The notes beneath the pieces are model-generated. The model was not told where the DNA came from, did no database searches, and saw only the letters and a program-made list of their open reading frames with translations. 37,998 nt of DNA from an uncultured Solirubrobacteraceae bacterium. Its GTDB lineage: Bacteria > Actinomycetota > Thermoleophilia > Solirubrobacterales > Solirubrobacteraceae. Location: contig CADCVR010000008.1 of assembly GCA_902806205.1 (NCBI GenBank), positions 1-37,998 of the forward strand. The letters are read 5' to 3'. Each line of letters begins with the position of its first letter. The first letter of the stretch is position 1. Positions 1-37,998 of the stretch are shown here, piece after piece. The position numbers and the translations under genes are program-made.

Positions 1-1
1 T

Positions 2-475
2 GGCCTCGCGATCGCGCATCCGGATGACCCGGCGCTGACGCACCTGGCCGTGGTCGGCGACACGTACACCGTCCTGATCACCGGGAAGCAGACCGCCGGC
101 CGGTACGCGCTGATCGACATGCTCATCCCGCCTGACGGCGGGCCCCCGCCGCACCGCCACGACTTCGAGGAGATGTTCCACGTCCTGGAGGGCGAGATCG
201 AGGTCGTCCTCCGAGGCGAGATGACGCAGGCGCGCGCCGGAGACACGGTCAACGTGCCGGCCCTGGCGCCACACAACTTCCACAACGCCTCGGGCGCGCC
301 GGTTCGGCTTCTGTGCATGGTTTCTCCGCCCGGCCTCGAGGACTACTTCGCGCAGTTCGGGGAGCCGGTGCCCAGCCGCACGTCGGCGGCCCCGGAGTCA
401 GACGACACCGCGGAGCGCATGGCCAAGGCCATGGCGCTGGCACCGGAATACCGCATCGAGAACCTCGCCTCGTGA
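2..475 (+). CDS. Cupin domain protein (5' partial)
   Basis: A single-domain cupin whose frame is open to the left window edge, so the true start is probably outside. Residues encoded from base 2 (GLAIAHPDDPALTHL) read as genuine protein and join smoothly to the GTG at 50, which would otherwise be the first internal start. Cupin motif 1 is seen as PHRHDFEEMFHVLEG (His-x-His, Glu, Gly), and motif 2 as GDTVNVPALAPHNFHN with its His and Asn. These residues normally bind one metal ion in a small beta-barrel. Members of this group are cytoplasmic proteins of about 150-165 aa, often stress- or oxidation-associated, with unknown substrate. The gene to its right is a broken hydrolase, so context does not help assign function. 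Confidence 0.85.
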   Translation, partial: GLAIAHPDDPALTHLAVVGDTYTVLITGKQTAGRYALIDMLIPPDGGPPPHRHDFEEMFHVLEGEIEVVLRGEMTQARAGDTVNVPALAPHNFHNASGAPVRLLCMVSPPGLEDYFAQFGEPVPSRTSAAPESDDTAERMAKAMALAPEYRIENLAS

Positions 476-515
476 CCAACCGGTCGCGTGACTCCACCTC
501 CTGATCGGACACACG

Positions 516-632
516 ATGAACGAAGGTCTCGCGGCCCTCGCCAAGCCGGAGATCCCGGGATTCGACAGCGCGTTCGCCGAGATCGGTGGGTCGACGTCTG
601 GACTACCGCCTCGGCGGCGATTCCGCATGCCC
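516..632 (+). pseudogene. Remnant of an alpha/beta hydrolase N-terminus
   Basis: An ATG at 516 opens MNEGLAALAKPEIPGFDSAFAEI, and after a one-base frame change near 583-586 the sequence continues GRRLDYRLGGD. Together these resemble the first beta strands of epoxide-hydrolase-like alpha/beta hydrolases, whose N-termini read '...VNGxRLHYxxGGD'. The following nucleophile-elbow region is absent because the sequence runs straight into the tail of the soxR remnant on the other strand. I read it as a frameshifted, truncated gene start. The similarity is short, so the family call is tentative. Confidence 0.4.
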
Positions 633-1111
633 GCCCGTGCCCCGGGGCCGGCGACCCGGAGCGCTCACCAAGCGTGGCTGCTCACCGCCAGCCGCTCGGA
701 CCGGGCCGGCGGCCGCGGCCCGATCGGCGGGGTTGGCGAGTGGGCGCCGCGAAAGCGACAGGCACCCGCAGCCGATGCACTCGGTGAGGGTCGAGCGCAA
801 GGGTTCGAGCCCGCCGATCCGCTCGTCGATGCGGTGGGTCCAAGTCGAAGAGAGCCTCGACCAATCGCGCCGGTTGGGCGCGCGGTCACACGGCAGCCTG
901 GCCAGCTCGTCGCCGATCTCGTCCAGGCTGAGGCCGATGCGCTGGGCGTAGACGATGAAGGCGAGACGCCGCAGCACCGGCGCGCGTACCGGCGGTGCCC
1001 CGATCCGGCGCGCTCGGAGGCGATCAAGCCACGCTCTTCGTAGAAGCGCAGGGCGGACGCCGCGACGCCACTGCGGCGCGACACCTCCCCGACCGTCAGC
1101 GGCTCGGCCAC
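603..1111 (-). pseudogene. soxR: SoxR-type MerR regulator, frameshifted
   Basis: The N-terminal MerR helix-turn-helix (AEPLTVGEVSRRSGVAASAL then RFYEERGLI) starts at a GTG at 1111. The rest (VLRRLAFIVYAQRIGLSLDE and the [2Fe-2S] motif CIGCGCLSL) lies one frame away. The break is near 983-987, where RRYAR should run into VLRRLAF; one added base, probably a G in CGGTG, would restore the frame. SoxR family proteins are about 150-residue dimers that sense redox-active compounds through a cluster held by C-x2-C-x-C-type cysteines, all of which are still present. The roughly 50 residues after CGCLS are not recognisable as SoxR. A degraded quinone oxidoreductase, the kind of gene SoxR often controls, lies divergently next to it. 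A real frameshift or a sequencing error are both possible. Confidence 0.75.
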
Positions 1112-1232
1112 CTGCGTCCGCCCTACATCCCGGGCGGCGGGCTCGCCGGCCAGGTAAGCGCTGTCGGCGCGGGCGCCGATCCTGCGTTGGGTTGGCCGTC
1201 GGGTGGTAGCGCGTCTCGGCCAGTCCGGCGCG

Positions 1233-1608
1233 TGTGCCCGAGCTGGCCCCCGCGCGCCGGTCGAAGCGCTCGTCGACGTCTCTGAAGAGTCGTCGCTGCT
1301 GGACGCCGCCGCCCTCGTGCACGACGGCCTGACCGCCGACTTCGCGCCGGTCACAGAGCAGGAGGCCGTCGCCCGGCAGATCGAGCTGCGCGGCCTCCAG
1401 GACGTCTGGTTCACACCCGACGGCGCCCGCCGGCTCACGCGAGCCGCGCTCGACGCCGCCGACGGGCGCTGGCGACCAGTTATCGGTGCGTCGCATCCGC
1501 TCCGGGACGCTGTCGCTGCACACCGCGCCGTCGACGAGCGCCGCACCTTCGCCAAGACACTGCTCGTGGTCGACGCCGAGGCGGCGGCCTACCGATTCCC
1601 ACTCGAGA
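1233..1608 (+). pseudogene. Zinc-type alcohol dehydrogenase / quinone oxidoreductase remnant with internal deletion
   Basis: The reading frame holds SLLDAAALVHDGLTA, the segment before the Rossmann fold of medium-chain NADPH:quinone oxidoreductases, followed at once by ARQIELRGLQDVWF, LTRAALDAADGRWRPVIG and HPLRDAVAAHRAVDERRT, FAKTLLVV, which form the C-terminal catalytic lobe of the same family. The nucleotide-binding domain that should lie between them (normally about 130-150 residues with a GxGxxG loop) is missing, and the N-terminal GroES-like domain is also gone. The protein could not bind NADPH. It sits head to head with the broken soxR, so the whole sensor/target pair appears to have decayed together. 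Confidence 0.65.
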
Positions 1609-1662
1609 GCCGAACACACGGACGGAACCGTTCAGAACCCAGCGCTTGCGCGGAGCTCTTAC

Positions 1663-2115
1663 CTACGGCGCCGCGGCCGGCACCGGCTCCAGCTCGCGGG
1701 CGCGCGTCTCGCGGGCGAGGTCGGAGATCGTCGTGCGCGCGAGCTCCTCCTCGACCGCTCGGGCCGCCCGACGGTCAACGTCTCCCAGCGCGTGCTGGAT
1801 GCGCTGGCCCACCGTGCACCCCGGCGCCGCTCCGTGGAGTCCGAGCAGTGGGTCGTCGCCCTGCACCGCGCGCCACACCTCGCCGAGCGTGACGGCGTCG
1901 GGGTCACGCTCGAGCTGCCAGCCGCCGTGGGCCCCGGGCCGCGAGCTGACGAGCTCCGCGCGTCGCAGCGCACCGAGCACCCGGCGGACGTGCACCGGGT
2001 TGGCGCCTGCGCTGCTCGCCAGCAGCTCGGAGCTCAGCACCTCCTCGGGCGTACCGGCAAGCAGTGTCAGCACGTGCACCCCGACGGCGAACTGGGTGTT
2101 GGTCGGGCGGGCCAT
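1663..2115 (-). CDS. Rrf2 family transcriptional regulator (YwnA-like)
   Basis: A 150-residue winged-helix regulator starting at the ATG at 2115. The N-terminus MARPTNTQFAVGVHVLTLLA is typical of Rrf2 proteins, followed by the recognition helix region ANPVHVRRVLGALRRAELV and the wing SSRPGAHGGWQLERD. It has only one cysteine (GCTVGQRI), so it lacks the three-Cys [2Fe-2S] site of IscR/NsrR and is closer to the YwnA type. It is divergent from an NmrA-type NAD(P)-binding protein with 82 bp between the starts, and a perfect 7-bp inverted repeat lies in that gap. I infer that it controls both genes, probably in response to a reactive electrophile or redox signal. Confidence 0.88.
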   Translation of the reverse strand: MARPTNTQFAVGVHVLTLLAGTPEEVLSSELLASSAGANPVHVRRVLGALRRAELVSSRPGAHGGWQLERDPDAVTLGEVWRAVQGDDPLLGLHGAAPGCTVGQRIQHALGDVDRRAARAVEEELARTTISDLARETRARELEPVPAAAP

Positions 2116-2151
2116 GCAGGCATCGTAGCCCGGAACCGCAACCAGGGCTGC

Positions 2152-2170
2152 TACGGTTTCATCAACCGTA
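2152..2170. promoter_or_regulatory. Perfect inverted repeat, probable Rrf2 operator
   Basis: The sequence TACGGTT-TCATC-AACCGTA is a perfect 7-bp inverted repeat with a 5-bp spacer. It lies between the divergent starts at 2115 (Rrf2) and 2198 (reductase), where a local repressor would be expected to bind. Assignment to the Rrf2 protein is inferred from position. Confidence 0.6.
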
Positions 2171-2197
2171 ATCATGCTGACTACGAATTGGAGCCCC

Positions 2198-3055
2198 ATG
2201 TCCCTTGTCGTCACCGGCGCGAGCGGCCACCTCGGTCGCCGTACCGCGGAGCTGTTGCTCGACCAGGTCGAGCCGAGCACCGTCGTCCTGGTCTCCCGCC
2301 GTCCCGAGGTGCTCGCCGACCTCGCCGCGCGAGGCGCGGAAGCCCGCCGCGGGGATTTCAACGACCCGGCATCGCTCGTGAACGCGTTCGGCGGAGGCGA
2401 ACGTCTGCTGATCATCTCCACCGACGCGATCGGTCAGCGCGTCCCCCAGCACGCCAACGCGATCGACGCCGCCAAGCGCGCTGGCGTCCGCGCCGTCGCC
2501 TACACCTCGTTCCCGAACCCGTCCGCCGAGAACCCCTCGGCGGTCGCCGCCGACCACCGCGCGACCGAGGCACTGCTCACCGCGAGCGGCCTGGAGTGGA
2601 CGCTTCTGCGCAACGCGCTCTACAGCGAGTTCCGCATCCCCGAGGCCCAGGCGGCGCTCGCCTCAGGCACCTTCCACCACAACCAGGGCGAGGGCCGCAG
2701 CGCCTACGTGTCCCGCGAGGACTGCGCCGCGGTCGCAGCCGCGTGGCTCGCCGCAGGCTCCGAGCACGCGGGGCGCACCTACGACGTCACGGGTCCCGAG
2801 CTCCTCGGCGCCGACGACCTCGCCCGCACCTACGCCGCGGCCGGCGGCTCCCCCGTCATCGCGGCCACCCTCGACGACGACGCGTTCGTCGCCGGCATGC
2901 AGGGCGCCGGGCTGCCTGCGGAGGTGGCCGGGCTGCTGGCCTCCTTCGGCGCCGCGATCCGCGGCGGCCACCTCGACCAGTTCCCCAACACGGTGGAGGA
3001 GCTCACGGGCCGCCCGCCGCGGCCCGTCTCCGAAGTGCTGGCGAGCGCGCTGTAG
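2198..3055 (+). CDS. NmrA-type NAD(P)-binding quinone oxidoreductase
   Basis: A 285-residue atypical short-chain dehydrogenase. The ATG at 2198 is chosen because TTGGAG precedes it by 4-5 bases; an in-frame ATG at 2174 has no such site and falls in the operator region. The dinucleotide loop is VTGASGHLGRR near residues 4-14. The conserved acidic/basic segment GDFNDPASL and the YTSFPNPSAENPS region match the QorB/YtfG and YwnB group, which reduce quinones or sense NADPH. There is no Tyr-x3-Lys catalytic pair of classical SDRs, as usual in this group. It is the only gene in its transcript and is probably regulated by the divergent Rrf2 protein. Confidence 0.88.
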   Translation: MSLVVTGASGHLGRRTAELLLDQVEPSTVVLVSRRPEVLADLAARGAEARRGDFNDPASLVNAFGGGERLLIISTDAIGQRVPQHANAIDAAKRAGVRAVAYTSFPNPSAENPSAVAADHRATEALLTASGLEWTLLRNALYSEFRIPEAQAALASGTFHHNQGEGRSAYVSREDCAAVAAAWLAAGSEHAGRTYDVTGPELLGADDLARTYAAAGGSPVIAATLDDDAFVAGMQGAGLPAEVAGLLASFGAAIRGGHLDQFPNTVEELTGRPPRPVSEVLASAL

Positions 3056-3182
3056 GCCGGTGGAGCCGGTAGGGGCACAGGCGCGTCAGCCGCGCGGCGG
3101 TCGTAATCCCTGGCGCGCTGCGCGCCGAGGACCCGCTGTCGCTGGATCTGGGCAGGTTGTGAGCGCGGTCCCCACCAGGTTA

Positions 3183-3342
3183 GGGAGCGTCTCTCAACAA
3201 GTTGCGTGTCTGGGCACCGTCTCGCGGCGCTCGGAGCCACCCGGCCCCTTGCGAATACCACCGGTATTCGCGGCGGGGCCGCGCGGCCCCGAGCATCCAC
3301 GATCCGGCACCCAAACCCTGCAACTTGTTTTCGGACGCTCCC
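3183..3342. mobile_element. 160-bp MITE-like element
   Basis: The two ends form an imperfect inverted repeat of about 36 bp: the left end starts GGGAGCGTCTCTCAACAAGT and the right end, read inward on the other strand, starts GGGAGCGTCCGAAAACAAGT. The element is flanked on both sides by TTA (3180-3182 and 3343-3345), a plausible 3-bp target duplication of the kind made by IS5-family transposases. It has no room for a transposase. Inside it are two perfect hairpins: GCGAATACC-ACC-GGTATTCGC and the 16-bp palindrome GGGGCCGCGCGGCCCC. I see no second copy in this window. Confidence 0.72.
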
Positions 3343-3350
3343 TTAGCTCT

Positions 3351-3510
3351 CGCTGTCCAGCTCGCCCATGGGGAAGTCCGCGTACCGGCCGCCGGTTGCG
3401 GTCACGCAGGGCGCGCCGATGAGCAGCTCGTTGTGTCCCGGAGCCGTAGAAGTCCGCGGTGTCGATCAGGCTCACGCCGGCGTCGATGGCGGCGTGGATG
3501 TGGCGGCTCT
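3351..3510 (-). pseudogene. Aldo-keto reductase fragment
   Basis: On the minus strand HIHAAIDAGVSLIDTADFYG is the hallmark N-terminal segment of aldo-keto reductases, containing the catalytic Asp and Tyr (D-T-A-x-x-Y). After YGSG the frame is lost: HNELLIG and then RALRDRN appear in different frames, and nothing further of the TIM barrel is left before the MITE-like element. It begins immediately downstream of the ung stop codon. The element may have contributed to its truncation. Not expected to make a functional protein. Confidence 0.65.
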
Positions 3511-4199
3511 CAGGGCAGCCGCCAGTCCACCGGCTCGGCGCCTTGGCCGTTGAGCAGCGCGTTCGCCCTGCTGAACGGCCGGGAGCCGAAGAAGCCGCTC
3601 GAAGCCGAGAGCGGGCTCGGGTGCGCCGACTCGACGGCCGGGAGGTCGCCGAGCAGCGGCCTGAGGTTGCGCGCGTGGCGGCCCCAGAGGACCGCCACGA
3701 GCGGGCCGCCGCGGGCGGCGAGCGCGCGGATGGCCTGCTCGGTGACCGCCTCCCAGCCCTTGCCCTGGTGCGAGTTCGGCCGGCCGCGCTCGACGGTCAG
3801 CGCGCGGTTGAGCAGCAGCACGCCGCGCTCGGCCCAGGGGGAGAGGTCGCCGGTGGCCGGCGGCGGCAGCCCGAGGTCCGCGACGTACTCCTTGAAGATG
3901 TTGACCAGGCTCGGCGGCAGCGGGCGGACGTCGGGCGCGACGGAGAAGCTCAGGCCGACGGCGTGGCCGGGCGTGGGGTACGGGTCCTGGCCGACGATCA
4001 GCACGCGGATGCCGTCGAGCGGCTGGGTGAACGCGCGCAGGACATGCTCGCCGCGGGGCGCGAAGGCACGGCCCGCCGCCGTCTCGGCGCGCAGGAAGTC
4101 GCCCATGGCGGCGACGCGGTCGGCGACCGGCGCGAGCGCGCGCGCCCAGCCGGGGTCGACGACGTCCTCGAGCGGACGGACGGTCACGCGGGGGAGCAT
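3510..4199 (-). CDS. ung: Uracil-DNA glycosylase, family 1
   Basis: Removes uracil from DNA by hydrolysing the N-glycosidic bond, starting base excision repair. The ATG at 4199 gives 229 residues, the normal size; the frame is open further upstream, but those residues (Arg/Pro-rich) are not Ung-like. The water-activating loop [17 protein letters not shown] carries the catalytic Asp near residue 72, and the minor-groove/leucine loop [14 protein letters not shown] starts near residue 193. The uracil-binding motif [20 protein letters not shown] is also present. It is intact and probably monocistronic, between remnants of other genes. Confidence 0.95.
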
Positions 4200-4304
4200 C
4201 GCAGCGCGGCTGCGGTCCCGGCGGCTCGGGTGGGGTCGTGGCAGAGGTGGGACCATGCGCGACCGAGCCCACAAGCACGCGCCGTCCACCCCGCCGGCCG
4301 TGCG

Positions 4305-4613
4305 TCAGCCCGCCGCCGACGCCTCCACCCGCGCCGCGGCCACGAGGTCGTCACGCACTCGCGTGCCGCGGCGAGCGCCTCGTCGGCGGCCCACCCGGGG
4401 CTTCCGCGAAGGCGACCTGCAGCTCGATCCCGCTGGTGGCGTAGCGAAGGCTCACCCACGTCGCCGACGTTCGCCGTGGTGATCGAGCGGGCCGCCGTAG
4501 CCGGTCATGCTGTGCGTGGTCATGGTGTTGAAGCTGGCGGCCTGGCCGGCTTTGACGAGGACCTCGCGGTTACCAAGTCGAAGCCGAACGGTGCCCTTGA
4601 GCACGTGGAACCG
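4305..4613 (-). pseudogene. Decayed gene with cupin-like segment
   Basis: The minus strand encodes, in changing frames, RFHVLKGTVRLRLGNREVLV and KAGQAASFNTMTTHSMTGYG, which look like the cupin barrel of XRE-cupin regulators. The next frame gives VSLRYATSGIELQVAFAEAP, and the next GWAADEALAAARE and DDLVAAARVEASAAG before a stop. No single frame holds these together and no start or DNA-binding domain is visible. The first part supports a degraded cupin; whether the second part belonged to the same gene is uncertain. Confidence 0.4.
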
Positions 4614-4640
4614 AAGTGGCGGCGCGCTCGTGGACGGCGT

Positions 4641-4665
4641 CCGCCCGGGCGCAGGGCCCGGGCGG
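4641..4665 (-). terminator. Strong GC hairpin behind the MMPL gene
   Basis: CCGCCCGGGC-GCAGG-GCCCGGGCGG is a perfect 10-bp stem with a 5-base loop, 25 bases past the MMPL stop codon. There is no T tract, which is common for terminator-like hairpins in high-GC actinomycetes. Confidence 0.55.
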
Positions 4666-4689
4666 ATGCTTCGGCCTGATTCGGAGGGG

Positions 4690-6855
4690 TCAGGCGGCGT
4701 TGGGCTGAGGCGTGCCCCCTTCCAGGTTGACTTCGGGGATGAGGCGCTTGAACCAGCGGGGCGCCCACCAGGCCTTCTCGCCCAGGAGCTCCATGACGGC
4801 GGGGACGAGGACCATCCGCACGATCGTGGCGTCGATGAGGATGGCGGTGGCCAGCCCGACGCCGATGAGCTTGAGGAAGACCTCGGGGCTCAGGGCGAAC
4901 GCGGCGAAGACCGCGACCATGATCGCTGCCGCCGCGGTGATGACCTTGGCGGTGCGGGCCACCGCGGTGACGACGGCCATGCGGGCGTCGCCGCCCTTGC
5001 CGAGCTCCTCCTTGATGCGGGACATGAGGAACACCTCGTAGTCCATCGAGAGCCCGAAGAGGACGGCGAACATCATCACCGGGATGAACGGCGGGACCGG
5101 CAGGTCGGTGTCGATGCCGATCAGCTGCCCGGCCCAGCCACCCTCGGCGACCAGGGAGACGACGCCGTAGGCGGCACCGATGGACAGGAGGTTCAGCACG
5201 CCGGCCTTCACGGCCACGACCGGTGCGCGGAAGGCCACCAGCAGCAGCAGGAACGACAGGCCGATGACGCCGCCGATGAACAGGGGGAGCCGGCTCGCGG
5301 TCGCGCTGCTCTGATCGACGGTGGCCGCGGTCGCGCCGCCGAGGTCGACGTTCAGCCCCGAGGTGGCCAGCGGTCCGTCGCGCAGACGTGCGATGAGCTT
5401 GACGGTGGCGCCGTCTTGGGGAGAGGTCGTCGGAGTGATGGGCACCATGGTGGTGGTGCCCGACGGGCTGGGCTGCGGCTCGCCGACCGCCTGGACGCCC
5501 GGCACCTGCTCGAGCTGCCCGGTCAGCGCCGTCAGGCGCTTCTGGGCGGCGGCGTCGGGGGTGTCGACGACGGCGAACAGCGGGCCGTTGGTGCCGGGGC
5601 CGAAGCCGTCGGAGACCAGGTCGTAGGCCACCCGGGTCGTCGAGCTCGCCGCTTCGTTGCCGGCGTCGGGGAAGCCGAACCGGATCCCGGTCAACGGTGC
5701 GGTCATCGCCAGCAGCAGCGCGATCGAGGCGACCAGTGCGAGCTTCGGGCGGCGCTGCACGCCGCGCGCCCAGCGTGCGGCCCGGGTGTGATCGGGGTCA
5801 GGCGCCACCCGGCCGAGCCCCGGAATCCTCAGGCGGTTGACCTTGTGGCCGGAGAAGCCGAGCATCGCGGGCAGCAGCGTCAGGTTCGCCGCGAGGACCA
5901 GCAGCACGGCCAGGCTGGCGGCCAGCGCCACGCCGTAGAGGTAGGGCAGGCCCATCAGGAAGAGCCCGAGCATCGAGATGATGACGGTGGCGCCGGCGAT
6001 GACTACCGAGCGACCCGCGGTGCTCATCGACTCGACGGTCGCCGCCTGCGGCGACAGGCCCGAAGCCAGCGCCGCCCGGTACCGGGTGAGGATCAGCAGC
6101 GCGTAGTCGATGCCGACCCCGAGGCCGATCATGATCGCGACCTGCGCAGCCCAGTCGGGTGTGTCGAGCGCCGCGGCCAGGACGCCGCCGAGCATGACGC
6201 TGACCCCGACCGCGAACAGCGCGGTCACCAGCGGCAGTCCGGCCGCGATCGCCCCGCCGAAGGTGAGCAGCAGCACGAGCGCCGCCACACCGATGCCGAT
6301 GAGCTCCGATGAACTGCCGGCCTCGACGACCTGGCCGACCTCGGCACCGCCGACGGCCACCGTCTGCGACGACGTGGTCATGCCCTCGGCCATCGCGAAC
6401 AGCGACGCGCCGGTCGTCGTCGGGACCGAGTCGGGCAGGCGATCCAGCGGCACGCTCACGACGGCGGTCTGCCCGTCGGGGCTGACCACGGCGTCCTCGG
6501 TCGTCACGCCGCCCGTCAGCCCCTCCAGTTCACCGGCCTTGACCAGCATCTCGTCGACAGGACGCGTCACCGCCGCCTCGGTCACGGACGTGTCGGAGGA
6601 GGCGTAGACGATGTCGACCGACTCGTCAGACCGACCGCCGTACTCCGCGGCCAGCGTCGCGGCAGCGGCCTTGGACTCGGAGCCCGGCGTGGCGTAGTCG
6701 ACGCCGTACTCGCCCCCCAGCGTCATCGATGCCACGAGGGCGAGCGCCACGACGACCACCCAGCCGACGAGCACGCTTCTGCGGCGCTCGAACGAAGCCC
6801 CGGCCAGGCGGCCGAGCATGGAACGGTCCTGCGGGATGTCATCTCGAGCGGGCAC
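4690..6855 (-). CDS. MMPL/RND family membrane transporter
   Basis: A 721-residue proton-driven exporter of the MMPL group, which moves lipids or hydrophobic compounds across the cytoplasmic membrane. The GTG at 6855 is chosen over the ATG at 6819 because GAAGGAG lies six bases upstream. The protein shows the two-fold RND layout: TM1 near residues 27-46, a periplasmic loop (GVDYATPGSESKAAA onward), a bundle of helices with the signature GLGVGIDYALLILTRYR, a second periplasmic loop, and a second bundle with FGLSMDYEVFLMSR. Both GxxxDY motifs carry the Asp-Tyr pairs used for proton relay. It is preceded by a two-component system and a promoter module shared with dedA, so it is probably induced by that system. 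Confidence 0.93.
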   Translation of the reverse strand: MPARDDIPQDRSMLGRLAGASFERRRSVLVGWVVVVALALVASMTLGGEYGVDYATPGSESKAAAATLAAEYGGRSDESVDIVYASSDTSVTEAAVTRPVDEMLVKAGELEGLTGGVTTEDAVVSPDGQTAVVSVPLDRLPDSVPTTTGASLFAMAEGMTTSSQTVAVGGAEVGQVVEAGSSSELIGIGVAALVLLLTFGGAIAAGLPLVTALFAVGVSVMLGGVLAAALDTPDWAAQVAIMIGLGVGIDYALLILTRYRAALASGLSPQAATVESMSTAGRSVVIAGATVIISMLGLFLMGLPYLYGVALAASLAVLLVLAANLTLLPAMLGFSGHKVNRLRIPGLGRVAPDPDHTRAARWARGVQRRPKLALVASIALLLAMTAPLTGIRFGFPDAGNEAASSTTRVAYDLVSDGFGPGTNGPLFAVVDTPDAAAQKRLTALTGQLEQVPGVQAVGEPQPSPSGTTTMVPITPTTSPQDGATVKLIARLRDGPLATSGLNVDLGGATAATVDQSSATASRLPLFIGGVIGLSFLLLLVAFRAPVVAVKAGVLNLLSIGAAYGVVSLVAEGGWAGQLIGIDTDLPVPPFIPVMMFAVLFGLSMDYEVFLMSRIKEELGKGGDARMAVVTAVARTAKVITAAAAIMVAVFAAFALSPEVFLKLIGVGLATAILIDATIVRMVLVPAVMELLGEKAWWAPRWFKRLIPEVNLEGGTPQPNAA

Positions 6856-6914
6856 TTGGATCTCCTTCTCGGAGGTAAGAGGAACGGTCGCCTGCAGCGT
6901 CTCGGCTGCGCCAC

Positions 6915-6965
6915 GATCCGTCGTCGGCCACGAGAACGGACTTGGTCCTACGCCGCACGGCGTAG
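6915..6965 (-). promoter_or_regulatory. Promoter module upstream of the MMPL gene
   Basis: An 18-bp perfect dyad CTACGCCG-CA-CGGCGTAG (6948-6965) is followed on the minus strand, about 18 bases later, by GGCCGACGACGGATC (6915-6929). The same arrangement with an 18-bp dyad and the identical 15-mer occurs upstream of dedA at 10233-10282. The 60 bases from here to the MMPL ribosome site hold no gene. I infer a binding site for one of the adjacent NarL-type regulators; the positions of -35 and -10 are not clear. Confidence 0.5.
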
Positions 6966-6974
6966 ACGGGGGCG

Positions 6975-7640
6975 CTACTGCCCCGGGACGACGAGCCCGG
7001 ACTCGTAAGCGGCGACCACGAGCTGCACGCGGTCGCGCGCACCGAGCTTGCCCAGGACGTGCGAGACGTGGGTCTTGACCGTCAGCGGGGACAGCCAGAG
7101 GCGGTCGGCGATCTCGACGTTGGAGAGCCCGAGGGCGACGAGCTCCAGGATCTCGCGCTCCCTCGACGTCAGCTCGTCCAGGCCCGCGGCCGGGAGCCGG
7201 GAACGTTCGGGCACCGCGACGAAGGCCTCGATGAGCCGGGTCGTCACCTGCGGAGCGAGCAGCGACTCGCCCGCTGCGACGATGCGGATGGTGCGCAGCA
7301 GATCGGCCGGCTCGAGGTTCTTGAGCAGAAAGCCGCTCGCGCCGGCGCGCAGCGCCCCGAAGACGTACTCGTCGAGCTCGAAGGTCGTCAACACGACCAC
7401 CCGCGTCTCCGTGAGCCCCGGATCGGCGGTGATGGCCCTGGTCGCTTCGATGCCATCCATGCGCGGCATCCGCACGTCCATGAGCACCACGTCCGGCCGC
7501 ACCTGACGCGCCAGCTCGACGGCGCGGTATCCGTCGCCGGCCTCCCCGCAGACCTCGAGCCCGTCCTCGACCTCCAGCAGGGCGGAGAAGCCGGCCCGCA
7601 CCATCGCCTGGTCGTCGGCCAGCAGCACCCGGATGCTCAT
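6975..7640 (-). CDS. NarL/LuxR-type response regulator
   Basis: A 221-residue DNA-binding response regulator. The receiver domain starts MSIRVLLADDQAMVRAGF with the acidic pair near residues 9-10, the phospho-accepting Asp55 in VVLMDVRMPRMDG, the Thr in VVLTTFE, and the Lys in FLLKNLEP. The C-terminal LuxR helix-turn-helix is LTSREREILELVALGLSNVE to LSPLTVKTHVSHVLGKLGAR. Its ATG overlaps the kinase stop (TGATG at 7642-7638), so it is translationally coupled to the kinase and is its probable partner. The MMPL transporter lies directly downstream. Confidence 0.93.
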   Translation of the reverse strand: MSIRVLLADDQAMVRAGFSALLEVEDGLEVCGEAGDGYRAVELARQVRPDVVLMDVRMPRMDGIEATRAITADPGLTETRVVVLTTFELDEYVFGALRAGASGFLLKNLEPADLLRTIRIVAAGESLLAPQVTTRLIEAFVAVPERSRLPAAGLDELTSREREILELVALGLSNVEIADRLWLSPLTVKTHVSHVLGKLGARDRVQLVVAAYESGLVVPGQ

Positions 7641-8791
7641 CAGAGCGGGAGCCTCGCATGGACGCGCCAGGAGCCGTCGGCCTGGTGGCCGGCGTCGAGC
7701 CGGCCGCCGAGCGCCGTGGCGCGCTCGGTCATCCCGCGCAACCCGTTGCCGGAGCCCGCCTCCACCGGCCGGCCCACCGGCGTGAGCGCGGCGCCGTCGT
7801 CCTCGACGGTGACCTCGACGGCTTCACCGCCGACCTCGACGGTGATGGTCGCTCGCCTGGCGCCCGCATGCCTGAGGATGTTCGTGGCCGCCTCCTGCAC
7901 GATCCGGAAGGCCGCGGCACCGACCGCGGGAGGAACGCGGTCCTGGTGACCCTCGATCGCCACGTCGACGGCGATGCCGGCCCCGCGCAGCGGCGCCGCC
8001 AGCCCGGCCAGCCCCGACAGCCCCTCGGTCGGCCGCAGGGGCGCCGGAGCGTCGTCGTCGCGCAGCAGGCCGAGCGTCCGCGCCAGATCGGTCAACGCCG
8101 CGTCCGAGGCGTCCTTGATCGCCCGCAGCGCGGTTCCGGCCTGCTCCGGGCGGCGGTCGAGGACATGGGCGGCCGTGCCGGCCTGCACGCTGATCGCCAC
8201 CATCGCGTGGGCGACGACGTCATGCACCTCCTGGGCGATGCGCAGCCGCTCCTCGGCGACCATGCGCAGCGCCTCGGCGTGCTGCTCACGCTCCCGCTCG
8301 GCCTCCCGGGCGAGCGTCGCCTCGCGGAAGGCGCGGCGCGCGCGCACGGCGTCGCCCGTCGCGACGGCCAGCAGCAGCACGACGCCGTTGAGCAGGGCGT
8401 CGTGCCACTCGGCGCCCTCGTCGACGTATGGGGCAACGGCGCCGACCGTCGCCGCGACGACGACGACCGCCGTCAGCGCCGAGCGCACGCGATCGCCCGT
8501 GACGGCCACGGAGTAGGCGCAGACGATGAGCGGCACCGCGACGACGTCGTACGGGGTGAGCGTCGCCAGGCAGGCGAAGACCCCGCCCACGATCGTCACC
8601 AGCGCGAGCTGCGGCGCGCTGCGACGCCACAGCAGCGGCCCCGTGGCCAACGCGACCGCTCCGATGGCCGCCACCGTGACCTCGCCTTCGTCGCGGATCA
8701 GGCCGTCGGCGATCAGCAGGGCGGCGAGGCCCGCCACGAGCGGCAGCTCGCGCCGATCCGCTCCGGCGACTGCTGTCTGCCACCACCTCAC
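7640..8791 (-). CDS. NarL-type (HisKA_3) sensor histidine kinase
   Basis: A 383-residue membrane kinase. Residues about 15-150 hold four to six hydrophobic helices with little extracytoplasmic sequence, so it probably senses within the membrane. A coiled-coil linker (EREREQHAEALRMVAEERLR) leads to the dimerisation box EVHDVVAHAMVAISVQAG with the phosphorylated His near residue 190. The ATPase domain has the N box RIVQEAATNILRHAGA, and glycine-rich boxes VTVEDDG and GSGNGLRGM. The GTG at 8791 overlaps the stop of the upstream response regulator (GTGA), and its own stop overlaps the downstream regulator, so all three are coupled. Confidence 0.92.
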   Translation of the reverse strand: MRWWQTAVAGADRRELPLVAGLAALLIADGLIRDEGEVTVAAIGAVALATGPLLWRRSAPQLALVTIVGGVFACLATLTPYDVVAVPLIVCAYSVAVTGDRVRSALTAVVVVAATVGAVAPYVDEGAEWHDALLNGVVLLLAVATGDAVRARRAFREATLAREAEREREQHAEALRMVAEERLRIAQEVHDVVAHAMVAISVQAGTAAHVLDRRPEQAGTALRAIKDASDAALTDLARTLGLLRDDDAPAPLRPTEGLSGLAGLAAPLRGAGIAVDVAIEGHQDRVPPAVGAAAFRIVQEAATNILRHAGARRATITVEVGGEAVEVTVEDDGAALTPVGRPVEAGSGNGLRGMTERATALGGRLDAGHQADGSWRVHARLPL

Positions 8792-9421
8792 GTCGCAACC
8801 GTACCCGGCGGTGGCCCTGCCCTCGGCCAGGCCGGTGGACGCGGGATGAGACGCTGGAGCACGGCCTCGATGCGGCGCCCGACCTCGCTCGGCGCCATGC
8901 GCAGCGCCTCGGCGATCCCGGTCACCGGCGTGTCGACCAGCTGCATCGCCGCGATCGCCCGGTCCGGCGGCTCGAGGTGGGCGAGAACGCGGCCGCGCGC
9001 GAAGGGGTCGAGACGCTCGTGACGGGCGCCGGGCTCGCCGGCGGCTCGAATGGTGTCCAGCAGCGCCAGCCGGCGCTCTCCCTTTCCGACCGTGGCGGTG
9101 ACGCCGGCGAGCGCGGCGGCCACGGTGAGCTCGTCGCTGCGCGCCGCGGTGTGCAGCACCACGCGCGGCGCCTCGTCCAGTGACGACAGCAAGGCGGCCA
9201 GGCAGGGCAAGCCCGTCCCGACCCGGGTGGTGCAGGTCGATGAGGAGCACGTCCGGTCGCGCCGCTCGCAGCAGGGGCCACAGGTCGTCCTCGCCGGCCG
9301 CGTCGCCGACGTGCCGGAGGTCGGGCGTCGACTCGACGATGGCCCGCACGCCGGCGCGGACCGCCGGGTGGTCGTCGAGGACGGCGACGCGCAACGGAAG
9401 CGGTCCGACGGGCGAGATCAC
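8788..9421 (-). pseudogene. Second NarL-type response regulator, frameshifted
   Basis: From the ATG at 9421 the frame reads LRVAVLDDHPAVRAGVRAIV then PDVLLIDLHHPGRDGL, a normal receiver with phospho-Asp near residue 62. At about 9208-9215 (GGGACGGGCTTGCC) the frame breaks. The neighbouring frame continues the same protein: CLAALLSSLDEAPRVVLHTA, then a degenerate C-terminal helix-turn-helix (DRAIAAMQLVDTPVTGIAEA) down to the stop at 8788. Both ends keep exact four-base overlaps (ATGA with dedA, GTGA with the kinase), so the operon design is undisturbed. A sequencing error, a recent mutation or recoding could explain this. The HTH is unusually divergent from LuxR consensus. Confidence 0.75.
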
Positions 9422-10143
9422 GAGCTCTGGATCCTGGTCTCGGGGGCCGATCCGTCGTCGGCCGCGAGGCGGGTCTTCGGGCTCCTCCTCGAGCGGTGCG
9501 CGGGCGCTCGACCCGCCACCATCGAGGCGACGGCACCCAGGAGCGCAATGCCGATCAGCACGAGCGTGACCGTGCTCCCGGTGCTGGCGAACGACTCGGA
9601 GAACAGGAAGCCGGCGAGCGTGAAGGTCGTCGCCCAGACGAAGGTGCCGGCGACGCTGAAGGGCACGAACCGCCGCAGGGGGTAGCCCGAGGCGTCCGCG
9701 ACGAAGGGCGTCAGCGCCCGCAGGACGCCGACGAAGCGGGCGAGCACGACCGCGCGACCACCGAACCGCACGAAGAACCGCTCGACGCGCAGGAGCTGCA
9801 GGTCGCCGATGCCCAGGCGGCGGCCGTGGCGCTCGAGGAACGGTCGTCCTAGTCGCCGACCGATCAGGAAGCTCACGCAGTCACCGGCCAGGGCCGCCAG
9901 CCAGACCAGGCCGATGAGCGGCACGAGCGCGACGCCGCCTCGCTCGGCGACGACCCCGCCGACGAGGACGGCCGTCTCGCCGGGGACGATCAGCCCGACG
10001 AACGCTCCGGTCTCCACGAAAGCGAGCGCCGGCACCAGCAGGTACGCCCAGGCACCGAGGGAGGCGCTCAGTCCCTCGAGGAGGCCGCCGACGTCGGGCA
10101 GCTGGACCGATCCGGTCAGGACGGCCACGCCCGCGAGCGCCAC
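9418..10143 (-). CDS. DedA family membrane protein
   Basis: A 241-residue polytopic membrane protein of the DedA/SNARE-associated family, implicated in flipping undecaprenyl phosphate and other lipids and in envelope stress tolerance. Diagnostic segments are LVPALAFVETGAFVGLIVPG, FLIGRRLGRPFLERHG, and FVGVLRALTPFVADASG, holding the conserved Glu, the FxGR-type arginines and the arginine-rich re-entrant loop. The C-terminal tail is polar. The GTG at 10143 has no clear ribosome site and the hydrophobic sequence begins about 9 residues earlier in frame, so a non-standard start slightly upstream is possible. It heads the operon with two regulators and a kinase. Confidence 0.88.
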   Translation of the reverse strand: MALAGVAVLTGSVQLPDVGGLLEGLSASLGAWAYLLVPALAFVETGAFVGLIVPGETAVLVGGVVAERGGVALVPLIGLVWLAALAGDCVSFLIGRRLGRPFLERHGRRLGIGDLQLLRVERFFVRFGGRAVVLARFVGVLRALTPFVADASGYPLRRFVPFSVAGTFVWATTFTLAGFLFSESFASTGSTVTLVLIGIALLGAVASMVAGRAPAHRSRRSPKTRLAADDGSAPETRIQSS

Positions 10144-10232
10144 GACCGCCGCCGACGCCAGGAGGGCGCCGGCGGGTCCTTGCGTGGTGTTCGTGTTTGC
10201 AGCGATGCCTCGCAGCTTGTCGCCGAGGGCCC

Positions 10233-10282
10233 GATCCGTCGTCGGCCATGCGATGGGTTCGGTGCTACCTCCAGCGATGTAG
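10233..10282 (-). promoter_or_regulatory. Promoter module upstream of dedA
   Basis: On the plus strand GATCCGTCGTCGGCC (10233-10247) is followed by an imperfect 18-bp dyad CTACCTC-CAGC-GATGTAG (10265-10282). The identical 15-mer and a perfect 18-bp dyad with nearly the same separation (32 versus 33 bases between their left ends) stand upstream of the MMPL gene. This suggests that both genes of the locus answer to the same regulator. Confidence 0.5.
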
Positions 10283-10345
10283 GCCCGCCTGCCGACGTGC
10301 GTGGCGCCCTCGGCGCCCGGACTCCTCCGAGCGAGGGCACGCGGC

Positions 10346-10351
10346 TACCCT
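10346..10351 (+). promoter_or_regulatory. -10 element of a leaderless promoter
   Basis: TACCCT ends six bases before the GTG at 10358, the spacing seen at leaderless actinomycete genes where transcription starts on the first codon. No ribosome site lies in front of that GTG. Confidence 0.5.
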
Positions 10352-10357
10352 GCGTCC

Positions 10358-10807
10358 GTGACCGGACACTGGCTGGGGACCGACGTCCCGCTGCACGCTC
10401 AACACGAGCGCAGCGCGGGCATGGGCCTGCATCTCTGCGCGATCGTGCAGCGAGGATCCGATTCCCGCGGCGAGCACGTCGAGATCGTCAACGACGGCGA
10501 CGCGCCTGTCCCCGTGACGGGGCTCGAGTTGACCGACTGCTGCGGGCAGCAGCACGAGCACGTCTACTCGTTTCCGCCCGGCACCGACGACAGCGCGCTC
10601 GAGCTCGCGGCCGGCCGCACCGCCTACGTCTTCAGCGGCACGGGAAGGACGGAGCGCACGCCCTCCGGCGACCTGATCCTGTTCGCCGGCCTGCCGGTGC
10701 CCGTCTGGAACGACACATCGCATGTCGCGTACCTGCGGCGCCCGGATGGCAAGATCGTCGACTCGATGCACGTCGGGCGTCCCCCGCGCCACCCCGACGG
10801 TCACTAG
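10358..10807 (+). CDS. Lamin-tail-domain-like protein
   Basis: A 149-residue soluble protein with no signal peptide. The core, about residues 22-145, reads as a lamin tail domain, an Ig-like beta sandwich: LHLCAIVQRGSDSRGEHVEI, VNDGDAPVPVTGLELTD, a middle YSFPPGTDDSALELAAGRTA strand set, and the closing WNDTSHVAYLRRPDGKIVDS. Such domains are usually attached to secreted nucleases or other enzymes; here it stands alone. A pair of cysteines (DCC) is present. The start is set at the GTG at 10358 by the -10 box; an ATG at 10421 would still keep the domain. Its function is not predictable from the sequence. Confidence 0.6.
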   Translation: MTGHWLGTDVPLHAQHERSAGMGLHLCAIVQRGSDSRGEHVEIVNDGDAPVPVTGLELTDCCGQQHEHVYSFPPGTDDSALELAAGRTAYVFSGTGRTERTPSGDLILFAGLPVPVWNDTSHVAYLRRPDGKIVDSMHVGRPPRHPDGH

Positions 10808-10849
10808 CGAGCGCCGCACCAGGCGGGACTTCGACGCCCCCGGCCGGTA

Positions 10850-10870
10850 GGAGGTCGGCCCGCCGCCTCC
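10850..10870. terminator. Hairpin between convergent genes
   Basis: GGAGGTCGGC and GCCGCCTCC pair over nine bases with one bulged T and a very short loop. It lies between the ends of the lamin-tail gene (plus strand) and the TetR gene (minus strand), so it could stop both transcripts. No T tract is seen. Confidence 0.35.
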
Positions 10871-10872
10871 AG

Positions 10873-11487
10873 TCAGCTGGTCTTCTGCGGACGCGCGGCG
10901 CGAAGCTCGGTGAAGGCGGCAGTCAGCGCGGTTCGCATCGGAGCGATGTCCCGGTGGATCGTGGAGAGCAGGTAACCACCCTGGATGGCGGCCAGCGTCG
11001 CCTCGGCCAGGATCTGCGGTCGGGCCGAGTCGTCGAGCGCACCACGGGCTTGCATCGCCGCGAAGGCACGGGCGAGTGCGGTCTCCCAGCGTGAGAACGC
11101 ATCTGCGACCCGGCCTTGCATCAAGCGGTCGCCCGCGCTCAGCTCGATCGAGAGTGAACCGACCGGACAGCCCTTGAAGCCGCGCTCCTCCTGGCCCTCG
11201 AGCAGCGCGTCGAACCAGCTGCGTATGCCCCTCCACGTATCGACACGGAACTCCCCGAGCTCGCCCAGAACGGTCATGAGCTGATACTCCAGAACAGCCG
11301 CCACCAGTTCGTCCTTGCTCGAGAAGTAGTGGTAGAACTGGCTCTTCCCGGAACGCGACTCGGCGAGGACGTCCTCCAGGCCCGTCGCTCGCACGCCGCG
11401 TTCGTACATGAGCGCCGCGGCCACCTCGATGATCGCGCCCTTGCGCTCCCTTCCACGCGCCGTCTTGGGTCCGGTCTCAGAGGTCAA
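10873..11487 (-). CDS. TetR family transcriptional regulator
   Basis: A 204-residue repressor. The N-terminal helix-turn-helix is KGAIIEVAAALMYERGVRAT, then GLEDVLAESRSGKSQFYHYF, with the usual 'YHYFSSKDEL' end. The C-terminal ligand domain includes FKGCPVGSLSIELSAGD, typical of the AcrR-like TetR_C group whose members often respond to small electrophiles or toxic compounds. The start is taken as the TTG at 11487; no better start precedes the HTH in frame. It is divergent from the DUF4383 gene, with a perfect 20-bp palindrome between them, so autoregulation and control of the neighbour are likely. Confidence 0.88.
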   Translation of the reverse strand: MTSETGPKTARGRERKGAIIEVAAALMYERGVRATGLEDVLAESRSGKSQFYHYFSSKDELVAAVLEYQLMTVLGELGEFRVDTWRGIRSWFDALLEGQEERGFKGCPVGSLSIELSAGDRLMQGRVADAFSRWETALARAFAAMQARGALDDSARPQILAEATLAAIQGGYLLSTIHRDIAPMRTALTAAFTELRAARPQKTS

Positions 11488-11518
11488 CGAGGCGGATCCC
11501 GACCCGTCAGGGCACGTG

Positions 11519-11538
11519 ACTGTACCGTACGGTACAGT
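11519..11538. promoter_or_regulatory. Perfect 20-bp palindrome, TetR operator
   Basis: ACTGTACCGTACGGTACAGT equals its own reverse complement over all 20 bases. It is 31 bases from the TetR start and 39 bases from the divergent GTG at 11578. A -10-like TACAGT lies inside it on each strand, so a bound repressor would block both promoters. Confidence 0.75.
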
Positions 11539-11577
11539 GCCGCCGGAAGGTCCAAGGGGTCGACCGGGAGCGGATAC

Positions 11578-11961
11578 GTGGTACGAGAATACGGCAGGGT
11601 CGTCGGGGTCACCGTGGTCTTGATCGGCGTCGTCGGGCTGCTGCTCGGCCAGAAGTCGCTGTTCGGCGCGTTGAACATCGACATCGCAGAGGATGTCATC
11701 CATCTGGTCACCGGCGGGCTGCTGGCCTACGTGGGCTTCGCCCGACGCGACGACGGTCTGGCTCGCGCGGTGGTCGGAGCCATCGGAGTCGTCTATGTCC
11801 TCGTCGGCGCGATCAGCTTCGCCGAACCCAACCCGCTCGGCCTGTTCCCCAGCGAGTACAGCGTGCTCGACAACCTCATCCACCTCACGCTCGGCGTGCT
11901 CGCGATCGCGGTGGCGTGGCTGTTGCCCCGCCGCAGCCAGACGACCGCCGGGACGACCTGA
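11578..11961 (+). CDS. DUF4383 family membrane protein
   Basis: A 127-residue protein with four hydrophobic helices (GVTVVLIGVVGLLLG, IHLVTGGLLAYVGF, AVVGAIGVVYVLVGAI, IHLTLGVLAIAVAWLL). The signature NPLGLFPSEYSVLDNLIHL matches DUF4383 proteins of actinobacteria, whose role is unknown. The GTG at 11578 follows GGGAG with a 7-base spacer. It is the first gene of a two-gene unit with the next membrane protein, 10 bases apart, and is divergent from the TetR repressor. Confidence 0.8.
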   Translation: MVREYGRVVGVTVVLIGVVGLLLGQKSLFGALNIDIAEDVIHLVTGGLLAYVGFARRDDGLARAVVGAIGVVYVLVGAISFAEPNPLGLFPSEYSVLDNLIHLTLGVLAIAVAWLLPRRSQTTAGTT

Positions 11962-11971
11962 AGGAGACTCA

Positions 11972-12415
11972 ATGGCCTTGACGACCACGGCGGCGCTGGC
12001 TAAAGGCGCCCTGGCGGGGCTGATCGGCACCGCGGCGATGACCGCCGCTCAGGCGGCGGAGATGCGGCTGAGCGGTCGCGAGCCCTCGCTGGTGCCCGGT
12101 CAGGTCGCCTCGAAGCTCCTGCGGCTGCAGCCCGAGGGCGACGACGAGATGTCGCGAATCTCGATGCGGATGCACTGGGCGCACGGTATGACGATGGGCG
12201 CCGTCCGCGCCTTGATCGGCCAGGGCGGCCTCGACGGCGGCTCTGCGGCGGCGACGCATTTCGCGCTGATGTGGGGCGGCGACGTCATGCTGTACAAGAC
12301 CCTCGGAATCGCGCCCTGGCCCTGGGAGTGGAGCCTCGAGGAGCTCACTCCGGACGTGCTCCACAAGGGCATCTACACGGTGGTCACGAGCGCCGCCTAT
12401 GAGCGTCTGACCTGA
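11972..12415 (+). CDS. Conserved membrane protein, function unknown
   Basis: A 147-residue protein that I do not assign firmly; it resembles small YagU/DUF1440-like membrane proteins. Its ATG follows a strong AAGGAG. Features include an N-terminal helix KGALAGLIGTAAMTAAQAAE, a conserved-looking WAHGMTMGAVRALIG, a helix ATHFALMWGGDVMLYKTLGI, and a Trp-rich turn APWPWEWSLEELTPDVLHKG. It is transcribed with the DUF4383 gene and probably controlled by the same TetR operator. Confidence 0.75.
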   Translation: MALTTTAALAKGALAGLIGTAAMTAAQAAEMRLSGREPSLVPGQVASKLLRLQPEGDDEMSRISMRMHWAHGMTMGAVRALIGQGGLDGGSAAATHFALMWGGDVMLYKTLGIAPWPWEWSLEELTPDVLHKGIYTVVTSAAYERLT

Positions 12416-12430
12416 TCGGTGGCGGCTGCG

Positions 12431-12451
12431 TTCGGCGATCGCGTCGCCGAA
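12431..12451. terminator. Hairpin between convergent genes
   Basis: TTCGGCGA-TCGCG-TCGCCGAA is a perfect 8-bp stem with a 5-base loop, 16 bases after the plus-strand gene and 27 bases from the end of the minus-strand gene. It could serve both directions. Confidence 0.5.
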
Positions 12452-12477
12452 GAGCCCGCTCGACGTCGGCTCTGTGC

Positions 12478-12936
12478 TCAGAAGCGGCCGCCCGGCCAGG
12501 CCACGCCCGCGTAGCGCTCGAGGACCGGACCGGGCGGCGGCGTGACCGGGCAGAACAGATCGGTCCGCACGACGGTGCCGGGGAAGATCCGGGCGAACGG
12601 ATCCGCGCGCCAGTCGGCGGGTTCACGCGTCACCGTGATCGCGCCGCCGTAACACGACTCGTCCAGCGCCAGCGTCGTGAGGCAGACCAGCGCGTCTCCG
12701 AGCATCCCGATCCACCACGCGAGCGCGTCGCGGCGGACCTGCTGGACCTCCGGCTGGTCGAACTCGAGCATCGCGGAGGCGTCGGGGAGCGCGCAGACGT
12801 GGGCGTAGGCGCCGTGCACCGGCGTGCCCTGCACGCAGCGGGCGTCGATCATGAAGCGCCGCCCCGGGCCGGCGCCGGCGTGCAGCTCATGCCCGTCGAA
12901 GGCGAGATCCGCGGCACCGTCGGGAAGCTCGCTCAT
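12478..12936 (-). CDS. Hypothetical protein coupled to a peroxiredoxin
   Basis: A 152-residue soluble protein that I do not recognise. It has two Trp-rich segments (LAWWIGMLGDALVCLTTLAL and VAWPGGRF), five or so cysteines and no signal peptide. The first half (MIDARCVQGTPVHGAYAHVC) looks like a beta-rich fold. Its ATG overlaps the stop of the upstream thioredoxin-fold protein by four bases, so the two are made together and may act in the same redox function. Confidence 0.7.
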   Translation of the reverse strand: MSELPDGAADLAFDGHELHAGAGPGRRFMIDARCVQGTPVHGAYAHVCALPDASAMLEFDQPEVQQVRRDALAWWIGMLGDALVCLTTLALDESCYGGAITVTREPADWRADPFARIFPGTVVRTDLFCPVTPPPGPVLERYAGVAWPGGRF

Positions 12937-13430
12937 GCGCGGTCGAAGTCGTCGCGCACGGCGCGGGCGATCGCCCGCATGTCCCGGCGCAGATCCTCAG
13001 CCGTCGGGCGCCCCCAGTACCAGTAGCCGTCGTAGACGGCGTGAATGGTCAGGTCGGGGTGCAGGGTGAAGGCGGTCGGCCGGTAGGGCCGGTGGACGGT
13101 GTCGGTCGCCTCCAGAAGAGCGAGCCGCTCCAGCCATCGGCGCTCACCGTCGGACAGGAACACGAACCGCGCGCCGAGCCCGGCGCGGAAGGCGGCCTGC
13201 ACCTCCGGCGCGTCGATGCTGACCACGATGATGCGGGCGTAGGCGACCTCGAACTCGTCCTGCAGCGCCGTCACTTCGCGGAGGTGCCGCTGCTCCTTCG
13301 GACACCACCAGCCGCGCGAGAACAGCAGGGCGACGGGATCCCCGCCGGCGATCTCCGACAGCCGGCGCTGCCGGCCGGTGTGGTCGGGCAGGTCGAGGTC
13401 GGGGAACGGCCGGCCCGGCTCGAGCTTCAC
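12933..13430 (-). CDS. AhpC/TSA-type peroxiredoxin-like protein
   Basis: A 165-residue thioredoxin-fold protein. The opening KLEPGRPFPDLDLPDHTGR is the classic AhpC/TSA N-terminus. The active-site loop is FSRGWWCPKEQRHLRE. The peroxidatic Cys is kept, but the second Cys of the CxxC usual in this Prx-like subgroup is replaced (CPKE rather than CPYC), so it would work as a one-Cys enzyme or need another partner. The region VVSIDAPEVQAAFRAGLGAR matches the helix and strand after the active site. It is coupled by ATGA to the hypothetical gene downstream. Confidence 0.8.
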   Translation of the reverse strand: MKLEPGRPFPDLDLPDHTGRQRRLSEIAGGDPVALLFSRGWWCPKEQRHLREVTALQDEFEVAYARIIVVSIDAPEVQAAFRAGLGARFVFLSDGERRWLERLALLEATDTVHRPYRPTAFTLHPDLTIHAVYDGYWYWGRPTAEDLRRDMRAIARAVRDDFDRA

Positions 13431-13606
13431 CGGGTCACCCCCGGGTCACGCCAAGGTGTATGCGCACGACGGCCATCCTGCCCCATCGGCACCCGCGCGA
13501 GCGCGAGGATCGGCGTGTTCATGCTTCGGTAAGGCGGCAGCCTCTCGCCACCCGGCCCCGAGAACCGGCGTCGAAGAGCTCGATGCGCGCTCCGGGGTGC
13601 CGCCCC

Positions 13607-14832
13607 TCAGGTGCTCTGGGCGGCCGGCAGGCAGAAGCGCACGCACGCGCCGGTCTCCGACGGCTCGAACCAGATCCGTCCGCCGTGCGCCTCGACGATC
13701 GCCCGCGAGATCGCCAGACCGAGCCCGGCGCCGTCCTGGCTTCGGGAGCTGTCCCCGCGGAAGAAGGGCTCGAAGACCCGCTCGCGCTGGGCGTCGGGGA
13801 TGCCGCTGCCCGTGTCGGCCACCTCGACCTCGACGGTGCCGCCGACCCGTTTGGCCTTCACGGTCACGCTGCCGTCCGGCGGCGTGTGGCGGATCGCGTT
13901 CATGATCAGGTTGAAGAGGACGCGCTGGACCTTCTCGGGTTGGGCGATGGCGGCGGGGACCGTCGCGTCGCGCAGCGCGCGAACCGTGACCGTGTGCTCC
14001 TCGGCCGCGGGCTGCATCGCCGCCACGGTCTCCACGCAGAGCTCGTCGAGGTCGATCTGCTCCATCGTCCAGTCGAGGTCCCCGCGCTGCAGGCGCGTGA
14101 GCTCGAAGAGGTCGTCTATGAGCGCTCCGAGCGCTCGAACGTGGGTGCCCATGCGGGCGGCGTACTGCCGGCGGGTCGCGGTGTCGGCGATGTCGTCGTC
14201 GATCGCCTCGGCAAGCAGCCGCAGCGCGGTGATCGGCGTGCGGAGGTCGTGGGAGACGCCGGCCAGAAGCGTCTGGCGCGCGCGCTCCTCCTTGGCCAGC
14301 AGCGCCACCATCCCGTCGACCTCGGCGGCCAGCCGCGCGACCTCGTTGTCGCCGACGACTCCCGTGCGGACGTCGCGGCGTCCCTGGCCGGCGGCGCCGA
14401 GCGTGCCGCGGATCGCGTCGACGTCCGCGAGCGCTTCGCGCGCCAGCCGCTGGGCGGCCCACAGGCCGAGCGCGCTCGCGTAAGCCGCCAGGAGCACGGT
14501 GAGCACGGCGTCGTGGGTGCTGAGGAACATGAACGCGACGAAGAGCCCGACGCCCACGACCAGCTGCGCCGTCACGAGCGCCCCGAGCATTCCGGCCTGA
14601 CGGCGGAGCCCGCCGATGCGCGCGCGGCGCGCGACGAGCATCTGGGTGGCCAGGACCGTCGCGAGGCCGAGCCCGGCGAGGATGGCGAGCGTCGCCAGGG
14701 CGCCTGCGAGGTCGTCGGTCACCAGGACGACCGTGGCGGCGACCGCGGCGAGGGCGAGGGCGAGCACGAGCCCCGCCGGCGACGCGCGTACGCGCTCAGG
14801 AGTCCCCGCGGGGTCCACCGCCCGCGTGCTGT

Positions 14833-14836
<4 letters not shown>
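13607..14836 (-). CDS. Sensor histidine kinase (HisKA, OmpR-system type)
   Basis: A 409-residue membrane kinase. Residues 20-66 and 82-126 form two pairs of hydrophobic helices with very short external loops. A HAMP-like linker (RLAREALADVDAIRGTLG onward) leads to the phospho-acceptor box LLAGVSHDLRTPITALR with His near residue 196. The ATPase domain has the N box RVLFNLIMNAIRHTPPDGSV, VADTGSGIPDAQRERVFEPF, and GAGLGLAISRAIVEAHGG. The ATG overlaps the response regulator stop by four bases. No periplasmic sensor domain is present, so the signal is probably a membrane condition. Confidence 0.93.
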
Positions 14837-15537
<701 letters not shown>

Positions 15538-15588
15538 GGGGCCATGCTGGCAGGCCGACGCACGCCGACGACCACTCGGGCCACCCCG

Positions 15589-15605
15589 GTAAGCAACTTG
15601 TAAGC
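15589..15605 (-). promoter_or_regulatory. Direct repeat, probable response regulator box
   Basis: GTAAGC-AACTT-GTAAGC is a perfect hexamer repeat with an 11-base period (GCTTAC twice on the minus strand). Tandem sites one helical turn apart are the usual target of OmpR/PhoB-type dimers. It precedes the regulator gene at 15537. Confidence 0.5.
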
Positions 15606-15684
15606 CGAACGCGGGCGGAGGGGTCGGGCCTTCGGCGCGCCTCAGGCCATCTCTGGGGCCGCGCGCGGACAGTAGCCCGCGGTC

Positions 15685-15719
15685 TACGATCGGCTCCCAT
15701 GACCGGTCCCCGGATCTGA
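15685..15719 (+). promoter_or_regulatory. -10 box and six-codon leader ORF before yccF
   Basis: TACGAT (15685-15690) is followed after eight bases by ATG at 15699, which opens MTGPRI and stops at 15719. The stop codon region TGAGG (15717-15721) doubles as a ribosome site for the GTG at 15726. This would make a leaderless mini-ORF whose translation delivers ribosomes to the membrane protein gene. Confidence 0.4.
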
Positions 15720-15725
15720 GGCCGC

Positions 15726-16151
15726 GTGCGCCTGCTGCTCAACGTCATCTGGTTCGTCCTGGCGGGTCTCTGGCTGGCGATCGGCTACGCGCTCGCGGCG
15801 CTCATCTGCTTCGTCCTGATCGTCACGATCCCGTTCGGGATCGCGGCGCTGCGAATCGGCGTCTTCGCGCTCTGGCCGTTCGGCCAGACCGTCGTCCGGC
15901 GTCCGGACGCGGGCGCCGCGTCGGGCATCGGGAACGTCTTCTGGTTCGTGCTGTGCGGGTGGTGGCTGGCGCTCGGGCACCTCATCGTTGGCGTGGCGCT
16001 GTGCCTGACGGTCATCGGCATCCCGCTCGGCCTGGCGAACTTCAAGCTCATCCCGGTGTCGCTGCTGCCGCTGGGCCGCGACATCGTCTCCGTCGAGGAG
16101 GCGCAGGCGCTGGGTTTCGCGCCGACCGTCGACCTGGGCATGCGACGCTGA
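15726..16151 (+). CDS. yccF: YccF (DUF307) inner membrane protein
   Basis: A 141-residue membrane protein made of two copies of the DUF307 unit: NVIWFVLAGLWLAIGYALAA to IPFGIAALRIGVFALWPFG, then NVFWFVLCGWWLALGHLIVG to IPLGLANFKLIPVSLLPLG. Each unit has a paired hydrophobic hairpin with the conserved 'IPxG...PFG' end. The family has been described as a membrane channel-like protein in enterobacteria, but its substrate is unsettled. The start is a GTG six bases after the leader stop. The following gene starts two bases after its stop, so they form an operon. Confidence 0.88.
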   Translation: MRLLLNVIWFVLAGLWLAIGYALAALICFVLIVTIPFGIAALRIGVFALWPFGQTVVRRPDAGAASGIGNVFWFVLCGWWLALGHLIVGVALCLTVIGIPLGLANFKLIPVSLLPLGRDIVSVEEAQALGFAPTVDLGMRR

Positions 16152-16152
16152 C

Positions 16153-17262
16153 GTGATGTCCTCGAGCGATCCTCATCCGTCGTTGCCCGTGATCAAGCTC
16201 GGCGACCACCGGGTGGTGAACCCGCAGCCCGGCGAGCCGGAGTTCCTGTCGGCGGCCTCCGGCACGGCGTGGTCGGCGACGCGCCTCTACTCCGTCGGCG
16301 ACGACCAGGCCACCGTGGCGGAGTTCGACCTCGATCCCACGCAGGTGCTCGAGGCGCTGCGCGCCGACCAGGACACCGACATCCTCAGACCGGGAGTCGC
16401 GGAGCGGATCATCCCCGAGGTGCTGCCGATCGACCCCAAGGAGCGGGCGTCCAAGAAGGCGGACTTCGAGGCGCTGACCCTGGTGCGGCGCTGCGACATC
16501 GAGCAGCTGCGCCACCCGGCCCGCGCCGAGATCCTGCGGCGTTTCCCGCACGGGCTGCTGATGATGTCCGGCTCGGGCGGCATGAGCTGGGAGGGCTTCA
16601 GGCGCTCCACCTGCGTGGTCTACTCGTTGGACGACCAGGGGCACATCGCCGGGCTGCCGGCGAAGATCTCCCTGGAAGCGCTGCACGACTCGCTGGAGAA
16701 GGGTGATCAGGTCAACGGTGATCTGAACATCGAGGGGATGGCCGTCTACGGCCAATCCCTGGTGCTCGCCCAGCGCGGCAACTCGGTCGACGCGGACGGC
16801 AACCCGGCGCAGAACCTGCTGATCTTCCTCGACCTCGGCGAGGTGCTCGAGTCGATCTACACGGATCTCTCCGTCGGGGTGCTCGAGCTGCAGGGGACCC
16901 GGAGCTACGAGCTGGGTCACCTGCCCGTCGAGCACGACGGCGTGACCCACGAGGTGAAGATCGACTTCACCGACCTCGACGCGATCACTGACGACCCGCA
17001 CGGACGGCTCGTGTTCACCGCCGCCGGCGAGGGCCCGGACGGTTCGCCGGTGCAGAACGTCATCGCGGGATCGGCGGTGGGGGTCATCTCGGCCGACGGG
17101 GAGCTGCTGTCGATCACCCCGTTGGCCGACCGCAGCATCAAGCTCGAAGGCGTGGACGCGCGGTACAACCCGACCCTGGGCAGCATCGACCTGCTCCTGG
17201 TCTCCGACGCGGACGACCCGGACGTGCCGGCGCCGCTGTTCGCGGCGCGACTGCTGCGGTGA
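16153..17262 (+). CDS. Hypothetical beta-propeller-like protein
   Basis: A 369-residue soluble protein with no signal peptide; the start is either GTG 16153 or ATG 16156. The composition is strand- and Asp-rich. The segment LNIEGMAVYGQSLVLAQRGN resembles the 'IEG' strand of phytase-like or DUF6929-type beta-propellers, and ILRRFPHGLLMMSGSGGMSW fits another blade. There is no obvious catalytic motif. It is directly downstream of yccF. The fold is an inference from pattern, and I give no function. Confidence 0.7.
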   Translation: MMSSSDPHPSLPVIKLGDHRVVNPQPGEPEFLSAASGTAWSATRLYSVGDDQATVAEFDLDPTQVLEALRADQDTDILRPGVAERIIPEVLPIDPKERASKKADFEALTLVRRCDIEQLRHPARAEILRRFPHGLLMMSGSGGMSWEGFRRSTCVVYSLDDQGHIAGLPAKISLEALHDSLEKGDQVNGDLNIEGMAVYGQSLVLAQRGNSVDADGNPAQNLLIFLDLGEVLESIYTDLSVGVLELQGTRSYELGHLPVEHDGVTHEVKIDFTDLDAITDDPHGRLVFTAAGEGPDGSPVQNVIAGSAVGVISADGELLSITPLADRSIKLEGVDARYNPTLGSIDLLLVSDADDPDVPAPLFAARLLR

Positions 17263-17413
17263 CCGACAGCGGTGAGCAACGCAGTTTCGCGCCGGCCCAG
17301 GGCGAGGTGGCGCTCGACGGCGACGTAGCGCCCCCCTGCCGGCCGAGAGTGCTGCGTCGACGTTGCGCAGCAACCCGGTCGCGCGGTGACGGGTTGAAGG
17401 CGCTTCGGCACGG

Positions 17414-17448
17414 TTAGGTCCCGGGGCATGACCCGGGACACCGCATGA
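17414..17448 (+). promoter_or_regulatory. Possible -10 box, leader ORF and inverted repeat before hemerythrin gene
   Basis: A weak -10-like TTAGGT (17414-17419) precedes an ATG at 17428 that encodes MTRDTA and stops at 17448, overlapping the hemerythrin ATG (17445) as ATGA. The same stretch holds a perfect inverted repeat TCCCGGG-GCATGA-CCCGGGA (17419-17438) whose loop contains the leader ATG, so a hairpin could hide the leader start. Confidence 0.35.
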
Positions 17449-18173
17449 CCACGTCGATCGCCGGCCGGAGCGAAGCGGCGCTCGGTGGGCCGGCCAGCAT
17501 CATCGTCCGCCAGCGGCGAGAGCACGCACGGCTGCACGAGCTCGTCGGGCGCGTGCGCGACACCGCTGGCACCGAGCAGGACGAGGTGCTGACCCAGCTG
17601 TGCCGGCTCGTCTTCCCCCACGCCTTCGCCGAGGAGGCGGTGCTCTTCCCGGCCGCTCGCCGGTTCCTCGGAGAGGGCGAGGAGAACAGCCTCGAGATCG
17701 AGCAGGAACATCAGGAGATCAACGAGGTCTACAGCGCGCTGGAGCGCAGCCGTCGAGGCGACGAGGGGCGGGAGAAGCTCATCGAACGCGCCATCGCCCT
17801 GCTCGATCACGACGTGCGCGACGAGGAGGACGACCTGCTCCCGCGCCTGCGGGAGCGCCTCGACGACCGCCAGCTGCGGCGCCTCGGGGTGAGCTGGGAG
17901 ATCGCGCGCCGCGTCTCGCCCACCCGCGCCCATCCCGCCGTCTCACGCCGCCCGCCCGGGCAGACGCTCTCCGCGCTCCCACTCACGGTCCTGGACCGTA
18001 GCCGGGACAACCTCGACCGCCTCGCCCGCAGCGCCCCCGCACCCGTCGCGGCGGGCAGCCGCGCGGTCAGCCGGGCGCTCGGCACGGTGGCCGGACTCGT
18101 CGAGCACCTCCCGCCCTTCGAGCGCGGGGAGCACCCGAGCACCCACACCCCGCGCACCGAGCTCGAGTCCTGA
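17445..18173 (+). CDS. Hemerythrin HHE domain protein
   Basis: A 242-residue cytoplasmic protein. The first about 150 residues form a four-helix bundle with spaced iron ligands: REHARLHELVGRV, VFPHAFAEEAVLFPAARR, IEQEHQEINEVYSAL and LLDHDVRDEEDDLLPRLRER. The His/Glu pattern fits a di-iron HHE site as in RIC/YtfE-like or oxygen-sensing hemerythrins. Residues about 155-242 are Arg/Pro-rich and low in structure, possibly a membrane- or nucleic-acid-contacting tail. A roughly 180-bp gap precedes it, so it probably has its own promoter. Likely roles are iron, nitric oxide or oxygen handling; the nearby nitrate genes make nitric oxide relevant, by inference only. Confidence 0.85.
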   Translation: MTTSIAGRSEAALGGPASIIVRQRREHARLHELVGRVRDTAGTEQDEVLTQLCRLVFPHAFAEEAVLFPAARRFLGEGEENSLEIEQEHQEINEVYSALERSRRGDEGREKLIERAIALLDHDVRDEEDDLLPRLRERLDDRQLRRLGVSWEIARRVSPTRAHPAVSRRPPGQTLSALPLTVLDRSRDNLDRLARSAPAPVAAGSRAVSRALGTVAGLVEHLPPFERGEHPSTHTPRTELES

Positions 18174-18177
18174 GCAC

Positions 18178-18205
18178 GCCGCGGCTCGACGCTCGCGCCC
18201 GCGGC
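18178..18205. terminator. Hairpin between convergent genes
   Basis: GCCGCGG (18178-18184) and CCGCGGC (18199-18205) pair perfectly over seven bases with a 14-base loop, between the ends of the hemerythrin and L,D-transpeptidase genes. Confidence 0.35.
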
Positions 18206-18221
18206 GGCTGAGGCTCGTCGC

Positions 18222-18968
18222 CTACTGCGTGATGGTCAGCGGGATCCCGCCGCCGATGCGTCGGGCCATCCACGTGATGGCGGCTGGGCTCAGCCGGATG
18301 CACCCGTGGGAGACGGCGGTCCCGAGCGCGCCCGAGATGTTGCGGGTTCCGTGAAGCGCTATCTGCCCGGGGCCACCGGCGAATTCCTGCAGCACCTGTG
18401 AGCGGGCGCTCGTGGCCAGCGCGAACGGGGCGCCCCCGTCCGAGGGGGAGAGCGCGACGGCCTCTTCGATGAAGAATCGGCCTCGTGGGGTCGGCGTCGA
18501 GGACTTACCGATGACGGCGCGGAAGCGGCGCTCGGTGCGGCCGTCGCGGTAGACGGTGACGCGGCGGGTGGAGAGCTTGAGCGCGATGTGCCACTCCGTG
18601 GAAGACGATCTGGTCCGGTCGGTGGGAATCCAGCCGTGGTGCCCGTTCGGCCGCCCGGGAAGCCGGACGTGCGTCCAGGAGCGCCCGTCGCTGCCGGTCG
18701 CGGTGCCGAGCACCGGGAGGACGGTCGGAACGTTCGTCAGCGGACGCCGGGCGCTGACCGACTCGATCTGGCGCGCTCTGACGTCTGGCCGGGTTCGGGC
18801 GACGTGATCTTGCAGGAGTGACACCAGGCGCTGGCTCGCGGGCACCGCAGCCGCGCGCTCCGGAGCCCCGACGCAGACCGCGCCGACGGCGACGAGCGCC
18901 AGCGCGAGTGTTGCGACCCCACGGCCGCAGCCGGAAGGTCCGTCGAGGCTGCGTGTCGTGCGGCTCAT
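18222..18968 (-). CDS. L,D-transpeptidase (YkuD domain)
   Basis: A 248-residue exported enzyme that makes 3-3 peptidoglycan cross-links or links proteins to the wall. An N-terminal hydrophobic segment (GVATLALALVAVGAVCVGAP) ending at ERAAA acts as signal peptide or anchor. A roughly 90-residue region follows, with an SH3-like GTATGSDGRSWTHVRLPGRP and HHGWIPTDRT. The YkuD domain spans about residues 125-248: EWHIALKLSTRRVTVYRDGR, TPTPRGRFFIEE, and the active site IALHGTRN to VSHGCIRLS with catalytic His and Cys. The ATG overlaps the stop of the upstream surface protein gene by four bases, so it is coupled to that protein. Confidence 0.92.
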   Translation of the reverse strand: MSRTTRSLDGPSGCGRGVATLALALVAVGAVCVGAPERAAAVPASQRLVSLLQDHVARTRPDVRARQIESVSARRPLTNVPTVLPVLGTATGSDGRSWTHVRLPGRPNGHHGWIPTDRTRSSSTEWHIALKLSTRRVTVYRDGRTERRFRAVIGKSSTPTPRGRFFIEEAVALSPSDGGAPFALATSARSQVLQEFAGGPGQIALHGTRNISGALGTAVSHGCIRLSPAAITWMARRIGGGIPLTITQ

Positions 18969-20269
18969 CCCGCGAAGCGCGACGGGCCGCGGCGCGGGCG
19001 GAGCACTGCTGCCGCGCACGGGCGGTAGCCGAGCGTCAAGACCCGGGGGCGGGTGGCGTCCTTGAACGTGACGCGAGCGGTGACCTTGTGCCGGCCCGGG
19101 GCGGCCCGCACGTACACCTTGAACGGTGACCGTGCCCGGCTGGCGATCCGCTTGCCGTCCAGGCTGAAGACCACCTGCTTGATCCCACGCCCCCGGACCG
19201 TGGCGCGGAATCCCGCCGTGCAGCTCGCAAACGGCGCGCGCCGCATGACGGTCTTGCCCTTCCGGGCGACGGTGGAGATCGAGGTCGCCTCGCCGGCCGG
19301 AGCCGGCGAGGTGGATCCGGGGCGGCTCGACGTGATCGCGGCGACCGGAGCCGGCGACGCGGGTGCCGGGCCGGTCCCGGCGGGGGCCGTGGGTGCCGGG
19401 CCGCTCGGGCTGGTCTCAGTGGGGGGCGTGGGAGTGGGGCCGCTCGGGCTGGTCTCGGCGGGCGGCGTGGGGGCCGGGGGGACCGGAGTGGTGTCGGTGG
19501 GCGGCGTCGGCGTCGGGTTGGTCGGGGTCGTGTCGGCGGGGGGGATGGGCGACGTGGTGCCGGCGGCGCACTGCGAGTTGCTCAGGACGTTGGTATCCAG
19601 GGTGACTGCCCCGTTGCGGGCGAGTGTCCGCCCGATCACCGACGCTCCGGTGTTCACCGAGATGCTCGTGAGCGCCAGCACGTTGCCCTGGAACGCCGTG
19701 GTGGTGCCGATGGTCGCCGAGCTGCCGACCTGCCAGAAGACGTTGCACGGCGAGGCTCCGTTGATCAGCACGACCGAGCTGGCCGATGCGGTGGTCAGCG
19801 TGGAGCCGATCATGAAGACGAACTGCGCGTTGGGATCGCCCTGGGCGTCCAGGGTGACGGTTCCCGTGAGCTGCGCCGAAGAGGCATACCGGTAGGCCCC
19901 GGCCGGCAGCGCTTGTCCGCCCAGGTCGGTGCCGGTCAGGTCGCGGGTGACCGCCTGTCCGGCCGCGACGTCGTACGCGGTGGTGAGGTCGGCCTGCGCC
20001 TGCCGGGCGACGGCGTCGTTGGCGTGCGTGGCGCCGTTGACGACCGCGGGCAGCCCGAAGCCCACGAGGGCGGTTCCGGGAGCGACCCCGAGATCGCCGT
20101 TGAGCACCGACGGGCCGGTGTTGGTGACGGTGGAGCCGCCCAGGACCACGAAGGGTCCGGAGGTGGCGAGGTTGACCGGGGCGGCCTGGGCGGCGACCGG
20201 TACGGCCGCGAAGGCGAGGCTCGCGGCGAGGGCGATGCCGGAGCGCTTGAGGGAGGCAGAGCTGGACAC
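18965..20269 (-). CDS. Secreted DUF3494 (ice-binding-like) surface protein
   Basis: A 434-residue exported protein. Residues 1-29 are a signal peptide ending AQA, followed by a DUF3494 beta-helix (about 30-240): NLATSGPFVVLGGSTVTNTG, GDLGVAPGTALVGFG, DLTTAYDVAAGQ, QFVFMIGSTLTTASASSVVL, FWQVGSSATIGTTTAFQGNV. Residues about 247-335 are a Pro/Thr/Ser linker with a 13-residue repeat. The last 80-90 residues form a small Ig-like domain with two cysteines (PFASCTAGFRATVRGRGIKQ, LTLGYRPCAA). DUF3494 proteins bind ice in cold species, but most mesophile members are thought to be surface adhesins. The GTG at 20269 follows AGGA. A c-di-GMP-type riboswitch lies in the leader. Confidence 0.88.
   Translation of the reverse strand: MSSSASLKRSGIALAASLAFAAVPVAAQAAPVNLATSGPFVVLGGSTVTNTGPSVLNGDLGVAPGTALVGFGLPAVVNGATHANDAVARQAQADLTTAYDVAAGQAVTRDLTGTDLGGQALPAGAYRYASSAQLTGTVTLDAQGDPNAQFVFMIGSTLTTASASSVVLINGASPCNVFWQVGSSATIGTTTAFQGNVLALTSISVNTGASVIGRTLARNGAVTLDTNVLSNSQCAAGTTSPIPPADTTPTNPTPTPPTDTTPVPPAPTPPAETSPSGPTPTPPTETSPSGPAPTAPAGTGPAPASPAPVAAITSSRPGSTSPAPAGEATSISTVARKGKTVMRRAPFASCTAGFRATVRGRGIKQVVFSLDGKRIASRARSPFKVYVRAAPGRHKVTARVTFKDATRPRVLTLGYRPCAAAVLRPRRGPSRFAG
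19401..19478 (-). repeat. Two 39-bp tandem units in the Pro/Thr linker
   Basis: The block CCGCTCGGGCTGGTCTC recurs at 19401 and 19440, a 39-base period equal to 13 residues (ETSPSGPTPTPPT, then ETSPSGPAPTAPA). It encodes part of the linker of the DUF3494 protein; less exact units extend on both sides. It is a coding repeat, not a CRISPR. Confidence 0.7.
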
Positions 20270-20311
20270 GGAACGTCCTCACTGATGGGCGAGCAGCCCC
20301 GGCGACGTTCC
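20270..20311 (-). promoter_or_regulatory. Hairpin over the ribosome binding region
   Basis: On the minus strand GGAACGTC (20311-20304) can pair with GACGTTCC (20277-20270), which lies between the AGGA ribosome site and the GTG start of the DUF3494 gene and includes two bases of the site. The 8-bp helix would limit ribosome access. It is the last element of the riboswitch leader and a likely output stage. Confidence 0.55.
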
Positions 20312-20360
20312 TGTGGTCGCCACGGACCGCCGATGCGAGGATCGGCCTGGTGGCGCGTTT

Positions 20361-20436
20361 GTCGGTAGCCCGGCGAACTCCGGTCGGAGTTCCGTGGCTT
20401 TGCGGACCCGCCTCACGACGAGGGTGCCTGTGTCAA
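20361..20436 (-). ncRNA. Cyclic di-GMP-I (GEMM) type riboswitch
   Basis: Read on the minus strand, the leader shows the GEMM core in order: TTGACACAGGC (5' strand; the second G of ACAGG matches the ligand-contacting G20 of the Vc2 RNA), a P1b hairpin CCTC-GTCGT-GAGG, then CCGCAAAGCCACGGA (consensus ACGCAAAGCCACGG), a P2 hairpin AACTCC-GACC-GGAGTT, and CGCCGGGCTACCGA (consensus GGGUUACCG). The class binds cyclic di-GMP, a second messenger that often controls adhesins and surface proteins. Here it precedes a secreted DUF3494 protein by about 90 bases. G20 argues for c-di-GMP rather than cGAMP specificity. The joins differ slightly from consensus, so it could be one of the described variants. 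Confidence 0.75.
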
Positions 20437-20609
20437 GGGATTTCTGCTCTGGTGTCCGTATCGCATCGGCACCTAGCCGCCGGACCTTGAGCCGGCACCG
20501 ATCGGCCAGAACGGACGGGCGTCGTTGGGCGGTTCAGCTTCGACCGACCGTCGTCAAGTGGTCAGGAGCTTTCGACCAGATGTCGTAGAGCGCGCGCGCA
20601 GGGGCCCCT

Positions 20610-20615
20610 TAGCGT
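20610..20615 (+). promoter_or_regulatory. -10 element before narK
   Basis: TAGCGT ends seven bases before the narK ATG at 20623, again a leaderless-type spacing. No ribosome site stands in front of the ATG. The 170 bases upstream of it (20437-20609) hold no gene; they include two similar motifs, GCTTCGACCGA and GCTTTCGACCA, about 30 bases apart, which might bind a nitrogen regulator. Confidence 0.4.
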
Positions 20616-20622
20616 CGTCGCC

Positions 20623-22134
20623 ATGAGCACGACCATCGCCGCACCGCCCACCCGCACGCCCGCCTCACCGATGTCGCGCGGCCGCTGGATCGATCACTGG
20701 GAGCCCGAGGACGAGGCGTTCTGGCAGGCGACGGGCAAGCGGACAGCTCGCAAGAACCTCGTGTTCTCGATCTTCGCGGAGAACATCGGCTTCTCGATCT
20801 GGGTGCTGTGGACGATCATCGTCCTGAACCTCGTGAACGTCGGGATCACGATGAGCCTCTCGGAGCTCTTCGTGCTCGTGGCGGTCCCGAACCTCATCGG
20901 CGCGTTCCTGCGGATCCCCTACACGTTCGCGGTGCCGCGCTTCGGCGGCCGGGCGTGGACGACCGTCTCCGCGTCGCTTCTGCTGATCCCGTGCCTGCTG
21001 CTCGCCGTCGTCGTCCCGAGCGGCTGGCTGGCCGGACTGGGGCACGATGCGCAGTTCTGGGTGCTGCTCGCCTGCGCGGCGACCGCCGGCGTGGGGGGCG
21101 GGAACTTCTCGTCCTCGATGGCGAACATCTCGTTCTTCTACCCCGAGGGCAAGAAGGGCTTCGCGCTCGGCCTGAACGCCGCGGGCGGCAACCTCGGCGT
21201 CGCGACCGCCCAGCTCGCCGTCCCGCTCGTGCTGATCGTCGGCGTGCCCGCCGCGGCCGTGAAGCTGCCCGTCCACGAGGTGAACCTCGCCTACGCCGGG
21301 CTCATGTGGATGCCCTTCATCGTCGCGGCGGCGGTGGGCGCCTGGCTGTACATGGATTCGCTGACCCAGGCCAAGGCGGACACGCGCTCCTACACCAAGG
21401 CGCTCTCCCACGGCCAGACCTGGATCATGTCCGTGCTCTACATCGGGACGTTCGGCTCGTTCATCGGCTACTCGTTCGCGCTGCCGCTGGTCATCAAGAA
21501 CACGTTCCCGGACTTCCTCGCCGGCCACGCCTTCATCGCGACCTACCTCGCCGGGCTCGGCTTCGTCGGCGCCCTGCTGGGCTCGGTCTCGCGGCCCTTC
21601 GGCGGCTGGCTGGCCGACCGGGTCGGCGGCGCGCGCGTGACGCTCGGGTGCTTCATCGGGATGGGCGCCTTCACCGGCCTGGCGATCGCCGGGGTCCAGG
21701 GCCGCTCGTTCACGACGTTCTTCGCGGCCTACATGGCGATCTTCGTCCTGGCCGGCATGGGCAACGGCTCGACCTACCGGATGATCCCGGCGATCTTCGC
21801 CGCGCTCGGCCGGCGCGAGGGCGGCGACCCGCTCGACTTCAAGCGGCGCGCCGCGGCGGTCATCGGCATCGCGGGAGCGATCGGGGCCTTCGGCGGCTTT
21901 CTCATCCAGGTGGCCTTCCGCCAGGCGTCGCTCGATGTCGGGGCGGCGGTGAAGGCGGCCGCGACGCCCGCGGAGAAGGTCGCCGTCGCCTCCGCCCAGG
22001 CCGACTGGTCGGTCCCGGCGCTGTGGGTCTTCCTCGGCGCCTACGGGGTCATGGCGGTGATCACCTGGGCCTGCTACCTGCGCAGGGCGCCGAGTGCCTC
22101 CCGGGTCCCGTCGCTGGCCTACGCGGGGGTCTGA
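20623..22134 (+). CDS. narK: Nitrate/nitrite transporter, MFS
   Basis: A 503-residue major facilitator with 12 predicted membrane helices. The nitrate-specific signature is seen in helix 5 as GVGGGNFSSSMANISFFYPE followed by KKGFALGLNAAGGNLGVA, and its partner in the second half as AGMGNGSTYRMIPAIFAALG. The N-terminal cytoplasmic stretch of about 40 residues (RWIDHWEPEDEAFWQATGKR) is typical of actinobacterial NarK/NarU. It imports nitrate or exchanges it for nitrite. It heads the operon with nirB, nirD and the nitrate reductase; nirB begins three bases after its stop. Confidence 0.96.
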   Translation: MSTTIAAPPTRTPASPMSRGRWIDHWEPEDEAFWQATGKRTARKNLVFSIFAENIGFSIWVLWTIIVLNLVNVGITMSLSELFVLVAVPNLIGAFLRIPYTFAVPRFGGRAWTTVSASLLLIPCLLLAVVVPSGWLAGLGHDAQFWVLLACAATAGVGGGNFSSSMANISFFYPEGKKGFALGLNAAGGNLGVATAQLAVPLVLIVGVPAAAVKLPVHEVNLAYAGLMWMPFIVAAAVGAWLYMDSLTQAKADTRSYTKALSHGQTWIMSVLYIGTFGSFIGYSFALPLVIKNTFPDFLAGHAFIATYLAGLGFVGALLGSVSRPFGGWLADRVGGARVTLGCFIGMGAFTGLAIAGVQGRSFTTFFAAYMAIFVLAGMGNGSTYRMIPAIFAALGRREGGDPLDFKRRAAAVIGIAGAIGAFGGFLIQVAFRQASLDVGAAVKAAATPAEKVAVASAQADWSVPALWVFLGAYGVMAVITWACYLRRAPSASRVPSLAYAGV

Positions 22135-22137
22135 GCG

Positions 22138-24552
22138 GTGTTCTCGACGCACGGCATCCTCGTGGCCGGTGGCGGCATCGCGGGCCAGGCGGTCTGCGAG
22201 GCCGTCCGCGCCCGCGACCCGCACGTCGCGCTCACGCTCGTCTGCGCGGAGGCCCACAAGCCCTACGACCGCGTGCGCCTCGGCGCGCTGCTCGCGGACG
22301 GCACGTCGGTGGAGGATCTGCGGCTGCGGCCCGACGAGTGGTACGCCGACCGTCAGATCACCGTCCTGACCTCCACGCGGGTCGTCGGCGCCGACCTCGA
22401 CGCGGGGACCGTCGCGCTGAGCGACGGCACGGTCCGTCACGCCGACCGGGTCGTCCTGTGCACGGGCTCCGACGCGTTCGTCCCGCCGCTGCCGGGCCGC
22501 GAGCTGCCGGGTGTCGTCGTCTTCCGTGACCCGGCCGACTGCGCCGCGATGGTCGCCCGCAGCGCGCAGATCGAACGCGCGGCGGTCATCGGCGGCGGGC
22601 TGCTCGGCCTGGAGGCCGCCCACGCGCTGGCCGCCCGGGGCTGCGCGACGTCCGTCGTCCACCTCGTCGACCGGCTCATGGAGCGCCAGCTCGACGCGCC
22701 GGCCGCGGCGATGCTCGCCCCCGCGATGGAGGGCCTGGGCGTCGACGTCCGCCTCTCGCACGCGACCCAGGAGATCGCCGCGGACCCCGACGGCCGCGTG
22801 GCGGGCCTGCTGTTCTCCGACGGGACGTCGCTGGCCTGCCAGCTCGTCGTCGTGGCCGTCGGGATCCGCCCGCAGGTCGGCCTCGCGCGCACGCTGGGCC
22901 TGGCCGTCGAGCGTGGCATCGTCGTCGACGACCGCCTGACGACCTCGCACCCGCGGGTCCTCGCCGTCGGCGAGTGCGCCCAGCACCGCGGGACCGTCCA
23001 CGGGATCGTCGCCCCGATCCACGACCAGGCGCTCGTCGCGGCGCGGACACTCACGGGCGCCGACGCGGCCTACGCCGGGTCGATCCCGACGGCGAAGCTC
23101 AAGGTCATGGGCGTCGACCTCGTCACCGCGGGAGCGGCGGAGGGCGAGCGCGAAGTCCTCGCGGCCGACGCCACCGCCCAGACGTACCGCAAGCTCGTCC
23201 TCGGCGCCGACGGGACGGTGCTCGGCGCGGTCCTCCTCGGCGACATCCGCGGCGCGGAGCTGCTCATGGACGCCGTCCGTACCGGGACGACGACCGAGGA
23301 CGGCCTCGCGCTGCTCGCCGAGGCATCGCAGGCCACGGCGGCCGAGCTGCCCGACACCGCGCAGGTCTGCAACTGCAACGGCGTCTGCAAGGGCGCGATC
23401 GTCGGGGCGATCCGGGAGGGCGGGCTCGGCTCGACGCAGGAGGTCGTGCGGGTGACGCGGGCGGGCGCGGGCTGCGGCTCCTGCAAGCCGATCGTCTCCG
23501 AGCTCTTGGCTCTCGAGCGCGCGGGGGCCGCCGAGGAGCCGGCGTACCTGTGCCCGTGCGCGCGCCAGACGCGCGAGCAGCTCGCGGCGATCGTGCGCGA
23601 CGAGGACGTCAGGTCGGTCTCGGCGCTCGGCGAGGCGTGCGGGGCCGGGCGCGCCTGCGGCGCCTGCAAGCCCGGGTTGTCCTACCTGCTCGAGGAGCGC
23701 CAGGCCGGCCGCTTCCGCCAGGAGCGCCACGCGAAGTTCATCAACGACCGCGTGCACGCGAACATCCAGCACGACGGCACGTTCTCGGTGGTCCCCCGGA
23801 TCCGCGGAGGGGTCGTGACCGCCGACGAGCTGCGGCGCTTCGCCGACGTGGCCGACAAGTACGAGCTGCCGATGATCAAGATCACCGGCGGGCAGCGCAT
23901 CGACCTGCTCGGCGTCACCAAGGAGCAGCTCCCGGCCGTCTGGGAGGACCTGGGGATGCCCTCCGGCTACGCCTACTCCAAGGCGGTCCGCACGGTGAAG
24001 ACGTGCGTCGGGACGCAGTTCTGCCGGTTCGGCCTCGGCGACGCGATCACCGTCGGCATCGACCTGGAGGAGGCGATGGAGGGCCTGCACACGCCGCACA
24101 AGGTCAAGTCGGCGGTCGCGGGCTGCCCGCGCAACTGCTCAGAGGCCTACGTCAAGGACATCGGGCTGGTCGCCGTCGAAGGCGGCTGGGAGGTCTACGT
24201 CGGCGGGGCGTCGGGGGCGACCATCCGCAAGGGCGACCTGCTCGCCACGGTCGCGACGGCCGCCGAGGGCAAGCGGGTCGCGCTGGCCTTCCTGCAGCAC
24301 TACCGCGAGGAGGGCGACCACCTCGAGCGGACCTACGGCTACCTGGAGCGCGTCGGGCTGGATGCGGTGCAGGCGGCCGTCCTCGATCCCGAGCGGATGG
24401 CCGCGCTGCTCGAGCGCTTCGCGATCGCCAGGGCCGCGTGCGACCCGGATCCGTGGCGCGAGCGCAGTGCGCCCGTGCACCCCAAGCAGTTCGCCGAGCT
24501 CGACTCGGACGCCGCGCTCGATCTCGTCGCTCCGGCCGAGGCGACGCGATGA
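22138..24552 (+). CDS. nirB: NAD(P)H-dependent nitrite reductase, large subunit
   Basis: An 804-residue cytoplasmic enzyme that reduces nitrite to ammonium with NAD(P)H. Domains in order: FAD-binding (GILVAGGGIAGQAV, near residue 6), NAD-binding (RAAVIGGGLLGLEAAHALAA, near 150), a BFD [2Fe-2S] domain (VCNCNGVCKG to GCGSCKP, about 415-455), a second BFD-like unit (LCPCARQT to CGACKP, about 480-525), and the siroheme/[4Fe-4S] half with TVKTCVGTQFCRFGLGD and VAGCPRNCSEAYVKDIG supplying the four cluster cysteines. The GTG at 22138 is set by spacing after narK. The stop overlaps the nirD ATG. Confidence 0.96.
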   Translation: MFSTHGILVAGGGIAGQAVCEAVRARDPHVALTLVCAEAHKPYDRVRLGALLADGTSVEDLRLRPDEWYADRQITVLTSTRVVGADLDAGTVALSDGTVRHADRVVLCTGSDAFVPPLPGRELPGVVVFRDPADCAAMVARSAQIERAAVIGGGLLGLEAAHALAARGCATSVVHLVDRLMERQLDAPAAAMLAPAMEGLGVDVRLSHATQEIAADPDGRVAGLLFSDGTSLACQLVVVAVGIRPQVGLARTLGLAVERGIVVDDRLTTSHPRVLAVGECAQHRGTVHGIVAPIHDQALVAARTLTGADAAYAGSIPTAKLKVMGVDLVTAGAAEGEREVLAADATAQTYRKLVLGADGTVLGAVLLGDIRGAELLMDAVRTGTTTEDGLALLAEASQATAAELPDTAQVCNCNGVCKGAIVGAIREGGLGSTQEVVRVTRAGAGCGSCKPIVSELLALERAGAAEEPAYLCPCARQTREQLAAIVRDEDVRSVSALGEACGAGRACGACKPGLSYLLEERQAGRFRQERHAKFINDRVHANIQHDGTFSVVPRIRGGVVTADELRRFADVADKYELPMIKITGGQRIDLLGVTKEQLPAVWEDLGMPSGYAYSKAVRTVKTCVGTQFCRFGLGDAITVGIDLEEAMEGLHTPHKVKSAVAGCPRNCSEAYVKDIGLVAVEGGWEVYVGGASGATIRKGDLLATVATAAEGKRVALAFLQHYREEGDHLERTYGYLERVGLDAVQAAVLDPERMAALLERFAIARAACDPDPWRERSAPVHPKQFAELDSDAALDLVAPAEATR

Positions 24553-24872
24553 GCCCCGTCCTGTCCGAGACGGGCTTCGTCGCCGTCGGCGCCGCCGCGG
24601 ACGTCCCCGCGCTCGAGGGGCGCAGCGTCCTCGTCGACGGGCGGCGCATCGCGATCTTCCGCCTGCCGGACGGCTGGGCGGCGACCGACGCGGCCTGCCC
24701 GCACCGCGGCGGCCCGCTGCAGGACGGGATCGTGGCCGATCACTGCGTCACCTGCCCGCTGCACAACCGGCGCTTCGACCTGCGCACGGGCCGGCAGGAC
24801 GGCGGCGACGACGCCGTCGCCGTCCACGAGGTCTTCGAGCGGGACGGCATGCTCTGGATGCGGCTCGCGTGA
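24549..24872 (+). CDS. nirD: Nitrite reductase small subunit, Rieske type
   Basis: A 107-residue Rieske-fold partner of NirB. The cluster motifs ACPHRGGPL and VTCPLHNRRFDL are complete (C-x-H ... C-x2-H), so it should hold a [2Fe-2S] centre, unlike the cluster-free NirD of enterobacteria. It is coupled on both sides: ATGA overlap with nirB and GTGA overlap with the nitrate reductase. Confidence 0.94.
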   Translation: MSPVLSETGFVAVGAAADVPALEGRSVLVDGRRIAIFRLPDGWAATDAACPHRGGPLQDGIVADHCVTCPLHNRRFDLRTGRQDGGDDAVAVHEVFERDGMLWMRLA

Positions 24873-27800
24873 GCCGCCCGCACACGCGCGAGGTCAGGAC
24901 GGGGTGCCCGTACTGCGGCACGGGCTGCGGCCTGATCGCCGAGGTCTCCGGCGGCCGGGTGACCGCGGTCAAGGGCGACTTCCTGCACCCCGTGAGCCGC
25001 GGCGCGACGTGCCGCAAGCCGCTGGGGCTGCCCGAAGCGCTGAGGTCGGCCGATCGCGCGCTCGCGCCGCTGTGGCGCGAGAGCGCGGACGCGCGCTGGC
25101 GCGAGCGGACGTGGCCTCAGACCACCGGTGAGCTGGCCCGGCGGCTCGCGGACGTCTCCGAGCGCCACGGTCCCGACGCCATCGCGCTCTACGTCTCGGG
25201 GCAGATGACCACGGAGGACTACTACGTCGCGTCGAAGCTCGCCAAGGGCTTCCTCGGGACGAACAACGTCGACTCGAACTCCCGGCTGTGCATGAGCAGC
25301 GCGGTGGCCGGCTACACGGGGGCGCTGGGCTCCGACGGCCCGCCGCCCTCCTTCGCCGACGTCGACCGGGCCGATCACCTGCTGCTGCTCGGCTCGAACG
25401 CCTCGGCGTGCCATCCCGTCCTCTGGGCGCGGATCCGCCGCCGCCAGGCCGCGGGCGCGCGGGTGACGGTCATCGACCCGCGGCGCACCCCGACCGCCGC
25501 GGCCGCCGACGCCCACCTCCAGGTCCGCCCGGGCGCCGACCTGCCGCTGCTGTCGGCACTGCTCGCGGTGATGGACGCCGAGGACCTCCTCGACCGCGCG
25601 TTCCTCGAGCGCCACACCGAGGGGGCGCAGGCGACGCTCGCGGCTGCCGCCGAGTGGACGCCGGCCCGCGCGGCGGCGATCTGCGGCGTCGACGCCGAGG
25701 CCATCGTCGCCACCGCGCGCGCGTTCGGCGGCGCACGTCGCGCGATGGTCCTGTGGTCGATGGGAGCCAACCAGTCGACGGTCGGGACGCTCAAGAACCG
25801 GGCGCTGATCAACCTCTGCCTCGCGACCGGCAACATCGGGCGGCCGGGCACCGGCCCGCTGTCGCTGACCGGGCAGCCGAACGCGATGGGCGGCCGGGAG
25901 GCCGGCGGGCTGGCGCACCTGCTGCCGGGCTACCGGAAGGTCTCCGACGCCGACGATCGCGCCGAGATGCGGCGGCTGTGGAAGATCCCCGCCGGGGCGC
26001 CGGGCATCTCGCCGGCGCCCGGCATCCCGTCGACCGAGCTCGTCGACGCGCTCGAGGCCGACAAGGTGAAGGTCGTCTGGATCGTCGCGACCAATCCCGT
26101 CGTCTCCCAGCCCGACGCCGCGCGCTTCGCCGCCGCGCTGCGCCGCGCGGAGCTCGTGATCGTCCAGGACGCCTACCACCCGACGGAGACCAGCGCGCTG
26201 GCCCACGTCGTCCTCCCCGCCGCGCAGTGGGGCGAGAAGGACGGGACGCAGACGGGATCCGACCGTCACGTGACGCTGCTGCGCAAGGCCGTCGAGGCGC
26301 CAGGCGGCGCGCTGCCCGACTGGGAGATCTTCGCCCGCGTCGGCCGCGCGCTCGGCCACTCCGAACAGTTCGCCTGGGCGTCGGCCGCCGAGGTGCACGC
26401 CGAGTACGTCGGCACGACCGACGGCCGGCTCTGCGACCAGACCGGCTTGTCGCACGAGCGGCTGCGACGCGAAGGAGCGCTGCAGTGGCCCGTTCCCGCG
26501 CGCGGGGCCGACGGAGAGGATCATCCCGGGACCGAGCGCCTGTACGGCGGCCGGCGCTTCCCGACGCCGAGCGGCCGGGCGCAGCTCGCTCCCACAGCGC
26601 ACGCCGAGCCCGCCGACGCGCCGGACGCCGAGTTCCCGCTCGTCCTGACCACGGGCCGCCTGGCCCACCAGTGGCACACGATGACCCGCACGGGCAAGGC
26701 GAAGGAGCTGCTCGCCGCCGATCCCGAGCCGTTCGTCGCGCTGCACCGCACCGACGCCGAGCGCTTCGGGGTGCAGGACGGCCAGACGATCGTCGTGCGC
26801 TCCCGCCGCGGCCGCGCGACGCTCCGCGCGCGGATCAGCCCGGAGGTCGCCGAGGGGGTCGCCTTCGCGCCGTTCCACTGGGGTGCACTGCACCTGCCGC
26901 CGGGTGCCGGCGCGCTGAACGCCGTGGTGACCCGCGCGATCGACCCGACGAGCCGGCAGGCCGAGCTCAAGGCGAGCGCTGTGCGGGTGGAGCCGGTCGC
27001 GGCCGGCCGGGTCCTCGCCGGGGGCGGCAGGGTGCGCCGGCGGCGGCTGGTCGTCGTGGGTGCCGGCATGGCGGCCATGGCGACCGTCGAGTCGCTCGTG
27101 GCCAACGCGCCCGGAGGCGCGGCCGCCTGGGACGTCACGCTCGTCGGCGCCGAGGACGACGCGCCGTACAACCGCGTGATGCTCTCCCAGGTGCTCGCCG
27201 GCGCCGTCGGCGAGGGAGAGCTTCCCCTGCGCGCCCCGGGATGGTTCACCGAGCGCGACATCACGCTGCGCCTCGGCGTCGCCGCCAGCCTCGTCGACCC
27301 GGCGGCGCGCACCGTCGAGCTCGCCGACGGCGACGTCCTCGGGTACGACGACCTCGTCCTGGCCACGGGCTCGCGGCCGTTCGTCCCGCCCGTCCCGGGG
27401 GCCGACCTGCCCGGCGTCCACGTCTTTCGCACCCGCGCCGACGCCCGGGCGATCCTCGACGGGGCCGCGATGGCCAAGCGGGCCGTGGTCGTGGGCGGCG
27501 GGCTGCTCGGGCTCGAGGCCGCGCGTGCCCTGCGCGCGCGTGGCGTCCGGGTGACGATCGTCCACCTGGCCGAACGGCTCATGGAGCTCCAGCTCGACGG
27601 CCCGGCCGCGTCGCTGCTGGAGCGCGCGCTGCGCGACCTGCGCATCGACGTGCGCACGTCGGCGCGGACGACCGCGCTGACGGGCGACGGGCGCGTCGAG
27701 CGCCTGGTCCTGGCCGGCGGCGAGCAGCTCGCTGCCGACCTGGTCGTCATCGCCGCGGGCGTGCGTCCCGAGGTCGATCTCGCGCGTACCGCGGGCCTGG

Positions 27801-28465
27801 AGGTCGAGCGCGGCATCCTCGTCGACGACGAGCTGCGCACGAGCGCGCCCGGCGTGCGCGCGGTGGGCGAGTGCGCCGAGCACCGCGGCGCGGTCTACGG
27901 CCTCTGGTCCCCGCTGCTCGAGCAGGCGCGCGCCCTCGGCGCCTCACTTGCCCGCCGGCCCGCGGCGTTCCTCGGCGCGCCGCCGGCCACCACGCTGAAG
28001 GTCGCGGGCATCGACCTCTTCTGCTGCGGACGCGTCGCCGAGGCGGCGGCGGACGAGGAGGTGCTCGCGCTGGACACGCGGCGTGGCCGGTACCGGCGCC
28101 TGCTGGTGCGTCCCGACGGCCGCCTGGCGGGGGCGATCCTCCTCGGCGACCTGCGCGACGCCAAGCGGCTGCGGGAGCTGCTGCGCGACGGCGAAGCGGT
28201 GCCGGAGGAGCTGCTCGACGGCGGGGTCCGCGAGGCGGGTGAAGCGGCGACGGCCGACCCCGCCGAGGGTGACCCGGCGGAGGCGATCTGCTCCTGCCAG
28301 GCCGTGACGCGCGGGCAGATCGTCCACGCGATCAAGGACCGGGGACTGACGACCGTGGCGCAAGTGGCCGAGCACACACGCGCCTCGACGGGCTGCGGCG
28401 GCTGCCGGGCGGACGTCGCGGCGATCCTGGCGGCGCTGCGCGACCCGGCCGGGGCCCTGGTGTAG
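24869..28465 (+). CDS. Assimilatory nitrate reductase fused to FAD/NAD reductase and BFD domain
   Basis: A 1198-residue three-part enzyme. Residues 1 to about 715 are the bis-MGD molybdopterin catalytic part: [4Fe-4S] cysteines 13, 16, 20 and 48 (TGCPYCGTGCGLI, GATCRKP) and SNSRLCMSSAVAGYTGALGS, whose Cys is the expected Mo ligand as in Nas/Nap enzymes. From about 720 a NirB/NasB-like FAD reductase follows (RRLVVVGAGMAAMATVE, then the NAD loop RAVVVGGGLLGLEAARALRA near 870). The end is a BFD [2Fe-2S] domain (AICSCQAVTRG to TGCGGCRADV, about 1139-1190). One chain could thus carry electrons from NAD(P)H to nitrate. The GTG start overlaps the nirD stop. Confidence 0.93.
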   Translation: MSRPHTREVRTGCPYCGTGCGLIAEVSGGRVTAVKGDFLHPVSRGATCRKPLGLPEALRSADRALAPLWRESADARWRERTWPQTTGELARRLADVSERHGPDAIALYVSGQMTTEDYYVASKLAKGFLGTNNVDSNSRLCMSSAVAGYTGALGSDGPPPSFADVDRADHLLLLGSNASACHPVLWARIRRRQAAGARVTVIDPRRTPTAAAADAHLQVRPGADLPLLSALLAVMDAEDLLDRAFLERHTEGAQATLAAAAEWTPARAAAICGVDAEAIVATARAFGGARRAMVLWSMGANQSTVGTLKNRALINLCLATGNIGRPGTGPLSLTGQPNAMGGREAGGLAHLLPGYRKVSDADDRAEMRRLWKIPAGAPGISPAPGIPSTELVDALEADKVKVVWIVATNPVVSQPDAARFAAALRRAELVIVQDAYHPTETSALAHVVLPAAQWGEKDGTQTGSDRHVTLLRKAVEAPGGALPDWEIFARVGRALGHSEQFAWASAAEVHAEYVGTTDGRLCDQTGLSHERLRREGALQWPVPARGADGEDHPGTERLYGGRRFPTPSGRAQLAPTAHAEPADAPDAEFPLVLTTGRLAHQWHTMTRTGKAKELLAADPEPFVALHRTDAERFGVQDGQTIVVRSRRGRATLRARISPEVAEGVAFAPFHWGALHLPPGAGALNAVVTRAIDPTSRQAELKASAVRVEPVAAGRVLAGGGRVRRRRLVVVGAGMAAMATVESLVANAPGGAAAWDVTLVGAEDDAPYNRVMLSQVLAGAVGEGELPLRAPGWFTERDITLRLGVAASLVDPAARTVELADGDVLGYDDLVLATGSRPFVPPVPGADLPGVHVFRTRADARAILDGAAMAKRAVVVGGGLLGLEAARALRARGVRVTIVHLAERLMELQLDGPAASLLERALRDLRIDVRTSARTTALTGDGRVERLVLAGGEQLAADLVVIAAGVRPEVDLARTAGLEVERGILVDDELRTSAPGVRAVGECAEHRGAVYGLWSPLLEQARALGASLARRPAAFLGAPPATTLKVAGIDLFCCGRVAEAAADEEVLALDTRRGRYRRLLVRPDGRLAGAILLGDLRDAKRLRELLRDGEAVPEELLDGGVREAGEAATADPAEGDPAEAICSCQAVTRGQIVHAIKDRGLTTVAQVAEHTRASTGCGGCRADVAAILAALRDPAGALV

Positions 28466-28486
28466 GGCGGGCACCGACGCACAGCT

Positions 28487-28513
28487 TCGACGAGCCGCTA
28501 CGAAGCTCGTCGA
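28487..28513 (+). terminator. Hairpin at the end of the nitrate operon
   Basis: TCGACGAGC-CGCTACGAA-GCTCGTCGA is a perfect 9-bp stem with a 9-base loop, 21 bases past the nitrate reductase stop. There is no T tract. The next 200 bases (28514-28732) show no gene that I can support. Confidence 0.5.
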
Positions 28514-28732
28514 GCGGTCGGCCGAGGCGGCCAAGGCGGCCGCGTCACGCCCGAGGTCGCTCGATTGCCACCTCCGCCGCTGAGCTCGCGGACGACGGTC
28601 GGCCGTGCGGACGCGACGGAGGAGAGCTCGGCGCCCCTTCCCGCGGCGCCCGGCACCGCTGCGCCGTCTCCGGGCCGGCACGTGGACCGTCGAGAAGATC
28701 CGGGTGCTCGCGGGCTTCGCCCCTCAACGCAC

Positions 28733-30121
28733 TCACGGCCGGCGATGCTCGCGGCCCGTCACGGCCTCCGCGTCGAGCAGCCGCTCGAAGCGGGCGGCGA
28801 CGGCCAGCCGGCGGCGCAGCGGCGCCGTCCCGCGTACCGTGGGGTGCGGGGCCCGGTCCCCCGCGGCCCGCAGGACGCCGCGGGCCACCGCCGCGTCGCC
28901 CTCGCGCAGCTCGAGCGCCAGGGGGCGCAGCTGGCCGGCGTCGCCGCCGTTCTCGCGCCGCGCTCGAAGGCCCAGCGTGCGCCCGTCCGCGTCGAGCTCG
29001 CCCTCGTAGGACAGTGCCGCGCCGTCGAGCCGCACGTGGCCGTCGCGCAGCAGCACGTCGCCGACCCCGTCGAGCGTCACGCGGCCGGCCAGGCGCCCCT
29101 CGGCGGGGAGGCCCTCGGCCTGCGCGACGTCGACGATCAGCTCGGCGCGGCCGAGCGGGCCGGCCCAGCGCTCGCGCCACCACACCCGCGTGCCCGGATC
29201 CTCCATGGCCGTCGCCGACGCGTCGAGCGCGACGGGCGGTGCCTCGAGGCACTCGCGTGCGTCGCGGTAGCCCATCGACACGAGCGACCCGGCGTCGATG
29301 CGGCCGAGGAAGAGGTCGGGGTCCAGCGGCAGCGGATGGCGCGGGCGGACGACGTGCACCGTGATCGGCCGGCGCTGCCCGTACGGCGCGTGGCCGGCCT
29401 CCAGCGCCGCGTTGAGCTCGCGGATGCGGTCGAGCTCCTCGAAGAGGACGCCGTTGGCACTCTGCTCGATCATGTGCACGTACTGCTGGAAGGGACCGTC
29501 GCGGTAGGCGGCCGTGTTGCCGATGCACCACAGCACCCACAGCTCCTCGGCTCCGCGCCGGACCGCTTCGACGAGGTTGGCGTCCTTGACCCAGACCGCG
29601 TCGAGGTAGGTGCCCCCGGGACGGTGCACACCGGGCATCGCCAGCGGCAGCGTGATGGCGGCCACCAGCGCGTCGAGGTCGATGTCGCGGTGCCCGATCG
29701 CCTCGCACGCCTTCGTCGCGTGGTTGCAGGTGTTGAACGTTCCCTCGAGTCCCTCGGCGGCGCGGATGGCGGCCGGGTCGACGCCCAGGTGCGGGAAGAC
29801 GTGGCCGACGATCCCCGTCGAAGCGCCGAAGGCGGGCAGGCGCAGCATGCGGCGCGGCGAGAGGGGGGCGGCGAAGCGCCGCACGTCCAGCGTGCGCCAG
29901 CGCTCGGCCATCTCGCCCGGCGCGAGCCCGGAGAGGAGCATCGCGAGGTTCATCGTGCCGCCCGACGTGCCGTCGGCGTGCGCGAAGCGCAGCCCCGCCT
30001 CCTCCAGGGCGATCAGCGCGCCCGCCTGCCAGGCGACGCGCATCCCGCCCCCGGCGAGTACGAGCGAGCGTCGCGGCGCGACGTCCTCGGCGCCGGCCGC
30101 CAGGGCGGGCACGTGCGTCAC
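28733..30121 (-). CDS. Patatin-like phospholipase
   Basis: A 462-residue lipid acyl hydrolase candidate, last gene of the eight-gene operon. The oxyanion loop is RSLVLAGGGMRVAWQAGAL, and the nucleophile elbow is ADGTSGGTMNLAMLLSG (G-x-S-x-G). The second catalytic residue should be in a D-G-G/A motif; here the matching place reads TYLDAVWVKDANLVEAV, so the Asp is present but the glycines are not. Residues from about 310 on are an added beta-rich region (AELIVDVAQAEG, GRVTLDGVGDVLLRDGHVRL) not found in minimal patatins. The GTG at 30121 shares its first base with the upstream stop (TAGTG). Confidence 0.82.
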   Translation of the reverse strand: MTHVPALAAGAEDVAPRRSLVLAGGGMRVAWQAGALIALEEAGLRFAHADGTSGGTMNLAMLLSGLAPGEMAERWRTLDVRRFAAPLSPRRMLRLPAFGASTGIVGHVFPHLGVDPAAIRAAEGLEGTFNTCNHATKACEAIGHRDIDLDALVAAITLPLAMPGVHRPGGTYLDAVWVKDANLVEAVRRGAEELWVLWCIGNTAAYRDGPFQQYVHMIEQSANGVLFEELDRIRELNAALEAGHAPYGQRRPITVHVVRPRHPLPLDPDLFLGRIDAGSLVSMGYRDARECLEAPPVALDASATAMEDPGTRVWWRERWAGPLGRAELIVDVAQAEGLPAEGRLAGRVTLDGVGDVLLRDGHVRLDGAALSYEGELDADGRTLGLRARRENGGDAGQLRPLALELREGDAAVARGVLRAAGDRAPHPTVRGTAPLRRRLAVAARFERLLDAEAVTGREHRRP

Positions 30122-30543
30122 TACCGCTCCAACGTGGTGCGCGTGTGCGCATAGATCGCCGCGAGGCCGACCGCCTCGAGGCCGCCGAAGGCGTAGGCGC
30201 CCGCGTTGGGTCGCCCGTCGGCCGCGCGAGCCAGGACGCGCGCGCCGATGCCGCCCGCCATCAGTGCCAGGAAGCGCCGGTTGCTGGCGGGCTCGGTGTG
30301 GATGCGCTCGCGGTCGCGTAGGCACAGCACGCCGAAGCCGGCCTCGAGCGCCCGCAGGAAGCGGTGCTGGCTGAGCAGGGTGGCGGCCGCCCGCGGCGAC
30401 AGCTCCTCGTGCGGGTCGAAGCCCGCGACGAGCCGGACGTCCCGGCGCCCCAGCAGCGCGCCGCCGGCTCCCGCGACCACGCACAGGCCGAGGTAGCCGT
30501 GGAAGAACGCTCCGCTGACGAGCGCCAGCGCCCGCTCGCTCAC
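30121..30543 (-). CDS. DUF4345-like small membrane protein
   Basis: A 140-residue protein with four hydrophobic helices (ALVSGAFFHGYLGLCVVAGA, LRALEAGFGVLCL, LALMAGGIGARVLARAADG, GGLEAVGLAAIYAHT). The spacing of HRFLRALEAGFGVL and GGIGARVLARAADGRPN recalls DUF4345 proteins, of unknown role. The GTG overlaps the stop of the gene before it (GTGA). Confidence 0.7.
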   Translation of the reverse strand: MSERALALVSGAFFHGYLGLCVVAGAGGALLGRRDVRLVAGFDPHEELSPRAAATLLSQHRFLRALEAGFGVLCLRDRERIHTEPASNRRFLALMAGGIGARVLARAADGRPNAGAYAFGGLEAVGLAAIYAHTRTTLER

Positions 30544-30914
30544 CGGATCCTCCGCCACCACTCGGCGGCCAGCGCCCCGGAGAAGAGGTCGAAGACGGCG
30601 ACGCCGAGCGCCAGCGGCGAGAAGATCTTCCGCCGTACCCCCACCGCCACCGCGGCGAACGCCCCGAGCTTCTGCAACGCCGCCCACAGAACCACGACCG
30701 GGTCCCGGACGGGGCGCAGGAGCGCATGCAGCAGCCCGCCGCCTGCGACGACCATGAACATCCCGATCGTCGCGAAGAAGTGGCGGTGCGTGGCGTCGCG
30801 GTCGGCCGACAGCAGCCGCAGCAGCCGCCCCGGGCCGAGCGCCTGCACCGCACCGGAGACGACGGTCAGCGCCGAGATCGCGATCAGCGCGCGGCGCAGC
30901 AACGAGTCGGGCAT
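30540..30914 (-). CDS. Small membrane protein, unknown
   Basis: A 124-residue protein with four hydrophobic stretches (LIAISALTVVSGAVQALG, FFATIGMFMVVAGGGLLHAL, VVLWAALQKLGAFAAVAVG, LALGVAVFDLFSGALAAEWW). I do not recognise a named family; its layout is like that of the DUF4345-like neighbour. The ATG lies one base after the stop of the preceding gene. Confidence 0.65.
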   Translation of the reverse strand: MPDSLLRRALIAISALTVVSGAVQALGPGRLLRLLSADRDATHRHFFATIGMFMVVAGGGLLHALLRPVRDPVVVLWAALQKLGAFAAVAVGVRRKIFSPLALGVAVFDLFSGALAAEWWRRIR

Positions 30915-30915
30915 C

Positions 30916-31374
30916 TCAGACCACCTCCAGGACGAACCAGACAGCCACGACCGCCCACTGCACGGTCCACAGCGACACCCGCACGACGTTCAACCGCATC
31001 CACCGGCCGAGCACTTCGCGCAGGCGGTCCGCGTCGCGCACGCCGCCGCTGAGCTCCTTGTTGTAGGGAAAGATGAAGACGAGCGTCAACGCCGTCGCCG
31101 CCACCGTCGCCACGAGGTAGCTCAGCGGCATCCACAGGTCGTCGCCGGCGCGGAAGACGAGCACCGCGCTCGCGACGAGCATCGCGGCGGTCATCACGGT
31201 GAAGAAGCGCGTCGCGTTGCGCACCGGCTCGACGAACGGCAGGTGGTAGGTGTCCGGCGTCAGCCGTGGCGCGAGCGGGAACGAGAAGAGCACGAGCGAC
31301 CATCCCGTTCCGAGGTAGATCGAGGCGAACAGCAGCAGGCTCGCCGCCAGGAGCACGTCGACCGTGCCGCTCAT
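30916..31374 (-). CDS. DUF1772-like membrane protein
   Basis: A 152-residue protein with four helices: VDVLLAASLLLFASIYLGTG, FFTVMTAAMLVASAVLVF, PLSYLVATVAATALTLVFIF and VSLWTVQWAVVAVWFVLEVV. The motif FIFPYNKELSGG and the late RWMRLNVVRVSLW fit the DUF1772 pattern ('PxNxxL ... RWxxxHxxR'), a group that includes anthrone-oxygenase-like proteins. The ATG overlaps the stop of the decarboxylase-like gene. Confidence 0.65.
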   Translation of the reverse strand: MSGTVDVLLAASLLLFASIYLGTGWSLVLFSFPLAPRLTPDTYHLPFVEPVRNATRFFTVMTAAMLVASAVLVFRAGDDLWMPLSYLVATVAATALTLVFIFPYNKELSGGVRDADRLREVLGRWMRLNVVRVSLWTVQWAVVAVWFVLEVV

Positions 31375-32261
31375 GCTCGGGCGCGGTCCGCGAGCGCCGG
31401 GTCGGGCGGCGCCGGCCACTCCTGGCCCTGGCCGAGGCCCGCGACGCTCTCCAGGCCCTCCGGGACCGTCTCGGGCGGCTGGTCGAAGTGGATGAACCAC
31501 GCCTCGAGGTGGTCGTCCAGCGTCCCGGCGGACGTGGGCAGCCACACGGTCGCCAAGGGGCGAGACCCGATGTCGAGGCCGTGCAGCGGGGCCATGCGCG
31601 GGTGGTCGCCGAGCGTCAGCCGCGCCGATCGCGTCCCGGGCAGACGCAGCCCCGCGGTCGCCGTGAAGTAGACCGACGACTTCATCAGCATCCCGCGGAA
31701 GGCGCAGTAGTTGGCGCCGGCAGCGCTGATCGGCAGCACGGCGAAGCGCGGCTTGTCGATCTCGATGCGCATCGCCAGGCGCCCGTCGAGGTCGTACTGG
31801 CTCGAGACGGTGCGATCGCCGATGCGGAAGTCGAGGCTCGCCTGGTGCTTGGGCATCCCCCAGATGCCCTTGCCGCCCTTCACGGAGACCTCCGTGCTCA
31901 CCGGCAGGTCGAGGACGTACTGGCCCGTGCCCCACGGCCGGGTCAGCAGCGCGGGCAGCAGGCGGGGTGCCGTTCGCGCGCCGTGGGTGCAGGCGATGGC
32001 GATCGAGAACTCGATGTAGCGCCCGATGTCCGTCGAGCGGTAGTCGATGACCGTGACGACCAGCGCCCCCCGGTCCCCCCACAGCCGCAGCGGCTTGAGC
32101 TCGGTGCCCGGCAGCAGCGCGGCCGCCTTCCCGGCGTCGATCGGGAAGACGGCCATGAGCGCCGGGCTGTCCTGGGAGTCCACGGGCAGCACGAAGGGAA
32201 TACCGTCGACCAGCGCGTGGCGGCCGCGCTGGCGGAGCAGGCGCTCGGGGATCTTCGTCAT
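31371..32261 (-). CDS. Acetoacetate decarboxylase-like protein
   Basis: A 296-residue soluble protein of the acetoacetate decarboxylase superfamily. The segment SVKGGKGIWGMPKHQASLDF corresponds to the catalytic-lysine region, although here it reads GMPKH rather than the usual GFPKK. RGALVVTVIDYRSTDIGRYI and ANYCAFRGMLMKSSVYF match other strands of the cone-shaped barrel. In such clusters these proteins may act on acyl or steroid-derived beta-keto acids, or may have lost decarboxylase activity. The ATG overlaps the hydrolase stop by four bases. Confidence 0.78.
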   Translation of the reverse strand: MTKIPERLLRQRGRHALVDGIPFVLPVDSQDSPALMAVFPIDAGKAAALLPGTELKPLRLWGDRGALVVTVIDYRSTDIGRYIEFSIAIACTHGARTAPRLLPALLTRPWGTGQYVLDLPVSTEVSVKGGKGIWGMPKHQASLDFRIGDRTVSSQYDLDGRLAMRIEIDKPRFAVLPISAAGANYCAFRGMLMKSSVYFTATAGLRLPGTRSARLTLGDHPRMAPLHGLDIGSRPLATVWLPTSAGTLDDHLEAWFIHFDQPPETVPEGLESVAGLGQGQEWPAPPDPALADRARA

Positions 32262-33304
32262 GGGGTGGCCTCCTGGGCGAGCTCGTGGACGATGGTGGGA
32301 AAGACGTCGCGATCGGCGCGCCGGCCCATGAAGACGTCGAGGTGGCCGTAGCCGGGAATCACGTGCACGGCGTGGCGGCCGGGGTGGTGGCGCTCCAGCC
32401 AGGCGTGGGTGCGCAGCTGGCTCTCGGGCGTGAAGCACTGGTTGCGGTCACCGGTCATCAGCGCGAAGCGCGCGTCGGTCCGCGGCGGCGCGTCGACGAA
32501 GCTCGCCGGCAGCTCGGACCGCCCGTCGACCGCGACCAGGTGCCCCGCGCGCACGCACGCGAGGATCTGCTCGAAGAACGTGAGCGGCACCGCGGCGAAC
32601 TCGTCTGTCAGCCAGTCGTGCGTCGCGTCGTCGAGCTGATCGTGCAGCCACAGGGTCGGGAAGCCGACGCCGTAGGTGAAGCTCGCCAGGCGGCACACGT
32701 CGTTGTCGCACTCGCGGTGGGTCGCGCGCACGAAGGCGTGCAGCAGCTTGGGCAGCACCCACGGCGCCCCCGTGCGCCCCCACTGCGGGTCGAGGTAGCC
32801 CAGGACTCGCGCGGCGGGCGGGATCGCCACCCGCAGCTTGAGCTCGCCGAAGCGTGGTACCACCGGATGCAACGAGACCGCGTTGGACACGATCGTGGTG
32901 ACCTGCGGCACCAGCCCGGCGACCGCCGCCATGGTGAAGCTCGTCGACCCCTGGCAGTGCACCACCGCCTTGATCTCCTCGGCGCCCGTGCGCGCGGCGA
33001 CCTCCTCCACCGCCCGCGGGTGATCGAAGGCCGCGGCCTCGTCGAGGGTCCAGCGCGTGCGGGGGATGTCGATGCTCGCCCGCCAGTTCTCCAGCCACAC
33101 GTCGTAGCCCTCGTCGAGCAGGACGTCGACCAGCGTGCGGGCGGTCGGGGGCTGGAAGATCCGGGCGCGGACTCCCGCGCCGTGCACGAGCAGCACCGGG
33201 CCCTTGGTCGGCTCGCGCGCGCCGATCGGGTGCAGGAGGTTCAGCTCCAGCCCGTCGCCGGCGGTGAAGGGCACGATCTCCTCGCGCACGGCGGTGGCGC
33301 TCAT
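32258..33304 (-). CDS. Alpha/beta hydrolase paired with a GMC oxidoreductase
   Basis: A 348-residue hydrolase. The oxyanion segment is GPVLLVHGAGVRARIF, the nucleophile elbow VVHCQGSTSFTMAAVAG (Ser near residue 118), the acid candidate in ALMTGDRNQCF, and the catalytic His in PGYGHLDVFMGRRA near 321. It resembles the esterase part of large cholesterol-oxidase-like proteins in which GMC and hydrolase modules share one chain; here they are separate genes with an ATGA overlap. No signal peptide is visible. Confidence 0.85.
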   Translation of the reverse strand: MSATAVREEIVPFTAGDGLELNLLHPIGAREPTKGPVLLVHGAGVRARIFQPPTARTLVDVLLDEGYDVWLENWRASIDIPRTRWTLDEAAAFDHPRAVEEVAARTGAEEIKAVVHCQGSTSFTMAAVAGLVPQVTTIVSNAVSLHPVVPRFGELKLRVAIPPAARVLGYLDPQWGRTGAPWVLPKLLHAFVRATHRECDNDVCRLASFTYGVGFPTLWLHDQLDDATHDWLTDEFAAVPLTFFEQILACVRAGHLVAVDGRSELPASFVDAPPRTDARFALMTGDRNQCFTPESQLRTHAWLERHHPGRHAVHVIPGYGHLDVFMGRRADRDVFPTIVHELAQEATP

Positions 33305-35697
33305 CGCTTCGCCTCGGGCCCGTAGACCTCCCAGAGGTTGCCGGCGAACAGCGCGCCGAAGCGCGCCACCGCGTCGGGCCGATGGTCGGGGGTCGTGTCG
33401 AAGGTGGTGAGCTGGCGCGCGAAGTCCAGCGGCTTGATGCGCAGGATCCCCGCGGCGAGCACGTCGGCTGCCTCGTCCGCTTCGGGCTGCACGTGACCGG
33501 CCAGCAGCTTCGTGTAGAGCGTGGACGTGTCAGCCCACACCGAGTCGACCCCGCGATCGTCGGCGACGACCTTGTGCCCCGTGAGCGTCACGGGGTGCCC
33601 TTCGCCGTCGGTCAGGTGCAGCCGGTAGAGCATCCGCTTGTCGCGGCCGCCGACGAAGAGGTTGAACCAGCCGCGCTCCACGGGGCGCTCGCCGCCCAGC
33701 GCGTCGCAGCGCACGACCCCTTCGGCGCGCCCTAGGTGGTCGCGGTCGGCCTCGAAGCGGTCGAGGTCGTCGACGGAGATCGTCAGCTCGAACATGCAGC
33801 GCGTGTCCGTGTCCTCGCCCGCCTGCGCGCCGCGCGCCGGGTCGTGCTCCCCGAAGCCGACGAAGCCCTTCATCTGCTCGGTGAAGGCGACGCCCACCGT
33901 CCCGCCGGACCCAGCGACGGCCGGGGGCGCGGCCGCCGCTCCGACCGAGCGGGCGCCGGGAGGCGTGGGCGCGACGGGGCGGGAGGTCTGTGCCGCCGGG
34001 CCGCTCGTGCGGCCGTCGAGGATCGCCTCGGCGAAGCGGTCGGCGACGGCGGCGATCGTCAGCGACGGGTTCGCGCCGACGGGTCCCGGCATGACCGAGC
34101 CGTCGGCGACGTGCAGCCCGGGATGCCCGAAGACCTCGCCGTTCGCGTCCACGACGCCCTCCTCGCGGCTGCGGCCCATCGGCGCGCCGCCGAGCGCGTG
34201 CACGGTGATCACCCGGTTGAGGTGCCACAGGACGTTGTCGAGCAGGGTCCCGCCGAGCTGGTCGGCCACCCGGACGGAGACCTCGCGGACACGTTCGAAG
34301 TAGTCGGCCGAGGCGCCGTGCTTGCGCCAGTCGACCTGCAGGCGCCCGCCGTCGAGGCGCATGCGCCCGTCGGGCACGTCGCGGCCCATGCCGAGCAGCG
34401 GCAGCACGCCGGCCGAGAGGCCGCAGTCGCCGAAGACCGACGCGAGCTCGCTGCTGAGGTTCGTGTCGCGACCGCGGTGCACGAAGCGCCGGATCATCCG
34501 GCCGACGAGCCCCGGCGCGATCCGCGCCAGCGTGCCCGGCGTGTCGGCGGCCTGCAGCAGCCAGGTGCCGAACTCCGGGAACCCCGCATCCTGCAGGTAG
34601 AAGCCGCGGCCCGTGGCCCCGTCGCCGTCGGCCGCGTCCGGGACACGGATCGCGCTGGTGATCACTGGCCCGAACGCGGGGTCGAGGACCCGCGGCTTGG
34701 GGACCCCGTCGGCCGCGTCCTCCCGGCAGCGCACGGCGAAGGTCAGCAGGTCACCGTTCCCGGAGAAGTGCGTGCCGAGCGCCGGGCTCAGCGCGGGCAG
34801 CGCCGCGCGGTTGCGCAGCAGCAGGTAGGTGGTGCCGAGCGTGCCGGCGGCCAGCACGAGCCGGTCGGCGGTGACCGTGCGCCGCGGCAGCGCGCCTGTG
34901 TCGGTCGGGCTGCCGGCGGCCTCGGCCTCGTGCTCGACGTAGTGCACCGCGTAGCCGCCGCCCTCACGGGGCTCGAAGCCCCGTACCTCGCAGCGCGTGC
35001 GGATGTCGGCACCCGCGTGCCAGGCGGCGGTGAGGTAGGTGTAGTCGAGCGAGTTCTTCGCCCCGAAGTTGCAGCCCACGTCGCACTCGCCGACCAGGCG
35101 GCACGTCTGGCGGGTGCGCCCGTGGAGGTTCGCCCGCGGCTCGACGATCGGCTCACCGGGAACGGGGTCGGCGCCGGGCTCGGGTGCGAAGGTGACCGCG
35201 AGGTTCGGCAGGAACCAGTCCGCGCCGAGATCCTTCGCGGCCCCGCGGAAGGCGAGCGTCTTCGAGGTTCCGTCGTACGGCGCGTGGTCGAGCGGGTACG
35301 GGGTCGCGCCCAGCATGCGCTCGGCGCGCTCGTAGTGCGGCTCGAGGTCGTCGTAGCCGATCGGCCAGTGCTCGTGCTCGTCGCCGGCGAACCACTTCGG
35401 GTCCTTGCGGATCAGCACGTTGGCGTAGATCAGCGAGCCGCCGCCGAGGCCGCTGGAGACCAGCGCCTCGAGGCCCTCGAAGGACCACACGTCGAACATC
35501 CCCTGGAGGCCCTCGCTCGGGTCCCAGAGGTTCTCGCTCATCCCGCGGGGGCTGCGGGGGAACGAGCCCGGCGGGTAGGCCTTGCCACGCTCCAGAACCA
35601 GGACGCGGCGGTCGGCCTCCGCCAGGCGGCAGGCGGTCACCGCGCCGCCGAAGCCGGAGCCCACGACGATCGCGTCGAAGTGCTCGGGATGGGCCAC
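33301..35697 (-). CDS. Cholesterol-oxidase-like GMC oxidoreductase with extra C-terminal domain
   Basis: A 798-residue flavoenzyme. The FAD loop is DAIVVGSGFGGAVTACRLAE at the N-terminus. SSGLGGGSLIYANVLIRKDP, and CRLVGECDVGCNFGAKNSLD, are typical of the ChoD-type branch of GMC enzymes. The active site has VHALGGAPMG (His near 499) and GPVGANPSLTIAAVADR (Asn near 542). After a Pro/Ala linker at about 565-600, residues 600-798 form a domain with FTEQMKGFVGFGEHDPARGA and LYRLHLTDGEGHPVTLTGHK that I cannot name; it looks beta-rich. The GTG at 35697 is two bases past the phosphoesterase stop. Likely substrate is a sterol or other hydrophobic alcohol. Confidence 0.88.
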   Translation of the reverse strand: MAHPEHFDAIVVGSGFGGAVTACRLAEADRRVLVLERGKAYPPGSFPRSPRGMSENLWDPSEGLQGMFDVWSFEGLEALVSSGLGGGSLIYANVLIRKDPKWFAGDEHEHWPIGYDDLEPHYERAERMLGATPYPLDHAPYDGTSKTLAFRGAAKDLGADWFLPNLAVTFAPEPGADPVPGEPIVEPRANLHGRTRQTCRLVGECDVGCNFGAKNSLDYTYLTAAWHAGADIRTRCEVRGFEPREGGGYAVHYVEHEAEAAGSPTDTGALPRRTVTADRLVLAAGTLGTTYLLLRNRAALPALSPALGTHFSGNGDLLTFAVRCREDAADGVPKPRVLDPAFGPVITSAIRVPDAADGDGATGRGFYLQDAGFPEFGTWLLQAADTPGTLARIAPGLVGRMIRRFVHRGRDTNLSSELASVFGDCGLSAGVLPLLGMGRDVPDGRMRLDGGRLQVDWRKHGASADYFERVREVSVRVADQLGGTLLDNVLWHLNRVITVHALGGAPMGRSREEGVVDANGEVFGHPGLHVADGSVMPGPVGANPSLTIAAVADRFAEAILDGRTSGPAAQTSRPVAPTPPGARSVGAAAAPPAVAGSGGTVGVAFTEQMKGFVGFGEHDPARGAQAGEDTDTRCMFELTISVDDLDRFEADRDHLGRAEGVVRCDALGGERPVERGWFNLFVGGRDKRMLYRLHLTDGEGHPVTLTGHKVVADDRGVDSVWADTSTLYTKLLAGHVQPEADEAADVLAAGILRIKPLDFARQLTTFDTTPDHRPDAVARFGALFAGNLWEVYGPEAKR

Positions 35698-35699
35698 GG

Positions 35700-37418
35700 T
35701 CAGCCGCCTCCCGCCGGGGTGGCGATCGGTTCGGCGACCGGGCCGGCGACCGGCTTCCCGTGCCCGTCGGGGACGTGGACGGGCTCCTCGATGAGCTGCG
35801 CCTCCAGGCCGTGGCCGACGGGTCGCAGGTACGGCGCCTCCGTCCCGTCGTCCGGCGCCGGGGCCCACGCGCGCGGCACGCGCGGGATGCCCACGGGGAA
35901 GATCGTCACGCCGTCGGCGCCGAAGCGCAGGCGCAGGAAGTTCTTGTGGTCGGGGATCGCCTGGCAGGCGAGCACCTCGTTGGCGTGGCCGGGGGCGAAC
36001 GGGTGGGCGAGGATCAGGTAGACCCCGAACGTCACGCCACCGAGCAGGAACCCGCTGACGGCGGACCCGGCGGCCACGAGCACGCCGCCGGCGACGCCCT
36101 CCGCGCCGAGCGCCTGCGTCGCGACGAGCGCCGGCGCGCACGCCAGGGCGAGGTGCGCGGCGGCGTGTCCCGCCGCGGCCAGCGCGCGGCGGAGCCGGCC
36201 CACCACCGAGCAGTAGCCGAACGTCGCCGCCGCCAGCACGAGCGCGAGCAGCGCGAAGAGCGCGAACCACCCGTCGCCGGAGGTCAGGCCGGCGTAGAGC
36301 GAGACGCCGAGCAGCGCGTGCAGCCCGGCGACCACCGCGCAGAGGTCAGGCGCCAGGCGCGGCAGGGCCCAGGCGCCGCGCGCGATGCGCCGCGACGCTG
36401 CGCGGTCGGGGTACGTCGTCTGCAGCGCGTACGTGGGCCGGCCCTCCGGCAGGGTCAGCGCCGCGGGCAGCAGGTGGGTGGGGGCCAGGTAGGCGCCGCC
36501 GCCGCCCGCGGTGACCAGCTGGCTGCCGTCCTCGGCCGAATACCGGGCGTAGTGATGCAGGTCGCCGGTGAGCGTCAGGCGCACCTCGGCGCCCGCCGCG
36601 CGCACCACCTCGTCCTCGAAGTAGCGCAGGTTCTTGTAGGAGTCGGGGACGTGGTCGCGCTCGACCTTCGTCCAGCTCGGCTTGCCCGTGACGAGCACGA
36701 CATGGTCGCCCGGCGCGAGGCCGACCGCCTTGAAGTACGCGAGCTGCGGGGCATCGATGTAGGTGTCGAGCTGGATGTCGATGCCCAGGAGCCAGCGCCG
36801 GTGCGGCAGCCGGACGGCGAAGTAGCTGCGCCGCTGGCGGGTCCGCCAGGCGCCGATGTCCAGCCCGCCGCAGAAGAAGCGCATGAAGTTCGTCAGCCCG
36901 TCGTACCAGTCGTGGTTGCCCGGAATGGCCAGCAGGTCGGGCCGCCGTCTGTCGGTCCACGGGAACGCGGCGCGGTAGGGCCCGCGGAAGCGGTGCTCGT
37001 AGGCCTCGCGCGTCGGGTCGGGATAGACCTGGTCTCCCCCCATGATCAGCGCCCGTCCCCGGGGGAGGACGTGGCCGCCGAGCTCGAGTCGCGGGCTGGC
37101 CAGCAGCGAGGCGACCGCGTAGGTGGCGTCGAAGCCGTCGCCGAGATCGGCGACGAAGTCGATCCACAGCGCGCCGTCCTCGTCCGCGTCCTGCTCGCCG
37201 TAGGTCAGCGGCGGCCCCGGCTGCGGGTCCAGCGCCGCCTCGAACTCCCGCTTGTCGGCGTACTGGCCGAAGAGCTCTGAGGCGACGACGCGCACCGCGG
37301 CCGCCACCAGGATCGGCGGGCTCAGCCAGCGGACCATCGGTCGCCGTTCGAAGCCGAGCGCGGCCAACACGCGAGGACGCTCAGACGGCGTCGCGGCCTC
37401 TCGCTCGACATCGTTCAT
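35700..37418 (-). CDS. Membrane-attached metallophosphoesterase
   Basis: A 572-residue calcineurin-like phosphoesterase and first gene of the operon. Metal-binding motifs appear in order: FVADLGDGFD (near 89), IMGGDQVYPDP (near 127), AIPGNHDWYDGL (near 169), and LTGDLHHYARY (near 284). Residues about 350-480 form a block of hydrophobic helices (AVVAGLHALLGVSLYAGL, FALFALLALVLAAATFGY and others), after which a soluble tail with a Pro/Gly-rich end follows. The N-terminal RWLSPPILVAAAVRVVASEL is another possible membrane segment. The ATG at 37418 has AGAGGAAG four bases upstream. The substrate is unknown. Confidence 0.88.
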   Translation of the reverse strand: MNDVEREAATPSERPRVLAALGFERRPMVRWLSPPILVAAAVRVVASELFGQYADKREFEAALDPQPGPPLTYGEQDADEDGALWIDFVADLGDGFDATYAVASLLASPRLELGGHVLPRGRALIMGGDQVYPDPTREAYEHRFRGPYRAAFPWTDRRRPDLLAIPGNHDWYDGLTNFMRFFCGGLDIGAWRTRQRRSYFAVRLPHRRWLLGIDIQLDTYIDAPQLAYFKAVGLAPGDHVVLVTGKPSWTKVERDHVPDSYKNLRYFEDEVVRAAGAEVRLTLTGDLHHYARYSAEDGSQLVTAGGGGAYLAPTHLLPAALTLPEGRPTYALQTTYPDRAASRRIARGAWALPRLAPDLCAVVAGLHALLGVSLYAGLTSGDGWFALFALLALVLAAATFGYCSVVGRLRRALAAAGHAAAHLALACAPALVATQALGAEGVAGGVLVAAGSAVSGFLLGGVTFGVYLILAHPFAPGHANEVLACQAIPDHKNFLRLRFGADGVTIFPVGIPRVPRAWAPAPDDGTEAPYLRPVGHGLEAQLIEEPVHVPDGHGKPVAGPVAEPIATPAGGG

Positions 37419-37774
37419 TGCTTCCTCTCTCTGTGCTTCGTCGGCGCGTTCGACCTTCCCACCGGGGGTTCGCGATGTCAATGGCTACGCGCCACGTTCG
37501 GTGTCCCCGCCAGGCTCTCGGCTGAGCATGCTCCGCCGTTCTCGGGCTTTGCTCTCGCCGTCGCGGCCTGCGTGCTCTGCGTGGCGCCCAGGCCTCCGCG
37601 GGCATTCGCCAGCGGATCGCCGCGGCCAACAAAGTCGAGCGGGTGCTTACTGCCAAGAACCAAGAAACCGGTGGGGGTTGGCAGCCTCGATCAGCGCGCG
37701 AGCACCCACTTCGAGCGAGTCCGTTAGCGGCCGCTCTTCGTGCTGTACAGCTCGCGCTCGCAGTGCTCGCACTC
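37419..37774. other. Intergenic region without a supported gene
   Basis: About 355 bases. The left part holds the operon promoter. The middle (37490-37720) has no recognisable gene or tRNA. The right part (37724-37772), read on the minus strand, ends [16 protein letters not shown] then a stop, which looks like a Cys/Lys-rich protein C-terminus cut off at the point where the lepA similarity starts. Confidence 0.5.
37453..37481 (-). promoter_or_regulatory. Promoter of the eight-gene operon
   Basis: On the minus strand TTGACA (37481-37476) is followed after 17 bases by GAAGGT (37458-37453), placing the transcript start about 28 bases before the metallophosphoesterase ATG at 37418. The -35 is a perfect consensus and the -10 differs at its first base. 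Confidence 0.55.
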
Positions 37775-37998
37775 GTGTCCGACCGCATCCTGGAGCTGAC
37801 CGGCGCCGTCGACGCCCGGGACATGCGCGAGCAGTACCTCGACTCGATGGACATCGAGCGCGAGCGGGGCATCACGATCAAGGCCCAGAACGTGCGGGTG
37901 CCGTGGAAGGGTGCCACCCTCCACCTGGTCGACACGCCCGGCCACGTCGACTTCGGCTACGAGGTGAGCCGGTCCCTGGCCGCCTGCGAGGGCGTGAT
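37775..37998 (+). CDS. lepA: Elongation factor 4 (LepA) fragment lacking the P-loop, cut by the window edge
   Basis: From 37778 the frame reads [40 protein letters not shown], then [20 protein letters not shown], unmistakable LepA with switch I (RGITIKAQ) and G3 (DTPGH). LepA should start about 20 residues earlier with a P-loop of the form AHIDHGKSTL; here the bases before SDRIL translate as [11 protein letters not shown], with no GTP-binding motif in any frame. GTG at 37775 could start a protein, but it would not bind GTP normally. A truncated copy, a rearrangement or an assembly join are possible. The right end continues outside the window. Confidence 0.8.

What the first reader, a model, noticed from the sequence alone, without database searches (positions are those of the whole stretch)
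3183..3342. 160-bp non-autonomous element with TTA flanks and internal hairpins
Seen: about 36-bp imperfect terminal inverted repeats starting GGGAGCGTC, TTA on both sides, no coding capacity, and two perfect internal hairpins. Known: IS5-type transposases can make 3-bp TNA duplications. Inferred: a MITE mobilised by a related IS elsewhere in the genome; the adjacent aldo-keto reductase remnant may reflect its insertion.
Basis: partly seen in the sequence, partly recalled or inferred. Interest (0 to 1): 0.5.

Follow-up and report, generated by a model that had tools for sequence, protein, structure and literature searches.

The report
Gene-end MITE carrying conserved folded hairpin

Summary
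Confirmed: window 3183-3342 is a 160-bp palindromic element flanked by TTA. A 98% identical full copy and three short derivatives (34-54 bp) lie elsewhere in the genome. It is best read as a MITE with IS5-type ends, but not as a plain deletion of an IS. Its ~120-nt interior (3203-3322, minus strand) is a conserved hairpin found at 60 places in this genome and in 51 of 249 genomes drawn from the class, in elements with at least six other kinds of ends and in copies without recognisable ends. The hairpin covaries (34 of 45 pairs) and is constrained on one strand (G.T 647 against A.C 75; 91 of 91 fold better there). Of 106 elements with terminal repeats, 78 abut a stop codon. IS5-family insertion sequences with ends of two sister element types occur in relatives. 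No IS with this element's own ends was found, no empty site was seen, and the aldo-keto remnant is unconfirmed. A new variant of ERIC/Correia-like MITEs. Whether the folded strand works as RNA or as single-stranded DNA is open.

The parts
3183..3342 (.). 160-bp MITE, family A (ends GGGAGCGTC...GACGCTCCC)
   Evidence: second copy C19:61628-61789 at 98%
3180..3182 (.). left target trinucleotide TTA
3343..3345 (.). right target trinucleotide TTA
3183..3205 (+). left terminal inverted repeat (imperfect)
   Evidence: kept in the short derivatives
3320..3342 (-). right terminal inverted repeat (imperfect)
   Evidence: kept in the short derivatives
3203..3322 (-). conserved hairpin core (model R1: 110.3 bits on the minus strand, 47.4 bits at 3202-3321 on the plus strand)
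   Evidence: covariation; strand test
3303..3304 (-). 5' half of the conserved tandem G.A mismatch
   Evidence: alignment A2 columns 19-20, read
3220..3221 (-). 3' half of the conserved tandem G.A mismatch
   Evidence: alignment A2 columns 104-105, read
2174..3055 (+). left neighbour, NmrA-like NAD(P)H-binding protein gene, pointing at the element
   Evidence: PF13460, PF05368
3510..4199 (-). right neighbour, uracil-DNA glycosylase gene, pointing at the element (convergent pair); the ORF can extend to 4289
   Evidence: PF03167

Best explanation
It is a non-autonomous transposable element (MITE) made of two modules. Module 1, the ends: IS5-type terminal inverted repeats, acted on in trans by an IS5-family DDE transposase that inserts at TA-containing sites (TNA or CTAG). 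In this GC-rich genome such sites are often stop codons, so insertion there can keep the stop and be tolerated (shown: ends, flanks, stop adjacency; inferred: transposase action, tolerance). Module 2, the cargo: a ~120-nt hairpin conserved as a single strand, the minus strand in the window. Selection keeps base pairs, G.U wobbles and a tandem G.A mismatch on one strand (shown by covariation and strand asymmetry). The same cargo occurs with at least seven sets of ends. I think the folded strand most likely acts as RNA (about 50%) made from source copies, with folded single-stranded DNA used in replication or mobility next (about 35%); this last step is inference.
For: Copies and derivatives. 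Whole-element hairpins in families A, B and C. Covariation on 18 sequences aligned by sequence: 34 of 45 pairs have changes on both sides with pairing kept, score 0.567 against 0.218 in shuffles (0 of 500 as high) and at most 0.134 in slid controls. Strand constraint, counted on a strand-neutral self-alignment of 91 distinct cores: G.T 647 against A.C 75, G.A 267 against C.T 32; 91 of 91 fold better on the model strand with RNA and with DNA energies. 60 places in the own genome, a lower bound as 150 of 9104 first-look candidates were scored; 51 of 249 class genomes. Ends: elements L040/L033 and IS L147 share GAAGCTGTTTCAGAA; element L196 and IS L161 share GAAGGTCTTTCAAAATGAG; both IS match the IS5-family model and lack the core. 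Stop codons: 78 of 106 TIR elements have one 10-32 nt from the core edge, where their ends lie; TAG 52, TAA 13, TGA 23 of 88 such stops, against TAG 98, TAA 11, TGA 242 of 351 in sampled genes of G035 and G223.
Against: No transposase with family-A ends was found, and the own genome shows no DUF4096 protein. Flanking trinucleotides are identical in only 1 of 5 family-A and 8 of 15 B-like copies. No empty site is known. The three short family-A forms lack the core, so the ends can exist without it. An RNA role in cis is not supported by context: TIR elements lie sense and antisense to the abutting gene (28 against 40, 10 both), and in end-less copies the constrained strand is antisense to that gene. 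No expression data. Elements are related, so counts are not independent events. R1 was built on the model strand, and for weaker hits the strand was chosen by R1 score. The outer arms also lean the same way, G.T 74 against A.C 31.
Confidence: 0.72

Rival explanations
1. The core is a folded single-stranded DNA substrate, in the manner of IS200/IS605, REP or attC sites: a strand-specific enzyme recognises the hairpin, moves the end-less copies onto stop codons in one orientation coupled to replication, and IS5-type ends were added later.
For: End-less copies (35): 19 abut only a stop of a gene whose coding strand is the non-model strand, 0 only the opposite kind, 5 both, 11 neither. In G035, 14 of 14 copies change strand at the contig midpoint. 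DNA energies also favour one strand, -45.2 against -34.9 kcal/mol.
Against: TIR elements keep the core but show no fixed orientation, and within contigs of the own genome 9 pairs of copies agree in strand and 12 disagree (my count). G223 (5 copies) does not fit two arcs. GC skew is weak, so origin and terminus in G035 are uncertain. No HUH or tyrosine recombinase was looked for. attC consensus boxes were not seen by eye.
Confidence: 0.33
2. Ordinary ERIC/Correia-like MITE: the hairpin is only a by-product of a palindromic ancestor kept palindromic by template switching between arms, without function.
For: Long palindromic MITEs are known; arms can be corrected against each other (recalled). 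Arms of end-less copies differ between copies yet stay complementary.
Against: Arm correction should not prefer G.T and G.A over A.C and C.T on one strand; the tandem G.A and residues of the tip are conserved across families.
Confidence: 0.1
3. The hairpin is a host transcription terminator or 3'-UTR stabiliser that works in cis on the upstream gene.
For: Position after stop codons; divergent gene pairs rare (4 of 91; 5 of 60 in the own genome).
Against: No sense bias: sense-tandem 17 against antisense-tandem 28, 13 against 12 in the own genome. In end-less copies the mRNA of the abutting gene would carry the poorly folding strand.
Confidence: 0.1
4. Simple deletion derivative of an IS5-family element.
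For: Ends of sister families match IS5-family IS in relatives.
Against: The 12 IS-bearing loci tested (11 places) show no core; best match E 0.076, chance-like. One core goes with many ends.
Confidence: 0.05

Closest known systems
ERIC (enterobacterial repetitive intergenic consensus) and Correia/nemis elements
   Same: short, intergenic, multi-copy elements with MITE features, found in transcripts where RNases act on them (passages of review PMC10969869); imperfect palindromes (recalled)
   Different: no sequence comparison made; here one core is shared by several IS5-type end sets, is constrained on one strand, and sits at stop codons
IS5-family insertion sequences and their MITEs
   Same: ends and TNA/CTAG settings; IS5-family IS with ends of sister families in relatives
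   Different: interior is not IS sequence; no IS with family-A ends seen
QMITE 2 of Coxiella burnetii
   Same: MITE found mainly in 3' untranslated regions (passage of PMC10969869)
   Different: no conserved covarying core mentioned in the passages I saw
GTAG/CGTC REP elements with RAYT transposases
   Same: dispersed palindromic hairpins with a tagged foot (passages of PMC3733652)
   Different: REPs are 20-40 bp; here about 160-190 bp with long ends; the word Actinobacteria does not occur in that text; no RAYT was looked for
Integron attC sites
   Same: imperfect palindrome after a stop codon whose antisense strand folds better (recalled)
   Different: no arrays or AAC/GTT boxes seen, no integrase looked for; works-like only

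Membership tests
MITE | short, no transposase gene | tested here: met
   160 bp, no credible ORF
MITE | terminal inverted repeats | tested here: met
MITE | several copies in the genome | tested here: met
   2 full and 3 short with both ends; 60 core copies
MITE | target duplication | tested here: inconclusive
   TTA/TTA at the window copy; identical 3 bp in 1 of 5 A and 8 of 15 B-like pairs (two of them D-type); identical 4 bp in 7 of 15 C and 12 of 24 E pairs
MITE | empty site in a relative | not tested
MITE of the IS5 family | ends shared with an IS5-family IS | tested here: inconclusive
   met for family D and the L196 type, partly for B (one end each of L144 and L155); not found for family A, the window element
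IS deletion derivative | interior is IS sequence | tested here: not met
   12 loci
Rfam families | score at or above gathering threshold | tested here: not met
   only matches far below threshold, most to microRNA families
ERIC | homology to the ERIC consensus | not tested
   no comparison made; analogy only
REP/RAYT | RAYT (Y1) transposase in the genome | not tested
   no genome search left
attC | conserved RYYYAAC/GTTRRRY boxes (recalled) | tested here: inconclusive
   not seen by eye in A2; no attC model run

The most novel reading that the evidence does not exclude
The core is a mobile single-strand module of its own: a hairpin lineage about as old as the host's class that moves end-less onto stop codons in one orientation linked to replication, and has repeatedly clothed itself in the ends of different IS5-family insertion sequences to gain a second way of moving.
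Probability: 0.2. Interest if true: 0.85.

Novelty: new variant of a known kind. Interest (0 to 1): 0.6.

Why it matters
MITEs are usually taken to be empty shells of insertion sequences. Here the interior is the conserved part and the ends are exchangeable, with a clear single-strand structural constraint across a bacterial class. If it is an RNA, it is a structured RNA not in Rfam that is spread by transposition; if it is folded DNA, it may be a new hairpin mobility system. Insertion on TA-bearing stop codons also offers a simple account of how such elements stay harmless in GC-rich genomes.

Tried and rejected
Rfam at gathering threshold over the window and at E 10 over the element and a sister copy: nothing credible. 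Plasmid collection, distant blastn: no match. Viral contigs, exact core pattern and exact end pattern: no match. Transposase search: PF13340 in the own genome, 0; PF01609 in four genomes, 14 matches, none with family-A ends in the scan. That scan did show a B-type end in L144 and a lone B-type end in L139 (own genome, about 1.1 kb from a weak PF01609 match), and a 4-mismatch D-like site in L142.

Core pattern outside the class: of 40 pattern hits in the collection of 84,980 species, 17 (13 Mesorhizobium, 4 others) fold only to about -43 to -54 kcal/mol and much alike on both strands, so chance matches, probably in coding sequence; 23, in records titled as actinobacterial groups or as Candidatus Siliceabacter (the record behind G012), are real hairpins. 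R1 run on 29 of the 40 found these 23 and none of the 6 others given. In 296 genomes drawn from the phylum 3 had the core, all of the window's own family (strict filters lose weak matches).

A replication-strand rule for all copies was considered and not kept: it holds in G035, not in G223 nor within contigs of the own genome. A cis terminator role was disfavoured on orientation. Literature: the listings of seven searches showed no description of this element; only openly licensed PMC papers are held, and two papers were seen in passages only.

Rows dropped and limits: one search uses 91 distinct cores scoring about 55 bits or more on the better strand (duplicates and opposite-strand matches left out). 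One search uses 141 of 159 entries (18 left out as duplicates or within 300 bases of a locus end). In one search the loose A pattern listed 41 pairs; only L001, L002, L005, L006 and L009 are taken as family A by sequence; L048 (G024) is a diverged relative; the B list of 15 includes two D-type copies (L030, L033) and a variant (L183). The class search scored at most 14 candidates a genome and the own-genome search 150, so copy numbers are lower bounds. The split into TIR and end-less rests on an arm-alignment threshold: L047, L276 and L322 look like old TIR elements filed as end-less, and L057/L210 looks end-less but was filed as TIR. In alignment A1 one row had wrong limits; A2 replaced it. 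One search was an over-loose scan, replaced.

Full report
What is there. The window is contig C8 of a 3.38-Mb, 108-contig genome. At 3183-3342 lies a 160-bp element with GGGAGCGTC...GACGCTCCC ends and TTA on each side. It lies between two convergent genes, for an NmrA-like protein and a uracil-DNA glycosylase. A copy at 98% identity lies at C19:61628-61789. Three short forms at C104, C33 and C89 keep both ends but have lost the interior, and there are one-sided pieces at C27 and C4. The whole element folds into one hairpin, far beyond shuffled controls (plus strand), and better still on the minus strand.

The interior is the conserved part. Searches brought up elements with other ends but a related interior. 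Eighteen diverse interiors align over 122 columns (MAFFT, by sequence) and give a consensus hairpin of 45 pairs, 34 of them with compensatory changes; 0 of 500 shuffles reach the observed score, and slid versions reach at most 0.134 against 0.567. The covariance model R1 finds 66 matches in the own genome at E 0.01, 60 after removing the weaker opposite-strand match of the same place; 150 of 9104 first-look candidates were scored. Ten of the 60 lie at contig ends, so the assembly breaks at this repeat. In 249 genomes drawn from the class, 51 have it at E 1e-4. An exact pattern scan of a collection of 84,980 species finds real hairpins at 23 of 40 loci, in records titled Solirubrobacterales, Solirubrobacteraceae, Conexibacter, Svornostia, Actinomycetota/Actinobacteria or Candidatus Siliceabacter; the other 17 are chance. 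G006, labelled as the window's genus, holds a contig as long (18,104 bases) as a record titled Solirubrobacterales bearing the same sequence, so the host very probably belongs to the Solirubrobacterales (inference), which are Thermoleophilia (recalled).

One strand is constrained. Aligning each core's two arms in a way that treats the strands alike, 91 distinct cores have 647 G.T and 75 A.C mismatches, and 267 G.A against 32 C.T, on the model strand. 90 of 91 have more G.T than A.C and one is a tie; 91 of 91 fold better on that strand, by 24.5 kcal/mol on average. DNA energies agree, -45.2 against -34.9. Mutation in double-stranded DNA should not distinguish the two strands in this way; selection on a folded single strand does. 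The outer arms show a weaker lean, 74 to 31. The tandem G.A and several G.U pairs are widely conserved. Elements are related, so these are not 91 independent tests, and R1 chose the strand for weaker hits; the 18 alignment members were oriented by sequence motif.

The ends are exchangeable and IS5-like. In the own genome I see families A (GGGAGCGTC), B (GAACCTGTTTC), D (GAAGCTGTTTC), C (GAGYCTGTTGA after CTAG) and E (ATGATTGATTCCACG after CTAG); relatives add others. Relatives carry insertion sequences with such ends: L147, 883 bp, TTA-GAAGCTGTTTCAGAA...TGAAACGGCTTC-TTA, matches family D; L161, 901 bp between TTA flanks, shares the 19 bases GAAGGTCTTTCAAAATGAG with element L196. The L147 transposase is IS5 family (NF033580, E 8e-63; PF13340 and PF01609); a 128-aa frame of L161 matches the same model at 109.5 bits, just under its cut-off of 110. 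The 12 IS-bearing loci tested do not hold the core. For family A itself no IS was found. That IS5-family elements use TNA or YTAR targets is recalled.

Where they sit. A codon-usage gene caller of mine, trained on held DNA, puts a stop codon at the junction (10-32 nt from the core edge) of 78 of 106 TIR elements. TA-bearing stops are enriched (65 of 88 against 109 of 351 in sampled genes of two relatives), as expected if TNA/CTAG is the target and TA is rare in coding DNA (the rarity is an inference). Orientation to the abutting gene is 28 sense only, 40 antisense only, 10 both. Divergent intergenic spaces are rare (4 of 91). Copies without IS-like ends differ: 19 of 35 abut a stop in one orientation only, none in the other only, 5 both, 11 neither, and in the 19 the constrained strand is antisense to the gene. 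In the single-contig genome G035 all 14 copies, 12 of them end-less by eye (11 by the threshold), fit a switch of strand at the contig midpoint (6 on minus below, 8 on plus above). Coding-strand majority in 10-kb samples is plus in 9 of 12 up to 3.01 Mb and minus in 8 of 8 from 3.25 Mb on, and GC skew is weak, so the terminus may lie beyond the copy at 2.948 Mb and 13 or 14 of 14 fit a replichore rule. G223, with five copies, does not fit; in contigs of the own genome 9 pairs of copies agree in strand and 12 disagree.

Reading. I take it as a MITE with IS5-type ends and a conserved hairpin cargo. That the cargo is selected as a single strand is well supported; whether as RNA or as DNA is not. 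The RNA reading rests on G.U and G.A tolerance; the DNA reading on orientation of end-less copies. I put them at about 50% and 35%.

Noticed in passing
window 20361-20438 (-): c-di-GMP-I riboswitch (50.7 bits, above gathering) just upstream of a gene for an ice-binding-like protein (18965-20269, PF11999), a possible c-di-GMP-controlled surface protein.
   Followed up: partly
G000 contigs C5, C9, C12, C28, C32, C40, C46, C49, C88, C90: Contig ends fall at copies of the hairpin, so some assembly breaks are caused by this repeat and copy number is a lower bound.
   Followed up: no
L009 1560-1680, L032 807-927: A further palindromic repeat (ends near TGCTCCGATTC) scores weakly with R1 (48-49 bits); the same end sequence lies next to family-A copies at C19 and C89.
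   Followed up: no
L099 / L302 (G000:C18:3847-4129): A family-C and a family-E element lie side by side sharing one CTAG, a nested or serial insertion.
   Followed up: no
L148, L154, L157, L159 (G007): Four like copies of an IS5-type element in a genus mate whose genome gave no R1 match.
   Followed up: no
G035 L290-L297: End-less copies have similar cores but different outer arms that stay largely complementary within each copy; how both arms change together is unexplained.
   Followed up: partly
L144 end and G012:C40, C74, C32: A 53-54 bp repeat, identical at several places, abuts a decayed IS5-type element.
   Followed up: no
window 3346-3475 (-): Short frame reading like an aldo-keto reductase motif (recalled resemblance, no Pfam match), possibly a gene remnant.
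   Followed up: partly

What the first reader, a model, noticed from the sequence alone, without database searches (positions are those of the whole stretch)
18222..20269. Surface protein and L,D-transpeptidase translated as a coupled pair
Seen: the stop of the DUF3494 gene overlaps the ATG of the YkuD gene, the surface protein has a long Pro/Thr spacer, and its C-terminal domain is small and basic. Known: L,D-transpeptidases can attach proteins to peptidoglycan as well as cross-link it. Inferred: a dedicated anchoring enzyme for this surface protein, a sortase-independent display pair.
Basis: partly seen in the sequence, partly recalled or inferred. Interest (0 to 1): 0.6.

Follow-up and report, generated by a model that had tools for sequence, protein, structure and literature searches.

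The report
C-terminal tag paired with wall-crosslinking enzyme
In many Actinomycetota, secreted surface proteins end in the same three residues (a hydrophobic one, then Thr, then Gly) and often sit beside a cell-wall L,D-transpeptidase gene, which suggests an undescribed way of fixing proteins to the wall without sortase; the chemistry has not been tested.

Summary
The gene overlap is real (ATGA, 18965-18968, minus strand) and the pair is a conserved module. In 101 genomes of the order (Solirubrobacterales-like), 33 of 35 short-type DUF3494 genes with enough downstream sequence have a YkuD L,D-transpeptidase (LDT) next on the same strand, against 0 of 7 long-type DUF3494.

The tag recurs on other cargo beside small LDTs: DUF11, SpaA-like and TED adhesins, ferritin-like and trypsin-like proteins. 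It is on the adjacent upstream gene for 57 of 131 LDTs, against 12 of 795 other ORFs. DUF3494 homologues outside the order instead mostly carry a membrane-helix C-terminus (16 of 20), several LPxTG-like, and no LDT.

Best reading: a C-terminal sorting tag read by an LDT that fixes the protein to peptidoglycan. I propose that L-Thr(Ala)-Gly-COOH mimics the L-DAP-D-Ala end of a stem tetrapeptide, so the protein is the acyl donor. An Lpp-like Lys acceptor is unlikely: tails have no conserved Lys. Attachment itself is untested. Many tagged DUF11 proteins have no adjacent LDT, so the tag is not tied to adjacency.

The parts
18965..20269 (-). DUF3494 (PF11999 Ice_binding) surface protein gene, GTG start, 434 aa
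20183..20269 (-). signal peptide, ...FAAVPVAAQA|APV (predicted by eye)
   Evidence: sequence
19586..20146 (-). ice-binding-like domain
19295..19561 (-). Pro/Thr-rich spacer
19010..19267 (-). small basic Cys-containing domain, probably Ig-like; replaced by other sequences in some paired relatives
   Evidence: Ig-like reading is inference
18968..18976 (-). C-terminal tag F-A-G-COOH (consensus phi-T-G)
18965..18968 (-). ATGA stop/start overlap
18222..18968 (-). partner L,D-transpeptidase, secreted, 248 aa
18594..18833 (-). N-terminal all-beta, SH3-like region of the LDT (SH3 reading is inference)
18249..18590 (-). YkuD catalytic domain with HG...SHGCIR motif intact

Best explanation
The two genes encode a surface-display module. 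The cargo is exported by its signal peptide and ends in a short C-terminal tag, phi-(T/A)-G with a free carboxylate and no membrane helix. The co-expressed secreted LDT recognises the tag and fixes the cargo to peptidoglycan. Most likely chemistry (inferred): the catalytic Cys attacks the carbonyl of Thr/Ala, releases the C-terminal Gly as it releases D-Ala4 from a stem tetrapeptide, and passes the protein to an amine in the wall, probably the DAP side chain. This would be a sortase-like outcome from a YkuD enzyme with the protein as acyl donor. Shown by sequence: the pairing, the exact tag, its protein-level conservation and its spread over unrelated cargo. Inferred: that the LDT reads the tag, the covalent bond, its site and its direction. 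Sub-estimates: tag and LDT functionally linked 0.8; wall attachment 0.65; protein as acyl donor 0.45.
For: (1) Pairing 33 of 35 short-type against 0 of 7 long-type DUF3494. (2) All 33 paired proteins end [F/L][T/A]G, while an unpaired short-type copy (L090) ends CVA and the long-type ones end otherwise. (3) Tag on the adjacent upstream gene of 57 of 131 LDTs against 12 of 795 other ORFs, Fisher p 4e-42; excluding DUF3494, 24 of 98, p 3e-16. (4) Cargo is mostly surface-protein types: DUF11, SpaA, SdrD_B, TED, Big_1, pAdhesive_15, trypsin, ferritin-like. (5) C-terminal difference: hydrophobic helix at the C-terminus in 16 of 20 DUF3494 outside the order, 0 of 33 paired ones. (6) Pairs occur in genomes where no sortase was found, such as single-contig G031. 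(7) Thr and Gly codons and stops all vary, so the protein end is what is conserved. (8) The phi residue follows the LDT tree (5 changes against 13.3 shuffled), partly confounded with cargo. (9) LDTs use tetrapeptide donors, lose one terminal residue and tolerate Gly there (PMC10434034; PMC12729407). (10) Lys acceptor disfavoured: L073 has no Lys in its mature part, 28 of 33 none in the last 12 residues.
Against: No biochemistry. In a survey started from DUF11 cargo, 15 of 33 proteins had the tag but only one had an LDT just downstream (the far upstream side was little covered), so adjacency is not needed and the reader of the tag could be another factor. 68 of 131 small LDTs have no tagged gene found near them. 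No LDT is known to take a protein C-terminus as donor in the papers read. The N-terminal amine as acceptor is not excluded.
Confidence: 0.6

Rival explanations
1. The tag only docks the cargo on the LDT; the bond is made as in Gram-negative anchoring, with the stem tetrapeptide as donor and a protein amine (Lys or the N-terminus) as acceptor.
For: All LDT-protein attachments in the review read use the protein as acceptor (PMC12729407). The N-terminal amine is always available.
Against: No conserved Lys near the tag; one paired mature protein has no Lys at all. The tag ends exactly at the carboxylate, which a docking site would not require.
Confidence: 0.2
2. The tag is a recognition or processing signal for a different factor (protease, carboxypeptidase, unknown sorting enzyme), and LDT adjacency reflects shared envelope function.
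For: Many tagged DUF11 proteins have no LDT nearby.
Against: Enrichment beside LDTs is strong and holds without DUF3494; DUF3494 pairs use LDTs of two distant clades and keep the tag in both.
Confidence: 0.17
3. The genes are merely co-expressed: the LDT crosslinks or remodels the wall when the surface protein is made, and the tag has a structural role.
For: LDTs commonly make 3-3 crosslinks (PMC12729407); the enzyme has an ordinary YkuD fold.
Against: Does not explain an exact three-residue end shared by unrelated cargo, nor the exchange with membrane-helix C-termini.
Confidence: 0.08
4. A sortase reads the tag as a shortened LPxTG signal.
For: T-G resembles the sortase cut site; most genomes of the order, including this one, have a sortase.
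Against: No LPx, membrane helix or basic tail; pairs occur in genomes with no sortase found.
Confidence: 0.03

Closest known systems
Sortase / LPxTG cell-wall sorting
   Same: Secreted stalk-type cargo, C-terminal signal containing T-G, Cys transpeptidase; homologues of the same cargo outside the order carry sortase-like C-termini
   Different: YkuD enzyme, not sortase fold; tag is three terminal residues without LPx, membrane helix or basic tail
LDT-mediated anchoring of Braun lipoprotein, OutB and outer-membrane proteins (LdtA/B/C, Ldt03/84, Ldt2, Ldt4)
   Same: YkuD L,D-transpeptidase acting on an envelope protein
   Different: Gram-negatives; there the protein is acyl acceptor through Lys or N-terminus; here no conserved Lys and a conserved C-terminal tag
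PEP-CTERM/exosortase and GlyGly-CTERM/rhombosortase
   Same: C-terminal tag shared by unrelated cargo and matched to a processing enzyme, with both dedicated pairs and many-to-one use
   Different: From general knowledge those tags include a membrane helix and basic end and intramembrane enzymes; absent here
DUF3494 ice-binding proteins
   Same: Cargo domain is this family (PF11999)
   Different: Ice binding not tested; the papers found do not describe an LDT partner

Membership tests
YkuD L,D-transpeptidase | YkuD domain with HG(S/T)...(S/T)xGC-phi-R motif | tested here: met
   ALHGT...SHGCIR; His, Cys, Arg invariant in 30 aligned partners
YkuD L,D-transpeptidase | YkuD fold | tested here: met
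   pLDDT 91; best PDB matches 4a1i, 1y7m (B. subtilis YkuD), then LdtMt2/LdtMt1
YkuD L,D-transpeptidase | L,D-transpeptidase activity | not testable with these tools
   needs biochemistry
Sortase/LPxTG system | LPxTG-like motif, membrane helix and basic C-terminal tail on cargo | tested here: not met
   no helix in the last 60 residues of 33 paired proteins, window protein included
Sortase/LPxTG system | partner enzyme is a sortase | tested here: not met
   only PF03734; pairs present where no sortase was found
Lpp-type LDT protein anchoring | Lys at or near the C-terminus as acceptor | tested here: not met
   28 of 33 without Lys in last 12; window none in last 30; L073 none in the mature part
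Lpp-type LDT protein anchoring | covalent bond to peptidoglycan | not testable with these tools
   needs sacculus preparation and mass spectrometry
N-terminal OMP anchoring by LDT | mature N-terminus as acceptor | tested here: inconclusive
   signal-peptide cut site leaves Ala in many, which is common for any secreted protein
DUF3494 ice-binding family | PF11999 domain | tested here: met
   E 7e-64
DUF3494 ice-binding family | binds ice | not tested
   no structure or motif analysis done

The most novel reading that the evidence does not exclude
A sortase-independent protein-sorting pathway of Actinomycetota in which a three-residue C-terminal tag, phi-Thr-Gly-COOH, mimics the L-DAP-D-Ala end of a peptidoglycan stem, so that an L,D-transpeptidase takes the protein itself as acyl donor, drops Gly and joins it to the wall; used by many unrelated surface proteins.
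Probability: 0.42. Interest if true: 0.93.

Novelty: new variant of a known kind. Interest (0 to 1): 0.8.

Why it matters
If right, it adds a covalent display route beside sortase in Gram-positive-type bacteria, gives many DUF11-type adhesins and DUF3494 proteins a predicted anchor, and gives LDTs a protein-donor reaction not described in the papers read. The three-residue tag makes the hypothesis cheap to test and, if it works, useful for labelling walls. A 2025 review of Gram-positive trafficking (PMC12445088) gives sortase as the covalent route and does not mention L,D-transpeptidases in the text searched.

Tried and rejected
Ribosome-binding-site or overlap artefact as cause of the tag: rejected, since gaps vary, non-overlapping genes also end GGC TGA, and Thr/Gly codons and stops vary. 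Thr hydroxyl as nucleophile: 6 of 57 tags have Ala instead, this window's included. C-terminal domain as the conserved element: it is replaced in paired relatives. Own-genome search for TTCACNGGNTGA: two hits, a 34-codon frame and what looks like a cytosolic peptidase, so no further FTG substrate by that pattern; TAG/TAA stops and FAG ends were not covered. Genome scan with the LDT found two loci, one a distant Gammaproteobacterial LDT without a partner. Search outside the phylum failed because no handle was available, so spread beyond Actinomycetota is unknown. Papers: none holding DUF3494 with transpeptidase; none of the seven with DUF11 and D-transpeptidase looked relevant by title (not read).

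Full report
Observation. The window is minus-strand coding at this locus: a 434-aa DUF3494 protein (18965-20269, GTG start) is followed by a 248-aa YkuD protein (18222-18968, ATG), and stop and start share ATGA. Both begin with signal-peptide-like sequence (by eye). The spacer is Pro/Thr-rich and the C-terminal part small and basic.

Conservation of the pair. In 101 genomes (own plus 100 relatives of genus, family and order) PF11999 matches 34. I fetched 45 loci and looked for the YkuD motif. Of short-type DUF3494 genes with enough downstream sequence, 33 of 35 have an LDT directly downstream on the same strand (exceptions L090, L103). The long-type DUF3494 (E about 1e-45, own genome copy on C53 included) has none in 7. 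15 of the 33 pairs have a possible 4-nt overlap start. A named relative of this locus, L032, is a Solirubrobacteraceae MAG.

The tag. All 33 paired proteins end exactly in F/L, then T/A, then G (29 T, 4 A); positions further in are not fixed, and preceding domains differ widely. Unpaired L090 ends CVA and long-type proteins end otherwise; unpaired L103 ends FAG, but its genome has another pair (L104). Over 57 tags Thr is spelled with all four codons, Gly with all four, and all three stops occur: the protein end is conserved, not DNA.

Generality. Around 40 other LDTs of the order, adjacent upstream genes often end V/I/F/L-T-G. A profile of 30 partners run over 246 Actinomycetota genomes gave more, in other classes. 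Collected: 131 non-edge LDTs, 57 with a tagged adjacent upstream gene, against 12 of 795 other coding-like ORFs, p 4e-42; without DUF3494, 24 of 98, p 3e-16. These p values treat related loci as independent and the gene calls are mechanical, so they overstate certainty. Other orientations add L114, L116, L123, L135, L162 and L205. L123 is a second candidate pair in this genome (C24, divergent gene ending VRFTG). L162 has three tagged genes by one LDT. In Amycolatopsis sp. AA4 the LDT WP_234392921.1 is followed by WP_009086095.1, ending QPVTG.

Cargo. Pfam finds DUF11 repeats, SpaA, SdrD_B, TED, Big_1, pAdhesive_15, Ferritin_2 and trypsin domains; several are typical of wall-anchored adhesins. 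No NCBIfam model marked the tag in seven proteins scanned.

Anchor difference. In DUF3494 outside the order, 16 of 20 complete proteins have a hydrophobic C-terminal helix, several with LPxTG-like motifs, and none a YkuD in the stretch held; paired proteins have no such helix, 0 of 33. Sortase is found in 72 of 101 genomes of the order but not in others that carry pairs, such as G031, G008, G032 and G056 (some are incomplete).

Enzyme. The model (pLDDT 91) is a YkuD fold with an N-terminal all-beta region. On the LDT tree the tagged label needs 17 changes against 42.7 shuffled. DUF3494 partners lie in two distant clades, both with F-type tags. The phi residue needs 5 changes against 13.3 shuffled; in one clade DUF3494, DUF11-like and ferritin cargo all end FTG. 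Cargo and clade are otherwise confounded.

Mechanism. LDTs use tetrapeptide donors, release the single terminal residue and can exchange it for glycine (PMC10434034; PMC12729407). A protein ending L-Thr-Gly-COOH has one residue after the scissile bond and a non-L terminal residue, so it could serve as donor. This is inference. The known protein attachments use Lys or the N-terminus as acceptor; a Lys acceptor is disfavoured because L073 has no Lys in its mature part (cut approximated at residue 35) and 28 of 33 have none in the last 12 residues.

Limits. Starting from DUF11 cargo, 15 of 33 proteins are tagged but only one has an LDT just downstream (little upstream sequence was held). So adjacency is common for DUF3494 but not required; the tag looks many-to-few, or another reader exists. 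Attachment, its covalency, its site and the enzyme's role are unproven. Spread beyond Actinomycetota is untested.

Noticed in passing
window 20623-28465: Plus-strand run: MFS transporter, then frames whose sequences look like nitrite reductase, Rieske-type and molybdopterin nitrate reductase proteins (by eye), i.e. a nitrate assimilation cluster
   Followed up: no
window 17445-18173: Hemerythrin HHE-domain protein convergent with the LDT gene
   Followed up: no
window 16153-17262: DUF6929/DUF6910 protein of unknown function
   Followed up: no
L123 (G000:C24:72000-77500): Second candidate tag/LDT pair in this genome: divergent 544-codon frame with weak Big_7 match ending RRCAAAVRFTG
   Followed up: partly
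L162 (G106:C140): Three different genes ending VNFAG, EPTFTG and EPTFTG beside one LDT
   Followed up: partly
L067 (G012:C48): Family member's DUF3494 shows LPKTGFA at the contig edge, a possible sortase-type signal within the order
   Followed up: no
L285, L286, L290, L291 (G028); L282, L284, L292, L293 (G045): Several unlinked DUF11 proteins per genome ending GGVTG with no LDT nearby
   Followed up: partly
L187 (G305:C2): DUF3494 gene with an in-frame TAG
   Followed up: no
L044 (G100:C265): Close relative of the partner LDT (70% identity) without DUF3494 upstream; possible orphan after loss
   Followed up: no
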